From Fodinibius salicampi (lineage in GTDB: Bacteria > Bacteroidota > Rhodothermia > Balneolales > Balneolaceae), in NCBI RefSeq assembly GCF_039545095.1, contig NZ_BAABRS010000004.1, forward strand, positions 310,001 through 374,000: a stretch of 64,000 bases of DNA, in the 5' to 3' direction. The position numbers were made by a program, and so were the translations under genes. Position 1 is the stretch's first letter, and every line of letters starts with the position of its first letter. Below the pieces are notes generated by a model. The model had not been told where the DNA came from, did no database searches, and saw only the letters and a program-made list of their open reading frames with translations. Positions 1 through 64,000 of the stretch are shown here, piece after piece.

Positions 1-602
1 AAGGTCTGATCCAGTGAAAGCCTTTCACTGTCGAAGTTAAATCGGAAAAGGTTGCTCTCGGAGCCGAGGGCAAATAGCTGATCATCCAGTCGTTCGAGGT
101 CTATAACAGATTGATTATTTAACTGCGACTCTGCAACAAATGTAACTTGGGAATCTACCGAGGAGGGTGATTCGAGGGATAACTGACCCAGTCCACGATC
201 TCCCAGTGCAATGAAGAGCTGTTCGCTTATCCGTTGAACATCTAAGGGAGGAACCGGAAGATTAGTAGAGGAATAAACACCCAGTACAGATGTAGGCTCC
301 AGTACTGACAACCGATTGCTGTCACCAAACAGGTAGGCAAAACGAATATCGGCTACTACCGTGTTTCCACGCCTTTGCATCCCGGTTGAGGAGTAAAGCC
401 ATTGCAGTGAATCTGGGCGGGACCGGAAAACAGCCATGCCTTCTGTTTCCGACAGTACGTAAAAATGGGCCGGAGAACTTTCCATTGCCACAACCGAAGG
501 AATATCCATGAGGTAGGAATAATCCTTTGTTAGAGTCGGCTGTGCTGGTGCGCTACTAATGAAAAGTAGCATGAGGATAAAACAACTGTATAAATATTTC
601 AT
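1..602 (-). CDS. Secreted protein of unknown function, C-terminus beyond the window
   Basis: Reading the minus strand from ATG 602 gives about 200 residues with no stop, running off the left edge. The N-terminus (MKYLYSCFILMLLFISSAPAQ) is a clear Sec signal peptide with a likely cleavage site at APA-Q. The rest is a run of short hydrophobic strands separated by Ser/Asn/Asp turns (for example LFIALGDRGLG and LFALGSESNLF), which suggests a beta-propeller, but I do not recognise a family. It starts only 6 bases after the stop of the SDR gene, so the two are probably co-transcribed. The function cannot be named from this fragment. Confidence 0.75.
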   Translation of the reverse strand, partial: MKYLYSCFILMLLFISSAPAQPTLTKDYSYLMDIPSVVAMESSPAHFYVLSETEGMAVFRSRPDSLQWLYSSTGMQRRGNTVVADIRFAYLFGDSNRLSVLEPTSVLGVYSSTNLPVPPLDVQRISEQLFIALGDRGLGQLSLESPSSVDSQVTFVAESQLNNQSVIDLERLDDQLFALGSESNLFRFNFDSERLSLDQT

Positions 603-608
603 AAATGT

Positions 609-1586
609 CTATAACCAATGATGTCGTTGATACCAGTGAATCGTGCGTGAAATACCTTCTTCAAGGGAGTACTGAGGTTTATATCCGAGTTCACGCTGTG
701 CTTTTTCGGATGTACAGGTCCATTCAAGAATCATTTCTTTGGCCTTGTCTCTATTTAAAACGGGATAAATACCAAAAAATGATGATGCTTTTTCAAGAGC
801 CCCGGCAATTTTTTGAACCAAGCCTGGTTTCAAGTAAATAGGAATATTCTTTTTACCCAGTATCTTAGTTGTTATATCCCGGATTTTATTCCAGGTATAT
901 ACTTCTTCTCCCGAAATAAAGTAGGTGTGTACACCGGCTTCTTTCTGTTTAGCCCCTTTAAGGATACCTTGTACAACATCGCCCACGTAGACCATTGATA
1001 TTTTGGGTTTTTTGCCATCTCCAATAATGGGACAAATGCGCTTGTCAACCATCTTAAAAAAGGAGTAGATTTGATCTTCACGAGGTCCGTAAACAGCCGG
1101 GGGACGTAAAATAGTGATGGAAACCTCCTCATTTGCCAGTGCGTGGATGCGTTCTTCCATCTCCTTTTTTGAACGACCATACATACTGATCGGTTCCATA
1201 GGAGCATCTTCCGTAACAGGTTCACCATTGCTGGGACCTGTTGCAGCAAGAGAAGAAAGTATCACCATATTAGTAATACCTTCTTTTTGTGCTATGCGTA
1301 AAAGATTTTCAGTGCTTCCTACATTGGCATGTTCTAACTGCTTGTACGTAGGAGCTTTAACGCGACCTGCAATATGAAAAATGACATCTACACCGCGAAC
1401 AGCCTCCCTTAGAGTAGATATATCATCGAGATCGCCCTTCACCGAAGTAATATTTTTACCTTTTAGCCATTTGGGGTTATTGCGAATAAGGCAGCGAACT
1501 TCTGTATAGTCGTCGTTCTCTAGCAAAGCGTCAACAAGGTGACTGCCAATAAAACCCGTGCCGCCGGTTACGAAGGCTTTCATCAA
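609..1586 (-). CDS. NAD(P)-dependent epimerase/dehydratase (extended SDR); candidate 3-ketosphinganine reductase
   Basis: The 325-residue protein is an extended short-chain dehydrogenase. The Rossmann motif GGTGFIG lies at residues 8-14, the catalytic Tyr-x3-Lys is Y136/K140, and the accompanying Ser is in ILSSLAAT near residue 111. Such enzymes act on nucleotide sugars or as ketone reductases in lipid pathways. It lies divergent from two glycosyltransferases and about 2.5 kb from serine palmitoyltransferase. In Caulobacter the ceramide pathway reductase CerR is an SDR of this class, so a role in reducing 3-ketosphinganine is a reasonable inference; a sugar epimerase is the alternative. The start could be ATG 1586 or 1583. 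A TATCTTTG -7 box on the minus strand (1647-1654) may drive it. Confidence 0.85.
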   Translation of the reverse strand: MMKAFVTGGTGFIGSHLVDALLENDDYTEVRCLIRNNPKWLKGKNITSVKGDLDDISTLREAVRGVDVIFHIAGRVKAPTYKQLEHANVGSTENLLRIAQKEGITNMVILSSLAATGPSNGEPVTEDAPMEPISMYGRSKKEMEERIHALANEEVSITILRPPAVYGPREDQIYSFFKMVDKRICPIIGDGKKPKISMVYVGDVVQGILKGAKQKEAGVHTYFISGEEVYTWNKIRDITTKILGKKNIPIYLKPGLVQKIAGALEKASSFFGIYPVLNRDKAKEMILEWTCTSEKAQRELGYKPQYSLEEGISRTIHWYQRHHWL

Positions 1587-1592
1587 ATTTTG

Positions 1593-1600
1593 TATATTTG
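1593..1600 (+). promoter_or_regulatory. Candidate -7 promoter box for the glycosyltransferase pair
   Basis: TATATTTG fits the Bacteroidota -7 consensus TAnnTTTG and lies about 83 bases before the first glycosyltransferase. I see no matching -33 TTTG at the expected distance, so support is weak. Confidence 0.3.
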
Positions 1601-1646
1601 GTGACTATGTTAATAGTGTTAACCAAGTTCCTTTGGAACCACTGTG

Positions 1647-1654
1647 CAAAGATA
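1647..1654 (-). promoter_or_regulatory. Candidate -7 promoter box for the SDR gene
   Basis: The minus strand reads TATCTTTG, matching TAnnTTTG, about 60 bases upstream of the SDR start. The -33 element is not obvious. Together with the box at 1593-1600 it makes the 96-base spacer a plausible divergent promoter. Confidence 0.35.
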
Positions 1655-1682
1655 CAAATCTCAATGATGCATTGGAAAATTT

Positions 1683-2837
1683 ATGAATGACCCTCGAGTA
1701 GCAATTTTTACCGGAAATTATAATCATATCCAAGATGGAGTATCTCTTACTTTAAATCGTCTGGTTGCCTATTTGGAGACGGAGGGGGTGCCTGTGATTG
1801 TTTTTGGCCCCACGGTAGAAAATCCGCCGATGGATCATGAAGGAGAGTTTGTGCCGGTTCCTTCGGTACCGATGCCCGGGCGTTCCGAGTATCGTATTAC
1901 GGTAGGATTTCCGGAATCCGCGCAGAAACGGCTTCGTGAATTTGATCCCACGCTTATCCATCTGGCTACCCCGGATGTATTAGGCTTTCGTGCTATGCGC
2001 TGGGCACAGGCAAATAATATTCAGATTGTGGCCTCCTACCATACTCATTTTACCAGTTATTTAAAGTATTATAATCTGGATATGCTCAAGCTTTTGGGAT
2101 GGAAATACCTAGAGTGGTTTTACAGTCAGTGCAAGCATATATATGTGCCTTCGCCCTCCATGGCAAAAGAATTAAATGAAGAAGGAATTGATGAAGGAAT
2201 CCGTATTTGGGCCCGGGGGGTTAATACCGATGAGTTTAATCCAAAGTTTCGTGATATGGAATGGCGTCGTTCTATCGGGATCGAGGATTCCGATAAAGTC
2301 GTTAGTTTTGTATCACGATTGGTCTGGGAAAAAAATTTGCAGACATACGTAGATACTGTAAAGCGATTGCGCCAGAAATACGATAGCATCAAACCTATGA
2401 TTGTGGGAGATGGACCGGCAAAGAAGGAGCTCGAGCATATGCTTCCGGAGGCACATTTTACCGGCTTTGTCACTGGGGATGAGCTGAGTCGTGCTTACGC
2501 TAGCAGTGATGTGTTTCTGTTTCCATCCGAGACGGAAACTTTTGGGAATGTGACTCTCGAAGCAATGTCCAGCGGATTGCCATGTGTCGTGGCTGATGCT
2601 ACGGGTAGCAGGTCGCTGGTTGAGTCAGGGGTGAACGGTTTTCTGGCGGCACCCCGTGATACTAAAGAGTTTGCCCGCTGTGTTGCCAAAATACTTGAAG
2701 ATGAGTTGATGCAAGAAAGCATGGCTAAAGCAGCCCGTCAGAAAGCATTAGCGTACTCATGGGAAAATGTAAATAAGAAGCTTCTGGAAAATTATCGAGA
2801 AGCTTTAAGTGAACCCCGTCCACAACTGAAGTTTTAA
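1683..2837 (+). CDS. Family 4 glycosyltransferase (alpha-mannosyltransferase-like)
   Basis: The 384-residue GT-B protein has an N-terminal acceptor domain with the DGVSLTLNRL motif near residues 19-28. The C-terminal donor domain carries SRLVWEKN and the ESETETFGNVTLEAMSSGLP region (E-x7-E). The overall form resembles GDP-mannose-dependent mannosyltransferases of the MgtA/PimB type that glycosylate lipids, but the donor and acceptor cannot be read from sequence. It lacks membrane segments, so it probably acts at the cytoplasmic face. It is followed after 9-15 bases by a second GT4 gene and then the serine palmitoyltransferase operon, which makes a lipid acceptor, possibly ceramide, an inference worth testing. 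Confidence 0.88.
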   Translation: MNDPRVAIFTGNYNHIQDGVSLTLNRLVAYLETEGVPVIVFGPTVENPPMDHEGEFVPVPSVPMPGRSEYRITVGFPESAQKRLREFDPTLIHLATPDVLGFRAMRWAQANNIQIVASYHTHFTSYLKYYNLDMLKLLGWKYLEWFYSQCKHIYVPSPSMAKELNEEGIDEGIRIWARGVNTDEFNPKFRDMEWRRSIGIEDSDKVVSFVSRLVWEKNLQTYVDTVKRLRQKYDSIKPMIVGDGPAKKELEHMLPEAHFTGFVTGDELSRAYASSDVFLFPSETETFGNVTLEAMSSGLPCVVADATGSRSLVESGVNGFLAAPRDTKEFARCVAKILEDELMQESMAKAARQKALAYSWENVNKKLLENYREALSEPRPQLKF

Positions 2838-2852
2838 CCAGATTTTTTGATA

Positions 2853-3983
2853 TTGCGAATACTATATGTTTCTCATAGCCATCCACAAGAAGGAGAAATT
2901 CTTGACAATGTGGGAGGCATGCAGCGTGTAAGTCAGCAACTTATACGTGAACTAGAACGGAAAGAATCAGTAACAGTTTTTAAAGATACCATTAATGCCT
3001 CTGGGAAAGGACAAATTATAGCGAAGACGGTTTCCTTTTTGTTTAAAGAACTGATGGAGCTCCCCCACAGGGTAAAAGAAACGGGGGCCGATGTTGTCTT
3101 GTTTTCTTCAATGGTTACTGCAAGCATGGCCTATTTTCTTCGAAAAAAAATTAATGTTCCAATGGTAACTATTAATCATGGCCGGGATGTGACGCTGCCA
3201 GTCAGGATTTATCAGTGGTTTGTGCCCAAAGTATTTGAACAGCTGGATGGAGTGATTTCTGTTTCCAAAGCTACCCAGAAAGAATGTATGAAAAGAGGCA
3301 TGGCACCGGGAAAGGGGATAGCGCTGCCTAACGGATTTGATCTTAATCGGTTGGATAAATTTCCGGCTAAGGAGAAATCGCGATGGAGTCTTCAGAAAAA
3401 TTTTGATATTCCCCTGGATCAAAAAAAGATGTTACTTACCGTTGGCCGTAATGTGAAACGTAAAGGTCATGAGTGGTTTATACGGGAGGTGATGCCCAAG
3501 CTGGGAGAAGATGTTGTTTATGTGACGGTGGGAGATGGCCCTGAATTCGAAAATATTCAAGAAGCTGCAGATGAGGTTCCATTTAAGGATCGTATTTTTT
3601 TGCTGGGACGTCAGCCAGATAATATTTTAAAGCAGGCCTATGCCGCGGCCGATCTTTTTGTTATGCCCAACATTCCGGTCGAAGGAGACATGGAAGGGTT
3701 TGGAATTGTTTTACTGGAGGCGAATATGGCTCGAACGCCGGCGGTAGCTGCTGATCTTGAAGGTATAAAAGATGTTATAACGCAAGGTGAAAATGGCTTT
3801 CGCGTCCCCACACTTAGTCCGAAAGAATTTGCTGAAAAGATTCGATATGTATTAGATGATGATCTCGCATCATTCTCAGAACATGCCCGGCATCACGTAA
3901 AGGAACAATTCAGTTGGCTGCATGTTGCCAAAGAATATGTTAATTATTTGGAAACAGTTGTTGATCGTTATACTATAAAATAA
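2853..3983 (+). CDS. Family 4 glycosyltransferase
   Basis: This is a GT-B glycosyltransferase of about 376 residues. It has an N-terminal VGGMQRVSQQL motif typical of GT4 acceptor domains, the TVGRNVKRKGHEW donor-domain start, and an EGFGIVLLEANM E-x7-E nucleotide-sugar site. No ATG opens the frame. TTG 2853 gives MRILYVSHSH, the usual beginning of the family, while TTG 2847 would add two residues. It follows the previous glycosyltransferase so closely that the pair must be co-transcribed. The sugar donor and acceptor are unknown; LPS or exopolysaccharide sugars are the alternative to a glycosphingolipid. Confidence 0.85.
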   Translation: MRILYVSHSHPQEGEILDNVGGMQRVSQQLIRELERKESVTVFKDTINASGKGQIIAKTVSFLFKELMELPHRVKETGADVVLFSSMVTASMAYFLRKKINVPMVTINHGRDVTLPVRIYQWFVPKVFEQLDGVISVSKATQKECMKRGMAPGKGIALPNGFDLNRLDKFPAKEKSRWSLQKNFDIPLDQKKMLLTVGRNVKRKGHEWFIREVMPKLGEDVVYVTVGDGPEFENIQEAADEVPFKDRIFLLGRQPDNILKQAYAAADLFVMPNIPVEGDMEGFGIVLLEANMARTPAVAADLEGIKDVITQGENGFRVPTLSPKEFAEKIRYVLDDDLASFSEHARHHVKEQFSWLHVAKEYVNYLETVVDRYTIK

Positions 3984-4000
3984 CATTAAGGTATTCATAA

Positions 4001-4032
4001 TTTGATTGATGCTTAATATGGAAGTATATTTG
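4001..4032 (+). promoter_or_regulatory. Bacteroidota-type promoter of the spt operon
   Basis: A -33 TTTG (4001-4004) and a -7 TATATTTG (4025-4032) are separated by 20 bases. This is the spacing and consensus (TTTG / TAnnTTTG) known for the primary sigma factor of Bacteroidota. Transcription would begin near 4038, giving a leader of about 35 bases before ATG 4074. It implies that spt and the following GNAT gene have their own promoter, separate from the glycosyltransferases. Confidence 0.55.
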
Positions 4033-4073
4033 CAACGATAAGCACTCATATAATAAGTCGAAAGCAGGAACGA

Positions 4074-5318
4074 ATGACTAATTCTAAGTCCGATGTAAAA
4101 GCAAACGATATTTTTGCCAAAGCCTACGATTTTACTAAGGCAGAGGAGATAAAATCAGAAGGATTATACCCTTATTTTAAGCCTTTACAGGCTACTGACG
4201 GTACTACGGTACAGATCGATGGTCGTGAAGTAATTATGGCCGGATCGAATAATTATTTGGGTCTGACGAATGATCCGAGGGTTATTAAAGCAGCCCGTGA
4301 TGTGATAAAAGTGTATGGAACAGGATGCACAGGTTCCCGATATTTGAACGGCACACTCGATCTGCATCTTGAGTTGGAAGAAAAATTGGCAGATTTTATG
4401 AATAAAGATGCCTGTGTGTTATTTAGTACCGGGTACCAGACAAATGAAGGCGCTATACAGACCATCGCCGGCCGTAAGGATGTTATCTTCTCCGATAAAG
4501 ATAATCATGCCTGTATTGTAACAGGTACGCTTGTATCCAATGCGAAGACTATGCGTTTTCGGCATAATGATATGGAGCAGCTGGAGAAGCTGCTGAAAAG
4601 AGCGGATGAGAAGGCAGGGAAAATTATTGTGAGTGACGGTGTTTTCTCAATGTCGGGAACTATTGCTAAAGTCCCCGAACTGGTTGAACTAAAGAATAGA
4701 TTTGATGCTCGCCTCTATCTGGATGATGCACACGCTATAGGTGTTATAGGAGATAAAGGCCGCGGTTCGGCTTCGACCTTTGACTTGATGGACGAAGTGG
4801 ATTTAATAAGTGGAACCTTTTCCAAGTCTTTTGCCTCCCTTGGTGGTTTTCTGGTGGGCGACCAGGAAGTTATTGAATTTATTCGTCATAATTCACCCGC
4901 TCATATTTTTAGTGCTTCGATGCCCCCTGCCAATGTGGCTACTGTTCTAAAAGCATTAGAAATCCTTCAGGAAGAAACATGGCGCTTAGATCGGTTACAA
5001 GAAATTTCTGACTACATGCGAAATTCCTTACAGGACATGGGATTTAATGTTTGGAGTAGCCAAACTCCTATTATACCGGTTGTGATAGGAGGGATGAAAG
5101 ATTGCTTCCAGTTTTGGAAAGGATTGTTTGAGGCTGGCGTTTATGTAAATGCTGTAGTACCACCTGGTGTGCCGCAGGGACAGTCTCTTGTCCGAACCAG
5201 CTATATGGCAACTCATACCGATGATCACCTGAATCGTATCTTAGAGGCGTTCCGCAAGGTTGGTCTCGATCAGGGTATTATTGATCAAAACGGTCACTCT
5301 TTGTTGGATACTGATTAA
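4074..5318 (+). CDS. spt: Serine palmitoyltransferase (PLP-dependent alpha-oxoamine synthase)
   Basis: The 414-residue enzyme belongs to the alpha-oxoamine synthases, which condense an amino acid with an acyl thioester. Serine palmitoyltransferase makes 3-ketosphinganine, the first step of sphingolipid synthesis. H145 in DNHAC, D217 and H220 in DDAHAIG, and the Schiff-base lysine K251 in GTFSKSFASLGG keep the spacing of the Sphingomonas enzyme's PLP site. The N-terminus (YPYFKPLQ, NNYLGL) is the form usual in Bacteroidota SPT. Close relatives 2-amino-3-ketobutyrate CoA ligase and AONS cannot be excluded by eye, but no tdh or biotin gene is nearby, and a GNAT-fold acyltransferase follows after 3 bases. 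It is cytosolic. Confidence 0.85.
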   Translation: MTNSKSDVKANDIFAKAYDFTKAEEIKSEGLYPYFKPLQATDGTTVQIDGREVIMAGSNNYLGLTNDPRVIKAARDVIKVYGTGCTGSRYLNGTLDLHLELEEKLADFMNKDACVLFSTGYQTNEGAIQTIAGRKDVIFSDKDNHACIVTGTLVSNAKTMRFRHNDMEQLEKLLKRADEKAGKIIVSDGVFSMSGTIAKVPELVELKNRFDARLYLDDAHAIGVIGDKGRGSASTFDLMDEVDLISGTFSKSFASLGGFLVGDQEVIEFIRHNSPAHIFSASMPPANVATVLKALEILQEETWRLDRLQEISDYMRNSLQDMGFNVWSSQTPIIPVVIGGMKDCFQFWKGLFEAGVYVNAVVPPGVPQGQSLVRTSYMATHTDDHLNRILEAFRKVGLDQGIIDQNGHSLLDTD

Positions 5319-5321
5319 CTC

Positions 5322-6455
5322 GTGAGTACTGGAAAGCGCACACACAAAATTACGGCAGTAAAAACCGATAAACAGCGAAAGAGGTTTATTGAGTTCCCTT
5401 ATGAACACTATGAGGGCGATGAGCACTGGATCGCTCCGCTTAAAATGGAGCAAAAAAAGCTTATTGATGAAGATAAAAACCCTTTCTTTGAAAACGCCGA
5501 AATCGCTCTTTTTCTGGTCGAAGAGGGAGAAGAACTAAAAGGGCGTATCGCAGCGATTATTGATCATCGATATAATGAACATCACAATGATAAAACGGGT
5601 TTTTTTGGATTTTTTGAATGTGTTGATGATCAAACAGTAGCTAATTTATTGCTTAAAGTAGCATCCGACTGGTTGCGGGAGAGAGGGCGAACCAAGATGA
5701 TGGGACCGGCAAATCCCAGTATGATGGATGAGGTTGGTATCTTGGTTGAAGGTTTTGAGTACGATCCAAGTATTATGATGCCCTATCACAAGGCCTATTA
5801 TGATAAGCTGATTAAAAATGCCGGCTTGAGTAAAGCAATGGATCTTTATGCCTTTCGGGTAACACAAGGGACCGTAAATCTAGATCGTATGTACCGGGCA
5901 GAAGAGTTGGTGCGCCGGCGAATTCGGCGGTTGGATATCCGTGAAATCGATCTTAAAAACCTTGAGCAAGAGGTGCAGATTGTACGACATATATATAATA
6001 AAGCTTGGTCCGGGAATTGGGGATTTATTCCGCTTAATGAGGAAGAACTGGAAGATCTGGCAAAAGATTTAAAGTTAATTTTGGATCCCAAAGTCGCCCA
6101 TATTGCTGAGGTAGATGGGGAGCCGGTTGCTTTTTCTATCGGTCTTCCGGATTTGAATCAGGCACTCAAGCATATGGATGGAACGCTCTTTCCGACCGGA
6201 ATATTCAAACTATTGTGGTATCGCAGAAAAATTAATCGTATCCGAACGGCCCTGATGGGCGTTCTTCCCGAGTACCAGGGAAAAGGTATTGATGCCTTGC
6301 TCCATAAAGAGGCGATAATTAACGGCAAAGAAGTAGGGTATAAATCTTCTGAGTTGAGCTGGGTTCTGGAATCCAATAAAGGGATGATTAGTGTAGCGGA
6401 AAAAATTGGTGCCCGGCGCGAGAAAACCTATCGAATGTATAGCAAAGAACTTTAG
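5322..6455 (+). CDS. GNAT-fold N-acyltransferase; candidate bacterial ceramide synthase
   Basis: The 377-residue protein begins at GTG 5322, three bases after the spt stop, so translation is probably coupled. The C-terminal half has the GNAT look: ALMGVLPEYQGKGIDALLH near residues 310-328 resembles the acyl-CoA loop, followed by SSELSWVLESN. The N-terminal half carries MMGPANPSMMDEVGIL, typical of a poorly characterised GNAT-like family found beside SPT in Bacteroidota. In Caulobacter the ceramide synthase bCerS is a protein of this general kind, so N-acylation of sphinganine is the favoured role. This assignment rests on context and memory of the family, not on an alignment. Confidence 0.7.
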   Translation: MSTGKRTHKITAVKTDKQRKRFIEFPYEHYEGDEHWIAPLKMEQKKLIDEDKNPFFENAEIALFLVEEGEELKGRIAAIIDHRYNEHHNDKTGFFGFFECVDDQTVANLLLKVASDWLRERGRTKMMGPANPSMMDEVGILVEGFEYDPSIMMPYHKAYYDKLIKNAGLSKAMDLYAFRVTQGTVNLDRMYRAEELVRRRIRRLDIREIDLKNLEQEVQIVRHIYNKAWSGNWGFIPLNEEELEDLAKDLKLILDPKVAHIAEVDGEPVAFSIGLPDLNQALKHMDGTLFPTGIFKLLWYRRKINRIRTALMGVLPEYQGKGIDALLHKEAIINGKEVGYKSSELSWVLESNKGMISVAEKIGARREKTYRMYSKEL

Positions 6456-6588
6456 CACAGATTGTTATTGATTACTCCGAGTAACTACAGTACTTCCTGC
6501 TAAAAGTTTTTTAATTTTTTCCCACCTATTTATCTTATCTACTGTCTTTAACCTCTCTTTTGGACTCAAAAAATTGCTATAATTTTAC

Positions 6589-6596
6589 TATATTTG
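6589..6596 (+). promoter_or_regulatory. Candidate -7 box for fumC
   Basis: TATATTTG matches TAnnTTTG and lies 66 bases before the fumC start in an AT-rich spacer. The nearest TTTG (6559-6562) is 26 bases away, longer than usual, so the -33 element is uncertain. The rest of the 6456-6662 spacer shows nothing else. Confidence 0.3.
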
Positions 6597-6662
6597 TATG
6601 CCTGTCAATACTGTGGGAGTAACAGTGTTAATGCAAATTTTTAAAAATTATTTAAATAGATT

Positions 6663-8057
6663 ATGAGCAAATTCCGAATTGAAAAGGACTCAATGGGAGA
6701 AGTGAAAGTTCCTAAAGATGCCTATTACGGAGCTCAAACCCAACGAGCAGTAGATAATTTTCCGGTAAGTGGATTGCGGTTCAGTCGCCATTTTATCGAA
6801 GCATTGGGATTGCTAAAAAAGAATATTGCGGATGTTAACGCATCATTAGGCGAGCTGGATGAGGATGTAGCATCTGCAATAGCGAAGGCGGCAGGAGAGG
6901 TTAGCAATGGAAAATTTGATCAGGATTTTGCCGTGGATATTTTTCAGACCGGTTCCGGTACCTCCACAAATATGAACGCTAATGAAATTATTGCTAAAAG
7001 AGCGAATGAACTGAAGGCTGAAGGGGTGGAAACCGATATACATCCCAATGACCATGTGAATTATGGACAAAGTTCGAATGATGTTATTCCTACTACCATA
7101 CGGATAGCCGCTGTTACCGCAGTAAAGGAGAATCTGATTCCAGCTCTGAAAGAACTAAAGAAGGCTTTTGAAGAAAAAGGAGAAGAGTTTTCGGAAGTTG
7201 TCAAAACAGGACGTACTCACCTGATGGATGCCATGCCGGTAACTATTCAACAGGAATTTGAGGGCTATGCACGTCAGCTTTCTTTAGGGGTTGAACGATT
7301 GGAATCGGCTCTGGAGCGGATGACAGAACTCCCGCAGGGAGGAACTGCAGTCGGTACAGGACTTAATACAAATCCTGAATTCGGAGCTAAGGTGGCAGAA
7401 GCCCTTTCAGAGGCGACCGGTTTCTCTTTTCGGGAAGCAGAAAATCATTTCGAGGCCCAGTCAACGGTGGACGCTCCTGCAGAACTAAGCGGACAGCTAA
7501 AGACGATAGCCGTGGGATTAATGAAGATTAGCAATGATTTGCGGTGGATGAATTCAGGACCCAATAGCGGAATCGGAGAAATCCAGCTTGAAGCATTGCA
7601 ACCGGGATCGTCTATTATGCCGGGCAAAATAAATCCGGTTATTGAAGAGTCGGTTACCATGGTTTGTGCACAGGTTATAGGTAACGATTCTGCAATTACG
7701 GTGGCGGCCCAGTCCGGAAATTTTGAGCTTAATGTGATGCTGCCGGTCGTTGCTCACAATCTGTTGGAGTCAATCAATATTTTAGGAAATGCGGTGCGAA
7801 ACTTTGCTGAGCGATCGGTATCCCGACTAAGTGTAAATAAAGGAAAGGTTGCGGATATGGTAGGACGTAATCCAGTGCTGGTAACCGCTCTTAATCCTTT
7901 AATCGGATATGATAAAGCAGCCAAAATTGCTAAAAAGGCTTTTAAAGAAGGCCGTCCTGTAAAAGAGGTCGCCCGGGAAATGACAGATTTAAGTGATGAG
8001 GAACTTGATCAGGCACTTGATCCTATTAATATGACGAAGGGGGGTTTTATGGAGTAA
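6663..8057 (+). CDS. fumC: Class II fumarate hydratase
   Basis: This TCA-cycle enzyme interconverts fumarate and malate and is iron-independent and cytosolic. The 464-residue length is normal. It has the superfamily signature GSSIMPGKINP at residues 315-325 with the catalytic Ser at 317, the SGTSTNMNANE substrate loop, the HPNDHVNYGQSSND motif and the KTGRTHLMDAMP motif. The GSGTSTNMN and HVNYGQSSND forms separate it from aspartase and argininosuccinate lyase. It stands alone in its orientation with about 200 bases on each side. Nothing is unusual in the gene. Confidence 0.97.
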   Translation: MSKFRIEKDSMGEVKVPKDAYYGAQTQRAVDNFPVSGLRFSRHFIEALGLLKKNIADVNASLGELDEDVASAIAKAAGEVSNGKFDQDFAVDIFQTGSGTSTNMNANEIIAKRANELKAEGVETDIHPNDHVNYGQSSNDVIPTTIRIAAVTAVKENLIPALKELKKAFEEKGEEFSEVVKTGRTHLMDAMPVTIQQEFEGYARQLSLGVERLESALERMTELPQGGTAVGTGLNTNPEFGAKVAEALSEATGFSFREAENHFEAQSTVDAPAELSGQLKTIAVGLMKISNDLRWMNSGPNSGIGEIQLEALQPGSSIMPGKINPVIEESVTMVCAQVIGNDSAITVAAQSGNFELNVMLPVVAHNLLESINILGNAVRNFAERSVSRLSVNKGKVADMVGRNPVLVTALNPLIGYDKAAKIAKKAFKEGRPVKEVAREMTDLSDEELDQALDPINMTKGGFME

Positions 8058-8269
8058 AAGGGTTTTGTGAAGGGGAATTTGCCATTTTCAGCGTTAATCA
8101 GAATCTTACCACTGTTTTAACGTTATAAGCAATAGTTCCTTGAATAAATTATGTCCTCAAAATAGATTAATATGTAATATAGATTAACAATAGCTGTTTT
8201 TCTTAATGGCTACTTAACCAGATAGAAAGGTCACATGTGAGAGTGACTGGAAATTGAAATTATGATCTT

Positions 8270-10726
8270 ATGGCACCTACAGAAACCAGGCAGGAAAGTA
8301 TTTTGCAGCAAAATGGTTTTTCATCTGCTGAGTTAACAAACGTGAAAAAGAAGCAGATCTTAGAAGATTATAAATTGGCCATTATCAGTCGGGAAGTATC
8401 CTATATAGGGCGTAAAGAAACGCTCACGGGAAAAGCTAAATTCGGCATCTTTGGCGATGGGAAAGAATTGCCACAAATTGCCATGGCAAAGTACTTCAAA
8501 AAGGGAGATTTTCGTTCCGGCTATTATCGTGACCAAACTTTTATGATGGCTATTGGCGAAGTAACAGTACAACAGTTCTTTGCTCAGCTTTATGCTCATG
8601 CTAATATAGAGGCCGATCCTCATTCCGGAGGACGTCAGATGAATGCCCATTTCAGTACACGAAGCCTGGATGAAGAAGGAGAGTGGAAAGATTTGACGGA
8701 AAAGAAGAACAGTTCCCCGGACATCTCTCCTACAGCAGGACAAATGTCGCGCCTACTGGGTTTGGCACAGGCTTCCAAGGTATATCAAAAGCATGAGTCA
8801 CTTCTTGAGCAGGAAAAATTTCAAAAATTTTCGCAAGATGGTAAGGAAGTTGCCTGGGGAACAATAGGTGATGCCAGTACTTCAGAGGGTGTTTTTTGGG
8901 AAACTATAAATGCAGCCGGTGTTTTGCAGGTACCTATGGTTGTTTCGGTCTGGGATGATGGCTATGGTATTTCTGTACCCCGGAAATATCAAACTACTAA
9001 AGAAAGTATTTCGGATGTGTTATCCGGTTTCCAACGGACAGAAGAGGATGAGGGATTTGAAATCCTTACAGTTAAAGGATGGGATTATCCGGCATTACTG
9101 GAGACCTATAAGAAAGCTGCTCAAATTGCCCGTGAAGATCATGTGCCGGTTCTGGTGCATGTACAGGAAGTTACTCAGCCGCAGGGCCACTCTACTTCCG
9201 GTTCCCATGAACGATATAAGTTAGATGAACGGCTCGAGTGGGAAGAAGAGCATTGCTGCATTAAAAAAATGCGCAACTGGATGCTTGCGGAAGATATTGC
9301 TACGGAAGAAGAATTGAATACCATAGAAGAAGCTGCAAAGAAAGAGGCTAAAGAGGGGAAAGATGCCGCTTGGAAGGCATTTAGTACTGAATTAAAACAA
9401 GATTTGGATGAAGCTACCGATCTTATTGATGCACTTATCAATGAGAGTAATAATAGAGGAAAGTTACGAAGGATTAAGAAGCAAATGAATGCTTCTACGG
9501 TACCTCTCAGAAAAGATATTGTATCTGCGGTGCGTAAAGCTTGTCGTATAGTTCGGGAAGAGGATCTCAAAGCAAAGAAAGAAATGCAGAATTGGCTTAA
9601 AAAAATTCTCAAGGAAAATGAGGAGCGCTATGGGAGTCACCTGTACAGTGAAAGCGATCGTTCGCCACTTAATGTGGAGGAGGTCAAGCCCCGATACGGA
9701 ACCAGCCCTAAATCGGTAGATGGCCGGATTGTATTGCGTGACAACTTTGAAAAATTATTTGAAAAGTATCCTGAAACCCTGGTCTTTGGTGAAGATACCG
9801 GAAAGCTGGGGGATGTGAATAAAGGATTAGAAAATATGCAGGAGAAATTCGGCGACCTTCGCGTGGCCGATACTGGAATCCGGGAATCGACTATCCTAGG
9901 ACAGGGAATAGGAATGGCCCTGCGAGGCTTGCGACCCATTGCTGAGATTCAGTATTTGGATTATATACTTTATTGTTTCCAGGGGCTTAGTGATGACCTG
10001 GCCACCGTTCGTTATAGAAGTATGGGCGGACAAAAAGCTCCGCTTATCGTCCGGACACGAGGACACCGTTTGGAAGGTATTTGGCATACAGGATCTCCCA
10101 TGGGAATGATACTTAACGGTATTCGCGGCGTTCATCTCTGCGTTCCACGGAACCTAACCGACGCTGCTGGGATGTATAACACACTTTTGCAGGGAGATGA
10201 CCCTGCACTGGTTATCGAGCCTTTAAATGCATATCGACTTAAGGAAAAAGTACCGGAAAACTTGGGTGAGTTTACTGTTCCATTGGGTATCCCAGAAATT
10301 ATTTCAGAGGGTAAGGATATTACCGTCGTTTCTTACGGGTCTACCTGTAATATTTGTGAATCGATGCTTCCGGAATTTAAGAGAGCCGGTATTTCAGTTG
10401 AATTAATAGATGTCCGAACTCTGTTGCCTTTTGATCGTAATCATGACGTCGTTGAGTCTCTAAAAAAGACCAATCGTATTCTTATCGTGGATGAAGATGT
10501 GCCGGGAGGAGCCTCTGCCTATATGATGAATGAAATTATACAGGAGCAAAAAGGATATTATTACCTCGATTCTGAACCCCAATGCCTTACGGCCAAAGAG
10601 CATCGCGGGGCATATGGTTCGGATGGGGATTACTTTTCAAAACCCAATGAGGAGGATATTTTTGAAGCTGTTTATGCTATTATGAGTGAGGCAGATCCAG
10701 ATAAATATCCACCTATTTATGAATAG
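8270..10726 (+). CDS. Fused E1 alpha/beta subunit of a 2-oxo-acid dehydrogenase complex
   Basis: The 818-residue protein joins the two E1 subunits that decarboxylate a 2-oxo acid with thiamine diphosphate and pass the acyl group to the E2 lipoyl domain. Residues about 1-400 are E1 alpha, with SGYYRDQTFMMAIG and the TPP motif GDASTSEG...DDGYGI near 201-235. A charged helical linker follows to about residue 470. Residues about 485-818 are E1 beta, with VFGEDTGKLGDVNKG, QYLDYI and the C-terminal transketolase-like domain. The fusion is common in Bacteroidota. Branched-chain 2-oxo acid or pyruvate are the likely substrates; sequence alone does not decide. No E2 or E3 gene is present in the window. 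Confidence 0.93.
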   Translation: MAPTETRQESILQQNGFSSAELTNVKKKQILEDYKLAIISREVSYIGRKETLTGKAKFGIFGDGKELPQIAMAKYFKKGDFRSGYYRDQTFMMAIGEVTVQQFFAQLYAHANIEADPHSGGRQMNAHFSTRSLDEEGEWKDLTEKKNSSPDISPTAGQMSRLLGLAQASKVYQKHESLLEQEKFQKFSQDGKEVAWGTIGDASTSEGVFWETINAAGVLQVPMVVSVWDDGYGISVPRKYQTTKESISDVLSGFQRTEEDEGFEILTVKGWDYPALLETYKKAAQIAREDHVPVLVHVQEVTQPQGHSTSGSHERYKLDERLEWEEEHCCIKKMRNWMLAEDIATEEELNTIEEAAKKEAKEGKDAAWKAFSTELKQDLDEATDLIDALINESNNRGKLRRIKKQMNASTVPLRKDIVSAVRKACRIVREEDLKAKKEMQNWLKKILKENEERYGSHLYSESDRSPLNVEEVKPRYGTSPKSVDGRIVLRDNFEKLFEKYPETLVFGEDTGKLGDVNKGLENMQEKFGDLRVADTGIRESTILGQGIGMALRGLRPIAEIQYLDYILYCFQGLSDDLATVRYRSMGGQKAPLIVRTRGHRLEGIWHTGSPMGMILNGIRGVHLCVPRNLTDAAGMYNTLLQGDDPALVIEPLNAYRLKEKVPENLGEFTVPLGIPEIISEGKDITVVSYGSTCNICESMLPEFKRAGISVELIDVRTLLPFDRNHDVVESLKKTNRILIVDEDVPGGASAYMMNEIIQEQKGYYYLDSEPQCLTAKEHRGAYGSDGDYFSKPNEEDIFEAVYAIMSEADPDKYPPIYE

Positions 10727-10896
10727 AGGAAGGGGAAAGGGGACGTAATATTTGTGCCTGAGTATATATCTCTGCATAGTTTTTTGGATGAAGCAATGCT
10801 CCACTACTTTAATTGCATAAAGTATTTAACTTTGAAAAAATAGCGTCAATTGTATTATTTTGATGCAATTGATCAACGTGACCCATTTTAACCAGT

Positions 10897-11688
10897 GTGA
10901 CATCCATGGAGGAGCTAGAACAACCTATACCGAAGTATTATCAGATTTATGAGAAGCTTTTAGAGCAGATAAAAAGCGGTGAATTTGAAGAGTACGATCG
11001 CTTTTACAGCGACATGGATTTGGTGGAAAAGTTTGAGGTAAGCCGGGGTACAATCAGGGAAGCGGTAAAGCTCTTAATACAGCAGGGGTACTTGGTTAGA
11101 GAACAAGGGCGGGGAACCTTTGTGACCAGTCCGACTATTGAACAGGACTCAGAAAAGCTAATGGGCTTTACTGAGCTTATGGAGAAGCACGATATTGAAC
11201 CGTCGGCAAAGATTATAGAGCAAAATGTAATTACTCCTCCCATAGATTTAATGAGCCTGATGGAGCTTGGGGAGAAGGATAAGCTCGTACACATTGTGCG
11301 TGTTCGTTATGGTAATGACCATCCATTGATTATAGAGCAATCATATTTCGTGTATGATTTTTTTCAACCCATTTTAGATAAGGACCTGGAGTCTAATTCT
11401 ATTTACAAGTTGCTTTATAAGCATACCAATACTGAGCTTGGTGAGGCTAAGCAGCAAATTACAGCCATCAGTGCCGGGGAAAAAGAAGCTGAATTATTGG
11501 ATGTAAATGTGGGTGATCCATTATTATTGATGAAAAGACTGATCGAAACGAAGAGTGGAAAGGTATTCCAATATTCGGAAGATGTATATAGAAGCGATCG
11601 GATTAATTTTACCACTACTACGAAGCCTTATGATCAGAATCATGAAAGTCATAGCCTTCCACTAGAGCTTGAAGAGCACAGTTGGTAA
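10897..11688 (+). CDS. GntR-family (HutC/UTRA) transcriptional regulator, probable glycerol-operon regulator
   Basis: The 263-residue protein has an N-terminal winged helix (about residues 12-80) with EKFEVSRGTIREAVKLLIQQGYLVREQGRGTFV-type GntR features. A C-terminal UTRA ligand-binding domain spans about residues 100-240. The frame opens at GTG 10897, but ATG 10906 is an equally good start; neither has a clear ribosome-binding site. It lies directly upstream of glpK-glpD-glpF in the same orientation. A palindrome of GntR-operator form sits in the 102-base spacer before glpK, so it most likely represses or activates glycerol use in response to a phosphorylated metabolite. The effector is inferred, not seen. 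Confidence 0.9.
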   Translation: MTSMEELEQPIPKYYQIYEKLLEQIKSGEFEEYDRFYSDMDLVEKFEVSRGTIREAVKLLIQQGYLVREQGRGTFVTSPTIEQDSEKLMGFTELMEKHDIEPSAKIIEQNVITPPIDLMSLMELGEKDKLVHIVRVRYGNDHPLIIEQSYFVYDFFQPILDKDLESNSIYKLLYKHTNTELGEAKQQITAISAGEKEAELLDVNVGDPLLLMKRLIETKSGKVFQYSEDVYRSDRINFTTTTKPYDQNHESHSLPLELEEHSW

Positions 11689-11733
11689 CCTGTAAATATG
11701 TTTAATTTTCTACAGAAATAAATGCTTGATTTG

Positions 11734-11761
11734 TTGAAGCTCTTTCCATAACCTGTATAGA
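11734..11761 (+). promoter_or_regulatory. Candidate promoter of glpKDF
   Basis: TTGAAG (11734-11739) and TATAGA (11756-11761) are 16 bases apart, an acceptable -35/-10 pair, about 30 bases before the glpK start. The -10 lies inside the palindrome at 11754-11771, which would make binding there repressive. Confidence 0.4.
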
Positions 11762-11771
11762 CAACTATACA
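11754..11771 (+). promoter_or_regulatory. Palindromic operator upstream of glpK
   Basis: TGTATAGACAACTATACA has perfect 7-base arms (TGTATAG / CTATACA) around ACAA, ending 19 bases before the glpK ATG. Short AT-rich palindromes containing TNTATAGACA-like cores are typical of HutC-subfamily GntR operators, and the GntR gene is immediately upstream. It overlaps the candidate -10. Confidence 0.65.
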
Positions 11772-11790
11772 AAAAATAAAGGGATAGAAA

Positions 11791-13284
11791 ATGCCGGAAA
11801 AATATATTTTAGCACTGGATCAGGGAACGACAAGCTCAAGGGCTATTGTATTTGATAAACAGGGGAGGATTAAATCGTCAGCACAAAAAGAGTTCAAACA
11901 AATATACCCCAACGCGGGTTGGGTTGAACATGATGGGTCGAAGATATGGTCAAGCCAATCCAGTGTGGCTACAGAAGCAATATCTGAAATTGGTCTGAAT
12001 TGGAGCAATATTGAAGCAATCGGTATCACCAATCAGCGGGAGACGACACTCGTTTGGGATCGCAAAACGGGAAAACCCGTATATAATGCTATTGTGTGGC
12101 AAGATCGCCGAACTTCTGAATACTGCGACAGGCTGAAAGAACGGAAAGGACTCATCCAGAAAATCCGTGAAAAGACCGGATTGATAATTGACGCCTATTT
12201 TTCTGCTACTAAAATAAAATGGATCCTCGATAATGTAGAGGGAGCACGCAAAAGAGCAGAGAATGGAGAATTGGCTTTTGGTACGGTTGATAGCTGGCTT
12301 ATTTGGAATTTCACGCAGGGGAAAACCCATGTTACGGATGTTACGAATGCCTCCCGGACTATGTTGTACAATATCAAGACGGGAGAGTGGGATGAGGAGA
12401 TTCTTGATTTGTTCGATATCCCCCAAAGCCTGCTGCCGGAAGTGAAATCTTCAAGCGAGGTGTATGCCGAGACAAGTAATGTTGCTTCGGGAATTCCCAT
12501 AGCAGGAATAGCTGGTGACCAGCAAGCCGCACTGTTTGGCCAGCGCTGTATTAAACCCGGGATGGTAAAAAATACCTATGGGACGGGTTGTTTTATGGTG
12601 ATGAATACCGGAGAGGAACCCATCATCTCTGAAAATAATTTATTAACAACTATCGCTTGGGAGATTGATGGGAAGGTCGAATACGCTCTGGAAGGAAGTA
12701 TTTTTATAGCTGGTGCCGTGGTACAGTGGCTTAGGGATGAATTGGGAATTATAGAAAACTCAGCAGAAGTTGAGAAGCTGGCGGCCTCGGTAGAAGATAA
12801 TAATGGAGTATACCTGGTACCGGCTTTTGCCGGCTTGGGAGCCCCCCATTGGAACCAACATGCCCGTGGCACTATTGTTGGGCTCACACGCGGTGCAAGT
12901 GCCGGGCACATAGCCCGGGCTGCATTGGAAGGTATAGCCTACCAAACGATGGATGTTATAGAGGCGATGGAAGCTGATTCAGGAATAGAAATTAAAGAAT
13001 TACGAGTGGATGGGGGAGCTACAGCTAATAATCTTCTTATGCAGTTTCAATCGGATATGCTTGAAGCTCCTGTAGTTCGCCCCCAGGTTTTGGAAACTAC
13101 CGCTTTAGGAGCGGCCTATTTGGCGGGGTTAGCTGTTGGATACTGGGAAGATCAGGAAGAAATTAGTAAACAATGGAATATCGATAAGACCTTTAGTCCC
13201 CAAATGGAAAAGAACCAGATAGAGGAATTAAGGTCTGGCTGGGATCGAGCTTTAAAAGCAACTATAAGCTGGTCTGAAGAATAG
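11791..13284 (+). CDS. glpK: Glycerol kinase
   Basis: It phosphorylates glycerol to sn-glycerol 3-phosphate with ATP in the cytosol. The 497-residue protein begins with the FGGY-kinase phosphate motif ([15 protein letters not shown]). It carries the glycerol-binding ITNQRETT and WQDRRT segments, [18 protein letters not shown], and the C-terminal adenosine motif [19 protein letters not shown]. Length and motifs are normal for GlpK. Its product is oxidised by glpD, 27 bases downstream, and its substrate enters through glpF. Control by the GntR regulator is suggested by the palindrome just upstream. Confidence 0.97.
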
Positions 13285-13311
13285 ATTTAACGCTTTAAGG
13301 AAAGCTATTTG

Positions 13312-14868
13312 ATGAAACGAACAGAAATGGTACAGGCGGTCAAAGCGACCGATAGATGGGATATGATTATTATTGGGGGTGGGGCCACAGGCTTGGGAGT
13401 GGCCGTAGATGCTGCATCCCGTGGATATAAAACATTACTTCTGGAGAAAGATGATTTTGCCAAAGGTACATCCAGTCGGTCTACTAAATTGGTCCATGGT
13501 GGAGTTCGTTACCTGGAACAAGGAAATATTTCACTTGTCTTTGAAGCACTTAAAGAACGAGGATTATTAAAGAAGAATGCCCCCCATCTTGTCCACGATC
13601 AGTCTTTCTTGGTACCCTTTTATAGCAGGTGGAGAGGATCTTATTATTGGCTTGGATTGAAAATTTACGATTTGATGGCTGGAAATCTTGGATTGGGTTC
13701 GTCTAAATATCTTACCCTGGAAAAAACACTGGATAGAGTTCCCACCTTAAAAAAGGAAAAACTACGGGGTGGTATATTATACTTTGACGGACAGTTTGAT
13801 GATTCACGGCTTGCAATAAATCTTGCCCAAACCAGTGCAGAGCAGGGAGGAACTCTCATCAACTATATGAAAGTCACCGGATTAATGAAGTCTGGAGGGA
13901 AAGTCTATGGTGTTCAGGTACAGGATATGTTGAACGGTGATGAATATGAAATCGAGGGAGAAACTGTTGTTAATGCGACCGGAGTGTTTACGGATAGTAT
14001 CCGAAAGATGGACAATCCTGAGGCAAGCCCTATCATTACTCCCAGTCAGGGTATACATATTGTGATTGATAAGCATTTTCTACCCGGAGATACTGCTATA
14101 ATGATTCCAAAAACCAGTGACGGACGGATTCTCTTTGCTCTTCCCTGGTATGATAAGGTGATGGTGGGAACAACCGATACTCCTGTCGAGGAGATTAAAT
14201 CTGAACCGGAGGCTTTAGAGAATGAAATCGATTTTATATTAGAACATACTGCAAAATATTTAACAGATGCTCCGACAAAATCAGATATAAAAAGTATCTT
14301 TGCCGGATTGCGTCCCCTGGTAACCGATCCGGATGCAGAAGATACGGCGGAAGTATCACGGGACCATTCTCTGTTAATTAGTAAATCCGGACTAATGACG
14401 ATTGCGGGTGGGAAGTGGACAACCTATCGAGAAATGGCAGAAGATGTCGTTGATAAAGCAATAGAGAAAGGCGGGCTGAGTGAGCAGGAATGTATCACAG
14501 AGAATCTTAAAATCCACGGATGGAAACAGGGGGATAATCCGGACAGCCCACTCAGTTATTATGGCAGTGATAAGGAAAATGTAGAACAGCTTGTAGCAGA
14601 AGACCCGGAATTAGGAGAACGGCTGCATAGCCAAATGCCTTATATAAAAGCGGAGGTTGTTTGGGCTACGCGAAACGAGATGGCCATGACGGTCGAGGAT
14701 TTTAATGCCCGTCGGACTCGTGCTCTGCTTTTGGATGCAGAAGCTAGTCTGGAGATGGCTCCGGAAGTCGCTCGCCTGATGGCACGTGAAGCAGGATATG
14801 ATGACCAATGGATTGAAAAGCAGCTTGAAGATTACAAAAAACTTGTAGAAATATATCAACCAAAATAA
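13312..14868 (+). CDS. glpD: Aerobic FAD-dependent glycerol-3-phosphate dehydrogenase
   Basis: It oxidises glycerol 3-phosphate to dihydroxyacetone phosphate and passes electrons to quinone at the inner membrane. The N-terminal dinucleotide-binding motif IIIGGGATGLGVAVDA is followed by LLLEKDDFAKGTSSRSTKLVHGG, the family's FAD signature. Later come PWYDKVMVGTTDTP and AGGKWTTYR, followed by the C-terminal domain. About 518 residues is the usual length. ATG 13312 is preferred over the in-frame TTG at 13309 directly before it. It is the middle gene of glpK-glpD-glpF. Confidence 0.96.
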   Translation: MKRTEMVQAVKATDRWDMIIIGGGATGLGVAVDAASRGYKTLLLEKDDFAKGTSSRSTKLVHGGVRYLEQGNISLVFEALKERGLLKKNAPHLVHDQSFLVPFYSRWRGSYYWLGLKIYDLMAGNLGLGSSKYLTLEKTLDRVPTLKKEKLRGGILYFDGQFDDSRLAINLAQTSAEQGGTLINYMKVTGLMKSGGKVYGVQVQDMLNGDEYEIEGETVVNATGVFTDSIRKMDNPEASPIITPSQGIHIVIDKHFLPGDTAIMIPKTSDGRILFALPWYDKVMVGTTDTPVEEIKSEPEALENEIDFILEHTAKYLTDAPTKSDIKSIFAGLRPLVTDPDAEDTAEVSRDHSLLISKSGLMTIAGGKWTTYREMAEDVVDKAIEKGGLSEQECITENLKIHGWKQGDNPDSPLSYYGSDKENVEQLVAEDPELGERLHSQMPYIKAEVVWATRNEMAMTVEDFNARRTRALLLDAEASLEMAPEVARLMAREAGYDDQWIEKQLEDYKKLVEIYQPK

Positions 14869-14887
14869 TTAACAAAGCTAAAAAAGT

Positions 14888-15658
14888 ATGTCACCAATTA
14901 TAGCTGAAATTGTTGGTACGGCTATCCTCATTTTATTAGGGAATGGAGTAGTAGCCAATGTGTTATTAAAAGAAACGAAAGGAAATAATGGGGGATGGAT
15001 TGTCATCACCTGGGGATGGGGGATCGCTGTTTTTGTTGCCGTATATACAATGGGGCAATTCAGCGGTGCCCACATAAATCCGGCGGTAACGGTTGGGCTT
15101 GCCAGTGCGGGCCTGTTCGAGTGGGGGCTGGTTATACCGTATATTATCGCGCAGATTATTGGGGGCGCCTTGGGAGCGTTACTTGTCTGGCTTGCTTATA
15201 AAGACCATTTCAAAGCATCGGAGAACGAAGAGCTAATTTTGGCCTGCCACAGTACGATTCCGAATATCAGGAATTATCCTTCTAATTTTATGACTGAGAC
15301 AATTGGGACATTGATGCTGGTTTTGGGAGTATTATACTTGGTTTCTCCAGGTTTTGTAGGAGCAGAGGGAGAGCTGTTGGAAACGATAACTATTGAGGGA
15401 AAAGAAGTAGGGTTCGGTTTGGGAGCCCTTTCTGCATTGCCGGTGGGGCTGCTTGTTTTGGGGATAGGGTTATCACTTGGCGGACCAACGGGCTATGCAA
15501 TTAACCCGGCGCGGGATTTAGGTCCTCGAATAATGCATGCACTTTTGCCAATTTCTAATAAAGGAGGCAGCGATTGGGCCTATTCATGGGTACCCATTGC
15601 GGCCCCTCTCTTTGGTGGCGTATTGGCCGCGGGACTCTATCTCTTGTTGGGTAGTTAA
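14888..15658 (+). CDS. glpF: Glycerol uptake facilitator (MIP/aquaglyceroporin)
   Basis: The 256-residue inner-membrane channel has six predicted helices and the two pore half-helices with NPA motifs: HINPAV at residues 63-68 and YAINPARDLGPR with NPA at 206-208. The Asp at 210 after the second NPA-Arg is typical of glycerol facilitators rather than strict aquaporins. It lies 19 bases after glpD and completes the glycerol uptake and catabolism operon. Confidence 0.95.
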   Translation: MSPIIAEIVGTAILILLGNGVVANVLLKETKGNNGGWIVITWGWGIAVFVAVYTMGQFSGAHINPAVTVGLASAGLFEWGLVIPYIIAQIIGGALGALLVWLAYKDHFKASENEELILACHSTIPNIRNYPSNFMTETIGTLMLVLGVLYLVSPGFVGAEGELLETITIEGKEVGFGLGALSALPVGLLVLGIGLSLGGPTGYAINPARDLGPRIMHALLPISNKGGSDWAYSWVPIAAPLFGGVLAAGLYLLLGS

Positions 15659-15686
15659 CTTTCCGAGTGTACGTAGCGAAAGATTG

Positions 15687-16904
15687 TTAGTTTCTTTGAA
15701 GGAGTAGTTGGTCGGGATTATTTTGCACAGACAGATATAAATCCCAGAAGCCGTCCCTATTAAAATCTGCTACTTCAATGTCATTTACCTGTGGGAAATA
15801 ATCTTCTTCAATCCAATTTGATGTTTGATTGTTAAAGTTTCCATTGCCATTGTTGATTAGAATCCAAAGACCACCATTGGGATTGCCAAGAACTACATCG
15901 AAATCTCTATTGTTATTATTCCCATCATTGTCTAAATCTACAAATGCCGCATCAGAAGTATTGGTCGTTATTTGAGGAAGTCGGTTTCCGGTCTCGTCGC
16001 TAAAAAATCCCTCCCCATCGTTTATAAGCAGCCGATCTTGTACATAAGGACTGTTTTCAAGGGTAGAGTTTCCAATATACAGGTCCAGGTCACCATCACC
16101 ATCGATATCTACAAGGCTAATATGGCTGCTTTCCTCAGCGGTTTGGATAAAAGGAATACGGAATTGTGTTTGGTCTGTAAAAAAACCACTGCCAGAATTT
16201 AGATAAAGTCGATTATTATCCCGATTGGCCGTTACGATATCCCACCATTGGTTGCCGGTTACATCCCCAAAAGTGAAATCTTCGGTGTCAGTAAACCGAA
16301 TAGGTATCCGTTGATCCGTCTGATTGGTAAAAAAGGCGTTGCCATTATTTATGAGGATGGTATTTTGACCAATATTCCCTATAAAGATATCCACCGCTCC
16401 ATCATTGTCGATGTCCCATGTTTCAACAGAAGTTGAATTATTGGAGACGGGTATTCGATTGCTTATATCGGAAAAAGACCCTCCGCCAATATTAATATAG
16501 AGCTCGTTAGGATTACCTTGCCCGGATACAAATATAATATCAGGATTTCCGTTGTTATTGAAGTCAGCTATCGAGAGATCCTGGGTAGTATATCCCTGTG
16601 AAGAAAGCTGGACCGGCGATATGTGGGAAAAATCTCCGGAGCCGTCATTGAGTAATATTTTATTTGGCTGGCCATTGATTGCCAATACGATATCGGGAAA
16701 TCCATCTCCATTGATATCAGCAGCCTTAGCCTTTTGCGTTGAGCCGGAAAGCCCCGACGGCAAGTAATCCGCACTTACATTTCGGTAATAAACTTCTGTA
16801 TCGGGATCATCGTCATCGTCTCCATCGACTGCTTCAATGTTACAAGCCGTTAGCGCTAAAGCCAGTATAAAAAGGGAAAAGTTTTTGAAAGTACGCATGC
16901 TCAT
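15687..16904 (-). CDS. FG-GAP/VCBS-repeat lipoprotein
   Basis: The 405-residue precursor has a hydrophobic leader ending in the lipobox ALTAC, so it is probably a lipoprotein, followed by an acidic spacer (DGDDDDDPDTE). The remainder holds about seven FG-GAP repeats, each with a calcium-binding-like Asp loop (DINGDGFPDIV, DFNNNGNPDII, DIDNDGAVDIF, DIDGDGDLDLY, DFNRDGFWDLY and two degenerate copies). This indicates a seven-bladed, integrin-like beta-propeller. Such proteins bind surface ligands or polysaccharide; no enzymatic motif is visible. It stands alone, convergent with glpF and next to ctaB. The start may be ATG 16904 or ATG 16898. Confidence 0.88.
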   Translation of the reverse strand: MSMRTFKNFSLFILALALTACNIEAVDGDDDDDPDTEVYYRNVSADYLPSGLSGSTQKAKAADINGDGFPDIVLAINGQPNKILLNDGSGDFSHISPVQLSSQGYTTQDLSIADFNNNGNPDIIFVSGQGNPNELYINIGGGSFSDISNRIPVSNNSTSVETWDIDNDGAVDIFIGNIGQNTILINNGNAFFTNQTDQRIPIRFTDTEDFTFGDVTGNQWWDIVTANRDNNRLYLNSGSGFFTDQTQFRIPFIQTAEESSHISLVDIDGDGDLDLYIGNSTLENSPYVQDRLLINDGEGFFSDETGNRLPQITTNTSDAAFVDLDNDGNNNNRDFDVVLGNPNGGLWILINNGNGNFNNQTSNWIEEDYFPQVNDIEVADFNRDGFWDLYLSVQNNPDQLLLQRN

Positions 16905-17006
16905 TTATCTCTGATTGGCTCTTATGGGATTGATAGTTAAGAAATCCCTGCTTTAAAGACAAAACATAAATAAGTCTAAACGGGCTGCGATCAGGAAGTT
17001 TGACCT

Positions 17007-17912
17007 TTAGAGAAGTAGAAGATCTATAATGACAAAGGCCCAAACAGCAGGAAGATATCCGAAAGAAGCAAACATTAGTTTTTTTGCTGAAGGCTTGTCC
17101 CGATCCCGGGTAAAAATGATTCCATAGTATAAGAATACCAGACTGCTGAGCAGCGAACCGGCAAGGTAGAGCCAACTGTTCATGTCAACCCAATAGAGTC
17201 CATAGCAGACCGGTAGAAGTAGGAAGAGACAGGGTAGAATAAGGGCAACTGCTTTATATCCTTTGGGGTCGTCTTTGGGCAACATTTTAAATCCCGCAGT
17301 AGAATAGTCGTCTTTGCATACCCATGCGATGGCCATTACGTGAGGTACCTGCCACAGGAAAACAATAGCAAATAAAACCCACATTGCTGTACTGCCCAAA
17401 TGGCCTGTTGCTGCTGCCCATCCACCAACCGGCGGCAATGCACCAGGTATTGCGCCGATAAAAACATTTGCTACCGAGATACGCTTCATCGGGGTATATA
17501 TTCCCAGATAAATAAGGGTGGTAAGGAGAGAAACAAGTCCGGCTACATAATTTACGACGAGAATAAGATAAATAAGTCCGCCTATAATTAATCCCAAAGA
17601 AAAGAAAACGCTTTGGCGGGGACTTATTTTACTTGCGGGGACGGGGCGCTTTTGAGTACGCTTCATTTTTCCATCGTATCGCCACTCCATAAATTGGTTA
17701 TGGGCAGCGGTGCCCGAGGCGATAAGCCAGGTTCCCAGGGCGGCATGAAGCATAAGCATATAATCAATTCCGTTCCCTGAACCCAGTATAAAACCGATAA
17801 GCATGCTGGCTAATACGGTCAGGGTTATACCAGGCTTGGTAAGCTCATAGTATGCCGCAAGGGTTTCCGTATTAAGAAACTTTGAAAGAGTTAGATCTGT
17901 GCTTAACTTCAT
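17007..17912 (-). CDS. ctaB: Protoheme IX farnesyltransferase (haem O synthase)
   Basis: This integral membrane UbiA-family prenyltransferase adds farnesyl to protohaem to make haem O. The first Asp-rich motif reads N72-Q-F-M-E-W-R-Y-D80-G-K-M83 followed by KRTQKRP, the diagnostic form of CtaB/CyoE. About nine hydrophobic segments follow and the 301-residue length is normal. It is divergent from ctaA across a 94-base spacer; CtaA converts haem O to haem A, so the pair supplies an aa3- or caa3-type terminal oxidase. The oxidase subunits are not in the window. Confidence 0.96.
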   Translation of the reverse strand: MKLSTDLTLSKFLNTETLAAYYELTKPGITLTVLASMLIGFILGSGNGIDYMLMLHAALGTWLIASGTAAHNQFMEWRYDGKMKRTQKRPVPASKISPRQSVFFSLGLIIGGLIYLILVVNYVAGLVSLLTTLIYLGIYTPMKRISVANVFIGAIPGALPPVGGWAAATGHLGSTAMWVLFAIVFLWQVPHVMAIAWVCKDDYSTAGFKMLPKDDPKGYKAVALILPCLFLLLPVCYGLYWVDMNSWLYLAGSLLSSLVFLYYGIIFTRDRDKPSAKKLMFASFGYLPAVWAFVIIDLLLL

Positions 17913-18006
17913 GCCGAACTTAAATTTTTCAGTACGCTTAAGATACTAAAAAATATTAAAAATCAGTACCCCAATATCAGGTATAAAATAGGAGGATAAA
18001 AAGAGC

Positions 18007-18945
18007 ATGAAGTTAAATACCTATCAGAAAGTAGCTCTGACAACCGTAGGGGCTGTTATTTTTCTTATTTTTATCGGAGGATTGGTGCGGGCATCGGGCG
18101 CAGGGCTTGGGTGTCCCGACTGGCCTAAGTGTTTCGGGATGTGGATACCGCCAACCACTGCTTCCGACTTACCCAGTCAATTTGATCAGTCGCAGTTTAA
18201 TGTAATTAAAACCTGGACAGAGTATATAAACCGCCTGATTGGAGTTGTTATTGGTTTGCTCATCACTGCTACTTTTATTTTGTCTTTTCGGTACCGGAAA
18301 CAGAATAATGCTGTTTTTCACAGTTCAGGAGCTGCTTTTGTTCTGGTAATTATACAGGGTTGGCTTGGAGGAAGGGTTGTTGCCACAGGACTTGATGAAT
18401 GGCTGATTACACTCCATATGATCTTAGCAATGTTTATCATGATGACACTTATATTTGCCGTTTTCAAGGCTTCTGAAAATCAGTTTGTTATTACCCTGTC
18501 ATCAACTAAACGTCGCTGGTTTCTATTTACAAGTGTGGTATTGCTGGCCATTACCTTTTTACAGCTCGGATTTGGTACCCAAGTTCGTGAAGCTATTGAT
18601 GTGTTCAAGAATATGGATACATCTCCACCGCGGGAAAATTGGATATCACAAATTGGATTCATTGATAATCTTCACCGCTCTTTTTCATGGGTGGTTTTAT
18701 TGGCCGGAGGAGTGCTCTTCTATCTTACACGATGGCATTCCCAAAGTGCGCTGATAATTAAACTAGGGAGTTGGATATTCGGACTCATATTATTGCAGAT
18801 AGCTACAGGTATAGGGTTGTATTACCTCGGAATACCACCTTTGTATCAGGTTGTACATTTGGTCGGAGTGGCACTGTTAATTGCCCTGGAATTTGTATTG
18901 GTGTTGATGTTAGTAAAGGCTGGCGTAAATTCAACAGCTACCTAG
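18007..18945 (+). CDS. ctaA: Haem A synthase (COX15/CtaA)
   Basis: This eight-helix membrane enzyme oxidises the C8 methyl of haem O to a formyl group. The first helix is followed by GGLVRASGAGLGCPDWPKC, with the conserved cysteine pair C36 and C42 of the extracytoplasmic loop. Haem-ligand histidines appear in LHMILAM and NLHRSF and in the C-terminal VVHLVG. An AGGA sequence lies about 10 bases before the ATG. It overlaps the 3' end of hisA by four bases in a convergent arrangement. Confidence 0.95.
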   Translation: MKLNTYQKVALTTVGAVIFLIFIGGLVRASGAGLGCPDWPKCFGMWIPPTTASDLPSQFDQSQFNVIKTWTEYINRLIGVVIGLLITATFILSFRYRKQNNAVFHSSGAAFVLVIIQGWLGGRVVATGLDEWLITLHMILAMFIMMTLIFAVFKASENQFVITLSSTKRRWFLFTSVVLLAITFLQLGFGTQVREAIDVFKNMDTSPPRENWISQIGFIDNLHRSFSWVVLLAGGVLFYLTRWHSQSALIIKLGSWIFGLILLQIATGIGLYYLGIPPLYQVVHLVGVALLIALEFVLVLMLVKAGVNSTAT

Positions 18946-19661
18946 GAAGTATGATATTTTAACAGTTGTTCCAGGCTTATTTTATTCTCGTAGTAAGCTC
19001 GTCCCACTACAACGCCGTAGAGCTGCTGATCTTTGAGCGTTTTTAAATCGTTACTGTCAGATACTCCTCCGGAAGCGATGAAGCTTATTTCTGAAAATTG
19101 AGCACTGAGCTTTTTGTACAACTCTACATTGGGGCCTTCCAGCGTGCCATCCTTTGATATATCCGTACAGAGAACGGTTGAAAGCCCGCGATCTATCATT
19201 GGCTTTAAAAATTCCTCAAGTGATTGATCCAGTGTCTCTAACCAGCCGCTATAAGCCACTTTCCCATTTTTCAGGTCCATACCTAAAATGGCTTTATCTC
19301 CATAGGTATCCAAAACTTTTAGCCATTCATCACTGTTTTTAACGGCCATCGAGCTACAAATAACATTTGAGATACCGTGTTCAATTAGCATCTCGGCATC
19401 TTCAAAGCTACGGATACCCCCACCGGTCTGTACCGATATATCGAGTTTATCAATAATAGTCTGTATATGGTCTAAATTGACAAACTTTCCCTCCTTTGCA
19501 CCATTCAGATCTACAATATGGATATGATCAAATCCTGCTTCTTTAAATTTTATGGCTTCATCAAAGGGATGTTCATTATAGATGGTGGCCTCATCATAAT
19601 CACCTTTATGAAGACGAACTACTTTTCCATTTAATAAATCAATAGCTGGAATTACACGCAT
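18942..19661 (-). CDS. hisA: Phosphoribosylformimino-5-aminoimidazole carboxamide ribotide isomerase
   Basis: This (beta/alpha)8-barrel isomerase performs the fourth step of histidine synthesis. The 239-residue protein starts with MRVIPAIDLLNGKVVRL, containing the catalytic Asp of AIDL. It has QTGGGIRSFED and ends with IASGGVSDSNDL, the two phosphate-binding loops. The second catalytic Asp is in VLCTDISKDGTLEGPN. Unusually it is separated from hisGDCBH by more than 11 kb of unrelated genes and shares the locus with haem A synthesis. Confidence 0.96.
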   Translation of the reverse strand: MRVIPAIDLLNGKVVRLHKGDYDEATIYNEHPFDEAIKFKEAGFDHIHIVDLNGAKEGKFVNLDHIQTIIDKLDISVQTGGGIRSFEDAEMLIEHGISNVICSSMAVKNSDEWLKVLDTYGDKAILGMDLKNGKVAYSGWLETLDQSLEEFLKPMIDRGLSTVLCTDISKDGTLEGPNVELYKKLSAQFSEISFIASGGVSDSNDLKTLKDQQLYGVVVGRAYYENKISLEQLLKYHTS

Positions 19662-19831
19662 ATTCTTAAAATAATTTCTAGAATTTAGGATATCAGTTGG
19701 TAAATGATTTACAACCTATACATGATTTAACCTGAAGTTATGTTTATCATTTGTTAATCTCCATTTTAAACAGCATTCCTTCACATTTGTTACATTATGT
19801 TTTTCAATTAAACTAAAACTCTGAGCTGATT

Positions 19832-21433
19832 ATGAAAAAGATACTTCTCCCGATCATTATTTCATTGCTAATGAGTTCTCCCGCTATCCTGAATGCGCAG
19901 AAAACCGCCGAAGGGACGGTTTATGTGGATAATAATAATAACGGTGAGTTGGATGGAAATGAAGAAAGATTATTCGGAGTGGCTGTCTCGAACGGGAGTG
20001 ATGTGGTTAAGACGAATGAAGATGGGGAATATTCTATCCAGATCAATGAAGATGATGCCACTATTTTTGTGATTAAACCCGCAGGATATAGATTGCCCGT
20101 GAATGAGCTCAATCAGCCGCAGTTTTACTATATCCATACGCCAGATGGTTCTCCGGAATTGGAATTTGATGGAGTAGAGCCGACGGGTCCGCTTCCGGAA
20201 GCGATTAACTTTCCGCTTCTGGAGGATGTGCAGAAAAATGAGTTCAGCGTTTTGCTATTTGGAGATCCACAGCCCTATACTGAGCGGGAAGTAGAATATT
20301 TTGATAAGGATATTGTCTCCGAGCTGGAAGGAACAGAGGAATACGAGTTTGGAATTACGCTGGGTGATATCGTGGGAGATGATTTGGATCTGTTTCAGCC
20401 TTACATTGAATCAGTATCTAAAATCGGACTCCCCTGGTTTCATGTATATGGCAATCACGATATGAATTTTGATGCTAATAGTGATTCTCTGGCTGACGAA
20501 ACGTTTGAGGCTACTTTTGGTCCCCCGACCTATTCATTTAATCATGGCAATGCCCATTTTATTGTACTGGATGATGTAGTTTACCCGCGCGAAGATGGTG
20601 AATCAGGTTATATCGGAGGTTTTACGGATAAACAGTTCGAATTTATCAAAAATGATTTGGAGTATGTTTCTGAAGACCAGCTAGTGGTAATTGCGTTTCA
20701 TATTCCGATTTTTATGCCGGATGGGTGGGGACGTACGTTCCGCATTGAAAATCGTGATCGATTATTTGATTTACTAAAGAAGTATCCAAATACCTTGACG
20801 CTTTCAGCTCATACTCATATTCAAAAATTCCACTTTTTTGATGATAAAGATGAATGGAAACGGTTGGAACCCCATATTCACTACAACGTGGGGACAACTA
20901 ACGGTGACTGGTGGTCCGGGCAGGTGGATGAGCGTGGAATTCCCCCCACGTTGATGCGTGACGGAACCCCCAATGGCTATGCGATGCTCAATATAGAGGG
21001 AAATGAATATACTATCGATTATAAGGTTGCAGATAAGCCAGAAGATTATCGATTAAGTAAGTGGGGGCCTGAGATCGTTCCACAAGATTCCTGGCATGGA
21101 GCCGAACTCTATGTTAACTATTTCTTGGGTAATGAATATACGGAAGTGGAATTTCGTGTTCAGAATGAATGGGAGAGCTGGCGACCAATGAACAAGGTAG
21201 AAGAACAGGATCCTCATGTCACAAAGTTGCGCCAAAAGTGGGATACAGCTGATGAGCTGCCCGAAGAGGGGCGAAGGCCGTCTAACCCGATTCAATCATC
21301 TCACTTGTGGAAAGCCGGCGTACCGAATAATTTACCACTTGGAGAGCATACGATTGAAATACGGGTAACCGATATGTTTGGGCGTACATTTACCGATGAA
21401 TTTAAATACGAGATTGTAGAACCCAATCAGTGA
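19832..21433 (+). CDS. Secreted calcineurin-like phosphoesterase
   Basis: The 533-residue precursor has a Sec signal peptide (cleavage near NAQ, residue 23). An SdrD/Cna-B-like beta domain (about residues 27-95) is rich in Asp/Asn turns. A metallophosphoesterase core follows with D145/Q147 (GDPQPYT), D179 (LGDIVGDD), GNHD at 207-210, a HIPI histidine and SAHTHI. A C-terminal beta domain of the Metallophos_C type follows. This N-core-C architecture is common in Bacteroidota periplasmic or exported phosphoesterases; the substrate is unknown. The stop codon directly abuts the convergent patatin gene. Confidence 0.92.
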   Translation: MKKILLPIIISLLMSSPAILNAQKTAEGTVYVDNNNNGELDGNEERLFGVAVSNGSDVVKTNEDGEYSIQINEDDATIFVIKPAGYRLPVNELNQPQFYYIHTPDGSPELEFDGVEPTGPLPEAINFPLLEDVQKNEFSVLLFGDPQPYTEREVEYFDKDIVSELEGTEEYEFGITLGDIVGDDLDLFQPYIESVSKIGLPWFHVYGNHDMNFDANSDSLADETFEATFGPPTYSFNHGNAHFIVLDDVVYPREDGESGYIGGFTDKQFEFIKNDLEYVSEDQLVVIAFHIPIFMPDGWGRTFRIENRDRLFDLLKKYPNTLTLSAHTHIQKFHFFDDKDEWKRLEPHIHYNVGTTNGDWWSGQVDERGIPPTLMRDGTPNGYAMLNIEGNEYTIDYKVADKPEDYRLSKWGPEIVPQDSWHGAELYVNYFLGNEYTEVEFRVQNEWESWRPMNKVEEQDPHVTKLRQKWDTADELPEEGRRPSNPIQSSHLWKAGVPNNLPLGEHTIEIRVTDMFGRTFTDEFKYEIVEPNQ

Positions 21434-23659
21434 TCAAAAGGAATGGCCTACATTTATTCGCAGAGCATAAGGTCCGTCAAAGTCCGGGGCCATTAAGATA
21501 AGTTCTACTGGACCGATAATTGTTTTTGTCCCCCCGGAGATACCAAAACCCGATTTAAAATTTGAAGGTTGAATCTTCCACTTGGATTGATCGGAAAAGC
21601 TGGCGGCATTCCATTTAAATTGCAGAAATGTATTTTTGACTCTTAGCTGAGCGCCCAGTTCCAATGATTGTATATGTTGTCCTGACAGTTCCTGAACCTC
21701 ATATCCCAATAAAGGAAATTGTCTCTCTTGATAAATGGATATGGGAACAGCTCCTCCACCAAAATAGCGATAATGCAATGGAAGTGTTGACGAATAAGAA
21801 ATAGTACGTCCCGCTGTAAGTCTTGAGAGAAATGAAAACCGGTCTGAAACAGGGAGTCTGGTTTCCCAATCTGCTGTCAATTGGAAAAAAGACCGACTGC
21901 TTCCCCATCGACGGTCTGAAAGATCAGATTTAATAAATAACTTTTGCCCTTTTGAAGGGAAATAAGCATGATCAAAAGAATCGCCGTAAACCAACATCTG
22001 GGCTGTAATTAATCCATCTATATTACTAAGAAAGAGGGTTTCTCCAATTGCTTCATTCAAATTGAAGACCTCGAAGTGCGGACCAATACCAAAAAACAGT
22101 TCTGGCATAATCTCTACACGCAAGTGGTGGGAAAAGGAAAGCTGTTCCACATCTATTTTAGAGATACGCTGATTATTGTTGAATATATCAATGGGGAGCC
22201 GCGTGATACTACCCATCAGGGCTAAATCCGTTTTGGGATAAAACGAAAGGGGCAAAAAATAGTTGCTCTGCAATTGTATCTGTTCACCGAGTCGCAAGTC
22301 TGCTAATAGTACATCACCAGGCGTAAAAATCTTATTGAAAGTTCCGCTAAATAACAGGGAGGCTTTATAGTGGCTGTCGTAGCGTGCGCCAAGACCAACC
22401 GTCTGTTGATTTTGGGTGGAGATATCAAGGTTTAATAAATATCCGTCTTGATCAGGCAGCTGCTGCAGGCGGTAACTGATTAGGTCGGTGAAAGAACCGG
22501 AATTATAGATCCGGGTTAATTTATATTCCAGCTCTGAGAGCGATTGCCGGGTAGGCGGTTCAAGATGGAGTGAGTTTTTTAGTCGATCCCGGATATAAGA
22601 ATTTGAGCCATTTATTTGAAGTTCTTTGATTAATAATGTATCCGATTGCTGGGGAACGGGGGGAAGCTTATTTTTTGGTTTATCGAGAGAGTCTGCCAGC
22701 GCTTTTAGCTGGGGAAGCATTTTGCGGGCTGCCTGCTCACCTTTTTGGATCAACTGGGCAGCCTGTTCGAAATCGAAGGCCGAATAACTCCCTATGGCTG
22801 GCTGGATATGTATATCAGTTAGGGCCAACTGTTGTTTATTAGAGGCCTGCATAGTAAAGCCTACGGCTTGCGACAGAATATTTACAAATGATTTAAGGCT
22901 ATCCACCGGTGCAAGAGAGGAACTCACATCTGAAGAAATCACGATATCAGCGCCAAGTTCACGAGCATCTGAAGCAGGGATATTACGGACAACACCGCCA
23001 TCAATATAGCTAACGGAATCGATCTCTACAGGCTCAAAGATACTTGGGATCGCTATGCTAGCTCGAATAGCATCCGGAAGGTAGCCGCGGTCCATCCTTA
23101 CTGCTTCTCCGGTAGCAAGGTCGGTAGCAATAGCAGCAAAAGGTATAGGCAAATTTCTAAAATTAGTAACTCCGTGATAGGGTTCGGTGAGCCGGTAAAG
23201 CATCATCGCAATTTTCTGGCCTTTTATAAGTCCACGCGGTAACCTGACCGAGCCGTCTTTGAAAGGAAAGGTGAGCAGGTTTTGAGAGTGATTTGTTTTC
23301 TGATAAATAGATTGGTATTGACGGGGAGCCCGGTTGCTAAAGAACTCTTCCCAATTGTTTGAAAGGGCAATTTCTTCAAGCATGGCAGGGGTATAGCCTA
23401 TCGCGTAAAGTCCGCCTACAACGCTGCCCATGCTGGTGCCTGTGACAATATCGGGCTGAATTCCGGCTTCCTCTAATACCTTTAACACGCCAATATGCGC
23501 AAAACCTTTGGCCCCACCGCCACTTAAGGCCAGACCAATTTTAGGAGAATGTTTATCTGGGTTATTGGTATCTTGTCCCTGAACGGGAGATACAACTCCA
23601 GGCCACAAGCAACTTACTAAAATAAGAAAAGCAAGTATTATGAAACGATAATGTGTCAT
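21434..23659 (-). CDS. Patatin-like phospholipase fused to an outer-membrane barrel
   Basis: The 741-residue protein has a signal peptide, then a patatin domain with the oxyanion loop GGGAKG (residues 47-52), the nucleophile S76 in GTSMG, and the catalytic Asp D220 in DGGV. A POTRA-like segment (about residues 345-415, beginning LLIKELQINGS) and a C-terminal BamA/Omp85-type beta barrel (about 425-741, ending in Phe) follow. This is the PlpD-like or RssA-patatin-barrel architecture, in which the lipase is displayed or secreted through its own barrel. It likely hydrolyses phospholipid acyl esters at the cell surface. It stands between two other envelope genes. Confidence 0.92.
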   Translation of the reverse strand: MTHYRFIILAFLILVSCLWPGVVSPVQGQDTNNPDKHSPKIGLALSGGGAKGFAHIGVLKVLEEAGIQPDIVTGTSMGSVVGGLYAIGYTPAMLEEIALSNNWEEFFSNRAPRQYQSIYQKTNHSQNLLTFPFKDGSVRLPRGLIKGQKIAMMLYRLTEPYHGVTNFRNLPIPFAAIATDLATGEAVRMDRGYLPDAIRASIAIPSIFEPVEIDSVSYIDGGVVRNIPASDARELGADIVISSDVSSSLAPVDSLKSFVNILSQAVGFTMQASNKQQLALTDIHIQPAIGSYSAFDFEQAAQLIQKGEQAARKMLPQLKALADSLDKPKNKLPPVPQQSDTLLIKELQINGSNSYIRDRLKNSLHLEPPTRQSLSELEYKLTRIYNSGSFTDLISYRLQQLPDQDGYLLNLDISTQNQQTVGLGARYDSHYKASLLFSGTFNKIFTPGDVLLADLRLGEQIQLQSNYFLPLSFYPKTDLALMGSITRLPIDIFNNNQRISKIDVEQLSFSHHLRVEIMPELFFGIGPHFEVFNLNEAIGETLFLSNIDGLITAQMLVYGDSFDHAYFPSKGQKLFIKSDLSDRRWGSSRSFFQLTADWETRLPVSDRFSFLSRLTAGRTISYSSTLPLHYRYFGGGAVPISIYQERQFPLLGYEVQELSGQHIQSLELGAQLRVKNTFLQFKWNAASFSDQSKWKIQPSNFKSGFGISGGTKTIIGPVELILMAPDFDGPYALRINVGHSF

Positions 23660-23722
23660 AGAATGATCAAAAAGAAAAAAGTTCGGAAATAAAGAATTTT
23701 TTATTTAGAACTTTATGGTAGT

Positions 23723-24946
23723 TTAATAAGACCATTTGAGTCTAAAATAAAGCAAGTTCGGTGTTTCTGTGAAGTCCTCCAAAACTGATCCTTTAAGTAC
23801 TTGTGCAAGGACCATAAAATCCAGGTTATTGCTGAGTGAATGAGTTAGCCTGGGGATAAAGATTGCCAGGGGGCGTGAAAAACTACCCATGATTCCACCA
23901 CTTATATTGGTTAACGGGGTGAGTGGATAGGATGCATCTACAAAGTATCCTGTTTTAGCCATAAAAAGGTCATCAGCGGTAGGAGGTTGCATAAGTTCTG
24001 CAACAGGATTGGCCGCGCTATCCCATCCGCTGTTGTAGAGTAGTTCTCCGTTAAGGTACACCGAATTCGAAAACATGTAGTCACCGCCTATTGTTGCTGT
24101 GATATGTCCTGTTTCATCCCAAAATGATTGGCGCGGATGGAAATAAGAAAATTCGCCCTTGAAACCTGCTGACTTAACATAACCTGTCCATCCGGCCCCG
24201 AGTGTTAGGTGCTCGTAATAGCTGCCACCAACAAGCTGTATGTCATAATTTTTGAGGCTCCCTCTGAACATCATGGCGATTACCGATTCGTCGATGGAGG
24301 CACCAATACGGTATCCAAGATCTACGCTGGAAGCGTAACTCCAGTTATATTGCAGAGAAATTGCATCGGTGCCGGGCCGTTCTTCGTAATCAAAATCGAG
24401 GTAAGCATAGGCATTAAACAGATCATTGGGATTCCAAACCATGGTCTTGCCCCAATTAATGCGCTGGCGTCCGGCGTGTACTTCCCACGGACCAGTGATA
24501 TAGGAGAGGTGGAGCCGGTCTATGGTCGAATGAAGAATGGTTTGGTCGGTATTGATCCAAGTAAGACTCAGGTCAAAATAACCGGGATCTTCATCCAGGA
24601 AGTCGGTGTAATTTGGAGAATTTCGTACCGTCCAGCCGTTGAGTAGTCGGGTACGCATATCAGCCCGGACTTCGAATCCTTTGCCAAAGTCGAACTCGCT
24701 TTCGATACGGTGGTGTAAGACATTATCGTAACGGAGGGTTCCGAGATCATTACTAACGCTTATTTGTCCAAGTTCTTTGAGGTATCCCCCAAAATCAGTG
24801 TCGATTCCATCTTGAGCCAGGACAGGGGATGATATAATGGATAACAGAAGGGTGGATATAAATATTGAAAACCAGATAAGGGATATAAAAAAGTGGATTA
24901 CATTCGTAATTCTATATTCTGTGTTCGTAAGCAGCTTCATAATCAT
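23723..24946 (-). CDS. Outer-membrane beta-barrel protein of the ABC export operon
   Basis: This is a protein of about 407 residues with a long signal peptide (ending SSPVLAQDG). Alternating strands of aromatic and small residues end in FRLKWSY, a terminal-aromatic barrel signature. It resembles porin-like proteins of the DUF1302 or alginate-export kind, though I cannot name the family with certainty. The frame opens at TTG 24958; ATG 24946 (MIMKLL...) is the more natural start. It lies 21 bases after the ABC ATPase gene, so it is the last gene of the envelope operon and may be the outer-membrane partner of the transport system. Confidence 0.75.
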   Translation of the reverse strand: MIMKLLTNTEYRITNVIHFFISLIWFSIFISTLLLSIISSPVLAQDGIDTDFGGYLKELGQISVSNDLGTLRYDNVLHHRIESEFDFGKGFEVRADMRTRLLNGWTVRNSPNYTDFLDEDPGYFDLSLTWINTDQTILHSTIDRLHLSYITGPWEVHAGRQRINWGKTMVWNPNDLFNAYAYLDFDYEERPGTDAISLQYNWSYASSVDLGYRIGASIDESVIAMMFRGSLKNYDIQLVGGSYYEHLTLGAGWTGYVKSAGFKGEFSYFHPRQSFWDETGHITATIGGDYMFSNSVYLNGELLYNSGWDSAANPVAELMQPPTADDLFMAKTGYFVDASYPLTPLTNISGGIMGSFSRPLAIFIPRLTHSLSNNLDFMVLAQVLKGSVLEDFTETPNLLYFRLKWSY

Positions 24947-24967
24947 TGGCAATTCCAATTATTGTAT

Positions 24968-25651
24968 TCAGCGTTTTTCATCCTTATCCACTTTTCCGTC
25001 TACCAGGGTAACCACCCGGCGCGCCCGATCAACCACCCGCTGGTCGTGGGTGGAAAAGATGAAAGTGATATTTTCTTCCTCGTTCAGATGTAGCATCATA
25101 TCTAATAAGTTACCGCTGGAGACCGAATCAAGATTGGCGGTCGGTTCATCGGCCAGTACAAAATCCGGCTTGGAGGCCAGGGCCCGGGCAACGGCTACCC
25201 GCTGCTGCTGTCCGCCCGAAAGCTCTGAGGGACGTTTATCCACTTTGTCTTCAAGTCCCACTGCTTTGAGCAAATCCATGCTGCGTGTTTCGTACTCAGC
25301 GGCTTTTTTGCCTTGCATCTGCAGGATGAAAGAAACATTCTCTTTAGCGGTAAGTACCGGAATAAGGTTGTAGGCCTGGAATACAAAGCCAATATGTTGC
25401 AGCCGAAAGTTGATCAGATCGTTTTCCTTCATGGCAAAGAGGTCAATTCCATTGACTACCACTTTGCCGGAAGTCGGTTTATCAAGGCCGCCAATCATAT
25501 TGAGCAGCGTGGTTTTTCCGGAGCCAGAGGGACCTACAATTGAGGTGAACTCACCCTCTTCGATATTCAGGGTAACACCGTTAAGGGCGTGCACTGGCAC
25601 CTGTTCCTGGTTATAAATTTTTGTTACGTCATGTGTTTCAATAATAGCCAT
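24968..25651 (-). CDS. ABC transporter ATP-binding protein (LolD/MacB type)
   Basis: The 227-residue ATPase has the Walker A GPSGSGKT at 40-47, the Q-loop, the LSGGQQQRVAVARAL signature, Walker B with ADEPTANLD, and the switch His in STHDQRV. The TANLD form and the size are those of MacB/LolD/FtsE-type mechanotransmission ATPases. These power lipoprotein release or extrusion rather than substrate import. It lies ten bases downstream of an FtsX-type permease gene and before an outer-membrane barrel. The LolA-like gene upstream suggests a lipid or lipoprotein cargo. Confidence 0.95.
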   Translation of the reverse strand: MAIIETHDVTKIYNQEQVPVHALNGVTLNIEEGEFTSIVGPSGSGKTTLLNMIGGLDKPTSGKVVVNGIDLFAMKENDLINFRLQHIGFVFQAYNLIPVLTAKENVSFILQMQGKKAAEYETRSMDLLKAVGLEDKVDKRPSELSGGQQQRVAVARALASKPDFVLADEPTANLDSVSSGNLLDMMLHLNEEENITFIFSTHDQRVVDRARRVVTLVDGKVDKDEKR

Positions 25652-25661
25652 AGCGTTAATC

Positions 25662-26888
25662 TTAAATTTTTCGAATTGCCTGCACGGGATTGAGCTGCAG
25701 TGCTTTCCAGGCGGGATAAAGCGAAGATATTAGGGTAGCTCCAACCATTAACAGTGCGATATTCAGATAGTAAAAGGCTTCCAGTTCGGGATATATAACG
25801 GAGCTCAGGCCATATTCCGAGAGTCCCTCGGCAAACATGCCCAGGTTAATGCCGGTATTGCTGAAGATAGCTATAGACAGGCGGCTCAGACCCATGCCAA
25901 GCGGTACACCGATCATAGTTAAAAAGAGGGTTTCCCAAAAAATCATGGCAAAGGTGCGTCTTTTGTTGATACCGATTGCCATTAGCATGCCGATTTCCTG
26001 GGTGCGCTCCATGACGGCCATTAGCATGGTATTAATAATACCGAACATGAGTGCAATAATGATGATGGTCATGATGATATAAAGAGTAAAATCCATGTTG
26101 GTATCCATATATCGCAGGGTGGGAGCGACGTCTCCCCAGCTTTGAATAGCGAGTCCTTCACTTTGAAGAGTATCTTCCAGTTGGGAGGTGTATAAACCGG
26201 CTTGTTTGAAGTCATCTACCATTAATACTATTTCATGGATGACATTTTCTCGTCCCAGGATGTTGTTAAGGTCCTCAGCCAGGACAAAAACGTTTGACTC
26301 ATCAAAACCGGAGTTGGCAGACTTAAAGATACCCGAAACGCGAAATGCCCCCGCCGTGATGTTGCCATCCACATCCTGGAAATTAAGGACCATACGCGAT
26401 CCTGTTTCTATGGAAAGCCGCCGGGCCAGCGGAGCCCCTATTACCACGGGATTGCGAATAGAAGGATCAAGATACTCCCCCTCCTGCATATATTCATGAA
26501 GACCAGAGACTCGTTTTTCCTGTTCCGGCCAAACACCCTGAATGGTTACGCCGAAGTTATTGGTAGCACTAGAGGCCAGCCCGTTCACCACGCTGCGTGG
26601 GGTAACTTCTTCCACAAAAGGCTGTTGCTGGAGCTGATTGACCAGGGCGTCTGCCTCCTGAATATAAAATTCCGGCAAGTTGTCTTCGACGTAGCGGGCA
26701 TTGTGAACCTGTATATGTCCGGTGTAGTTTTGCAGGTGATCACGGATATACTGCTGACTCATCCCACTCATGAAGGCTGACATAAAAATACCGGCCCATG
26801 TTCCCAGTACCACCGCAGTAATGACTACCCCGCTGCGCATGGGATTTCTCCAGATGTTTTTCCAGCTTAATTTAATAATTGACCACAT
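25662..26888 (-). CDS. ABC transporter permease, FtsX/MacB-like (second)
   Basis: The 408-residue protein has one N-terminal transmembrane helix, a large periplasmic domain (about residues 45-270), and three C-terminal helices. This is the type VII ABC layout of LolC/LolE/MacB. The conserved MERTQEIGMLMAIGINKRRT segment near residue 290 and the final LNPVQAIRKI coupling end are diagnostic. It is paired with a homologous permease 106 bases upstream, so the transporter is probably a heterodimer with the ATPase downstream. Confidence 0.93.
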   Translation of the reverse strand: MWSIIKLSWKNIWRNPMRSGVVITAVVLGTWAGIFMSAFMSGMSQQYIRDHLQNYTGHIQVHNARYVEDNLPEFYIQEADALVNQLQQQPFVEEVTPRSVVNGLASSATNNFGVTIQGVWPEQEKRVSGLHEYMQEGEYLDPSIRNPVVIGAPLARRLSIETGSRMVLNFQDVDGNITAGAFRVSGIFKSANSGFDESNVFVLAEDLNNILGRENVIHEIVLMVDDFKQAGLYTSQLEDTLQSEGLAIQSWGDVAPTLRYMDTNMDFTLYIIMTIIIIALMFGIINTMLMAVMERTQEIGMLMAIGINKRRTFAMIFWETLFLTMIGVPLGMGLSRLSIAIFSNTGINLGMFAEGLSEYGLSSVIYPELEAFYYLNIALLMVGATLISSLYPAWKALQLNPVQAIRKI

Positions 26889-26933
26889 GAAGGGATTGTT
26901 AGTTTGTCATCTTTTATTTTTATCCACTCCGTC

Positions 26934-26947
26934 CCTAAAGCTTTAGG
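26934..26947. repeat. Perfect 14-base palindrome between the two permease genes
   Basis: CCTAAAGCTTTAGG lies in the 106-base spacer between the permease genes, followed by repeated AT-rich TTAATT/AATTC words (26966-26994). It could form a small intercistronic hairpin that tunes relative expression; no other evidence is present. Confidence 0.4.
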
Positions 26948-26994
26948 AAGGGATGGGGTTGGCTCATTAATTTTTAATTCCAAATTCTTAATTT

Positions 26995-28215
26995 CTACTG
27001 TCTCATTGCACTTACAGGTTGAAGTTTGAAGGCATACCACAGGGGATATATGCAGATTAGCAGCGTAATGCTCAGTACAATAGCTCCTTGAGTCAAAAAG
27101 ATAGACGGATCTGTTGAAAACTGGACAAACGGCTCCATACCCCATTCTTTGATAGCGGCAGCAGCATCACCGCTGAAGTAGATTGGATTCCGGTTGAAAT
27201 AATACATGAAAGGAACGCTGGCAATCATTCCAACGAGGGTGCCCATAAAAGTAATAAAGATCATCTCAAGCAGCAGAATAGTTGCTACACTTATTCGGGA
27301 GGTACCGGTGGCAATCATAACACCCAGCTCGAATTTACGTTCGGCAGTCATCATCAATACTGTTCCAAATATTCCGAAACCAACCACCATATAGAGAATA
27401 AGCTGGATGATGAAGTTACTTCCCGAATCGGCCTGGATGGCCTGTACCAGCTCAGGCATAAGGGTTTGCCAGTCGAGGACTGCATATTGTTCCGGCAGCT
27501 GAGAGCGGAGCGAGCGGGTGATTGCTTGTACATCTTCAGGACGTTCGGCCAGGAGGACTAAGGCGGTTAGCCGATCGTAGGTGCCGTAAAACCGGGAGGC
27601 GGTTTGCAGTGGAAGATACACCAATGAGTTATTCATATCGGGGATACCGAACTCAATGATTCCTCCAATAGGATAGGCCCCGCTAGCATTGGTACCCCGG
27701 AAACCTTGTCCCAGTAGTATGAGCGTATCACCTATTGTCACATCAAGGTAGTCCGCTAGTCCCGCTGCTACCAGTGCTGATTGCTGATTATTGTTCTCAA
27801 GATAGGTACCCTCAACGATCTTCTCATGAGGTTCGCTGAGCGATTTTTCTGCTTCGATATCAATGCCGATTACCATTGCAGCGCGGGAACGTTCCTCTCC
27901 GGCAGATAGTGCATAAGAATCAATACGTGGAATTACGGAGGCGACGCCCAGCTGTTCAGCTACTTCTTCCAACAGAGTAGAGTCAATCTCAAAACTGTTG
28001 TCAAGAGTTGGCTCATCGTGATATCCCTGTGCCTGTATCTGGATATGTCCGGTAGATGAGCCGACCGTGTTGTCAATCATCTGGTCGTAGGACCCCTCCT
28101 GCATGGAGCTCATCACGGAGGCTAACAGCACTGCCATCACCACCGATGCCATCGTAATGAGTGTGCGGCGCTTATTCCGCCAGATATTTCGCCATGCGAG
28201 TTTGAGAAAAAGCAT
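26995..28215 (-). CDS. ABC transporter permease, FtsX/MacB-like (first)
   Basis: The 406-residue type VII ABC permease starts with the typical KLAWRNIWRNKRRTLITMASV helix. A periplasmic domain and three C-terminal helices follow, with TAERKFELGVMIATGTSR and the terminal KLQPVSAMRQ motif. It is homologous to the downstream permease. Its start lies just beside the inverted heptad repeats of the four-helix-bundle cassette, which separates it by 532 bases from the LolA-like gene. Read-through from the TetR promoter must therefore cross the cassette, unless this gene has its own promoter there. Confidence 0.93.
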   Translation of the reverse strand: MLFLKLAWRNIWRNKRRTLITMASVVMAVLLASVMSSMQEGSYDQMIDNTVGSSTGHIQIQAQGYHDEPTLDNSFEIDSTLLEEVAEQLGVASVIPRIDSYALSAGEERSRAAMVIGIDIEAEKSLSEPHEKIVEGTYLENNNQQSALVAAGLADYLDVTIGDTLILLGQGFRGTNASGAYPIGGIIEFGIPDMNNSLVYLPLQTASRFYGTYDRLTALVLLAERPEDVQAITRSLRSQLPEQYAVLDWQTLMPELVQAIQADSGSNFIIQLILYMVVGFGIFGTVLMMTAERKFELGVMIATGTSRISVATILLLEMIFITFMGTLVGMIASVPFMYYFNRNPIYFSGDAAAAIKEWGMEPFVQFSTDPSIFLTQGAIVLSITLLICIYPLWYAFKLQPVSAMRQ

Positions 28216-28219
28216 TTTT

Positions 28220-28262
28220 CAGTGATCAGTTAACAGTGTTCAGTGTGTCAGCGTATAGTGTG
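28220..28262. repeat. Heptad CAGTNNN array, left flank of four-helix-bundle gene
   Basis: The sequence runs CAGTGAT, CAGTTAA, CAGTGTT, CAGTGTG, then degenerates. The 11-base word CAGTTAACAGT (28227-28237) recurs in inverted orientation at 28712-28722 on the other side of the gene. Confidence 0.7.
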
Positions 28263-28351
28263 CCAATAGCCACAATAAATTTTTTGTAAGGAAGACGGTC
28301 CAAATAGATCTTACTATTAAAATCGTTAACTACATATATTATGAGAGACAT

Positions 28352-28699
28352 ATGGACAATAATTTGTATAAAAAAGCGTACGCATTTGCTATTCGCATTA
28401 CCAAAGCATATCAATATTTAAGTCTGGAGAAGCGAGAATTTATTCTTTCCAAGCAGTTGCTTAAAAGCGGTACCAGTATTGGGGCCAATATAGCCGAAGC
28501 CAATGGTGCTATATCCACAGCTGATTTTTCATCCAAGCTCTCGATTTCATACAAAGAATGCCTGGAAACCAAATATTGGTTGTCATTGTTAAAAGACACG
28601 GAATTTATTGATGAAGCAATATATACAAGCATGCATGCTGACGCCGATGAGCTTGCCAGAATTTTGTTTACTATACTTAAGAAAACCCGCATAAATTAA
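28352..28699 (+). CDS. Four-helix-bundle protein (23S rRNA-intervening-sequence protein family)
   Basis: The 115-residue protein is almost entirely helical and has the family hallmarks: a start of NNLYKKAYAFAIRITKAY, LLKSGTSIGANIAEANGA near residues 46-63, and ECLETKYWLSLLKD. The family occurs inside 23S rRNA intervening sequences, as the accessory protein (bAvd-like fold) of diversity-generating retroelements, and as stand-alone genes in Bacteroidota. Its biochemical role in stand-alone form is not known to me. It lies antisense to and inside an operon, bounded by inverted CAGTNNN heptad arrays, which suggests it came in as a small cassette. No reverse transcriptase or rRNA is nearby. Confidence 0.88.
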   Translation: MDNNLYKKAYAFAIRITKAYQYLSLEKREFILSKQLLKSGTSIGANIAEANGAISTADFSSKLSISYKECLETKYWLSLLKDTEFIDEAIYTSMHADADELARILFTILKKTRIN

Positions 28700-28711
28700 T
28701 AAGTTTATTAT

Positions 28712-28745
28712 ACTGTTAACTGTTTACTGATACACTGTTTACTGG
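28712..28745. repeat. Heptad CAGTNNN array (inverted), right flank of four-helix-bundle gene
   Basis: Read on the minus strand this is CAGTAAA, CAGTGTA, T, CAGTAAA, CAGTTAA, CAGT. It is the inverted counterpart of 28220-28262 and ends three bases before the stop codon of the LolA-like gene. Confidence 0.7.
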
Positions 28746-28747
28746 TT

Positions 28748-29509
28748 TCAATCTACTCTTCGCATATTCTGGACCGTAAAAAAGCTCTCAGAGATCTCTT
28801 CGTTAAAGTTCATAGACTGGTATTCCATTATTGTTTTGTGTCCCTCTTTATCTGCCGGAATCATCTCCATACGGGAGGGTAATCTCCTTCCATCGAACTC
28901 CGTTATCTCGGAAGCAATCATCGTGTTGACCAGCTCATTGCGCTCGTCATAGAACTCAATGCGCAGCTGCAGGAATTCCTCTTTGGATATCCAAATGAGC
29001 ACCCGCTCCCAGACGACCGGCGCATCAGGGGTGGGTTCCATCTCAATTTTATACGTCTCGTAATCCCGGATGGTTTCCTCACCCAGCAGCTCATGCTCAT
29101 AATCAGTGACGATAGAAGATTCGCGCACGAGGTCATTATTGGTAAAGTCCGATCCCATCCAGGACTGCATCATCATGGAGGGAGGCAGCTTGATGGTACG
29201 TCCGACATTAGGCACCCAGTTCCAGATCTCGTTTCCGCGTTTCAGGTAGGCTGTGCCTTCGTCGCGAGCCGGTGCAGTAATAAGAATCAGCGCGTAGTCA
29301 GTGCCCCGGCTCCATGTTTTCATGGAGATGGCCCGCTCCCAGTCTGGACGCACAATGGTCATCGTGGCCTCAGTCTTCGAGGACTCCCCGCGCATCTTTT
29401 GGTCGGCTTTACGTACAATCTCCGTGGCCTCCTGCGCATAAACCGGCAAGGCAACCATGCCCGAAATGACAATAGATATCAATATTGATTTAAGAGGGTA
29501 CATAGTCAT
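28748..29509 (-). CDS. Outer membrane lipoprotein-sorting protein (LolA-like fold)
   Basis: The 253-residue precursor has a signal peptide (cleaved near VYAQEA). A single LolA/LolB-like domain follows with ATMTIVRPDWERAISMKTWSRG, WNWVPNVGRTIKLPPSMMMQSWMGSDFTNNDL and YKIEMEPTP. This is the family usually annotated as outer-membrane lipoprotein-sorting protein, found with MMPL/RND or FtsX-type exporters rather than being the true LolA chaperone. It overlaps the end of tetR by 20 bases, so it is translationally coupled to it. It likely carries a hydrophobic cargo across the periplasm for the ABC permeases downstream. Confidence 0.9.
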   Translation of the reverse strand: MTMYPLKSILISIVISGMVALPVYAQEATEIVRKADQKMRGESSKTEATMTIVRPDWERAISMKTWSRGTDYALILITAPARDEGTAYLKRGNEIWNWVPNVGRTIKLPPSMMMQSWMGSDFTNNDLVRESSIVTDYEHELLGEETIRDYETYKIEMEPTPDAPVVWERVLIWISKEEFLQLRIEFYDERNELVNTMIASEITEFDGRRLPSRMEMIPADKEGHKTIMEYQSMNFNEEISESFFTVQNMRRVD

Positions 29510-30068
29510 CCATAATTTTGGTTTTCATTTCTTTTAGTGGATAATCATCGCCCTGAGAAGCATAACCAAGTAAAACACCATCCAGTATAGCTCCAAGTTC
29601 ATAAGCTTCAAGCTTAGGATTTTCATACCCCAGGTCTTCCAGTATTTGTGCGTGTTGTACCATTTGAGCTTCTTGGACTTCATCAATCTTGGGTTTCAAT
29701 GTACTCATAGTATCCGGCTGGAGAGCTAAGCGAATCATTAACCGCCCTAAACCGGGTTGAGTTTCAATGAACTCAAATGTTTGGTTCAATACCTGTTTTA
29801 TTTTGTCAGTGGAAGTAAAATGGTCGGGGAAATCCAGCATCTCTTCGCCTATTTGCACCATCTGATCAAAGATTGCAACTAAAATAGACTCTTTACTGTC
29901 GAAATAGTGATAGATCAGTCCCTTGGAAACGCTGGCTTTCCTGGCTATTGCTAAAATACTGGTGTGGGAATATCCTTCGTTGGCAAATAGTTCAAAGGCG
30001 GCGTCAATAATCTGTTTCCGGCTTTGCTGGCGAATCTCTTCGTTCTGTTGTGGTGTTCTGGGAGACAT
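29490..30068 (-). CDS. TetR/AcrR-family transcriptional regulator
   Basis: The 192-residue regulator has an N-terminal helix-turn-helix (about residues 15-62, ending VSKGLIYHYFDSKESIL) and an all-helical ligand domain. It is the first gene of the envelope operon; a near-perfect TetR-type palindrome (30078-30095) lies 10 bases before its start, consistent with autorepression of the whole operon. The inducer is unknown, probably a hydrophobic molecule or envelope stress signal. Confidence 0.94.
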   Translation of the reverse strand: MSPRTPQQNEEIRQQSRKQIIDAAFELFANEGYSHTSILAIARKASVSKGLIYHYFDSKESILVAIFDQMVQIGEEMLDFPDHFTSTDKIKQVLNQTFEFIETQPGLGRLMIRLALQPDTMSTLKPKIDEVQEAQMVQHAQILEDLGYENPKLEAYELGAILDGVLLGYASQGDDYPLKEMKTKIMDDYVPS

Positions 30069-30077
30069 AATTTATAT

Positions 30078-30095
30078 TGACTAAACGTTCAGTCA
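30078..30095 (-). promoter_or_regulatory. TetR-type operator
   Basis: TGACTAAACGTTCAGTCA is an 18-base palindrome matching its own reverse complement at 16 of 18 positions. It closely resembles the TGACTGAACGTTCAGTCA operator form known for several TetR-family repressors. Its position just before the TetR start supports autoregulation. Confidence 0.7.
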
Positions 30096-30275
30096 AAATT
30101 ATAGCAACTTTTTCACTGATGTACAAGCAGAGAATATTACAGCACAGGGGAGGCATGTAGCCGAAGCCCAGAAGAGGAATATTATAAGAAAGTTGCTTCG
30201 ATAAATAGCTCTGCGCACTTCCTTGCTGGATAACCACTACCTTTTCTCAAGAACATCCGCAGGAGTAGGGAAAAC

Positions 30276-30328
30276 AACATGTGTTATTTCTACATATGAG
30301 ATATGCTAAATAATAAATAACATATGTT
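30276..30328 (-). terminator. Hairpin downstream of the HU-like gene
   Basis: Arms 30276-30289 and 30315-30328 pair at 13 of 14 positions (AACATATGTTATTT type) around a 25-base loop, and the minus strand continues into GTTGTTTTCCC. It starts 18 bases after the HU stop, so it may end that transcript; the long loop makes it imperfect as an intrinsic terminator. Confidence 0.4.
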
Positions 30329-30345
30329 AAATGACCGAAAGAAGG

Positions 30346-30723
30346 TTACTTCTCCTTGAACTCTACTGTACTGAGCATCTGTTTAAAGCGTTGATGAGGT
30401 TGAAAGCGCAGTTTTGCTTTGCGGATATTGTCCGGGCTAATCGTTTCCTTGGATTCCGAGGCTGAGGCTTCAAATGTAATGCGAAAGCTGCCCAGCCGAC
30501 CAAAACGCACGATTTTCCCGTTGGAGAGTTCCCGGGCGGCCAGATCAGTAAGTCCGTATAGCACCGCTTCAATATCGGCGCCGCTCAGGGTGCTCATTTG
30601 TTCCAGTTTGTAGATGATCTCTTCTAATTCAACCACTCCGTTGGATGCGGCGCGGGGATAATATAGGGTCTGATTGGTATTCCGGGGATTCTTTTGCTTG
30701 ACGATAGTGTAGGGTATAGCCAT
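30346..30723 (-). CDS. HU-family DNA-binding protein (Bacteroidota type)
   Basis: The 125-residue basic protein has the HU/IHF fold of the Bacteroidota HU-like group. An N-terminal strand (MAIPYTIVKQKNP...) is followed by the helical body (ELEEIIYKLEQMSTLSGADIEAVLYGLTDLAARELSNG), then IVRFGRLGSFRITF and a short C-terminal arm. It binds DNA as a dimer, probably with a nucleoid role. It follows hisH in the same orientation after a 213-base spacer that contains hairpins, so it may have its own promoter. It is distinct from canonical 90-residue HU by its extended N- and C-termini. Confidence 0.88.
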   Translation of the reverse strand: MAIPYTIVKQKNPRNTNQTLYYPRAASNGVVELEEIIYKLEQMSTLSGADIEAVLYGLTDLAARELSNGKIVRFGRLGSFRITFEASASESKETISPDNIRKAKLRFQPHQRFKQMLSTVEFKEK

Positions 30724-30784
30724 AATACTGGATAATCTGGTTACGGTTTTCTCTCTTGCCTGTTCCTGCGATTAGGGAGGGAAG

Positions 30785-30803
30785 GCAGTCATCAACAGAC
30801 TGC
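30785..30803. repeat. Small stem-loop in the hisH-HU spacer
   Basis: GCAGTC and GACTGC flank a seven-base loop and are followed on the plus strand by TTATTTTTT. The T-run suits a plus-strand terminator, but no plus-strand gene ends here. On the minus strand it would be a 5'-leader hairpin of the HU-like gene. Confidence 0.35.
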
Positions 30804-30825
30804 TTATTTTTTAGATTCCAGTCAA

Positions 30826-30848
30826 GGAATATTTTTCGAAAAATTTCC
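30826..30848. repeat. Palindrome upstream of the HU-like gene
   Basis: A 23-base near-perfect palindrome centred on TTTTTCGAAAAA with GGAA/TTCC ends lies about 105 bases before the HU start. It could be a regulator site or a hairpin; a second 15-base palindrome (TGCACAGGCTGTGCA) lies at 30861-30875. Confidence 0.45.
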
Positions 30849-30936
30849 TAACGGTCTCCATGCACAGGCTGTGCAGTAAACCTGTTAACATACCCGTTAC
30901 GGTGTTTCCACTATATTCTGTTAACTCAGAACAGTT

Positions 30937-31533
30937 TTACTCGCTGGAAACGATCTGTATGAAATTCTGGAGCAGCAATGATCCTTCTTTTCCGGATTTC
31001 TCAGGGTGGAACTGTACCCCCATATAGTTATCTCTGCAAACAACCGAAGAAAATTCGTTGATATAGTGACAGCTTGCAGTCGTAAATTCATTTTCAGGAG
31101 CATAATAACTATGTACATAATAGAAATACTCTTCGGTACCGAATCCTTTGACCAAAGGGTGGGCGTTAACATCCGAGAAGGTATTCCATCCCATATGCGG
31201 GACCTTGTGTTGGGAAGAATCAAACTTTTTTAGCCGTCCGGGAATAACTCCGAGTCCTTCCGAGTCTCCCTCTTCCGAGGATTCATAAAACAGCTGCATA
31301 CCCAGGCAGATGCCTAGTACTGGCTTTGTAGTCTGCTTAAGCCAGCTATCAAGTCCATTTTCACGCAAGGAAGCCATTGCCGGGGTAGCATGACCTACTC
31401 CCGGAAAAATAATACCATCGGCTTTATCCAGTTCAGATTCCTTATTTGTAATCGTGTGTGGAATCGTTAAACGTTGCAGCGCATTGGATACTGAGGCAAG
31501 GTTTCCGGCTTCGTAATTAATGATTGCAATCAT
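30937..31533 (-). CDS. hisH: Imidazole glycerol phosphate synthase, glutaminase subunit
   Basis: This class I glutamine amidotransferase supplies ammonia to HisF for ring closure in histidine synthesis. The 198-residue protein has the nucleophile C76 in GICLGMQ and the H176/E178 pair in VQFHPEKSG. It also has the oxyanion strand GVGHA in the variant form. HisF is not in the window. It lies nine bases after hisB, the last his gene of the operon. Confidence 0.96.
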   Translation of the reverse strand: MIAIINYEAGNLASVSNALQRLTIPHTITNKESELDKADGIIFPGVGHATPAMASLRENGLDSWLKQTTKPVLGICLGMQLFYESSEEGDSEGLGVIPGRLKKFDSSQHKVPHMGWNTFSDVNAHPLVKGFGTEEYFYYVHSYYAPENEFTTASCHYINEFSSVVCRDNYMGVQFHPEKSGKEGSLLLQNFIQIVSSE

Positions 31534-31542
31534 GAATATGTA

Positions 31543-32433
31543 TTAAAGTAAGTCTTTAGTACTGGGAAGAATATTTGCGTTTCGTTCACTTCGGCTGACA
31601 GAGGCTCTCAGACAGCGGGCAAAACCCTTAAAGCAACCTTCAATTTTATGGTGAGCATTATCCCCCACAACGGAAATATGGAGGGTAGCCTGTAGATTCA
31701 TGGCCAGGGAGTAAAAGAAGTGCTCCACCATTTCGGTGGGGAAGTCTCCTACTTTTTCCCGGTCAAAAGAGCCTTCAAACTTTAAATAGGGGCGGCCCGA
31801 CAGGTCCAGGGCTATAGTTGCCTGGGATTCGTCCATCGGGAGTACAAAGCTATATCTGCTAATGCCCACTTTGTTACCCAGGGCTTTAGTGACGGTTTCT
31901 CCAAGAGCAATAGCTACATCCTCAATGGTATGGTGTTCATCTACTTCAAGGTCGCCATTACAACTAAGCTCCAGGTCGATAAGTCCGTGTTTTGCAATTT
32001 GTTCCAGCATATGGTCGAAGAAAGGAAGTCCCGTGTCAATGGCACTTTTACCGGTGCCATCAAGGTTCAGCTTAATATGGATGTCCGTTTCAGCGGTCTG
32101 CCGAGACAGCGTGGCCTTCCGAGTGGGGAAGCATATCCGATTACTGATGGTGATCCAGTCAGAGGCTTCTTCAATCGTTTTCCCCTCTCTGGTAATAACT
32201 TCTAGCTTTCCGTTGTCGGCAATGACCTGTAAATCTGTTTCCTCCGGGATGGATGCTGTGGCCTTTATTTTTTCGTTCTCCAGCAGATCCTTTTGTTTGT
32301 TAGACAGATCATCGATGAGAAAAAAGAGCCTGTGACCTAATTCCTGTAGCCTTTTAAGACCGTATAGAGCCCCGCTCCAAAGTAAAGTTTCATTCTTTCC
32401 GGATAATGCCTCTAACGATATTCTAATATTCAT
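31543..32433 (-). CDS. hisB: Imidazoleglycerol-phosphate dehydratase with degenerate N-terminal phosphatase-like domain
   Basis: Residues about 104-296 are a full dehydratase with the metal-binding DEHHTIEDVA (H167, H168, E171) and NAHHKIEGCFKGFARCLR motifs. It converts imidazole-glycerol phosphate to imidazole-acetol phosphate. Ahead of it are about 103 residues that resemble the middle of a HAD histidinol-phosphatase (ALYGLKRLQELGHRLFFLIDDLSNKQKDL). This segment lacks the DxDGT nucleophile motif and is much shorter than the roughly 165-residue domain of bifunctional HisB. I infer a vestigial, inactive phosphatase domain. It overlaps hisC by four bases. Confidence 0.93.
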   Translation of the reverse strand: MNIRISLEALSGKNETLLWSGALYGLKRLQELGHRLFFLIDDLSNKQKDLLENEKIKATASIPEETDLQVIADNGKLEVITREGKTIEEASDWITISNRICFPTRKATLSRQTAETDIHIKLNLDGTGKSAIDTGLPFFDHMLEQIAKHGLIDLELSCNGDLEVDEHHTIEDVAIALGETVTKALGNKVGISRYSFVLPMDESQATIALDLSGRPYLKFEGSFDREKVGDFPTEMVEHFFYSLAMNLQATLHISVVGDNAHHKIEGCFKGFARCLRASVSRSERNANILPSTKDLL

Positions 32434-33491
32434 GGCGTTAGTTGTTTTAGTGCTGAAATTAAGCGCTTATTTTCATCCGGCGTACCAACGGTGATACGCA
32501 GGCAGCTGTCGCAGTGTGGTTCATTTCCCCGGTAACGAACAATCACATTTTGCTGTGTCAGCTTGTTATATATGGTCAGAGCATCATCAATTTTCACAAG
32601 CAGGAAATTAGCTTCACTCGGATAAATTTTTCGGATAGTTGGTACCCTTTCTAACTCTCCGCGGAGGCGGCTCCGTTCCTTTTTTATTGCATCAATATTA
32701 AATCGAACGGTATTAAGATTTTCAAAAGCCTGTACCGCATAGTTCGAGGTCAATTGATTGATATTATAGGGAGCCTTAACCTTCATCATGTAATTGATAA
32801 TATCTTCGGAAGCATAGGAGATCCCCAGGCGGATGCCAGCCAGTCCGAAGGACTTTGACAGGGTTTGCAGGACCACCAGGTTGGGATAATTAACGACCTC
32901 TGAAGCCCAGCTTGGCTCTTCACTGAAATCGATATAGGCCTCGTCAATGACGACAATACCTGGAAAGGCTTTAATCAGTTGTTCTATTGATGATCTTTTA
33001 AAAGTGTTGCCCGTGGGATTGTTGGGAGAACAAAGAAAAAGCAGTTTGGTTTCGTCACGGATGGTATTGAGAATCTCATCCACATTAAGCTGGAATGTTT
33101 CTGCCGTTAACAGTACTGAATCCACAGCAATATTATGGATGTCAGCCGAAACCGTATACATTCCGTAGGTGGGAGGGGTAGTAAGAACGCGGTCTTGTCC
33201 CGGCCTGCAAAATATTCGGTACAATAGATCGATCCCTTCGTCACTCCCCACACCGGTAAACACATTTTCCTTTCTTACTCCGCGCCAATCAGCAATGAAA
33301 TCGCGCAATCTGGATTGAGAAGGATCAGGGTAACGGTGTAGTCCTTCTGCCTCCTGGTAGGGAGCTCCGAGGCTGTTTTCATTGGCATCCAATAACAGGC
33401 CATCGCTAAAATCCTGCCGGGCGCTGTGGTAGGGTTTTAGATGCTTGATATTGGGTCGTACAATTTTTTCGAGATCAAATGGATTAGACAT
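32430..33491 (-). CDS. hisC: Histidinol-phosphate aminotransferase
   Basis: The 353-residue fold-type I PLP enzyme transfers an amino group from glutamate to imidazole-acetol phosphate. Recognisable features are LLLDANENSLGAPY, LLFLCSPNNPTGN, VIDEAYIDFSEEPS, the Schiff-base lysine in LQTLSKSFGLAGIRLG, and CLRITVGTPDEN near the end. Length is normal. It lies 13 bases after hisD and overlaps hisB by four bases, so the operon is translationally coupled here. Confidence 0.96.
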   Translation of the reverse strand: MSNPFDLEKIVRPNIKHLKPYHSARQDFSDGLLLDANENSLGAPYQEAEGLHRYPDPSQSRLRDFIADWRGVRKENVFTGVGSDEGIDLLYRIFCRPGQDRVLTTPPTYGMYTVSADIHNIAVDSVLLTAETFQLNVDEILNTIRDETKLLFLCSPNNPTGNTFKRSSIEQLIKAFPGIVVIDEAYIDFSEEPSWASEVVNYPNLVVLQTLSKSFGLAGIRLGISYASEDIINYMMKVKAPYNINQLTSNYAVQAFENLNTVRFNIDAIKKERSRLRGELERVPTIRKIYPSEANFLLVKIDDALTIYNKLTQQNVIVRYRGNEPHCDSCLRITVGTPDENKRLISALKQLTP

Positions 33492-33504
33492 AACGAGCTG
33501 AAAA

Positions 33505-34791
33505 TTATTTCAGATTATTTAATCGAATTGAGACTGCTCTGCGGTGAGCTTCGAGTTCCTCAAGGGAGGCCAGCTTTTCTATGGTCGGACCAATATTTTG
33601 TAATCCTTCCCGACTGATGGTCTGCATGGTAATTTGTTTAAGAAACGAATCAACCGATACCCCGCTGAACATACGGGCATAGCCATAGGTTGGAAGCGTA
33701 TGATTGGTTCCGGAAGCATAGTCGCCCGCACTCTCGGGGGTCCATTGGCCAAAGAAAACAGATCCGGCGTTGTAAATACTGTTCTGCCACTGTTCGGCAT
33801 CCTCACATTGGACGATCAGATGTTCCGGTGCGTATTGATTAGAGAAGTCAAATGCCTGTTCCAGATTATTTACGATTAAGGTAAAGCTCTTGTTAATGGC
33901 TTCTTGGGCTACATCCTTACGGGGAAGTCTCATAAGTTGTTCTTCCAACGCAGTTGAGCAGGCCCCCAGGTCAAAGTCTTTAGTAGCAACTAAAACAACC
34001 TGGCTGTCAGGACCGTGCTCCGCTTGGGAAAGCAGGTCGGCGGCTACAAACTCCGGATTGGCCGTTTCGTCGGCAATAACCAGTACTTCTGAAGGTCCGG
34101 CCGGCATATCAATGGCAATTTGTGCTTCACTGTTTTGGAGCATCATTTTAGCGGCCGTAACATATTGATTGCCGGGGCCTAAAATTTTATCCACTTTGGG
34201 TACCGTATTCGTACCGTATGCCATTGCCGCGATGGCTTGGGCTCCGCCCGCTTTAAGGATTTTTGTAATCCCAATTTTTTGAGCGATATAGATAATTTCA
34301 TCGGCAATACTTCCGTCTTTGTGGGGAGGAGTGGCTGTAACAATGGTCTTGCATCCTGCCAACTTCGCCGGAATTCCCAGCATCATAAGCGTAGAAGGCA
34401 ATATAGCAGTTCCGCCGGGTACATACAGCCCTACCTTTTCTATAGGTCGCGATACCCGCTGGCACTTCACTCCGGGCATGGTTTCCACCTCTAAAGGTTG
34501 GGGCAGCTGGCCTTTGTGGAAACGCTGGATATTTTCAAAAGCGGTATCAATAGCGTTACGAGTGGAGGATGTCAGATTTATCGAAAGATCAGCAGGATTA
34601 ACGGTAATGGTATCCGGCGAAGCACCGTCGAACTTTTTGGTATAATAGCTAACTCCTGAATCTCCCTTCTGCCTAACCTTATCTATGATTGGCTCTACCT
34701 CTGAAAAGATGGAGATAAAATCCATTTTAGGCCGCTGGCAGAGATCCTGTATCTCTTCCTTGGTAAGTTTTGTAATGTCGTATTGTTTCAT
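33505..34791 (-). CDS. hisD: Histidinol dehydrogenase
   Basis: This zinc enzyme performs the two-step NAD-dependent oxidation of histidinol to histidine. The 428-residue protein has GLYVPGGTAILPSTLMMLGIPA, the signature IDMPAGPSEVLVIADETANPEFVAADLLSQAEHGPDSQ (about residues 228-265), and YAPEHLIVQ. ATG 34791 shares its A with the hisG stop (TGATG), so translation is coupled; an in-frame GTG directly before it is not needed. Confidence 0.96.
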   Translation of the reverse strand: MKQYDITKLTKEEIQDLCQRPKMDFISIFSEVEPIIDKVRQKGDSGVSYYTKKFDGASPDTITVNPADLSINLTSSTRNAIDTAFENIQRFHKGQLPQPLEVETMPGVKCQRVSRPIEKVGLYVPGGTAILPSTLMMLGIPAKLAGCKTIVTATPPHKDGSIADEIIYIAQKIGITKILKAGGAQAIAAMAYGTNTVPKVDKILGPGNQYVTAAKMMLQNSEAQIAIDMPAGPSEVLVIADETANPEFVAADLLSQAEHGPDSQVVLVATKDFDLGACSTALEEQLMRLPRKDVAQEAINKSFTLIVNNLEQAFDFSNQYAPEHLIVQCEDAEQWQNSIYNAGSVFFGQWTPESAGDYASGTNHTLPTYGYARMFSGVSVDSFLKQITMQTISREGLQNIGPTIEKLASLEELEAHRRAVSIRLNNLK

Positions 34792-35672
34792 CACAGAATC
34801 ATGCTTTCGATTGGTAAAATAACAATTCCTGTAGCTCCTTCGGCTTTTAGTTTTTCCATGACAATCCAGAACTGATCAATGGGGATAACGGTATGTATAG
34901 CTACCATATCCTCGTCGGCCAGAGGCATTACCGTCGGACTGTTTAGAGAGGGGATAATATCCTTTATTTTAGGCACGGCCTTTTTAGGAGCATTCATCAT
35001 AATATATCGACTGCGCTCGGCTTGTTGATGGCCATCCATGCGCTGGAGGAACTTGTCGATCAGTTCTTTTTTTCCGGGTGAGAGTTCCTTATTTGTGCGG
35101 ATGAGTTGCGTTTCCGACTCAAGGATGGTATTCAATTCCTGAAGTCCGTTTGCTTTCAGCGTATTACCGGTAGATACCAAATCTACAATAGCATCTGCTA
35201 CTTCCAAGCGGGGTGCAACCTCAACGGCGCCTGAAATAGTAACAATATTGGCGTTCAATTCCTGTTTATCCAAAAAATCGCGGGTTAATTTAGGGTAGCT
35301 GGTGGCAATGGTTTTTCCATCGAAGTCTTCTGTTGTTTGGATATCACCATCTTTGGGAGCTGCCAGTGACAGCCGGCATACGCCGTAATCCAGATCGCGG
35401 AGTACGCTTACATTTGCCCCGGTTTCGGCGGTGACATTGGCTCCTACAAAACCGAGATCGCAGACTCCATCCTGAACATATTCCGGAATATCATCATCTC
35501 TAATAAGAAGTAACTCTACATCGAAATTACGGCATTTTACCAGTAGATTGCGTTTATAATCATCAAAACGGAGTCCGATACCTTTGAGCAGATCAATAGT
35601 CTTGTCGGTCAGACGCCCTGATTTCTGGATCGCGATACGTAGTGAAGTTTTAGAATCGGCAGTTCGTTCCAT
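34791..35672 (-). CDS. hisG: ATP phosphoribosyltransferase (long form)
   Basis: It catalyses the committed step of histidine synthesis, joining ATP and PRPP. At 293 residues it is the long form with an ACT-like C-terminal regulatory domain (about residues 220-290), the site of histidine feedback, and needs no HisZ. Recognisable segments are LRIAIQKSGRL, VCDLGFVGAN, the PRPP-loop region DAIVDLVSTGNTLKANGL, and LPIESMIL at the end. It is the first structural gene after the his leader and attenuator. Confidence 0.96.
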   Translation of the reverse strand: MERTADSKTSLRIAIQKSGRLTDKTIDLLKGIGLRFDDYKRNLLVKCRNFDVELLLIRDDDIPEYVQDGVCDLGFVGANVTAETGANVSVLRDLDYGVCRLSLAAPKDGDIQTTEDFDGKTIATSYPKLTRDFLDKQELNANIVTISGAVEVAPRLEVADAIVDLVSTGNTLKANGLQELNTILESETQLIRTNKELSPGKKELIDKFLQRMDGHQQAERSRYIMMNAPKKAVPKIKDIIPSLNSPTVMPLADEDMVAIHTVIPIDQFWIVMEKLKAEGATGIVILPIESMIL

Positions 35673-35725
35673 AGCAATTAGGGATAGATATAATTGAAAA
35701 GAAGTTTGTTAAGAGAGAATAAGAA

Positions 35726-35756
35726 TAAAAAGGGTGGAGGGCAGCTTAAGCTGCCT
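35726..35756 (-). terminator. Attenuator hairpin of the his leader
   Basis: On the minus strand GGCAGCTTAAGCTGCC (35740-35755) is a perfect 16-base palindrome, followed by CTCCACCC and then TTTTT (35731-35727). It lies 10 bases after the leader-peptide stop and 54 bases before hisG, where an attenuator terminator is expected. The eight-base gap between stem and U-run is a weak point, partly offset because the stem could be longer with wobble pairs. Confidence 0.55.
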
Positions 35757-35765
35757 GTAGCAATG

Positions 35766-35864
35766 CTATTGACGGTCGAAACCGCCATGATGGTGGAGGG
35801 AGTCAATATGGATCATATTTTTTTGCATCGCTTCTAAGATAATATTTTTTAAGAAATCTTCCAT
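35766..35864 (-). CDS. hisL: his operon leader peptide
   Basis: A 32-codon frame from ATG 35864 to TAG 35766 lies between a -7 promoter box and the attenuator hairpin. It contains His at codon 19 and three consecutive His codons at 24-26 (SLHHHGG), which is far above chance for a frame this short. A shorter start at Met13 or Met17 keeps all four His. Codons 27-32 overlap a six-base-pair hairpin with a UUCG loop (35771-35786). Ribosome stalling at the His codons under histidine starvation would alter this fold. This matches the architecture of histidine attenuators. Confidence 0.75.
   Translation of the reverse strand: MEDFLKNIILEAMQKNMIHIDSLHHHGGFDRQ
35771..35786 (-). promoter_or_regulatory. 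UUCG-loop hairpin within the his leader
   Basis: GGCGGT and ACCGTC pair (one G-T wobble) around TTCG, immediately after the His codons. It is a plausible first structure of the attenuator; no clear alternative antiterminator pairing is visible by eye. Confidence 0.5.
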
Positions 35865-35891
35865 ATAAAATTAATGTAAAGAAAATTTCTG

Positions 35892-35899
35892 CAAAGTTA
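35892..35899 (-). promoter_or_regulatory. Candidate -7 box of the his operon
   Basis: The minus strand reads TAACTTTG, a TAnnTTTG match, which would start transcription near 35885, about 20 bases before the leader peptide. The -33 region is a pyrimidine run without a clean TTTG. Confidence 0.45.
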
Positions 35900-35905
35900 A
35901 TCCAT

Positions 35906-35940
35906 AAAAAAAGGGAATTACTTGCGTAATCCCCTTTTAA
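35906..35940. terminator. Bidirectional terminator between the SMP-30 gene and the his leader
   Basis: Arms AAAAGGGAATTAC (35909-35921) and GTAATCCCCTTTT (35926-35938) pair at 12 of 13 positions around TTGC, with A-run and T-run ends. It lies 34 bases after the stop of the SMP-30-like gene and insulates the his promoter. Confidence 0.8.
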
Positions 35941-35971
35941 ATATCAAAAATAAATAAAAGTCCGAATATAA

Positions 35972-36901
35972 TTATCGTTCTTCCGTATTAAGTTGCCAGA
36001 TATCCACCCGGTCTAACTCAATATAAGGAATGGCAACTCGTTCACGTTTAGTGTCGAGCGCAATATCAGCCGGTTCGGGTCCAGTTTTGATGAGTGCTTT
36101 GCTTTCCTGGTTATTACTTATCAGGTAGAGACTGGAATCATTCTGGCTGGAAACCAGGAAAGATCCATTATAAGGCTCTATGCCATCAAAGTTTCCACCC
36201 GATTCCACCGTAATGAAATCCTGAAGAGTAGAGTCAGCGGGTGAGAACGAGCGGAATATTTGTCCGCCATTCCACGGAGCAATTACCAGCTGATTATTGT
36301 TTTCATCCAGCGTGATTCCATTGGGTGGATCAGCGAGTGAATCGGCAACAATGGAAATATTGGATCCCTTTATTTGATAAACCCGGGCCTGTCCGGTGTC
36401 CGTAACATATATTGTGCCATTCGTGTCGACGGCAACATCATTGAGAAAGCCGGGTTCAAAATCTGTGAAATCGTTGAATGCAACCTGTTCGCCTGTTTGC
36501 TTATTAAATCCGTGTACACCCTTAAGGTCAGCTACATATAGTGTGTCTCCCGTAATATACATACCTCGCGGAGAATGCAGGGGGGCTTCCTCAGTACCGG
36601 TCATAAACTTCAGTGAGTCAATAGAGCCATCTGGCCGGGCTTTGGCGATGTACCCATTGGAATCGGCCTCACTGCTGGATCCATTAAAATTGGAAACAAA
36701 ATAAACATCTTGATCCGGATCATAGCGAACTGCTTCCGGGCCGGATAATCCTTGGTCAATTACTGTTATTCGATCGTCCACTTCTTGCAGTGATGTCGTG
36801 GGAGCTTCTTCCTCTTGTTGTTCGGTATCTGAGCTGCAGCTGGTAAATATGAGCAGCAGCAACATGAGTACGCTCTGCGATAATAGTTGTTTTTTATCCA
36901 T
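35972..36901 (-). CDS. SMP-30/gluconolactonase-like lipoprotein
   Basis: The 309-residue precursor has a short hydrophobic leader with lipobox IFTSC, so it is likely a lipoprotein with an acidic, flexible start (SSDTEQQEEEAP). The rest is a six-bladed-type propeller with NHL/SMP-30 strands (GPEAVRYDPDQDVYFVSNF, SPRGMYITGDTLYVADL, LNDVAVDTNGTIYVTDTGQARVYQI, PNGITLDENNNQLVIAPW). Family members are lactonases or ligand-binding propellers; the metal ligands cannot be assigned with confidence here. It is flanked by a strong terminator and a long spacer. Confidence 0.85.
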   Translation of the reverse strand: MDKKQLLSQSVLMLLLLIFTSCSSDTEQQEEEAPTTSLQEVDDRITVIDQGLSGPEAVRYDPDQDVYFVSNFNGSSSEADSNGYIAKARPDGSIDSLKFMTGTEEAPLHSPRGMYITGDTLYVADLKGVHGFNKQTGEQVAFNDFTDFEPGFLNDVAVDTNGTIYVTDTGQARVYQIKGSNISIVADSLADPPNGITLDENNNQLVIAPWNGGQIFRSFSPADSTLQDFITVESGGNFDGIEPYNGSFLVSSQNDSSLYLISNNQESKALIKTGPEPADIALDTKRERVAIPYIELDRVDIWQLNTEER

Positions 36902-37464
36902 AAGAGTCTGTTTTATTTAAAGTTGGAGAGTGATCTAAAATATTAAACTGGAAGAGTATTAAATTTTCTTAAGTGTATCCCATAAGTGGTCGTTCGGTTA
37001 TCCCTAATAAGTTATCCCTGTTCTCAATCGTCTCAATTATTCTATGGACCACTTACTTATTGCAGTGCTCAAATATGAATAAACCAACACACCATTGCAA
37101 TTATATCCAGAAATAATTTATCTGATATTGAAATGTCTTAAAAAGCAATGAGCTTAATTAAGCTGACATTGTAGCTACAACCCCAATTAGCAAAAGAGTA
37201 AAAATGGCTAATTGAAGAAAAGCGCTTCCGATTCGTTTCTTTATCATGATTTAGCTAATGAAAGATTTCTTTTTTGCTGATTTTATAGTGACTATTTGGA
37301 AATATGTTCCCGGAAAATAAATAGGTTTTAAATGAGGTGAACGGCGTCTGTTTTTTTAGTGATGAGACAAGCTATATTTATGATTGAACTATTAGCGGGA
37401 AACGATTATCCTTACTACTTAAAAAGTTAAGTGATTAATACAGCAATCAATCAGATATCTTATT
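36902..37464. other. Gene-poor spacer with short repeats
   Basis: The 563-base AT-rich region separates divergent genes. Apart from a possible 29-codon ORF (37158-37247) it holds a direct repeat GTTATCCCT (36997-37005 and 37011-37019) and a nine-base inverted repeat TAAGTGGTC (36983-36991) / GACCACTTA (37047-37055). These lie upstream of the lipoprotein gene and could be regulatory sites. Nothing resembling a structured RNA family is evident. Confidence 0.5.
37158..37247 (-). CDS. Possible 29-residue single-pass membrane peptide
   Basis: The frame starts MIKKRIGSAF, continues with a 17-19-residue hydrophobic helix (LQLAIFTLLLIGVVAT) and ends MSA. Positive residues at the N-terminus followed by one helix fit a small membrane protein with the N-terminus in the cytoplasm. 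It stands alone in a spacer, with no clear ribosome-binding site. A chance frame is possible, but the topology is unusually good. Confidence 0.4.
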   Translation of the reverse strand: MIKKRIGSAFLQLAIFTLLLIGVVATMSA

Positions 37465-37734
37465 ATGATAACTACTGCTCAATTAACCTATATCCCTCTA
37501 AAATCAGCTGATCCACGCGAAAGTGTAGACTTTTTGCTTGAATTAGTCGCACAGCACGAAGTGGAGGTAGATGTTAACTACTTATCTACAAGTGTTCGGG
37601 GAGAGACCGAAGTTGTTTTTGAACTCATCAGCGATATGTATGAAACGATGACTATTGAAGGAGAAGAATTCCGTTTCCATGTGGAGTTGTTAAGCCCCGT
37701 TGCTGATGAATCTCTTGATATACCCAATAAGTAA
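37465..37734 (+). CDS. Thiamine-binding-like (MTH1187/YkoF) small protein
   Basis: The 89-residue protein has the beta-alpha-beta pattern of the MTH1187/YkoF family. An N-terminal strand ending IPLKSAD is followed by a helix (RESVDFLLELVAQHEVEVDV), then LSTSVRGETEVVFELIS and a second helix-strand unit. Members bind thiamine or its pyrimidine, or have unknown ligands. No thiamine genes or TPP riboswitch are nearby, so the ligand is open. It is monocistronic, with a good terminator 20 bases downstream. Confidence 0.6.
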   Translation: MITTAQLTYIPLKSADPRESVDFLLELVAQHEVEVDVNYLSTSVRGETEVVFELISDMYETMTIEGEEFRFHVELLSPVADESLDIPNK

Positions 37735-37755
37735 AGGGTGTTTGTATTTCAGCAG

Positions 37756-37790
37756 AGTCCGATGCGAATAAAAGTATCGGACTTTTTTAT
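37756..37790 (+). terminator. Intrinsic terminator
   Basis: AGTCCGAT (37756-37763) pairs perfectly with ATCGGACT (37776-37783) around a 12-base loop and is followed by TTTTTT. It ends the transcript of the small thiamine-binding-like gene. Confidence 0.85.
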
Positions 37791-37835
37791 TGAGTAAATA
37801 TTTTATCCTTTCTCACATTTGAGTGTGAAAACAGG

Positions 37836-37868
37836 CGCTTAATTTTGTATCTTAAGCGTTCTTTTTTA
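37836..37868 (+). terminator. Terminator-like hairpin just upstream of lepA
   Basis: CGCTTAA (37836-37842) and TTAAGCG (37852-37858) form a stem with a nine-base loop, followed by TTCTTTTTT. It lies 31 bases before the lepA start. It may be a second terminator for the previous gene or part of the lepA leader. Confidence 0.5.
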
Positions 37869-37898
37869 TAAGCAAACCTGTGCAGGTAGCACAAGCCT

Positions 37899-39704
37899 AT
37901 GACTCCCATTCGTAATTTCTGTATTATAGCTCATATCGATCACGGTAAATCAACGCTCGCTGACCGACTTCTGGAGCGTACCGGTGCTATTACCGAGCGC
38001 GAGATGCACGAGCAGATACTTGACGATATGGATCTGGAACGCGAGCGGGGCATTACGATTAAAAGCCATGCTATCAGGATGGATTATGAGCGTCCTAATG
38101 GTGAGAATGTGATTTTTAATCTCATTGATACGCCTGGACATGTTGACTTCTCTTACGAGGTGTCCCGGGCATTAAAAGCGTGTGAGGGAGCACTGTTGGT
38201 AGTCGATGCTGCTCAGGGAGTTGAAGCCCAAACTATTTCTACACTTTATCAGGCTATTGAACAGGATTTGGAAATTGTACCGGTCCTTAACAAAATAGAT
38301 TTACCCGGCGCAGATCCTGAAGGCGTAGGCCAGCAGATTGTGGATCTAATCGGCTGCGACCATGAAGATATTTTACATGTATCCGGCAAAACCGGTGAGG
38401 GGGTGGATGGACTTCTCGAAGCAATTGTAGAGCAGATTCCTGCACCAGGGAGAGATACCGACAAACCCCTGAGAGCGCTTATATTTGATTCGATTTTTAA
38501 TACCTATCGTGGATCCATTATATATGTTCGAGTTATGGAAGGAAGCCTGAAACAGGGCGAAGGCATTCACTTTATGGCCACTGATAAAGATTATGAAGCG
38601 GAAGAGATCGGGCACCTGAAGCTGAAAAAAGTAAAAACAGATAAGCTCGAAGCCGGTGATGTGGGATATGTTATCGGAAGTGTGAAATCTCTGCAGGATG
38701 CGCGGGTAGGAGATACTCTTACTTCAACAGAGAACCCTGCCGATAAACCCATTCCGGGCTACCAGGAACCGAAACCAATGGTATTTAGTGGCTTATTCCC
38801 GACTCAATCCGATGATTTTGAGGATCTGCGCTCTGCACTGGAAAAGCTACAGCTGAATGATGCCTCCCTTACATATCAGCCCGAGACGTCCAAGGCGCTT
38901 GGATTTGGATTTCGCGCCGGATTTTTGGGTATGCTGCATATGGAGATTGTTCAGGAACGCCTTGATCGCGAATTTGATATTGATATTATCACGACCGTTC
39001 CCAATGTGGAGTATGAAGTTCATATGACCGAGAAAAATGAGCAGAAGAAAGTAACGGTTGATAATCCCAGTGAAATGCCGGATCCTGCCAATGTGGATGC
39101 CGTATATGAGCCTTATATAAAAGCCAGCATTATTACCCCTTCTGATTATATTGGCCCGGTTATGAAACTTTGTGAGGAGAAAAGGGGTAAGTATGTAAAC
39201 CAGATACATATGCAGAGTCAGCGTGTGGATATCACCTACGAGTTGCCGATGGCAGAAGTAGTGTTTGATTTTTATGATCGGCTTAAAAGCGGTACCCGAG
39301 GGTATGCTTCGCTGGATTATGACTTTCTTGAGTATCGGAAAGGAGATTTGGTTCGACTGGATATCTTGCTTAATGGCGACCCGGTGGATGCTCTTTCAAG
39401 CATTACACATCGTGATAAAGCCTATGATCTGGGGCGCAAATTGTGTAAGAAACTGAAAGATCTGATTTCACGACATCAGTTCGAAGTACCCATACAGGCT
39501 GCTATTGGTTCGCAGGTTATCGCCCGGGAGACTATTCCGGCTATACGAAAAGATGTGACGGCAAAATGTTATGGCGGAGATGTTTCCCGAAAACGAAAAC
39601 TTCTGGAAAAACAAAAGGAAGGGAAAAAGCGAATGAAACAGGTGGGAACTGTAGAAGTACCACAAGAAGCATTTCTTGCGGTATTATCTATGGATGATGA
39701 TTAA
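37899..39704 (+). CDS. lepA: Translation elongation factor 4
   Basis: This ribosome-bound GTPase is implicated in back-translocation and in translation under stress. The 601-residue protein has the G1 motif AHIDHGKS (11-18), a G2 region [16 protein letters not shown]3 DTPGHVDF, G4 [10 protein letters not shown], then EF-G-like domains II, III and V. The LepA-specific C-terminal domain ends [20 protein letters not shown]. Length and order are standard. It precedes a secreted hypothetical and lepB, the usual lepA-lepB neighbourhood seen in many bacteria. Confidence 0.98.
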
Positions 39705-39783
39705 ATCGTCCATATCTTGTAATATCCTAATGCAAAGTGCGTTATGTAAACGACAATAATACTACTAAAATTATATTCTACTG

Positions 39784-40365
39784 ATGCAAAAGTTACTAAA
39801 CTCATTATTTCTTACTGTTCTCATTGTAGTTTTTTCTACTTTTTCCGCTTCTGCTCAATTTGAGGAGCCGGAGATAGAACGGATTGATCCCGATCAAAAA
39901 ACTTGGTTTATGAACAAATTTGAAGACGTAAAATGGACCGGCCAGGGTTTTTACGGACGAACAGAACTTGATGAACGACAAACAAATGAAATCCGGGCCC
40001 GCTTACAGGAGGTATTTGGAGATCCTACAAAAACCATTGAAGATTTAATCACTCAGCCAGATTTCCGTCCGGCACAGGCTATTCAGTTCGAATATTGGTT
40101 TGTGGTAGACGATTCGATCCCTATGATGCTTTTAGATATTGATGGTCCTTTTGGAAGAGGACTCGTTTATGCGGGAGCCAGCAAATATATTGATCTTATG
40201 CCAGAAGTGAAGCGTACCTTGTCTCAAGAACTGATGGCTATTAAAAGAGACAGCTTACCTGATTATGAGGATTATTATTACGCTCCGGAGCGGCGGAAGT
40301 GGTTTGAAGTGAGCCTCCAAGAGGGACAGTATAGAACAAAAGAAATATCCTCTCCAATCAACTAG
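39784..40365 (+). CDS. Secreted protein of unknown function between lepA and lepB
   Basis: The 193-residue precursor has a signal peptide (MQKLLNSLFL... with cleavage at ASA-Q). The mature part is mixed alpha/beta, with FEYWFVVDDSIPMMLLDIDGPFGRGLVYAG as its most distinctive stretch. I do not recognise a family and see no catalytic motif. It lies 79 bases after lepA and 41 bases before lepB in the same orientation, so it may share their transcript and have a role tied to secretion. This is inference from context only. Confidence 0.8.
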   Translation: MQKLLNSLFLTVLIVVFSTFSASAQFEEPEIERIDPDQKTWFMNKFEDVKWTGQGFYGRTELDERQTNEIRARLQEVFGDPTKTIEDLITQPDFRPAQAIQFEYWFVVDDSIPMMLLDIDGPFGRGLVYAGASKYIDLMPEVKRTLSQELMAIKRDSLPDYEDYYYAPERRKWFEVSLQEGQYRTKEISSPIN

Positions 40366-40406
40366 ATTTTGGGATTTTAATAAACTGAACCACAGAAGGA
40401 GATACA

Positions 40407-41501
40407 TTGGCAAAGCAACTTTCAAAAGAAGAACGCAGTAAAAGACGCAATCGGCGTACAAAAAATCAAAACGAGAAAGCAAAAAGCTGGATAAGGGAAT
40501 GGCTGGATGCTCTCCTTTTTGCAGCAGTAGCTGCACTTATCATTCGGGCTTTCTTTTTTGAAGCTTATCGTATTCCAACTCCCTCAATGGAGAAAACACT
40601 GATGACGGGAGACTTCTTGATAGTCTCAAAGATAAGTTACGGTCCCCGTACACCAATGGTATTAGGAGTTCCATTTACGAATATCTATATGCAGGGACTC
40701 GTGTTGCCGTGGACTCGTCTGCCTGGTTTTAGTGAGGTAGAACGGAATGATATTGTGGTGTTTAACTATCCGATTGATATTGCACCTATTGCCGGTAAGA
40801 CAAACTACATAAAGCGTGCTGTGGGGATACCGGGGGATACCCTGTCTATAGATGACAAACAGCTTTATGTAAACTCTGAAGAAGCCAATCCTTTTCCTGG
40901 AATTCAGCAAGTCTATGAGGTGGATGTTCGGAACAGGATAAGGTTAAGTGCGTCAAAGGTACAAGCAGCTGGAGGAACAATATATCAATCACGTAACGGT
41001 AACTCAGGAAGCTACCGTATTAATATGACTGATGAGGTGGCTGAGAACATTAGCAACTGGCCGGAAGTAACAAATGTAGAGCTTTTTGTGTTGCCTGATA
41101 CTTTTAATGAATATGATCGGCGGTCCTTCAGCTTTTCTTCCGGTTTTAATAACCACCATCACATGTCTCCGGTCGTTGTTCCGTTTGAAGGACAAACCGT
41201 AACCTTAACGGCTGATAATTACCATATTTACGAAGCTATTATTACTCGCTATGAGAAAAATGATGTGGAGCGAAATGGAGGGCAGTTTATTATCAATGGA
41301 GAAGAAACCAATGAATATACTATTCAGCAGGATTACTACTTCGTAATGGGTGATAACAGAGATGACAGTGAGGACAGCAGGTTCTGGGGATTTGTACCAC
41401 AGACGCATATAGTCGGCAAAGCAGGTATTATTTATTTCTCATGGGATAAAGATCGGTGGCTGCCCCGTTTTGATCGTCTTCTGAATGTTATCCATGATTA
41501 G
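40407..41501 (+). CDS. lepB: Signal peptidase I, enlarged form
   Basis: This inner-membrane Ser/Lys protease removes Sec signal peptides. TTG 40407 is the start, fixed by a strong ribosome site AGAAGGAGA ending five bases before it. A basic N-terminus precedes one helix (LDALLFAAVAALIIRAFFF). Then come IPTPSMEKTL with nucleophile S60, NYIKRAVGIPGDTLSI with general-base K136, and VMGDNRDDSEDSRFWGFV near the C-terminus. At 364 residues it carries a large insert between boxes D and E (about residues 150-300), as is common in Bacteroidota. Confidence 0.96.
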   Translation: MAKQLSKEERSKRRNRRTKNQNEKAKSWIREWLDALLFAAVAALIIRAFFFEAYRIPTPSMEKTLMTGDFLIVSKISYGPRTPMVLGVPFTNIYMQGLVLPWTRLPGFSEVERNDIVVFNYPIDIAPIAGKTNYIKRAVGIPGDTLSIDDKQLYVNSEEANPFPGIQQVYEVDVRNRIRLSASKVQAAGGTIYQSRNGNSGSYRINMTDEVAENISNWPEVTNVELFVLPDTFNEYDRRSFSFSSGFNNHHHMSPVVVPFEGQTVTLTADNYHIYEAIITRYEKNDVERNGGQFIINGEETNEYTIQQDYYFVMGDNRDDSEDSRFWGFVPQTHIVGKAGIIYFSWDKDRWLPRFDRLLNVIHD

Positions 41502-41518
41502 TATTGGTGTATGTATGT

Positions 41519-41550
41519 GAGGAAAGAAGGAGTCGAGTACTTCCTTCCTC
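41519..41550. terminator. Convergent hairpin between lepB and rlmN
   Basis: GAGGAAAGAAG (41519-41529) pairs with CTTCCTTCCTC (41540-41550) at 10 of 11 positions around a 10-base loop. It lies between two converging genes; no long U-run follows. Confidence 0.5.
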
Positions 41551-41569
41551 CTAACTTCAGGGCTGCTCC

Positions 41570-42682
41570 TTAATTCTTTCGTATTGATTTTCCTTGGGCT
41601 TGTCCCTCTTTAATGGCCAGCTGTCCGCAGCCGGCATCGATATCATCACCACGGCTTCGGCGCACTGTAGCAGTAATATCCCTTGATACAAGTTCCTGCA
41701 TAAAGGCATCCAGTCGTTGCTCTCGGGCTCGTTTGAGTTCTACGCCTGCCACATCGTTGTACATGATAATATTTACTTTGCTGGGTACCCACTGTACGAT
41801 TTCGGCAAGCTGGCGCGCATCTTCCTTGGTATCGTTAAATTCATCAAATAACAGGTATTCGTAGGTGATAGGCCGGTGCAGCTTATCATAATAATACTGA
41901 ACTGCTTCCTTGAGTTTTTCCAGGTTCATTGAATTATTTATGGGCATAATTTCATCCCGCTTTTCATCATTAGCTGCATGCAGAGATATCGCCAAATTGA
42001 AAGGCTGGCGCTCGTCTGCCAGTTGCTTAATTTGCTTGGTAAGTCCTACCGTAGAAACGGTTATTCTTTTGGGAGAAAGTCCAATACTTAGTTCATCCAT
42101 GATAATAGATGCAGAATTAACTACGGCCTCATAGTTATGAAGCGGTTCTCCCATTCCCATATATACGATATTGGTGATGCCCTTTCCAAACTTCTCCTGA
42201 CACAGGTTATTAATGTACTGTACCTGATCTACAATTTCGCCGTGGGTTAAGCTCCGGAAAAATCCCATTTTTCCGGTGGCACAGAAAGAGCATCCAAATA
42301 CGCACCCCACCTGGGATGACACGCACACCGTTAATCGATTAGCCGCTCCATCAGGATAAAAATCAGGGATAAGTACAGACTCGACCTTGTGTTGTTCGTC
42401 GCCCTCGAGTTCAAAGAGAAACTTTATAGTCCCATCCTTAGATTCGAGCTGCATTTTGTGCTCAATGGTAGGGACCTTTGCTACTTCTTTAAGGCGTATT
42501 CGTAAGTCCTTGGAAAGGTTGGTCATTTCATCAAAGCTGTGTACTCCCTTTTGATAGAGCCACTGGAAGAGCTGATCACTCCGATAGGAGGCCAGTCCCA
42601 TATCGGCACTAAATTCCTGGAGTTCTTGCTTTGTAAGATCTTTAAGGTTTATTTTTTCTTCGCTATGGGTTTGTGTAGTCAT
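41570..42682 (-). CDS. rlmN: 23S rRNA (adenine2503-C2)/tRNA(A37) methyltransferase
   Basis: This radical-SAM methylase modifies A2503 of 23S rRNA and A37 of some tRNAs. The 370-residue protein has the iron-sulfur cluster cysteines C127, C131 and C134 in GCVFGCSFCATGKMGF and the GMGEPLHNYEAV motif. The C-terminal RRSRGDDIDAGCGQL motif contains the methyl-carrying cysteine. Start and length are as usual. Confidence 0.97.
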   Translation of the reverse strand: MTTQTHSEEKINLKDLTKQELQEFSADMGLASYRSDQLFQWLYQKGVHSFDEMTNLSKDLRIRLKEVAKVPTIEHKMQLESKDGTIKFLFELEGDEQHKVESVLIPDFYPDGAANRLTVCVSSQVGCVFGCSFCATGKMGFFRSLTHGEIVDQVQYINNLCQEKFGKGITNIVYMGMGEPLHNYEAVVNSASIIMDELSIGLSPKRITVSTVGLTKQIKQLADERQPFNLAISLHAANDEKRDEIMPINNSMNLEKLKEAVQYYYDKLHRPITYEYLLFDEFNDTKEDARQLAEIVQWVPSKVNIIMYNDVAGVELKRAREQRLDAFMQELVSRDITATVRRSRGDDIDAGCGQLAIKEGQAQGKSIRKN

Positions 42683-42891
42683 ATATCCAAAGATACAAAG
42701 ACTACAGCACGGATGTTAAACTTTAGAGACAAAATATTAAGTGGTTGATGGGTATATATGATATTTAAGAATAGAAATCACCGGATAGGTAGAATCTAAC
42801 AAATTTTATAAAAAAGAAGCGGTTATTATGAATTGATGATAGTTATATAGATTTTAATAGTCTGCAAGAAATAAAATATAAAAGATAAGCA

Positions 42892-43830
42892 ATGGAATTT
42901 TCTACCCTTTTCAATGACTTGAGGAGCAAGTTTAATGAGGAAGTGACAAGCAAGCTTGAGACTTGGCTTGATACGCTTATAAGCATGCTTCCTGAGATGG
43001 TGATGGCCCTGCTGGTACTGATTGTGTTTTATGTGATTGGTAAGCTGGTTCGGCAGGCCGTCCACAAACTGTTGTCAAAGGCAACGATGAATAAAACCGT
43101 TATTGACCTGCTGGAAACCATAGTGGGTATCATGATTATTAGTATCGGTATATTTATTGCCCTGAGTGTCTTGAACCTGGATGGGGCAGTTACCTCGCTG
43201 CTTGCCGGTGCTGGTATTGTCGGTTTGGCCTTAGGTTTTGCATTTCAGGATATTGCATCAAACTTTATCTCGGGTATCATTCTTACGCTCCGGCATCCGT
43301 TTGGCATTGGCGATATTATTGAAACTAATGATATATATGGCACTGTACGGAAGTTAAATCTTCGAAACACAATTCTACAAACGCCCCAGGGACAGATTGT
43401 ATATATCCCGAATAAAATGGTATTTGAAAATCCGCTTTCTAACTTTACGGATGAGCGTCAGCGTCGTATTGATTTGAGTTGCGGGGTCTCATATGCCGAA
43501 GATCTTGAGCAAGTTCGCCAACTAGCTATTGAGGCTATTGAAGAGCTTGAAAACTATGACAGTGATAAGGATATCCTGTTCTTTTTCGATGAATTCGGAG
43601 GGAGTTCTATCAATTTCAAGGTTTGTTTTTGGGTAAATTTCCGGAGGAATTCTGATTTTCTTACTCCTCGAAGTGATGCGATTATGGCGCTTAAAAAGAA
43701 GTTTGATGAAAATGATATTACCATTCCGTTTCCCATTCGGACGCTTGATTTTGGCATACGCGGAGGGGAAAAACTGGATAGTATGCTTAAGGGAACAGCT
43801 CCGGCTGAAGAAAACGGAGCGGATTCTTAG
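42892..43830 (+). CDS. Small-conductance mechanosensitive channel (MscS family)
   Basis: The 312-residue channel has three N-terminal helices. TM3 carries the pore signature GAGIVGLALGFAFQDIASNFISGI. A beta domain (GDIIETNDIYGTVRKLNLRNTILQTPQGQIVYIPN) and an alpha/beta cytoplasmic cage follow. It opens under membrane tension to release osmolytes. Length is close to that of E. coli MscS (286). A strong bidirectional terminator follows it. Confidence 0.95.
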   Translation: MEFSTLFNDLRSKFNEEVTSKLETWLDTLISMLPEMVMALLVLIVFYVIGKLVRQAVHKLLSKATMNKTVIDLLETIVGIMIISIGIFIALSVLNLDGAVTSLLAGAGIVGLALGFAFQDIASNFISGIILTLRHPFGIGDIIETNDIYGTVRKLNLRNTILQTPQGQIVYIPNKMVFENPLSNFTDERQRRIDLSCGVSYAEDLEQVRQLAIEAIEELENYDSDKDILFFFDEFGGSSINFKVCFWVNFRRNSDFLTPRSDAIMALKKKFDENDITIPFPIRTLDFGIRGGEKLDSMLKGTAPAEENGADS

Positions 43831-43859
43831 AAAACTATAGCTCCTAAGACTGATATATG

Positions 43860-43897
43860 TAAGAAATGCCAAGGAGGAAGGTCCTTGGCATTTCTTA
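43860..43897. terminator. Bidirectional terminator with 16-base-pair stem
   Basis: TAAGAAATGCCAAGGA (43860-43875) pairs perfectly with 43882-43897 around the loop GGAAGG, with A- and T-rich bases at the stem ends. It lies between the convergent mscS-like and DPP-IV genes and can serve both. Confidence 0.85.
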
Positions 43898-43917
43898 TTA
43901 GAGCAGGTGTTAAGGTT

Positions 43918-46152
43918 TTACTTCAAGTGACGTTCCAGGTAATTGGTATAGGATTGATATAGCAGATAATAGCTGGCTGTATTAAAGGAAACGCCGTGCG
44001 CTCCGGGGGGATAAATTCGTAAATCCACATCCTTCCCATTGCCAGTAAGCGCGGTCATTAGTTGCATCGTATTTTGGACATGTACGTTTTCGTCCATGGT
44101 AGAGTGTGAGAGCAATAAGTCAGCCTCCAAATTTTCAGCATGTGTATTTGAAGAACTCTGTTTATAGCCCTCGGCGTTATCATCCAGCAATCCCATGTAG
44201 CGTTCGGTATAAATACTGTCATATAATTTCCAGTTCGTAACCGGTGCTGTAGCAATTCCTGCGACGAAAACATCGGGATGAGTAAAAAGAGTATAGGTCG
44301 TCATGTAGCCGCCATAACTGTGTCCACGAATAGCCATGCGATTACCATCAACCCAGTCTTTGTCGGCCATATATTTTACCGTCTCAACAAAGTCGTTGGC
44401 TTCCCATTTACCGAGCTGTTTATAAACGATTTTTTCAAATTCTGAGCCGTAACCACCACTTCCTCGATTATTAACATTTACAACTATATATCCCTTTTGG
44501 GCGAGGTACTGGTTCCACCCGCTGGATTCCCACTGGTTATAAACCCCCTGTGCACCGGGTCCGCCATAAATATTTAGCAGCAGCGGATAGCTTTTGGTTG
44601 AGTCAAAGTCGACAGGCTTAATCATGTAACCGTCGAGTTGCTGTCCGTCTGAGGTTGTAAATGTAAAGAGTTCACGCGGCGAATAAACGTGGGATTCAAC
44701 GAACTCATTAACGGATTCATTATCTTCAAGTACCATGAGTTTACCATCAGTTGTATTCCATAGTTCTACCTGTGTTGGGGTAGAAATATTGGAGTAACGG
44801 TTGATAAAATACTTGCCGTTTGAACCCATGCTTATGTTATGGGTTCCCTCTGCTGTGGTATGTTTTGTTTTATTCTGTCCGTCGAAGCTTATAGAGTATA
44901 GGTGTCGTTCGAGGGGAGAAGTTTCGGTGGATGTATAAAAAATGCGATTACTGGCGTAGTCAACGGTATGGACATAGGTGACTTCCCAATCTCCCCGGGT
45001 TACTTGATTTTTTACCTCTCCATCATATCCGTAACGATAGATGTGACTCCATCCATCACGATCAGAAATCCAGAAGAATTCTTTACTATCTTCCGGAAAA
45101 AAGAACAGGTGATTGATACCCGCAAAAAAGTCAAAAATATCGATCCATGTATCTGATGTTTCTTCCATAACCAGGCGATTCTCGCCACTATGAATATCGT
45201 TAAAGAAAAGTTTGAGATGGTTTTGTGCCCGGTTAAGGTGCACAATAGCAAGCTTATTTTCATTGGCCGTCCAGTACAATCGGGGAATATATCCGTCCCT
45301 GGGTAAATCCATCCATTGCTGGTCTTTGGTTTCAACATTTACAACACCGATTTTTACCTCGGGATTTTCATCACCTACTTTTGGGTAAGGGATTTTTTCG
45401 TACTCAGGGTGCTGACCGGAATAATCGGTCATTTGAAAAATATTGACATGTCGTTCATCGGTTTGCCAGTAGGCAATATGTTCGCTGTCGGGTGACCACT
45501 CCCAGGCTTGTGCCAAACCGAATTCTTCTTCGTAGACCCATCCAAAACGTCCGTTATAAAAATATTCTTCAGCACTGTTTGTAAGCTGTGTTTCTTTTTC
45601 TGAAGCCAAATCATATACAAAAAGATCACCGTTGCGTTCATAACCGATCTTTTGTCCGTTAGGAGAGAGTTCTGCAGTACGTGCGTCTTCGACGAGTAAT
45701 TCCAGCGTTTCGTTTTCGACTGAGTATAGATAGTAATCAGAAATGCCGGAACGGCGATAAACAGGTCGAAAGTTGGATTGAAAGACTAGGTATTTTGAAT
45801 CATTTGACCATTGGAAGGAAGAATATTCAAATGTCGAATCAGTATCAGGAAACGTATGTTCAGCGTTGTTAAAAATTAGCTCATCTTCCTGGGTGGCAGG
45901 GTCATACACCCTTATCTCCATATTCTCGGTCTCCTCGTTGTACTGCATATAGGAATACCGGTTACCTTCGTCAATCCAGTTGATATTGCGTGGGCCATTG
46001 GAACCACTGAGCTGTCCACTTTGAGACAGGGCCTCCTTTACGTCAGAATATCGTTGTTTCTCCTGCGCAATACCTGGCTGTTGAAAAATAAATGCACCCA
46101 GGAGAATGGTGAGGGCTATTGATTTATAGAGTGATGAGATAGAATGTTTCAT
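43918..46152 (-). CDS. Dipeptidyl peptidase IV (S9B serine peptidase)
   Basis: The 744-residue precursor has a signal peptide (to about GIAQEKQ). An eight-bladed propeller (DPPIV_N, about residues 40-490) includes the EEEFG substrate N-terminus motif (WVYEEEFGLA). The C-terminal alpha/beta hydrolase carries the nucleophile in GHSYGGYM, the Asp in STMDENVH and the His in GAHGVS. It releases X-Pro dipeptides from peptides in the periplasm or at the surface. Confidence 0.96.
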   Translation of the reverse strand: MKHSISSLYKSIALTILLGAFIFQQPGIAQEKQRYSDVKEALSQSGQLSGSNGPRNINWIDEGNRYSYMQYNEETENMEIRVYDPATQEDELIFNNAEHTFPDTDSTFEYSSFQWSNDSKYLVFQSNFRPVYRRSGISDYYLYSVENETLELLVEDARTAELSPNGQKIGYERNGDLFVYDLASEKETQLTNSAEEYFYNGRFGWVYEEEFGLAQAWEWSPDSEHIAYWQTDERHVNIFQMTDYSGQHPEYEKIPYPKVGDENPEVKIGVVNVETKDQQWMDLPRDGYIPRLYWTANENKLAIVHLNRAQNHLKLFFNDIHSGENRLVMEETSDTWIDIFDFFAGINHLFFFPEDSKEFFWISDRDGWSHIYRYGYDGEVKNQVTRGDWEVTYVHTVDYASNRIFYTSTETSPLERHLYSISFDGQNKTKHTTAEGTHNISMGSNGKYFINRYSNISTPTQVELWNTTDGKLMVLEDNESVNEFVESHVYSPRELFTFTTSDGQQLDGYMIKPVDFDSTKSYPLLLNIYGGPGAQGVYNQWESSGWNQYLAQKGYIVVNVNNRGSGGYGSEFEKIVYKQLGKWEANDFVETVKYMADKDWVDGNRMAIRGHSYGGYMTTYTLFTHPDVFVAGIATAPVTNWKLYDSIYTERYMGLLDDNAEGYKQSSSNTHAENLEADLLLSHSTMDENVHVQNTMQLMTALTGNGKDVDLRIYPPGAHGVSFNTASYYLLYQSYTNYLERHLK

Positions 46153-46247
46153 ATATGTATAAATGCTGGCTGTTTATATTATATAAGTTTTGTTAGAAGG
46201 ATTGAATTAATCAAATATTGTAGGTCAGGGCAAGTGAAATTTGCAGA

Positions 46248-46757
46248 TTAGCCAATAAGAACCTGAAAGACGATCATAAGGGCAACGGAGATAGTGATAG
46301 CAGTGGCGATAATTGAGGCATCGTTTTCCTCCATAGCGTCTGGAATGACCTCCGCAAAGACCATCCAGATCATTGCACCCCCGGCAAACCCGAGTCCCAC
46401 GGGCAAATAGTCACGAAAGATTTCTACAAAAATGAATGCCGGAACAGCCATTAATGGTTGAGGTAGGCTTGAGAAGACACTCCACCAAGCAGCCTTCAAA
46501 GGGGAGGTGCCTCTGGGGATGAGCCCAATAATTATACCGTAAAAGGTAAACCACAGATCATAATTAAGTCCTTCATAAATTAAGCCGAAGCTGGCCGCTA
46601 GCATAAGTCCCGATGCAATAGCATTGGAAATACCAAGCCAGGAGCGCGTTAACTTCTCAAAAAAGAAAAAGGGAAGAGCTCCCAGACCGGTGGCGACCGC
46701 CGTAATTAGGGCATATAGAAAAACCTGTGCGGTAGGATGTTGTAGCAGTTCACTCAT
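46248..46757 (-). CDS. ZIP-family metal transporter lacking the central metal-site helices
   Basis: The 169-residue membrane protein matches the ends of a bacterial ZIP transporter. It has GALPFFFFEKLTRSWLGISNAIASGLMLAASFGLIYEG (TM1-2), LWFTFYGIIIGL (TM3), then PRGTSPLKAAWWSVFSSLPQPLMAVPAF...GLGFAGGAMIWMVFAEVIPDA (TM6-8). Usual members are about 250 residues. The missing stretch between GIIIGL and IPRGTS would hold TM4-5 with the HxxPEG-type metal ligands. The frame is intact, so this is an in-frame internal deletion. It is probably inactive or altered as a transporter, or the join is an assembly artefact. Confidence 0.75.
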   Translation of the reverse strand: MSELLQHPTAQVFLYALITAVATGLGALPFFFFEKLTRSWLGISNAIASGLMLAASFGLIYEGLNYDLWFTFYGIIIGLIPRGTSPLKAAWWSVFSSLPQPLMAVPAFIFVEIFRDYLPVGLGFAGGAMIWMVFAEVIPDAMEENDASIIATAITISVALMIVFQVLIG

Positions 46758-46887
46758 TATACCTTTTTTTAGTTAGCACCAAATATAATGAGTGGTTATT
46801 CCTAATCCATCACTTGAGGTATATTTAGAATAAAATTAAATAGCTTTTATTGATGATTGTTATAGAAGTAATATGGAGCTGTTACTG

Positions 46888-48630
46888 TTATTCATCACCA
46901 GTTAACTCATTGATAATGGTATCCATCTTACCTTCGAGTTGTTCAGTGACCGTGTCGAACGCATCAATACTGTTAAGTTCGGTATTGACACTACAATAAA
47001 ACTTAATTTTGGGTTCGGTTCCTGAAGGACGAACTGATACAATGGAACCATCTTCAGTAATAAACTGTAAGACATTGGAAGAGGGGAGTCCTATATCCTC
47101 GGTTTTACCAGTTGTTATATTTTTGGCTTTGCTGCTTTTATAATCCTTAATGACTACAACCTCCGATCCGGCCAGTGATTTGGGAGGATCTTCGCGGTAG
47201 TTTTTTAACATTTGCTGAATTTCCGAAGCTCCTTCACGTCCCCGCTTATAAACAGAAACCAGCTTTTCCCTGAAATAGCCATACTGTTGATAAATGTCCA
47301 ACAGTGTTTCATACAGGCTGCTGCCTTTGTCTTTGTAGTAGGCGGCCATTTCGGCGATGATGACAGCAGATACAACAGCATCTTTATCACGTACATGTTC
47401 GCCAATCAGGTAACCGTAACTCTCTTCACCCCCGGCTATAAACTGCTTCTCATCTTCAAGTTTCGTCATTAGTTCGCCGATGTACTTGAAGCCAGTTAGC
47501 GTATTGAAACACTCTACATCGTAATGATCGGCGATGCGATCAATGAGGTAGGTCGTTACAATGGTCTTGACAATATATTCATTGCCGCTCAGCTTATTGG
47601 CTTCCTGCCACGCATTGAGCATATAATTGATAATAAGCGTACCGGTCTGATTACCGTTAAGCAGTATCCATTCCCCGTTATTATCTTTAACGGCAATACC
47701 TACCCGGTCGGCATCCGGATCGGTTGCCATAACCAATTCAGCATCAATTTTTTTGGCTTTATCCAGGGCCATCGACAGGGCTTCCTTTTCTTCGGGGTTA
47801 GGCAGTTCCACCGTCGGGAAATTTCCATCATAGACCATCTGTTCCTCAACCAGCGATACATTTTCAAAGCCGTAACGTTCCAGAGCCGGAGGCACTAATA
47901 CCCCTGAAGTGCCGTGAATAGGAGAAAAGACAATACTTAAATCTTTTTGACGCTCAATGGCATCGCGCGATATAGAAAGTTTTTTAATGGTATCCAGGTA
48001 GCGGTTATCTATCTCCTCTCCGATCAGCTCTATTTTTTCTTCATTACCTTCAAACGCGATTTCCTGTACATCTTCAATATTCTGGACTTCCTCCATCACC
48101 ATCTTATCCTGAGGTGATACCAGTTGACCACCATCAGCCCCATAAGCTTTATAGCCATTGTATTCTTTGGGATTATGGGAGGCGGTAAGCATAACGCCTC
48201 CATGACATTTCAGTTCCCTAATGGCATAAGAGAGTTCAGGGGTCGGACGTAATCCATCGAATAGATAAACATAGATACCATTATCAGAAAAGATATCAGC
48301 GACTACGCGGGCCAGGGTTTCCGAATTATTGCGACAGTCATGGGCGATAGCCACACTGATCTGTTCGTCTGGATAGTTCTTTTTCAGGAAGTTACTGAAT
48401 CCCTGAGTAGCCATTCCAAAGGTATATTTATTTACACGATTGGGACCTATCCCCATAATTCCCCTGATGCCTCCCGTACCAAACTCCAAATCTTTATAAA
48501 AGGCATCTGCCAGTTCTTCATACTGTTCGTTCTCTAACTTTGAGCGAATTTCGGCTTTGGTCTGTTCATCGTAGTTACCCTTTAGCCATTGGTCAACTTT
48601 TTCCTGAATAGCCGGATCTAATGATTCCAT
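46888..48630 (-). CDS. Phospho-sugar mutase (phosphoglucomutase/phosphomannomutase)
   Basis: The 580-residue alpha-D-phosphohexomutase has the phosphoserine loop TASHNPKEYNGYK (S151), the Mg loop DPDADRVGIA, the sugar loop GGEESYGYLIG and the C-terminal phosphate loop RPSGTEPKIKFY. The N-terminal GTGGIRG and the size match the PGM2/PgcA subgroup that interconverts glucose 1- and 6-phosphate. It likely feeds glycogen or cell-wall sugar synthesis. Confidence 0.95.
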   Translation of the reverse strand: MESLDPAIQEKVDQWLKGNYDEQTKAEIRSKLENEQYEELADAFYKDLEFGTGGIRGIMGIGPNRVNKYTFGMATQGFSNFLKKNYPDEQISVAIAHDCRNNSETLARVVADIFSDNGIYVYLFDGLRPTPELSYAIRELKCHGGVMLTASHNPKEYNGYKAYGADGGQLVSPQDKMVMEEVQNIEDVQEIAFEGNEEKIELIGEEIDNRYLDTIKKLSISRDAIERQKDLSIVFSPIHGTSGVLVPPALERYGFENVSLVEEQMVYDGNFPTVELPNPEEKEALSMALDKAKKIDAELVMATDPDADRVGIAVKDNNGEWILLNGNQTGTLIINYMLNAWQEANKLSGNEYIVKTIVTTYLIDRIADHYDVECFNTLTGFKYIGELMTKLEDEKQFIAGGEESYGYLIGEHVRDKDAVVSAVIIAEMAAYYKDKGSSLYETLLDIYQQYGYFREKLVSVYKRGREGASEIQQMLKNYREDPPKSLAGSEVVVIKDYKSSKAKNITTGKTEDIGLPSSNVLQFITEDGSIVSVRPSGTEPKIKFYCSVNTELNSIDAFDTVTEQLEGKMDTIINELTGDE

Positions 48631-48744
48631 AACAGTACGATTTAGAATTTGATAATGTTTATCTTTGGTATCAGTAAAAGGAAAGTACTATTTCAATTCC
48701 ATTATTTCTAATATCAGCCAGATTTGTAAAGTCTTTCATATATG

Positions 48745-49779
48745 TTATGATTCTCTTTGCCAATCTACTTTCTTAACGAGCAGCCACAGACCAATAATTA
48801 TTAACGGAAGACTCAACCATTGTCCCATATTTATAGACCAATTGCTTGCAAAGGCCGCTTGATTAATTTTTGTAAACTCAAGCAGAAACCGGCCACTGAA
48901 CAGGAGTGCTAAAAAGCTACCGAAAAGAGCACCTTCCGGTGGACGAGACTGATATTTTTTGTAAACAACCCATAGTATGATAAAGATCACAATACAAAGT
49001 AGAGCCTCATAGAGCATGGTCGGATGTCGGGGCAGCATTTGTTCAGTAGCACTAAGCCCCCTTGCATTTTCAAAGACCACTGCCCAGGGCAAATCAGTAG
49101 TACGGCCAATAATTTCCGAGTTAACAAAATTTCCTGTACGGATGAAAGCCCCGCCTATAGCCACAACAATAACTACACGATCAGCAAGCCAGAGGAAGTT
49201 CATCTCTCTGACTTTATTTATATACAAATACATAGCTAAAATGATACCGATGGCAGCTCCATGACTGGCCAGTCCACCATTCCATATTGCCAGAATTTGA
49301 GAGGGGTACCGAAAATAAAAAGCAGGATCATAGAAGAGTACATGGCCGAGGCGGGCCCCAACCACGGTGCCAATCATAACGTATGTAAGTAACTTGTCGA
49401 GTTCTTCTTGGGTACGCCCTGAAACCGTATACATTTGCTGCATAAGAATGTATCCAACCACAAAAGAGGAGGCAAAGAGCAGTCCATACCAGCGCGGTTG
49501 TATAGGCCCGATTTGACTAAATGTAGGGGAGGGGAGAATCTGGAAGATCAGTTGTCCTAAGATAAATGAACCCAGAATGAGGGTCCAGAATTTCCACTGT
49601 GGGATGTCCGGATCTTCCCGGTCCGAAAGATTATCGGGGATCAGTTTCTGATATCCGAAATAGATAAACACAAAGGCAGCGACGATCCCCCAAATAGCTA
49701 TGGGAAAAGGCAGTTCGATTGTTCCGATGGTAAAAGCAATGGGATCGGCATTCCATGTAAAGTAATCGGATGATTGCAT
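48745..49779 (-). CDS. lgt: Prolipoprotein diacylglyceryl transferase
   Basis: This inner-membrane enzyme moves diacylglycerol from phosphatidylglycerol to the lipobox cysteine, the first step of lipoprotein maturation. The 344-residue protein has seven helices and the signature GGAFIRTGNFVNSEIIGRTTDLPW. Also present are NGGLASHGAAIGI with the essential His and RHPTMLYEALLC. It is longer than the usual 260-300 residues because of extra loops. Many lipobox proteins in this window are its clients. Confidence 0.95.
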   Translation of the reverse strand: MQSSDYFTWNADPIAFTIGTIELPFPIAIWGIVAAFVFIYFGYQKLIPDNLSDREDPDIPQWKFWTLILGSFILGQLIFQILPSPTFSQIGPIQPRWYGLLFASSFVVGYILMQQMYTVSGRTQEELDKLLTYVMIGTVVGARLGHVLFYDPAFYFRYPSQILAIWNGGLASHGAAIGIILAMYLYINKVREMNFLWLADRVVIVVAIGGAFIRTGNFVNSEIIGRTTDLPWAVVFENARGLSATEQMLPRHPTMLYEALLCIVIFIILWVVYKKYQSRPPEGALFGSFLALLFSGRFLLEFTKINQAAFASNWSINMGQWLSLPLIIIGLWLLVKKVDWQRES

Positions 49780-49881
49780 GGGCTAAATTATTATATGTAA
49801 TGAGTGTTGAATAATATTTTCTGGTTTGGATATTGGTAATGGTATCTCCCTTGACTCGGGAAGGATGGACGGAGATACAAA

Positions 49882-51336
49882 TTAATACTCAATCTTATAA
49901 TCTGTACCGTCTGGGTTGTCCATTAATTCAATGCCCATTTCATTTAGATTATTGCGAATGGTATCAGCCAGTTCAAAGTTTTTGTCCTTGCGAGCCTGAT
50001 TACGCAATTCGATAAGCAGTTCTACAAGCTGTTCTGTTTTGTCAGTATCTCCGGAAGTCGAGTCGGTTTTAGGCCATAACCCTAGTACATCCTCTACAAA
50101 GTCATGCAGAAACTGACCTATTTCCTCAATATTTTCAGGAGTGTCATCACTGTTTATACGTTTCCGAATTTTTTTCAGCTCTTCGAACAGGAGGGCGATG
50201 GATTGGGCCGTATTGAAATCGTCATTAAGCTTTGACTCCAGATCGGTACGCAAATGATCCAAATCATATTTTCCACCGGATCCTTTACTTGCTGAGTCAA
50301 TGGTTAACAGCATTTCCTGAAGGTTGTGCAACCCGTTCTCTGCCCCGGCAAGTGCATCTTCCGAAAAATCGGTAGTGCTTCGGTAGTGACTTTGTAACAA
50401 AAAGAAGCGAATAACCTGGGGATCCCAGGCACGGCTCAGAAGTTCATGGTCGCCAGAGAAGAATTCATCGAGTGAAATAGCATTTCCAAGAGATTTACCC
50501 ATCTTTTGCCCCTCGAGCGTTACCATATTGTTGTGCATCCAGTAGTTTGCAAAAGGTTCGTCATAAGCGCATTCGCTCTGGGCAATTTCGCATTCGTGAT
50601 GGGGAAACTGGTTGTCCATTCCACCTCCGTGGATATCAAAATGCTCTCCCAGATATTTGGTTGACATTGCTGAGCATTCAATATGCCAGCCGGGATATCC
50701 CATTCCCCAGGGAGAGGGCCACTTCATGATGTGGCCGTCATCTGCTTTTTTCCAAAGGGCAAAGTCCTCGGGAGATTGTTTATCACTAGCAGTTTCAATA
50801 CGCATCCCGCTTTCTTGGTCTTCTACAGTCCGCCCACTTAGTTTTCCATAATTTTCATCTGAGGATACATCAAAATAGACGTTGCCGTTTGTTTCGTAAG
50901 CGTGGCCGTTTTCAAGGAGCTTTTTGACGATCTCAATCTGTTCGATAATATGACCTGTAGCACGTGGTGAGATATCCGGCCGCTCAATTCCGAGCTTATC
51001 CATGTCTCGGAAGTAATTATAGGTGTATTTCTCGGCCAGGGCCATCGGTTCTACTTTTTCAATTTTGGCCTGTTTTTCCAGCTTGTCTTCTCCTTGATCA
51101 GCATCATCAGTTAGGTGTCCTACATCTGTAATATTTTGGACATATCGTACTTTATGACCGAGATAGCGCAGGTAACGAACCACAATGTCAAATGAAACAT
51201 AGCTTTTGGCATGGCCCAGGTGGGAATCTCCGTAAACAGTGGGTCCGCAAACATATATTCCTACGAAGCCGTCGGTAATAGGTTCAAACTTTTCTTTCTC
51301 TCGGCTTAAAGTATTGTAAATATGTAGATCATCCAT
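49882..51336 (-). CDS. cysS: Cysteinyl-tRNA synthetase
   Basis: The 484-residue class I synthetase charges tRNA-Cys. It has the zinc ligand C30 in VCGPTVYGDSHLGHAKS, whose SHLGH is the HIGH-type motif. It also has HIECSAMSTKYLG, GGGMDNQFPHHECEIAQSE with zinc and adenylate residues, and KMGKSLGN as the KMSKS loop. The C-terminal DALR-type domain follows. A TATCTTTG -7 box lies upstream on the minus strand at 51380-51387. Confidence 0.97.
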   Translation of the reverse strand: MDDLHIYNTLSREKEKFEPITDGFVGIYVCGPTVYGDSHLGHAKSYVSFDIVVRYLRYLGHKVRYVQNITDVGHLTDDADQGEDKLEKQAKIEKVEPMALAEKYTYNYFRDMDKLGIERPDISPRATGHIIEQIEIVKKLLENGHAYETNGNVYFDVSSDENYGKLSGRTVEDQESGMRIETASDKQSPEDFALWKKADDGHIMKWPSPWGMGYPGWHIECSAMSTKYLGEHFDIHGGGMDNQFPHHECEIAQSECAYDEPFANYWMHNNMVTLEGQKMGKSLGNAISLDEFFSGDHELLSRAWDPQVIRFFLLQSHYRSTTDFSEDALAGAENGLHNLQEMLLTIDSASKGSGGKYDLDHLRTDLESKLNDDFNTAQSIALLFEELKKIRKRINSDDTPENIEEIGQFLHDFVEDVLGLWPKTDSTSGDTDKTEQLVELLIELRNQARKDKNFELADTIRNNLNEMGIELMDNPDGTDYKIEY

Positions 51337-51810
51337 TGAACAACGAGCAATTATATAATATTCTAAATATGTACGAATGCAAAGATAACGCTTACCATGG
51401 AGAGTTGATAGTGGGGCAACTGAGTAGTGTAATAAACATCCCTATTCCTTGTAGGATTTAATACTCAGATAGTTTTGAATGAAGGTATAGCTCCTTTAAA
51501 GAATAGGTATCTTTTCATCGACTGATGCGCTAAATTGGTTAGAAAGCAGTTCCAGATTGGAATTAACATTGAGAGATTAACACTAAGTCGAAGCAAAAAG
51601 GCCTATTTAGCCATTTTATTTTCTATATAGCTGATCCTTATAACTGTTTATGCTTAATGTAGTTAATCCTATTTAGCCTTTCCGGAATACTAAACTTATT
51701 TATTAATGGAATAAATAAGTTGTAAGGATTGGCCTTCCTGAGGATCTTACTTATGTATCTCTTATATAAAGAGAGCGCATATTTCAAAAAAAATAAAAGG
51801 AGGTGTTGAT
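51337..51810. other. Gene-free spacer with repeats between cysS and the protease
   Basis: The 474-base AT-rich spacer carries a -7 box for cysS (51380-51387, minus strand). It also holds an 11-base direct repeat CCTATTTAGCC (51602-51612 and 51668-51678) and a perfect 12-base inverted repeat AACTTATTTATT / AATAAATAAGTT (51693-51704, 51710-51721) with a five-base loop. The protease ribosome site AAAAGGAGGTG lies at its end. No ORF or RNA family is recognisable. Confidence 0.55.
51795..51805 (+). promoter_or_regulatory. Strong Shine-Dalgarno of the protease gene
   Basis: AAAAGGAGGTG ends about five bases before ATG 51811. It is the strongest ribosome-binding site in the window, where most genes have none, and it fixes the start. 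Confidence 0.7.
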
Positions 51811-52935
51811 ATGAAATCAACTGATCCATTAAGAATTGATAAGTTAAAGGAAATAACGTTCGAGAAGCCCAAAGAGCCTGAACAGCAGTTTGAAGAGGTT
51901 AACGTAAGTTCATTTACGCTACCGAAAGGAGCAGAACCGAGACTTAAACGTAACTGGGAACAACCCGGCTCATATAATGTAGTTGTGGAGCTTGAAAGCA
52001 AGCATATAGAATATGAAAAAGAGCAACTCATTAAGCCAACACCTGTTCCGAGGATACCAGTCACACCGCTAGGTAAAGATTGCTTAAGACAGTTTGGGGA
52101 TGTGGAATCTATTATTGGCAAGAAAAGAGCCTCTGCACCCGGCCGTTTTTTTCCGGAGAAGTCAAAGATTGATCTTGAGTTAGCCAGGGAATTCAAACGG
52201 CGAAGCAGAGGAGAAGATCGACCGACCAATATTTTTGGTACGGACGAACGATATATATACCAGGATACCAGTTTCCCGTGGCGTACGGTGGGAAGAGTAT
52301 GGACTGAAACCGGTGCATGTACAGGATGTACAATCGGGCCGCGATTGGTATTAACTGCAAGCCATTGTATAAATTGGAAGAGCGGAGGCGGGGCAGGATG
52401 GGTTAAGTTTTCGCCAAGCTATTATAACGGCAATGGTCCATGGGGAGAATTCTATGCCACGCGGGTTATTTATTGGAATAAAGCCCAGGGTGGTTTATCC
52501 GACTTGGAGACTGCATTTGATTATGTAGTATTGGTGATGAATGATTATATCGGGAACCGAGTAGGATACCCGGGCTACCGGACCTACTCGGAATCTTGGG
52601 ATGACTTGGGCGTATGGCAGCATATGGGCTATCCCGGAGATCTAACGAGTACTCAACGTCCAGCTTATGAGGGAAGTTGCTCTATTTCTTCTATTAGTTC
52701 TGAATCAACATCTGGCCAAGAAGGATTTGTACTCGGGCACTTTAATGATGTTACAGGAGGTCATTCCGGTGGTCCTGTCTGGGGCTGGTGGGATGGAGAA
52801 AGTTGGCCCAGGGTAGTAGGTGTTCAAAGTGCGGAATCCAATAATCCGGCTTTTAATACGTCCGGTGACAATGAGTTTGGAGGTGGTCCGGGTCTTTCGG
52901 CACTCATTTCATGGGCGCGTAATAATTACCCTTAA
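51811..52935 (+). CDS. Trypsin/V8-like serine protease without signal peptide
   Basis: The 374-residue protein has a chymotrypsin-fold domain at about residues 155-374. The triad is visible: H185 in LTASHC, D237 in AFDYVVLVM and S319 in GGHSGGPV. C170, C173 and C186 may form a disulfide or metal pair. The first 140 residues are charged and Pro-rich (FEKPKEPEQQFEEV, IKPTPVPRIPVTP) and look like a propeptide or recruitment region; there is no Sec signal, lipobox or sorting domain. The V8-like family is normally exported, so the location is puzzling. The very strong ribosome site and isolated setting hint at acquisition or special control. Confidence 0.9.
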   Translation: MKSTDPLRIDKLKEITFEKPKEPEQQFEEVNVSSFTLPKGAEPRLKRNWEQPGSYNVVVELESKHIEYEKEQLIKPTPVPRIPVTPLGKDCLRQFGDVESIIGKKRASAPGRFFPEKSKIDLELAREFKRRSRGEDRPTNIFGTDERYIYQDTSFPWRTVGRVWTETGACTGCTIGPRLVLTASHCINWKSGGGAGWVKFSPSYYNGNGPWGEFYATRVIYWNKAQGGLSDLETAFDYVVLVMNDYIGNRVGYPGYRTYSESWDDLGVWQHMGYPGDLTSTQRPAYEGSCSISSISSESTSGQEGFVLGHFNDVTGGHSGGPVWGWWDGESWPRVVGVQSAESNNPAFNTSGDNEFGGGPGLSALISWARNNYP

Positions 52936-52951
52936 ATTATAACTAAAAGTG

Positions 52952-52981
52952 ATGGGTCCCTTAAATTAATTTGGGACCCAT
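52952..52981 (+). terminator. Terminator hairpin after the protease
   Basis: ATGGGTCCC (52952-52960) pairs perfectly with GGGACCCAT (52973-52981) around a 12-base AT loop. No strict U-run follows, but the stem is GC-rich and lies 16 bases after the stop. Confidence 0.65.
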
Positions 52982-53053
52982 AATATATATGTTATTTGCT
53001 TTAATTTGGAGTTTATGAAAATTGTTTTCGACTGGCAATAGTACCAGATTTAT

Positions 53054-56000
53054 TTAATTTCCAGAGGTTGTATCGGCAGTTGTCGTATCTTTGGGTGTGT
53101 TTCTGTTAAAAATATTTTTAAGAACATCTCGTCCCTTATCTTTGAAGAAGTTCTTAATTTTAGGTTCAATTACTTCTTGGTCAGGAGTAACGTTAATATT
53201 ACTTGGATTGCCGCTTACGCGAAGAGGTAGCATGGTGGTTCCGTCTTCCTGTTTTAAGGCCTTAAGTGCCCGGTCGGAAATTAGGGATGCGATAGCTTTA
53301 TCGAAGCGGGAGGGCAGGTAAAGGGTCATTTGATAATCCATTACCTCACTGACCAAATGTTTGTTACCATTCAGTTCCACACCAATATTACCACTGGTTA
53401 GGCTCAGGTTGTTGATAGTGAATAAGCGATTTTTCAGATTGTAGGAACTCTCCCATTTATCCAGCGCCATTCTCTGTAGGTTACCGGCGTTAAGTCTCTC
53501 GGCCAGTTTTACCTGTACCGGATGTCCTTCAAGAACGGCTTTACTCATTCCGAAGGTGCCTTTCATAGTTGAAGTGGGAAGCTGTGGTTCCAGGTATACG
53601 TTTAACCCGGATTCATAATCCACTTCGGCATTGAAAGTTCCCTCCACATACTGGTGTAACTTACTTTTTTCACCCAGTACCGGATATTCTTCGAAAAAAG
53701 AACCGGCCCGAAGGTTGTCAAGCTTTCCTGAAAAACTGATTGTGGTTTGATCAGGACGCAGGACATCCCACGTCAGCGATCCGGTTGCAGTCCCGCCCAG
53801 AAGATTGGCTGTAGCCTGGTCGAGGGCAATTTGTTCGGGAGTGGTAGACGCGTTGCCCCGAACGTTTGTCATGGTAATGCCGGTAAGGATCATTTCTTTT
53901 ATGTTGGCATCTACCGTACTTTGCAAATCGGGTAGGTGGATAGGCACCTCTGTCCTTGTGGTATCAGTCCAGTCAATGAGTTCATCGAGATTGAGATGCG
54001 AACTGGAAAAGGAACCCTTCAGGCGGGGAGTAGAAGAACGCTCTTTCGGATTCTTCAGATAGGCCATATAGTCCGTTAATGTCCCTTGAATGTTTATGTC
54101 TGAGGAGCCCAGGTTAAAGTTAAGCGATGAGAGCGTAGCATTTTGCGGATTAAGTTTCAGCTTGCCGTTAAGGTTGCTAACCGGCTGCACAAGGTTGTCG
54201 CCCGCCATGTTGACTTCCTGTAAACTAATATCTCCGTTTAGTTGTAGCTCGTCTGGTTGATTTAGTGGACCGCGGGCCCGAATATTGAGATCTCCCACTC
54301 CATTGAGAGTCGTAATACCGGGTTCCAGGTTATAGTAATTAGTAATTTCCTGTAGCATTGCTTTACCTGATATATTCAGGTCAATAGACCGGTTGTCGCT
54401 TAGATAGTTGGTAATAGTTCCATCAGCAGAGAGATTATTATCTCCGGTAATGAATGATGCTTCCGAAATATTGAGTGTAGGTCCGTTTAGGGTAGAGTTG
54501 AAAGTAATTTCCTGAATAGGATTATCGAGTGATTTGTGCTCAATGAGTCCATTGGATAATTTAATTGTTCCTTTTTGCACCGCTCGTTCAATTTGGTCGG
54601 CCTGTCCATTTAGAATAGCCTGTGCAGTGAGTATACCCTCCATTCGAAGTGTATCTTCATCGATCGGATAGAATTCCTTAATAGTGGCAAGATTAAACTT
54701 CAGATTGGTATCCATATTGATATACCGGTTCTTTTCGTCCAGCAGGTGTTGTATTTCTCCGTTGGCCGAAAGAGAGTTTTCGGCTGCCTGTAGATCCAGG
54801 CTATTAATTGTGAACAGTTCCTGAGTTCCGGCCGCATCGACATTGATATTCCGTATTGCTTCGGGTACGTCTTGGTATTTAAGCAAGCCATCGGCCAGCA
54901 TTGCTTTACCATCAAAAATGGTATTTTCAGGCTGATCGAGCTGTCCCTCTGCATTGGCATCTATGTCGAGCTGTCCCCCCAATTGTTCGATATCCATTTC
55001 AGAAATATCATAGAACTGATCCACGGTAGAAAGATCCACGTCCGCCACAAAATCCAAGTCAAAAGTACCGTTGCCTTCCAGTGGATTATCAAGGGTACCT
55101 GAGCCGTTCAGTGAATTGGCACCTGCAATGGCGTTGAAAGTTTGTATTGTTACCAATTCATTCGTGGCATTAGCGGAAATTTGAATATCTTCAATAGGTT
55201 GAGGCAAGTCTGGATCTTTCAGGTAGCCATCTTCTACATTAACCCGAACATCAAAACGGGGAATAGAATCGGCCGTTATGGGGCCTTGTACCGAACCACC
55301 CAGATCGAGTGTCCCGCTTGATTCAAGTCCCTCAATAGATTCTGCGTAGGTTTCGGGCACTAACCGGAGCAGATTTCCAAAGTTATCGGTTGAAGAGTTA
55401 AACTTCAGATCAACGGTAAAGGCTTCGCTCCAGTTGCTGAGTGAACCGGTAAGATCCATTTCCAGGCCCCGAACAGCAAGCGTACCTTCAGTAATCCTGA
55501 CCTGTTCGCTGCCTGTATGAATAACCGATTCTTGTGTCAGGCGTACAGGTAATCCGCTTAGATATTCTGTACTGTCAACGGTAGCATGAAATGCGCCTAC
55601 CTGCATATCAATGCTGCTTTGAATAGAATCGGCATAGGCCAGGGAAATATCGCCATCCACGTCATCCAGATATACAGAAGTATTAGAGGTAAAGTCGCAA
55701 TAGCCAAACTGCCCGTCGGTTACTTTAAAATAGGGGATGCTAATATCATACCCTGCTGATGAGGTATCGGTTTCTTCATTCCCTGGTAAAAAATCCAGAT
55801 TAGTCGTGCTGTCGGCATATAGCTTGTACGTAAATTGAGGCTTGGTGAGGGTCAGTTCAGTAATATTAATCTCGTTTCGGAAGAGGGGAAAGAGTTTTAC
55901 TCCCGCTACCAGCTGTTCCATTGACAGGAGGGTATCCTCTTCAGTGTCGCCGGGGATGCGGAGATTGTTTACTTCAAGTCCGGGATTGGGAAATGTTTTA

Positions 56001-56173
56001 AAAAGAGCAAGAGACATCGATTCCACCTGAACAGTGCGACCCACCGATTCATTGATATAGGGCATCAGGGTATCTCGGAGCCGATCATCCGTGAAATAAA
56101 GGTTCAATCCAATAACAAAGAGTAATAGGACTAACGCTACCGCTCCTGCAATCTTGAGAAATGTTTTCATCAT
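53054..56173 (-). CDS. AsmA-family inner-membrane protein
   Basis: The 1039-residue protein has one N-terminal helix (IAGAVALVLLLFVIGLNLYF) and a DDRLRDTLMPYINESVGRTVQVESMSLALF segment typical of the AsmA N-terminus. A very long repetitive beta-strand groove follows, ending with an AsmA-like C-terminal domain and a charged tail. AsmA/TamB/YhdP proteins are thought to bridge the periplasm and move phospholipids to the outer membrane. The length fits a bridge-like lipid transfer protein. The start (ATG 56173 or 56170) faces the pcm gene. Confidence 0.9.
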   Translation of the reverse strand: MMKTFLKIAGAVALVLLLFVIGLNLYFTDDRLRDTLMPYINESVGRTVQVESMSLALFKTFPNPGLEVNNLRIPGDTEEDTLLSMEQLVAGVKLFPLFRNEINITELTLTKPQFTYKLYADSTTNLDFLPGNEETDTSSAGYDISIPYFKVTDGQFGYCDFTSNTSVYLDDVDGDISLAYADSIQSSIDMQVGAFHATVDSTEYLSGLPVRLTQESVIHTGSEQVRITEGTLAVRGLEMDLTGSLSNWSEAFTVDLKFNSSTDNFGNLLRLVPETYAESIEGLESSGTLDLGGSVQGPITADSIPRFDVRVNVEDGYLKDPDLPQPIEDIQISANATNELVTIQTFNAIAGANSLNGSGTLDNPLEGNGTFDLDFVADVDLSTVDQFYDISEMDIEQLGGQLDIDANAEGQLDQPENTIFDGKAMLADGLLKYQDVPEAIRNINVDAAGTQELFTINSLDLQAAENSLSANGEIQHLLDEKNRYINMDTNLKFNLATIKEFYPIDEDTLRMEGILTAQAILNGQADQIERAVQKGTIKLSNGLIEHKSLDNPIQEITFNSTLNGPTLNISEASFITGDNNLSADGTITNYLSDNRSIDLNISGKAMLQEITNYYNLEPGITTLNGVGDLNIRARGPLNQPDELQLNGDISLQEVNMAGDNLVQPVSNLNGKLKLNPQNATLSSLNFNLGSSDINIQGTLTDYMAYLKNPKERSSTPRLKGSFSSSHLNLDELIDWTDTTRTEVPIHLPDLQSTVDANIKEMILTGITMTNVRGNASTTPEQIALDQATANLLGGTATGSLTWDVLRPDQTTISFSGKLDNLRAGSFFEEYPVLGEKSKLHQYVEGTFNAEVDYESGLNVYLEPQLPTSTMKGTFGMSKAVLEGHPVQVKLAERLNAGNLQRMALDKWESSYNLKNRLFTINNLSLTSGNIGVELNGNKHLVSEVMDYQMTLYLPSRFDKAIASLISDRALKALKQEDGTTMLPLRVSGNPSNINVTPDQEVIEPKIKNFFKDKGRDVLKNIFNRNTPKDTTTADTTSGN

Positions 56174-56286
56174 ATAGTCGTTTGTTTTATGACTTGATAA
56201 GGTACAATAAAGTCGATTTTATTCCCTCAAGTTCCTTATGTTATAAAATAACATTTAACGCATGTAAAACAGCAATTATTCGATCT

Positions 56287-56955
56287 ATGTTGAACTGGGG
56301 ATCCGGAGCGAACAATCCTAAATTTAAACAGCGCCGACAAAATCTCGTAGATAAACTTCGAGATAAGGGCATAGAAGATGAACGAGTACTTTCTGCCATT
56401 AATATGGTGCCCCGGCACGTTTTTGTGGATACGGCCCTTGAGGACCGGGCTTATAAAGATTCAGCTCTGCCAATCGGAAAGAAACAAACGATCTCCCAAC
56501 CCTATACTGTAGCTCGCCAAACAGAACTGTTGGAAGCCAAACCCGGTGAAAAGGTATTGGAGATTGGGACAGGTTCTGGCTATCAGGCTGCCATCTTATG
56601 TGAGCTCGGCGCGGAAGTTTATACCGTTGAAAGACATAAGAAGCTTTATGAAAAAGCCCGTTCAACACTGAGAGAATTGGGATATTCGGTGCAGGCCAAG
56701 CTGGGAGACGGCACAAAAGGTTGGTCGGCCTACGCTCCCTACGATGCCATTGTGGTTACGGCCGGAGCTCCGGTAGTACCGGATGATTTGGTTGATCAAC
56801 TCAACGTAAATGGACGGCTTGTTGTGCCGGTAGGCAGTGAAGAACGGCAAGAAATGGTGCGGATTATTAAAATAAGAAAAGATGAGTTTGAAAGAGAGCG
56901 TTACAGCAGTTTTAAGTTTGTACCTCTTATCGGGGAAAAGGGTTGGAAGGGATAG
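56287..56955 (+). CDS. pcm: Protein-L-isoaspartate O-methyltransferase
   Basis: It methylates isoaspartyl residues to start repair of aged proteins. From ATG 56287 it is 222 residues, the normal length. Motifs are GKKQTISQPYTVARQTELL, EIGTGSGYQAAILCELGAEVYTVER (SAM site) and IVVTAGAPVVP. The frame is open back to 56161, but that extension overlaps the divergent AsmA start and is not conserved-looking, so I reject it. An inverted repeat begins directly after its stop. Confidence 0.94.
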   Translation: MLNWGSGANNPKFKQRRQNLVDKLRDKGIEDERVLSAINMVPRHVFVDTALEDRAYKDSALPIGKKQTISQPYTVARQTELLEAKPGEKVLEIGTGSGYQAAILCELGAEVYTVERHKKLYEKARSTLRELGYSVQAKLGDGTKGWSAYAPYDAIVVTAGAPVVPDDLVDQLNVNGRLVVPVGSEERQEMVRIIKIRKDEFERERYSSFKFVPLIGEKGWKG

Positions 56956-57043
56956 TCAGGAATTATGAATTGAGAGTAATGAATTTTAAATTCTCTTCAA
57001 TCATTTTGTATCAAAAACTGTATTCTTAATCATTAATTCCTGA
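56956..57043. repeat. Inverted-repeat element between pcm and the DUF368 gene
   Basis: TCAGGAATTA (56956-56965) and TAATTCCTGA (57034-57043) are perfect inverted ends of an 88-base AT-rich element with internal palindromic words (GAATTTTAAATTC). It resembles short REP or MITE-like elements; no duplication of flanking bases can be confirmed by eye. Confidence 0.45.
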
Positions 57044-57050
57044 TCGCCCA

Positions 57051-58190
57051 TTGCCTGAAACCAAACAAAAATCAGCAGACGATAATCAAACACCCACCTC
57101 CTGGAAAGAAGCTCCTTTTCTTTTAATTAAAGGTTTTTTAATGGGATCCGCGGATGTGGTTCCGGGCGTCAGCGGGGGAACAATGGCCCTCATTGTCGGC
57201 ATATATACCCGGCTGATCGATGCCATTCGCAGCTTTGACTATAGCTTTATCAAGCGATTGGTTACCTTAAAGTTCAGACAGGCCCTTAGCGAGGTCGAGT
57301 GGAAATTTATGGTTATGCTGCTAGCAGGCATGGCCTGCGCGGTCTTTTTCTTTACTAAGATTGTGCCTCTACAGGTATATATGTTTACCGATCCGGAATT
57401 GGTATATGGACTATTTTTTGGTTTGATTGTGGGTTCAATTTTTGTGCTGGCTAAAGCAATTGAGGGCTTTAACTGGCTGCACGGCCTATTGATTGCTTTG
57501 GGGACTATCGTTGGATTTTGGGTGGTTACCTTAGTGCCAACGGCTACGCCCGAATCGTCATGGTTTATTTTTATCAGCGGGTCAATAGCTATTTGTGCAA
57601 TGATTTTACCGGGTATTTCAGGATCTTATATTCTGCTTATTCTGCGCAAATATGATTATATTCTTTCGGAAATTGGAAAACTGGGTACACTAGATACTTT
57701 CAGTAGCCTGATAAATCTACTGCCGTTCGGATTGGGTGCTATATTTGGTCTCGTACTTTTTTCACGAATCTTATCGTGGCTGCTGAATCGGTATGAAGCC
57801 CAAACATTAGCAATACTTATCGGCTTCTTGATAGGATCGTTGTATGTAATTTGGCCTTATCAGGATCGCACCTATTCCGAAATTGTCACGAAAGAGGAGG
57901 TCCTTGCATATAATAGTTCAAAGGTTCAGGAACTACTAAGCAAAACTCCTAATAAACAGCAGCCGGAATATGATCGACTGGGAGAAATCACAAATCCCGA
58001 TGCAGAGTTGGATCGCCTTAAGAAAGTAAAAGTAGAAACGGTTAAGCAGAAGCTTATCAGAAGTGAGCCGTTTGTTCCATATATAACAGTGGAGGGAGTC
58101 AAAACCGACCATTTCTACAGCGGAATATGGGGGATGATAATCGGACTTTTTATGGTTGTCGGAGTTGACTCTTTGCGAGCGAAAGGATAA
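57051..58190 (+). CDS. DUF368 membrane protein
   Basis: The 379-residue polytopic protein starts its conserved part with LIKGFLMGSADVVPGVSGGTMALIVGIYTRLI (about residues 26-57). It continues with AICAMILPGISGSYILLILRKYDYIL, both typical of DUF368, and has about nine helices. DUF368 (PopT/PTS-type) proteins have been linked to flipping of undecaprenyl phosphate across the inner membrane. The start is TTG 57051; no ATG would keep the conserved first helix. A charged insert of about 75 residues follows helix 8. Confidence 0.85.
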   Translation: MPETKQKSADDNQTPTSWKEAPFLLIKGFLMGSADVVPGVSGGTMALIVGIYTRLIDAIRSFDYSFIKRLVTLKFRQALSEVEWKFMVMLLAGMACAVFFFTKIVPLQVYMFTDPELVYGLFFGLIVGSIFVLAKAIEGFNWLHGLLIALGTIVGFWVVTLVPTATPESSWFIFISGSIAICAMILPGISGSYILLILRKYDYILSEIGKLGTLDTFSSLINLLPFGLGAIFGLVLFSRILSWLLNRYEAQTLAILIGFLIGSLYVIWPYQDRTYSEIVTKEEVLAYNSSKVQELLSKTPNKQQPEYDRLGEITNPDAELDRLKKVKVETVKQKLIRSEPFVPYITVEGVKTDHFYSGIWGMIIGLFMVVGVDSLRAKG

Positions 58191-58228
58191 TGTTTTATAA
58201 AGCTAAATGAACTAATTAATATTGTTTC

Positions 58229-59224
58229 ATGGAGACTATTAAAAAAATTTTAGTACCTACTGACTTTTCTAAAAATGCTGAATCGGCCTATGCACACAGC
58301 CAGGAAATTGCTCATCATTTTGATGCCAAAGTCGATTTCATCCATATAATTCCTACACTGAAGTATTTTCATGAGAGTATTTCGAGGTTGGAAGGTTCTT
58401 TGGATACAGAAGGAGAGATATATCCCAAAGCTCAAAAAGAAGCGGTCCAAAAATTGAACGAGCTTATGGATACTCACCTTGCTGATGAGCACAGAGGAGA
58501 GGCTATTTGCAGAATAGGTCGGAAGCCGTCGTCCAGAATGTTGGACTGGGCCGAAGCAGGAGACTATGACCTGATCGTGATGGCTTCCAAAGGCCGCCAT
58601 GATTCCCATTTATTGCGAGGGTCAACAACGGAGAAGGTGATCAGACATTCCGAAATTCCGGTATTCACGGTGGATGCCGGGTTATCGTCCAAGGGGTTAG
58701 AGCGCATATTATTGCCTACTGATGGTTCAAAAATATCCTTGTCTGCTCTCTCAATGGCACTTTTGATAGCTGATATTTATAAAGCGAAAATCACTTTTTA
58801 TCACGCCATTGAGCTATATGGTAGTTCCCTGGATGATGGCAGGGAACGGAATCCTGAAAAATCAGATGAAGAAAATATTTATGAAGCACTAATAGATTCG
58901 CTGGAAGATTATCTGGATGGTGAGAATCTGGAAAATATCCAGATTAACCGTGGGGAAGTAGATTTTGAGGATCAGTTTGTCATAACAGAGGGCGCCTCAA
59001 GTCATACAGTGAATTTCCATACGGTTATAGAGAAAAGCGTTACTGCTCATGTAGGTATCGAAAACTATGCCGGTGAGCATGCAGATGTTGTGGTGATGGC
59101 TACGCACGGGCATAGCGGCTGGGCACACCTCTTTCTGGGTTCCACAACCGAAAAGGTCGCCCAATATCTTGATATTCCGGTCGTAACCGTGAAGCCTGAT
59201 GTTTCTAAATTGAGAGAGCGGTAG
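58229..59224 (+). CDS. Tandem universal stress protein
   Basis: Two UspA domains are present, residues about 1-150 and 155-325. Each ends with the nucleotide-binding loop G-S-T-T-E-K-V (HLLRGSTTEKVIRH and HLFLGSTTEKVAQY), and the first begins KKILVPTDFSKNAESAY. The second domain carries an acidic insert of about 60 residues in the middle. ATP-binding Usp proteins are induced by stress; the partner is unknown. It is 38 bases after the DUF368 gene. Confidence 0.92.
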   Translation: METIKKILVPTDFSKNAESAYAHSQEIAHHFDAKVDFIHIIPTLKYFHESISRLEGSLDTEGEIYPKAQKEAVQKLNELMDTHLADEHRGEAICRIGRKPSSRMLDWAEAGDYDLIVMASKGRHDSHLLRGSTTEKVIRHSEIPVFTVDAGLSSKGLERILLPTDGSKISLSALSMALLIADIYKAKITFYHAIELYGSSLDDGRERNPEKSDEENIYEALIDSLEDYLDGENLENIQINRGEVDFEDQFVITEGASSHTVNFHTVIEKSVTAHVGIENYAGEHADVVVMATHGHSGWAHLFLGSTTEKVAQYLDIPVVTVKPDVSKLRER

Positions 59225-59278
59225 TATTAATAAATTGGCCGGAAGTGGACACGGCTGAGGGGTGAATAAAATTAAAAC

Positions 59279-59292
59279 CCGATTATTTTCGG
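59279..59292 (+). terminator. Weak hairpin with U-rich tail after the Usp gene
   Basis: CCGA and TCGG flank a six-base loop (59279-59292), followed by TCCTTTATTATTTT. The stem is short; it lies 55 bases after the Usp stop. Confidence 0.35.
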
Positions 59293-59366
59293 TCCTTTAT
59301 TATTTTAAATAGCGTATAATAAACAATATGTTAAAATTCGAAATATTAGTTTAGATTCAATTTTTT

Positions 59367-60275
59367 ATGCCCGAACTGATTACTGTTGAAGAGCTCATGG
59401 CGATGGGACTTCCCCCGATTATTATTTATGCGGCACCTATTATGTTTGCTCTCGTATTTATTGAGTGGGCCATTAGTGCCTGGCGGAAATGGGATCTTTA
59501 TGATGGCAAGGATTTTTGGGCATCCACGGCCATAGGAATCGGCAATATTATTGTAAGTTCACTTACAAAGGTAAGTATTTTTGCTCTTATCCTGTTGTTT
59601 TATAATATGATGCCCTGGCGAATACCCTATACCTGGTGGTCGTTCCCATTGTGCTTTGTATTTCTTGATTTTTGCAGGTATTGGGCACATCGTATAGCAC
59701 ACGAGCAACGCATTTGGTGGGCTACCCATGTACCGCATCATTCCTCGGAGCAGTATAATTTCTCGGTTTCATTCCGTCTCTCTTGGGTTCAGGGCTTTAA
59801 AGTGATCTTCTTCTTACCTGTAGCAATGGCTGGCTTCCATCCCGTGGTGTTCTTTATATGTCATCAGATAGCAGTTTTGTACCAGTTTTGGATTCATACA
59901 GAGCTTATCGACAAGCTGCCCAGACCCATAGAATTTATTTTTACTACTCCGTCTCATCATAGGGTCCATCATGCAAAGGATGATCACTATTTGGATAAAA
60001 ATTATGGTTCCACATTGATTATATGGGATCGGATATTCGGAACATTCCAGCCTGAGCTCAATACGCCTAACTACGGAATTACAAAGCCGCCGGAATCGTA
60101 TAACCCGGTTTATCTGGTATTCCATGAATTTATTGCTATCTGGAAAGATCTGAAAAAAGCTGAAGGCTGGCGGGATTGGCTGTTTATTTTATTTGCAAGT
60201 CCTGCCGAACAGGCTCGTGTTGAAAAAGAGAAACAGGTTGAAGTGAATAGCACTACGGTTCCGGGAGAAGAATAA
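59367..60275 (+). CDS. Sterol desaturase/fatty acid hydroxylase family membrane enzyme
   Basis: This 302-residue di-iron membrane oxygenase has the eight-histidine pattern. It shows H108xxxH112 (HRIAH), H121xxH124H125 (HVPHH), a single H177 after a helix, and H197H198..H201H202 (HHRVHH). The family hydroxylates or desaturates lipid chains, sterols or carotenoids. With a sphingolipid locus in the same window, a ceramide or fatty-acid hydroxylase is an attractive but unproven role. No redox partner gene is adjacent. Confidence 0.9.
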   Translation: MPELITVEELMAMGLPPIIIYAAPIMFALVFIEWAISAWRKWDLYDGKDFWASTAIGIGNIIVSSLTKVSIFALILLFYNMMPWRIPYTWWSFPLCFVFLDFCRYWAHRIAHEQRIWWATHVPHHSSEQYNFSVSFRLSWVQGFKVIFFLPVAMAGFHPVVFFICHQIAVLYQFWIHTELIDKLPRPIEFIFTTPSHHRVHHAKDDHYLDKNYGSTLIIWDRIFGTFQPELNTPNYGITKPPESYNPVYLVFHEFIAIWKDLKKAEGWRDWLFILFASPAEQARVEKEKQVEVNSTTVPGEE

Positions 60276-60434
60276 TCTCATATTTTTTTTGACACCAAAT
60301 AATTAGTAATGTGGATTGGAAATAATTATCCGTATATTAGCCGCTCTGGTGTTACATAAACCTACCTATTCATTTAAACAGGTTCTTACATCCTTCTCTT
60401 AGGTCTGTCGGTACCTTTCGTGTACGGTTTTAGG

Positions 60435-60457
60435 ATAGCAGGTAAAAATACTGCTAT
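60435..60457 (+). promoter_or_regulatory. Leader hairpin upstream of the DEAD-box helicase
   Basis: ATAGCAG (60435-60441) and CTGCTAT (60451-60457) form a stem with a nine-base loop, in a 241-base spacer before the helicase. Long structured leaders are typical of cold-induced helicase genes; the function here is inference. Confidence 0.4.
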
Positions 60458-60516
60458 TAAAAGCATACTTTTTGACGTCAGGTACTTTATAATACTCATT
60501 TACTTTTATTCAATTT

Positions 60517-62085
60517 ATGACAGATTTGACTTTTGCTGAGCTTAATCTCAGCCAACCTATTCTTCAAGGTCTCACAGATATGGGATTTGAAGAGCCCACA
60601 CCCGTTCAGACACAATGCATTCCTCCGCTATTAAATCAAAAGGATATAGTAGGACAAGCCCAGACGGGAACCGGTAAAACAGCAGCTTTTGGTATTCCTG
60701 TTGTTCAACAGACCGATATTTCGGTACAGGAAGTGCAGACCATTATAATGTGTCCTACCCGCGAGCTTGCAATTCAGGTTACTGGAGAACTTATTAAAAT
60801 AGGCAAGCATATAGATGGATTGCATGTAGTTCCGGTTTATGGGGGACAATCTATATCCCGGCAGATTAAAGCCCTGAAACGAGGTGCCCATATTGTGGTA
60901 GGAACTCCCGGACGTACGATTGACCACCTTCGAAGAGGCACCATGAAATTAGATCAATTGCAGCGCGTTGTTTTTGATGAAGCCGATGAAATGCTGAATA
61001 TGGGTTTCCGGGATGATATGGAGCAAATCCTATCGTATGCGGATCAGCCCGTTCAGACGATTATGTTTTCAGCGACGATGTCTAAAGGCATCCAAAAAAT
61101 TATGAAGCGGTACATGAATAATCCGCAGACTATCGCTATTGAGCGTAAAAAAGTTACGGCTCCGAATATCGAGCAATATGTGGTGGAAGTACGTGATTCG
61201 GTACGGACGGAAGCTATCTGTCGATTTATGGATATCAATGGATTTAAACTGGCTCTGGTTTTTTGCAATACAAAGCGAAAAACAGAAAAAGTGAGCAGAG
61301 AACTGCAATCCCGCGGTTATTCTACGGATTTTATTAATGGTGATCTTAACCAAAATCAGCGGGACCGAGTCATGGCAAAATTCCGCAGCGGAGCCATTGA
61401 TATTTTGGTAGGTACGGATGTAGCGGCGCGTGGACTTGATATCGAGGATATTGAAGTGGTATTCAATTATGATATTCCACATGATCCGGAATATTATGTG
61501 CATCGCATTGGTCGAACCGGACGTGCGGGTCGATCAGGAATGGCTATTACTTTTACGACCAAAAATAAAAAGAAACAGCTTCGTAGTATTGAGAAGCAAA
61601 TTAAGAACCAGTTACAGCCACTGAATTTACCATCTACAGCAGAGGTGCAGGAATCACGTATAACCGGTGAAATGGATGACTTGGTAGAAGTGCTGGAGAA
61701 GGGTAGTTTACGGCCTTTCATTGAGCAGATAGAATCTTTTGCGGATGATCGTTTTACAACCATTGAAGTTGCAGCAGCGTTATTAAAGAAGGTTACTGCC
61801 GCTAGTGAATCGCCGGATCAATCCGATAGTACAAGCAAAAGTTATGATGATTCAGCAATGATAAAGATGCATTTTAATGTGGGTAAGAAAAATAATGTCT
61901 ATCCCGGTGACTTGGTGGGAGCCATTGCAGGAGAATCTAACGTTCCCGGTAATGTTATAGGCAATATTGATATCCATCCTCACCATTCTTTTGTGGATGT
62001 TCCTGGTAAGCATGTAGAAGATGTATTGAAGTTTATGAATAGTAACCGGGTAAAAGGAAAGAAAGTCAGGGTAAAAGTAGCTTAA
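60517..62085 (+). CDS. DEAD-box RNA helicase with DbpA-type RNA-binding domain
   Basis: The 522-residue ATP-dependent RNA helicase shows the Q motif (F24...PVQ), Walker A AQTGTGKT (48-55), PTRELA, DEAD at 154-157, SAT, VFCNTKRK, RGLD and HRIGRTGR. The C-terminal domain (about residues 445-520, MIKMHFNVGKKNNVYPGDLVGAIAGESN) is the DbpA RNA-binding fold that targets 23S rRNA in DbpA/CsdA relatives. A role in ribosome assembly or cold adaptation is likely. Confidence 0.95.
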   Translation: MTDLTFAELNLSQPILQGLTDMGFEEPTPVQTQCIPPLLNQKDIVGQAQTGTGKTAAFGIPVVQQTDISVQEVQTIIMCPTRELAIQVTGELIKIGKHIDGLHVVPVYGGQSISRQIKALKRGAHIVVGTPGRTIDHLRRGTMKLDQLQRVVFDEADEMLNMGFRDDMEQILSYADQPVQTIMFSATMSKGIQKIMKRYMNNPQTIAIERKKVTAPNIEQYVVEVRDSVRTEAICRFMDINGFKLALVFCNTKRKTEKVSRELQSRGYSTDFINGDLNQNQRDRVMAKFRSGAIDILVGTDVAARGLDIEDIEVVFNYDIPHDPEYYVHRIGRTGRAGRSGMAITFTTKNKKKQLRSIEKQIKNQLQPLNLPSTAEVQESRITGEMDDLVEVLEKGSLRPFIEQIESFADDRFTTIEVAAALLKKVTAASESPDQSDSTSKSYDDSAMIKMHFNVGKKNNVYPGDLVGAIAGESNVPGNVIGNIDIHPHHSFVDVPGKHVEDVLKFMNSNRVKGKKVRVKVA

Positions 62086-62134
62086 TTTTATCCTTGATAT
62101 CGGCGAGTAATTAATTGGGAAGAAGCACAGGGAA

Positions 62135-63331
62135 TTAGTTTATTTCCTGTGGCTTTCCAGCCCCAAGACCTGCAAAAAGTTTTGCTATAGCTACTATAAA
62201 GAGAAAGACAAGCGGAACTACCCAGGCTTCCGTTATATCATGAAGTGCACCAAAAAGGGTTGGTCCAATTGCTGCTAAAAGGTATCCGATCGATTGTGCC
62301 ATGCCAGAAAGAGCCGTGGCCGCTTCGGTATCGTGGGAACGCAGAACAATAAAAAGCAGCGACAAGCCAAAGCTCCCTCCGAGTGAAAAGCCAATAAGGG
62401 AAACCCAAAGTCCGACTAAAAACGGATCCGGAAATAAAAGTCCCATGAGACTTATAGCCTCCATACCTAATAAAATCCAAACGAGGCCTCGTTGATCGTT
62501 AGTTTTGTCGGCCCATAATGGTATGAAAATGGTTCCTACCACGCCCATCCCCTGCGAAAGCGATAACATCCATCCGGCGGAAGTTGCTGTAAGCCCTCTA
62601 TCCTGAAGAATTTCTGGCAGCCATGCTAAAATTACATAGAATGCCAGTGACTGGAGCCCCATAAAAAGGGCCACTTGCCAGGCAGTTAAAGAATTCCCAA
62701 GTTCTTTTAAAGAGGTCAGGAAGGTTTTCTTGTTTCTGGGAAGCGTGAGATCTTTTAATTGGGGAAGCCAGAAGATAAAAGCGAGGGCAGCAACAAAACC
62801 CCAGGCTCCGAGTGACCAATGCCAGCCCCAATTCAGGTCGAAAGCCAGGGGAACACTAATACCCGCGGCAATGGCGGCACCAAGCCCTAAAATACTTGAA
62901 TATACGCTGGTCATAATTCCTGTGTGATTAGGAAAATCGCGCTTAACTATACTGGGCAGTAGTACATTTCCAAATGCAATGGCAATACCCGCCAGAAGGG
63001 TGCCCCCGAAAAGGGCAAAGTTGGTTGGGATTACGCGAAGAAAAAGCCCCCCGGTTAGTATTCCCATTGCTAGCGCCATTGTGCCTTCAATACCCAGCCG
63101 GCGGGTAAATAAAGGGGTAAGGGTGGAGATTACGCCAAAAGCAAGCAGAGGCAGTGTTGTCAACAAGCCAAGCATCGTATTGGAAAGTCCGGTAGTATTC
63201 CGGATCGTCCCAATAAGAGGTCCTACCCCTGCAAGAGCTGGTCGTAAGTTAAGAGCAATAAGTACAATTCCACTGATAAGGAGAATATTCTGTAAAGTAG
63301 AATTTTGCTCGTAGGGAGAAGAGGCTGCCAT
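62135..63331 (-). CDS. MFS transporter, CynX/NimT family
   Basis: The 398-residue twelve-helix major facilitator protein opens with ALNLRPALAGVGPLIGTIRNTTGLS, the family hallmark of CynX-like cyanate/2-nitroimidazole transporters. TFLTSL separates the two halves. The substrate is unknown; no cyanase (cynS) or nitroimidazole gene is nearby. It is convergent with the helicase. Confidence 0.9.
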   Translation of the reverse strand: MAASSPYEQNSTLQNILLISGIVLIALNLRPALAGVGPLIGTIRNTTGLSNTMLGLLTTLPLLAFGVISTLTPLFTRRLGIEGTMALAMGILTGGLFLRVIPTNFALFGGTLLAGIAIAFGNVLLPSIVKRDFPNHTGIMTSVYSSILGLGAAIAAGISVPLAFDLNWGWHWSLGAWGFVAALAFIFWLPQLKDLTLPRNKKTFLTSLKELGNSLTAWQVALFMGLQSLAFYVILAWLPEILQDRGLTATSAGWMLSLSQGMGVVGTIFIPLWADKTNDQRGLVWILLGMEAISLMGLLFPDPFLVGLWVSLIGFSLGGSFGLSLLFIVLRSHDTEAATALSGMAQSIGYLLAAIGPTLFGALHDITEAWVVPLVFLFIVAIAKLFAGLGAGKPQEIN

Positions 63332-63587
63332 TCGTTAAGTTAAGATCAAGAAATGTTGTCAATATGATGAAGCGAGCCCAAGATACAAAAATGGATACTT
63401 GATTCCTGACCTGATCCCTTATAAAAAATCTATGACACAGATAGAAGAGACAAATGAGAGCGTAAGATCTTTCTGTTGGTTTTTGATCGAAAAAATGGGG
63501 ATACTTTTTTTACAGATACAAAGGAATTAAAGTTATTACAAACGATTAAGTAATACCCGGCATAAATTTAGGTATTGGAATGAGATT

Positions 63588-64000
63588 ATGAGTATTGTAT
63601 ATGTGGATATGGATAATGTACTGGTAGATTTTCCGTGGGGAATTGATCAATTATCGGAAGAGCTCAGGCAGAAATATGAAGGCGATTTTGATGAGGTCCC
63701 AGACTTTTTCAGAGATTTGCCACCAGTGGATGGGGCAATTGAGGGATTTCGTACCCTTCAGGAACATTTCGATACCTATATACTTTCAACGGCACCCTGG
63801 AATAATCCCTCCGCATGGACAGACAAGCATTTATGGGTAAAAAAACATCTGCCCAAAACCGGACACAAACGGCTTATATTGAGTCATCACAAAAATTTAA
63901 ATTACGGCGATTACCTCATCGATGACAGAAAAGCCAATGGTGTAGTAAATTTCAGGGGCGAGCATATCCATTTTGAAAGCCCTGAATTTCCCGACTGGGA
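63588..64000 (+). CDS. 5'(3')-deoxyribonucleotidase-like HAD protein, cut by the window end
   Basis: The frame from ATG 63588 is open to the end (137 codons). It begins SIVYVDMDNVLVDFP, the DxDxV nucleophile motif of NT5C-type deoxyribonucleotidases. TYILSTAPWNNPSAWTDK (motif II) follows, then YLIDDRKANG (motif III). It would dephosphorylate nucleoside monophosphates in the cytosol. The last residues are missing but the catalytic set is already complete. Confidence 0.88.
   Translation, partial: MSIVYVDMDNVLVDFPWGIDQLSEELRQKYEGDFDEVPDFFRDLPPVDGAIEGFRTLQEHFDTYILSTAPWNNPSAWTDKHLWVKKHLPKTGHKRLILSHHKNLNYGDYLIDDRKANGVVNFRGEHIHFESPEFPDW

Follow-up and report, generated by a model that had tools for sequence, protein, structure and literature searches.

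The window analyzed here is a 64,000-nucleotide stretch of a Fodinibius/Aliifodinibius genome (order Balneolales). A first-pass annotation had assigned five genes to its beginning, and all five open reading frames were confirmed at the coordinates it gave, as were the features it listed: an SDR with YxxxK, two GT4 genes, a serine palmitoyltransferase (SPT) with its PLP residues, and a GNAT-like protein 3 bases behind the latter. The extended SDR, P0001, which matches the Pfam Epimerase/3Beta_HSD models, occupies positions 609 to 1586 on the negative strand, so that the other four genes point away from it, a feature absent from the annotation. On the positive strand, two glycosyltransferases recognized by the Pfam GT4 models, GT_A (P0002, 1683 to 2837) and GT_B (P0003, 2847 to 3983), are followed by the SPT-clade enzyme P0004 (4074 to 5318). 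The last gene, P0005 (5322 to 6455), encodes a 377-amino-acid N-acyltransferase of the bCerS/YghO family and starts 3 bp past the SPT stop codon.

An exact match to a Bacteroidota-type promoter-like pattern, TTTG-N20-TAnnTTTG, was found at positions 4001 to 4032 of the positive strand, with 41 bp between it and the start codon of SPT; the annotation had not listed it. The same pattern occurs upstream of SPT in 10 of the 36 loci of the order, as opposed to 0.2% of random 150-mers. Generic sigma-70 and terminator scans returned no more than shuffled sequences did. The genes for SPT and the acyltransferase probably share a transcript that begins at a promoter of their own, and GT_A and GT_B would form a unit upstream of them.

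P0004 carries the residues of a PLP-type enzyme, namely the PLP lysine Lys251 (codon 4824 to 4826), Asp217, His220, His145, Thr248, and Arg374. In the tree of alpha-oxoamine synthases it falls into the SPT clade, apart from KBL and BioF (support 98/96), and its grouping with KBL was rejected by the AU test (p-AU = 0.00016). The clustering with KBL that the first-pass annotation had named as a possible refutation was thus not seen. The best PDB relative is the SPT of Sphingobacterium multivorum (3A2B, 427 bits), which shares the PLP residues and the SPT-type alanine at position 281 (codon 4914 to 4916), but P0004 sits on a separate branch of the SPT clade and, in the vicinity of the active site, differs slightly (Thr86, Tyr121, Ala360, and Tyr377, window numbering). 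Ala281 was present in all 35 order relatives in an alignment that left out rows L204, L205, and L208 to L211 (misread frames, high-GC genomes). With 502 bits, P0004 scored under the curated cut-off of 640 bits of NF047600, the NCBIfam equivalog for the Bacteroides/Sphingobacterium-type SPT, which none of the 39 order genomes reached, and it was therefore not filed under that narrow model.

The acyltransferase P0005 has full-length relatives at 29 to 39% identity. Seven reference proteins from spt-cerR-acpR clusters or spt neighborhoods align with it over the full length at 34 to 39%, and relatives lie near spt in E. coli, Pseudomonas, Sphingomonas, Rubrobacter, Streptomyces, and Aureispira. 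Members of the bCerS/YghO family are encoded near spt/cerR/acpR in Proteobacteria; in Actinobacteria and many Bacteroidota they adjoin spt. In the tree, P0005 belongs to the SPT-associated branch, which a 100/100 branch divides from a paralogue group; the paralogue L005, considered as the real bCerS, was rejected on the same branch. By tree and spt neighborhoods, the annotated GNAT-like acyltransferase thus belongs over its full length to the bCerS/YghO family and is a candidate ceramide synthase. PDB searches with P0005 and its profile gave weak C-terminal matches to ordinary acetyltransferases and nothing else. An AlphaFold model of the acyltransferase computed from six sequences had a pLDDT of 44, and no claim or fold search rests on it.

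The reading frame of P0001 opens at TTG 1586, although ATG 1583 is the likelier start. The protein carries TGGTGFIG and Y136-x3-K140 (Tyr136, codon 1179 to 1181; Lys140, codon 1167 to 1169), which are invariant in the set of SPT-linked SDRs. It groups with the SPT-linked SDRs of Bacteroidota (89/81), and its own paralogues fall in a separate clade (99/93); deeper branches, including its placement relative to the proteobacterial CerR, were weak. The earlier assignment as an SDR is borne out, and P0001 is a CerR-like candidate reductase.

The cluster is conserved across the order Balneolales. The same neighborhood was found in 35 relatives, from 21 genera in the sample, and other classes and phyla also contain the SPT-acyltransferase pair; a chance assembly of the five genes is therefore not credible. 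Of 27 loci outside the order, 18 have the P0005 family next to SPT. In seven loci outside the order the SDR runs divergently from SPT, and other Bacteroidota show the arrangement of an SDR on the negative strand and SPT-bCerS on the positive strand, with no glycosyltransferases; elsewhere in the phylum the SDR is directly beside SPT. Within the order, GT_A is located upstream of SPT, between it and the SDR, in all loci whose contig extends that far, and GT_B was recognized in 29 of 36. In 12 other Rhodothermia genomes the GT_A/GT_B pair is away from SPT, and GT_B adjoins GT_A in some of these distant loci. The link of the pair to SPT therefore looks specific to Balneolales.

Known systems share the core of this locus. 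The Caulobacter/proteobacterial cluster (aasR, cerR, acpR, spt, and cerS) likewise unites SPT, a bCerS/YghO-family acyltransferase, and an epimerase-type SDR, but the five-gene cluster of the window contains no AcpR/AasR pair, has a divergent SDR, and adds two GT4 genes. In Proteobacteria, cerS has been reported in a separate operon (PMC11324152), whereas SPT and bCerS are directly adjacent in the window. The same three families occur in other classes of Bacteroidota (L092 to L099, with a divergent SDR and adjacent SPT-bCerS in all except L097) and in the spt-bcerS-SDR loci of Rubrobacter and Streptomyces; unlike the window, these have no GT_A/GT_B between SDR and SPT. By description, Bacteroides BT_0972 is also an SDR-superfamily reductase for the keto step, but it is unlinked to SPT (PMC9278070). 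The alpha-galactosylceramide synthase BF9343_3149 of Bacteroides fragilis, again by description, is a GT4 enzyme with a motif of the E-x7-E type, in which Asp replaces the first Glu (PMC9692976); by inspection, GT_A and GT_B each carry E-x7-E.

On balance, we favor reading this locus as a cluster for (dihydro)ceramide biosynthesis to which glycosyltransferases are attached. In this scheme SPT would condense serine and a long-chain acyl thioester into a 3-keto sphingoid base; the thioester is probably iso-branched, as iso-C15:0 predominates in the genus. N-acylation of the base would fall to the bCerS-family enzyme, the divergently encoded SDR would reduce its 3-keto group either ahead of this acylation or following it, and GT_A and GT_B could then add one or two sugars, yielding a glycosylceramide for the envelope. 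Substrates, products, step order, sugars, and acyl carrier are all predictions. The ceramide core is likely and well supported by family membership, conserved synteny, and active-site residues; the chances of sugar transfer to ceramide are about even. Of the annotation's pathway, trees and synteny bear out an SPT rather than KBL/AONS, a bCerS-family N-acyltransferase, and an SPT-linked SDR. Its order of reduction before acylation is not established: for Caulobacter, acylation has been proposed as the earlier step and CerR as periplasmic (PMC11087976), whereas BT_0972 reduces 3-ketosphinganine directly (PMC9278070), and sequence cannot choose. Counting against the favored reading, P0004 stays under the NF047600 cut-off, and we found no sphingolipid data for the order Balneolales in the literature.

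That the enzyme at 4074 to 5318 is instead a glycine C-acetyltransferase (KBL) or AONS, in a cluster not devoted to lipids, is most improbable. The superfamily is shared and the KBL and BioF models match P0004 too, at lower scores, but the SPT-clade tree and the AU test contradict this identity, and the genome carries its own KBL (L002) and BioF-like gene (L003). The main rival is a sulfonolipid pathway, in which the SPT-clade enzyme would condense cysteate and the bCerS-family enzyme would N-acylate a capnine-type base, as halocapnine in Salinibacter ruber would require. The first-pass annotation did not consider it. Salinibacter ruber DSM 13855 (G058, row L102 of the alignment), of the same GTDB class, makes halocapnine; at E ≤ 1e-15 it has no alpha-oxoamine synthases other than a P0004 orthologue (65% identity) and a KBL, and the compared active-site columns are identical in the two SPT-clade enzymes. 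Set against this, the cysteate fatty acyltransferase SulA, of the same superfamily and fold, is much less similar in sequence, and the Lys281 conserved in known SulA enzymes is Ala in P0004; the K281A variant of SulA is about 1,000-fold less active (PMC9304779). Solved cysteate enzymes scored 234 and 221 bits as opposed to 427 for SPT; these bit scores and residue 281 are the whole measure of SulA likeness. Next to the S. ruber pair no sulfur gene was recognized, and neither Fodinibius nor other Balneolaeota have a sulfonolipid listed. The paralogues examined for a cysteate-enzyme sequence were KBL, BioF-like, or unclassified. We consider the sulfonolipid pathway improbable, and equally doubtful that the pair of Balneolales and Salinibacter is a halocapnine synthase. 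Were it one, cysteate would be a possible substrate of SPT-type Ala281 enzymes, and the Lys281 rule as published would fail in this class; the P0004 orthologue is the only SPT-like candidate for the S. ruber sulfonolipid, for which the biosynthetic genes have been called undefined.

A ceramide core may also stand without glycosylation, with GT_A and GT_B as mere neighbors making another glycolipid, such as a glycosyl-diacylglycerol. The curated models nearest to GT_A, all scoring below cut-off, are lipid-acceptor glycosyltransferases acting on phosphatidylglycerol and diacylglycerol, although a lipid-acceptor type also speaks for the glycosylceramide reading; the pair lies apart from SPT in the 12 Rhodothermia genomes above, and some members of the order lack GT_B. 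The unrelated FumC is a further conserved neighbor in the order, so order-wide synteny alone is weak evidence. Against this, the constant position of GT_A between SDR and SPT stands out in a phylum where the SDR elsewhere directly adjoins SPT. We regard this alternative as unlikely, though less so than the sulfonolipid pathway, and glycosylation of ceramide by GT_A and GT_B as plausible.

The ceramide core itself is ordinary; what is added is its order-wide extension. The cluster of the halophilic Fodinibius joins the known three-gene ceramide set to two sugar-adding enzymes, making the organism a probable glycosphingolipid producer. Unidentified glycolipids occur among the polar lipids of every Fodinibius species with data (PMC12260241); these spots could instead be glycosyl-diacylglycerols, but they gain a testable origin. 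The compact five-gene set is on offer for reconstitution, and for a little-studied order of halophiles (glyco)sphingolipid production is now predicted and tied to defined genes.

All five open reading frames that the first-pass annotation had claimed within 609-6455 were found: an extended SDR gene (P0001; 609-1586, minus strand, with the ATG at 1583 as the likelier start), the GT4 genes GT_A (P0002; 1683-2837, plus strand) and GT_B (P0003; 2847-3983, plus strand), an SPT-type gene (P0004; 4074-5318, plus strand), and, 3 bp behind it, an acyltransferase gene encoding 377 aa (P0005; 5322-6455, plus strand). The SDR gene is divergent from GT_A, with 96 bp between them. A further gene (3-602 of the window, minus strand; whole gene L045:9056-10603, minus strand) starts 6 bp after the SDR stop codon and appears to be transcribed together with the SDR gene; its product of 515 aa has Ig-like domains (He_PIG) and what looks like a signal sequence. 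Elsewhere in the window are a VCA0040-like (PF04018), undecaprenyl phosphate translocase-like protein (57051-58190, plus strand) and, 53 kb away from the cluster, a fatty acid hydroxylase family protein (PF04116; 59367-60275, plus strand) of a type able to act on sphingolipids or sterols. The genome comprises 3.94 Mb.

The top solved relative of P0004 in the PDB was the S. multivorum SPT (427 bits), followed by KBL/AONS-type enzymes (at most 286 bits) and cysteate enzymes (234 and 221 bits). In a 66-row tree, P0004 fell inside the SPT clade (support 98/96), whereas the genome's own KBL (L002) joined a structurally characterized KBL, and the BioF-like gene (L003) stood apart. Forcing the Balneolales enzymes together with KBL was rejected (p-AU 0.00016). 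Tree and test agree with the proposed SPT-type identity of P0004 and speak against KBL. The narrow NCBIfam SPT equivalog cut-off was reached neither by P0004 nor in any of the 39 Balneolales genomes searched. The SPTs of Fodinibius roseus and Aliifodinibius salipaludis are 86-90% identical to P0004.

For P0005, Pfam gave only a weak GNAT match and the PDB no useful match; the neighborhoods of its relatives decided the matter. Full-length relatives (29-39% identity; tblastn against plasmids) included YghO of E. coli and Pseudomonas. The E. coli neighborhood holds genes for an SPT-type enzyme, an ACP, an SDR of the epimerase type, and a fatty acyl-AMP ligase; the Pseudomonas veronii neighbors are similar in size and order, though mostly annotated as hypothetical. 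In Sphingomonas parapaucimobilis, genes for an SPT-type enzyme, an ACP, and an SDR are a few genes away. This is the aasR-cerR-acpR-spt-cerS set carried by Caulobacter and its relatives (PMC11324152). In Rubrobacter and Streptomyces, spt, the P0005-type gene, and the SDR gene are consecutive, and in Aureispira the SDR gene is divergent from spt. In a 57-row tree, P0005 grouped with SPT-adjacent and proteobacterial proteins; a 100/100 branch set these apart from a group of paralogues to which the genome's second copy (L005) belongs. Neighborhoods and tree agree in placing P0005, a candidate ceramide synthase, in the bCerS/YghO family, in line with the earlier reading of the gene as GNAT-like. 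The second branch (L005:1495-2637, minus strand, and loci L117-L129) is widespread in Bacteroidota, does not adjoin SPT, and lacks a Pfam match. At L114 (genome G105), one SPT gene is followed by two tandem bCerS-family genes, which suggests two acyl-chain specificities.

P0001 is 38%, 35%, and 32% identical to the SPT-linked SDRs of Aureispira, Streptomyces, and Rubrobacter, respectively, and 26-27% identical to proteobacterial ones. It fell within the SPT-linked Bacteroidota SDR group (89/81), and the genome's remaining extended SDRs formed their own clade (99/93); the deeper branches, through which CerR would connect, had weak support. The grouping supports P0001 as an SPT-linked SDR and candidate reductase. 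BT_0972 reduces 3-ketosphinganine (PMC9278070), and keto-ceramide is the proposed substrate of Caulobacter CerR (PMC11087976); P0001 may use either.

The SPT gene was followed by the bCerS gene in the window and in all 35 Balneolales relatives sampled (21 genera, five families). GT_A and the SDR gene were present at every locus where the contig extends far enough, and GT_B was recognized at 29 of 36. However, FumC also adjoins the cluster in many of these loci, and order-wide synteny alone is therefore no proof of a functional link. Linkage outside the order is stronger evidence: SPT adjoined the P0005-type gene in 18 of its 27 loci, and 7 of these 18 had the same divergent SDR gene without the glycosyltransferases. 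At one locus (L111), the SPT closely resembles the S. multivorum enzyme, and bCerS and SDR genes are in line with it. According to a published survey (PMC11334938), sphingolipid-producing Bacteroidota do not carry the three genes near one another. The loci examined here show that this is not true throughout the phylum as GTDB defines it.

A promoter-like site, TTTG-N20-TAnnTTTG, lies at 4001-4032. TTTG/TAnnTTTG is the promoter type of the phylum Bacteroidota. SPT was preceded by the pattern (spacers of 17-22) in 10 of 36 order loci, as opposed to 0.2% of random 150-mers, and GT_A by the half-site TAnnTTTG in 15 of 34 (background, 5%); these counts include close relatives and are not independent of each other. 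The full pattern was never seen directly upstream of bCerS or GT_B in these loci. This distribution suggests that GT_A and GT_B form one transcription unit and SPT and bCerS another, with the SDR gene divergent. The pattern was not enriched across the whole window (3 versus 1.4 expected), and the argument thus rests on position and conservation.

The curated models nearest to GT_A, GlcN-PG synthase and monoglucosyl-DAG synthase, describe lipid-acceptor enzymes, with scores far below the cut-offs. GT_A orthologues (46-57% identity) were found away from SPT in all 12 Rhodothermia genomes searched outside the order, in several cases with an adjoining GT_B homologue and an MMPL-family exporter close by. 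Such loci (L192-L202, some with a DUF3047 protein) are a possible module of glycolipid synthesis and export. Because the pair occurs in this setting, GT_A/GT_B probably represents an ancient glycolipid module that became linked to the ceramide genes in Balneolales. A ceramide acceptor for these enzymes is at most a plausible inference.

As a less likely alternative, the SPT-bCerS pair might make sulfonolipids. Salinibacter ruber, a member of the same class, produces the sulfonolipid halocapnine, by a pathway called not well defined (PMC6508672). In strain DSM 13855 (G058, with loci L102, L205, and L210; identified by 6000 bases of its small contig that are 100% identical to plasmid NC_007678.1), the only alpha-oxoamine synthases at E<=1e-15 were the P0004 orthologue and a KBL, the latter scoring above its NCBIfam cut-off. 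The orthologue adjoins a bCerS-family gene, and this pair is the obvious candidate for halocapnine synthesis. However, no recognized gene near the S. ruber SPT suggests cysteate synthesis, and P0004 and all its order relatives carry alanine in place of Lys281 of the cysteate fatty acyltransferase SulA, the residue proposed to separate sulfonolipid from sphingolipid enzymes (PMC9304779). In S. ruber, halocapnine is either a product of this pair despite Ala281 or made by another route. Lipid tables for Fodinibius include unidentified glycolipids, and aminolipids in some species, but no sulfonolipid, and the ceramide reading is therefore favored.

A limited literature search found no sphingolipid study for the lineage. 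The core of the locus is well supported as an ordinary ceramide cluster; its interest lies in the order-wide linkage of the glycosyltransferases to that cluster and in the Salinibacter lead.
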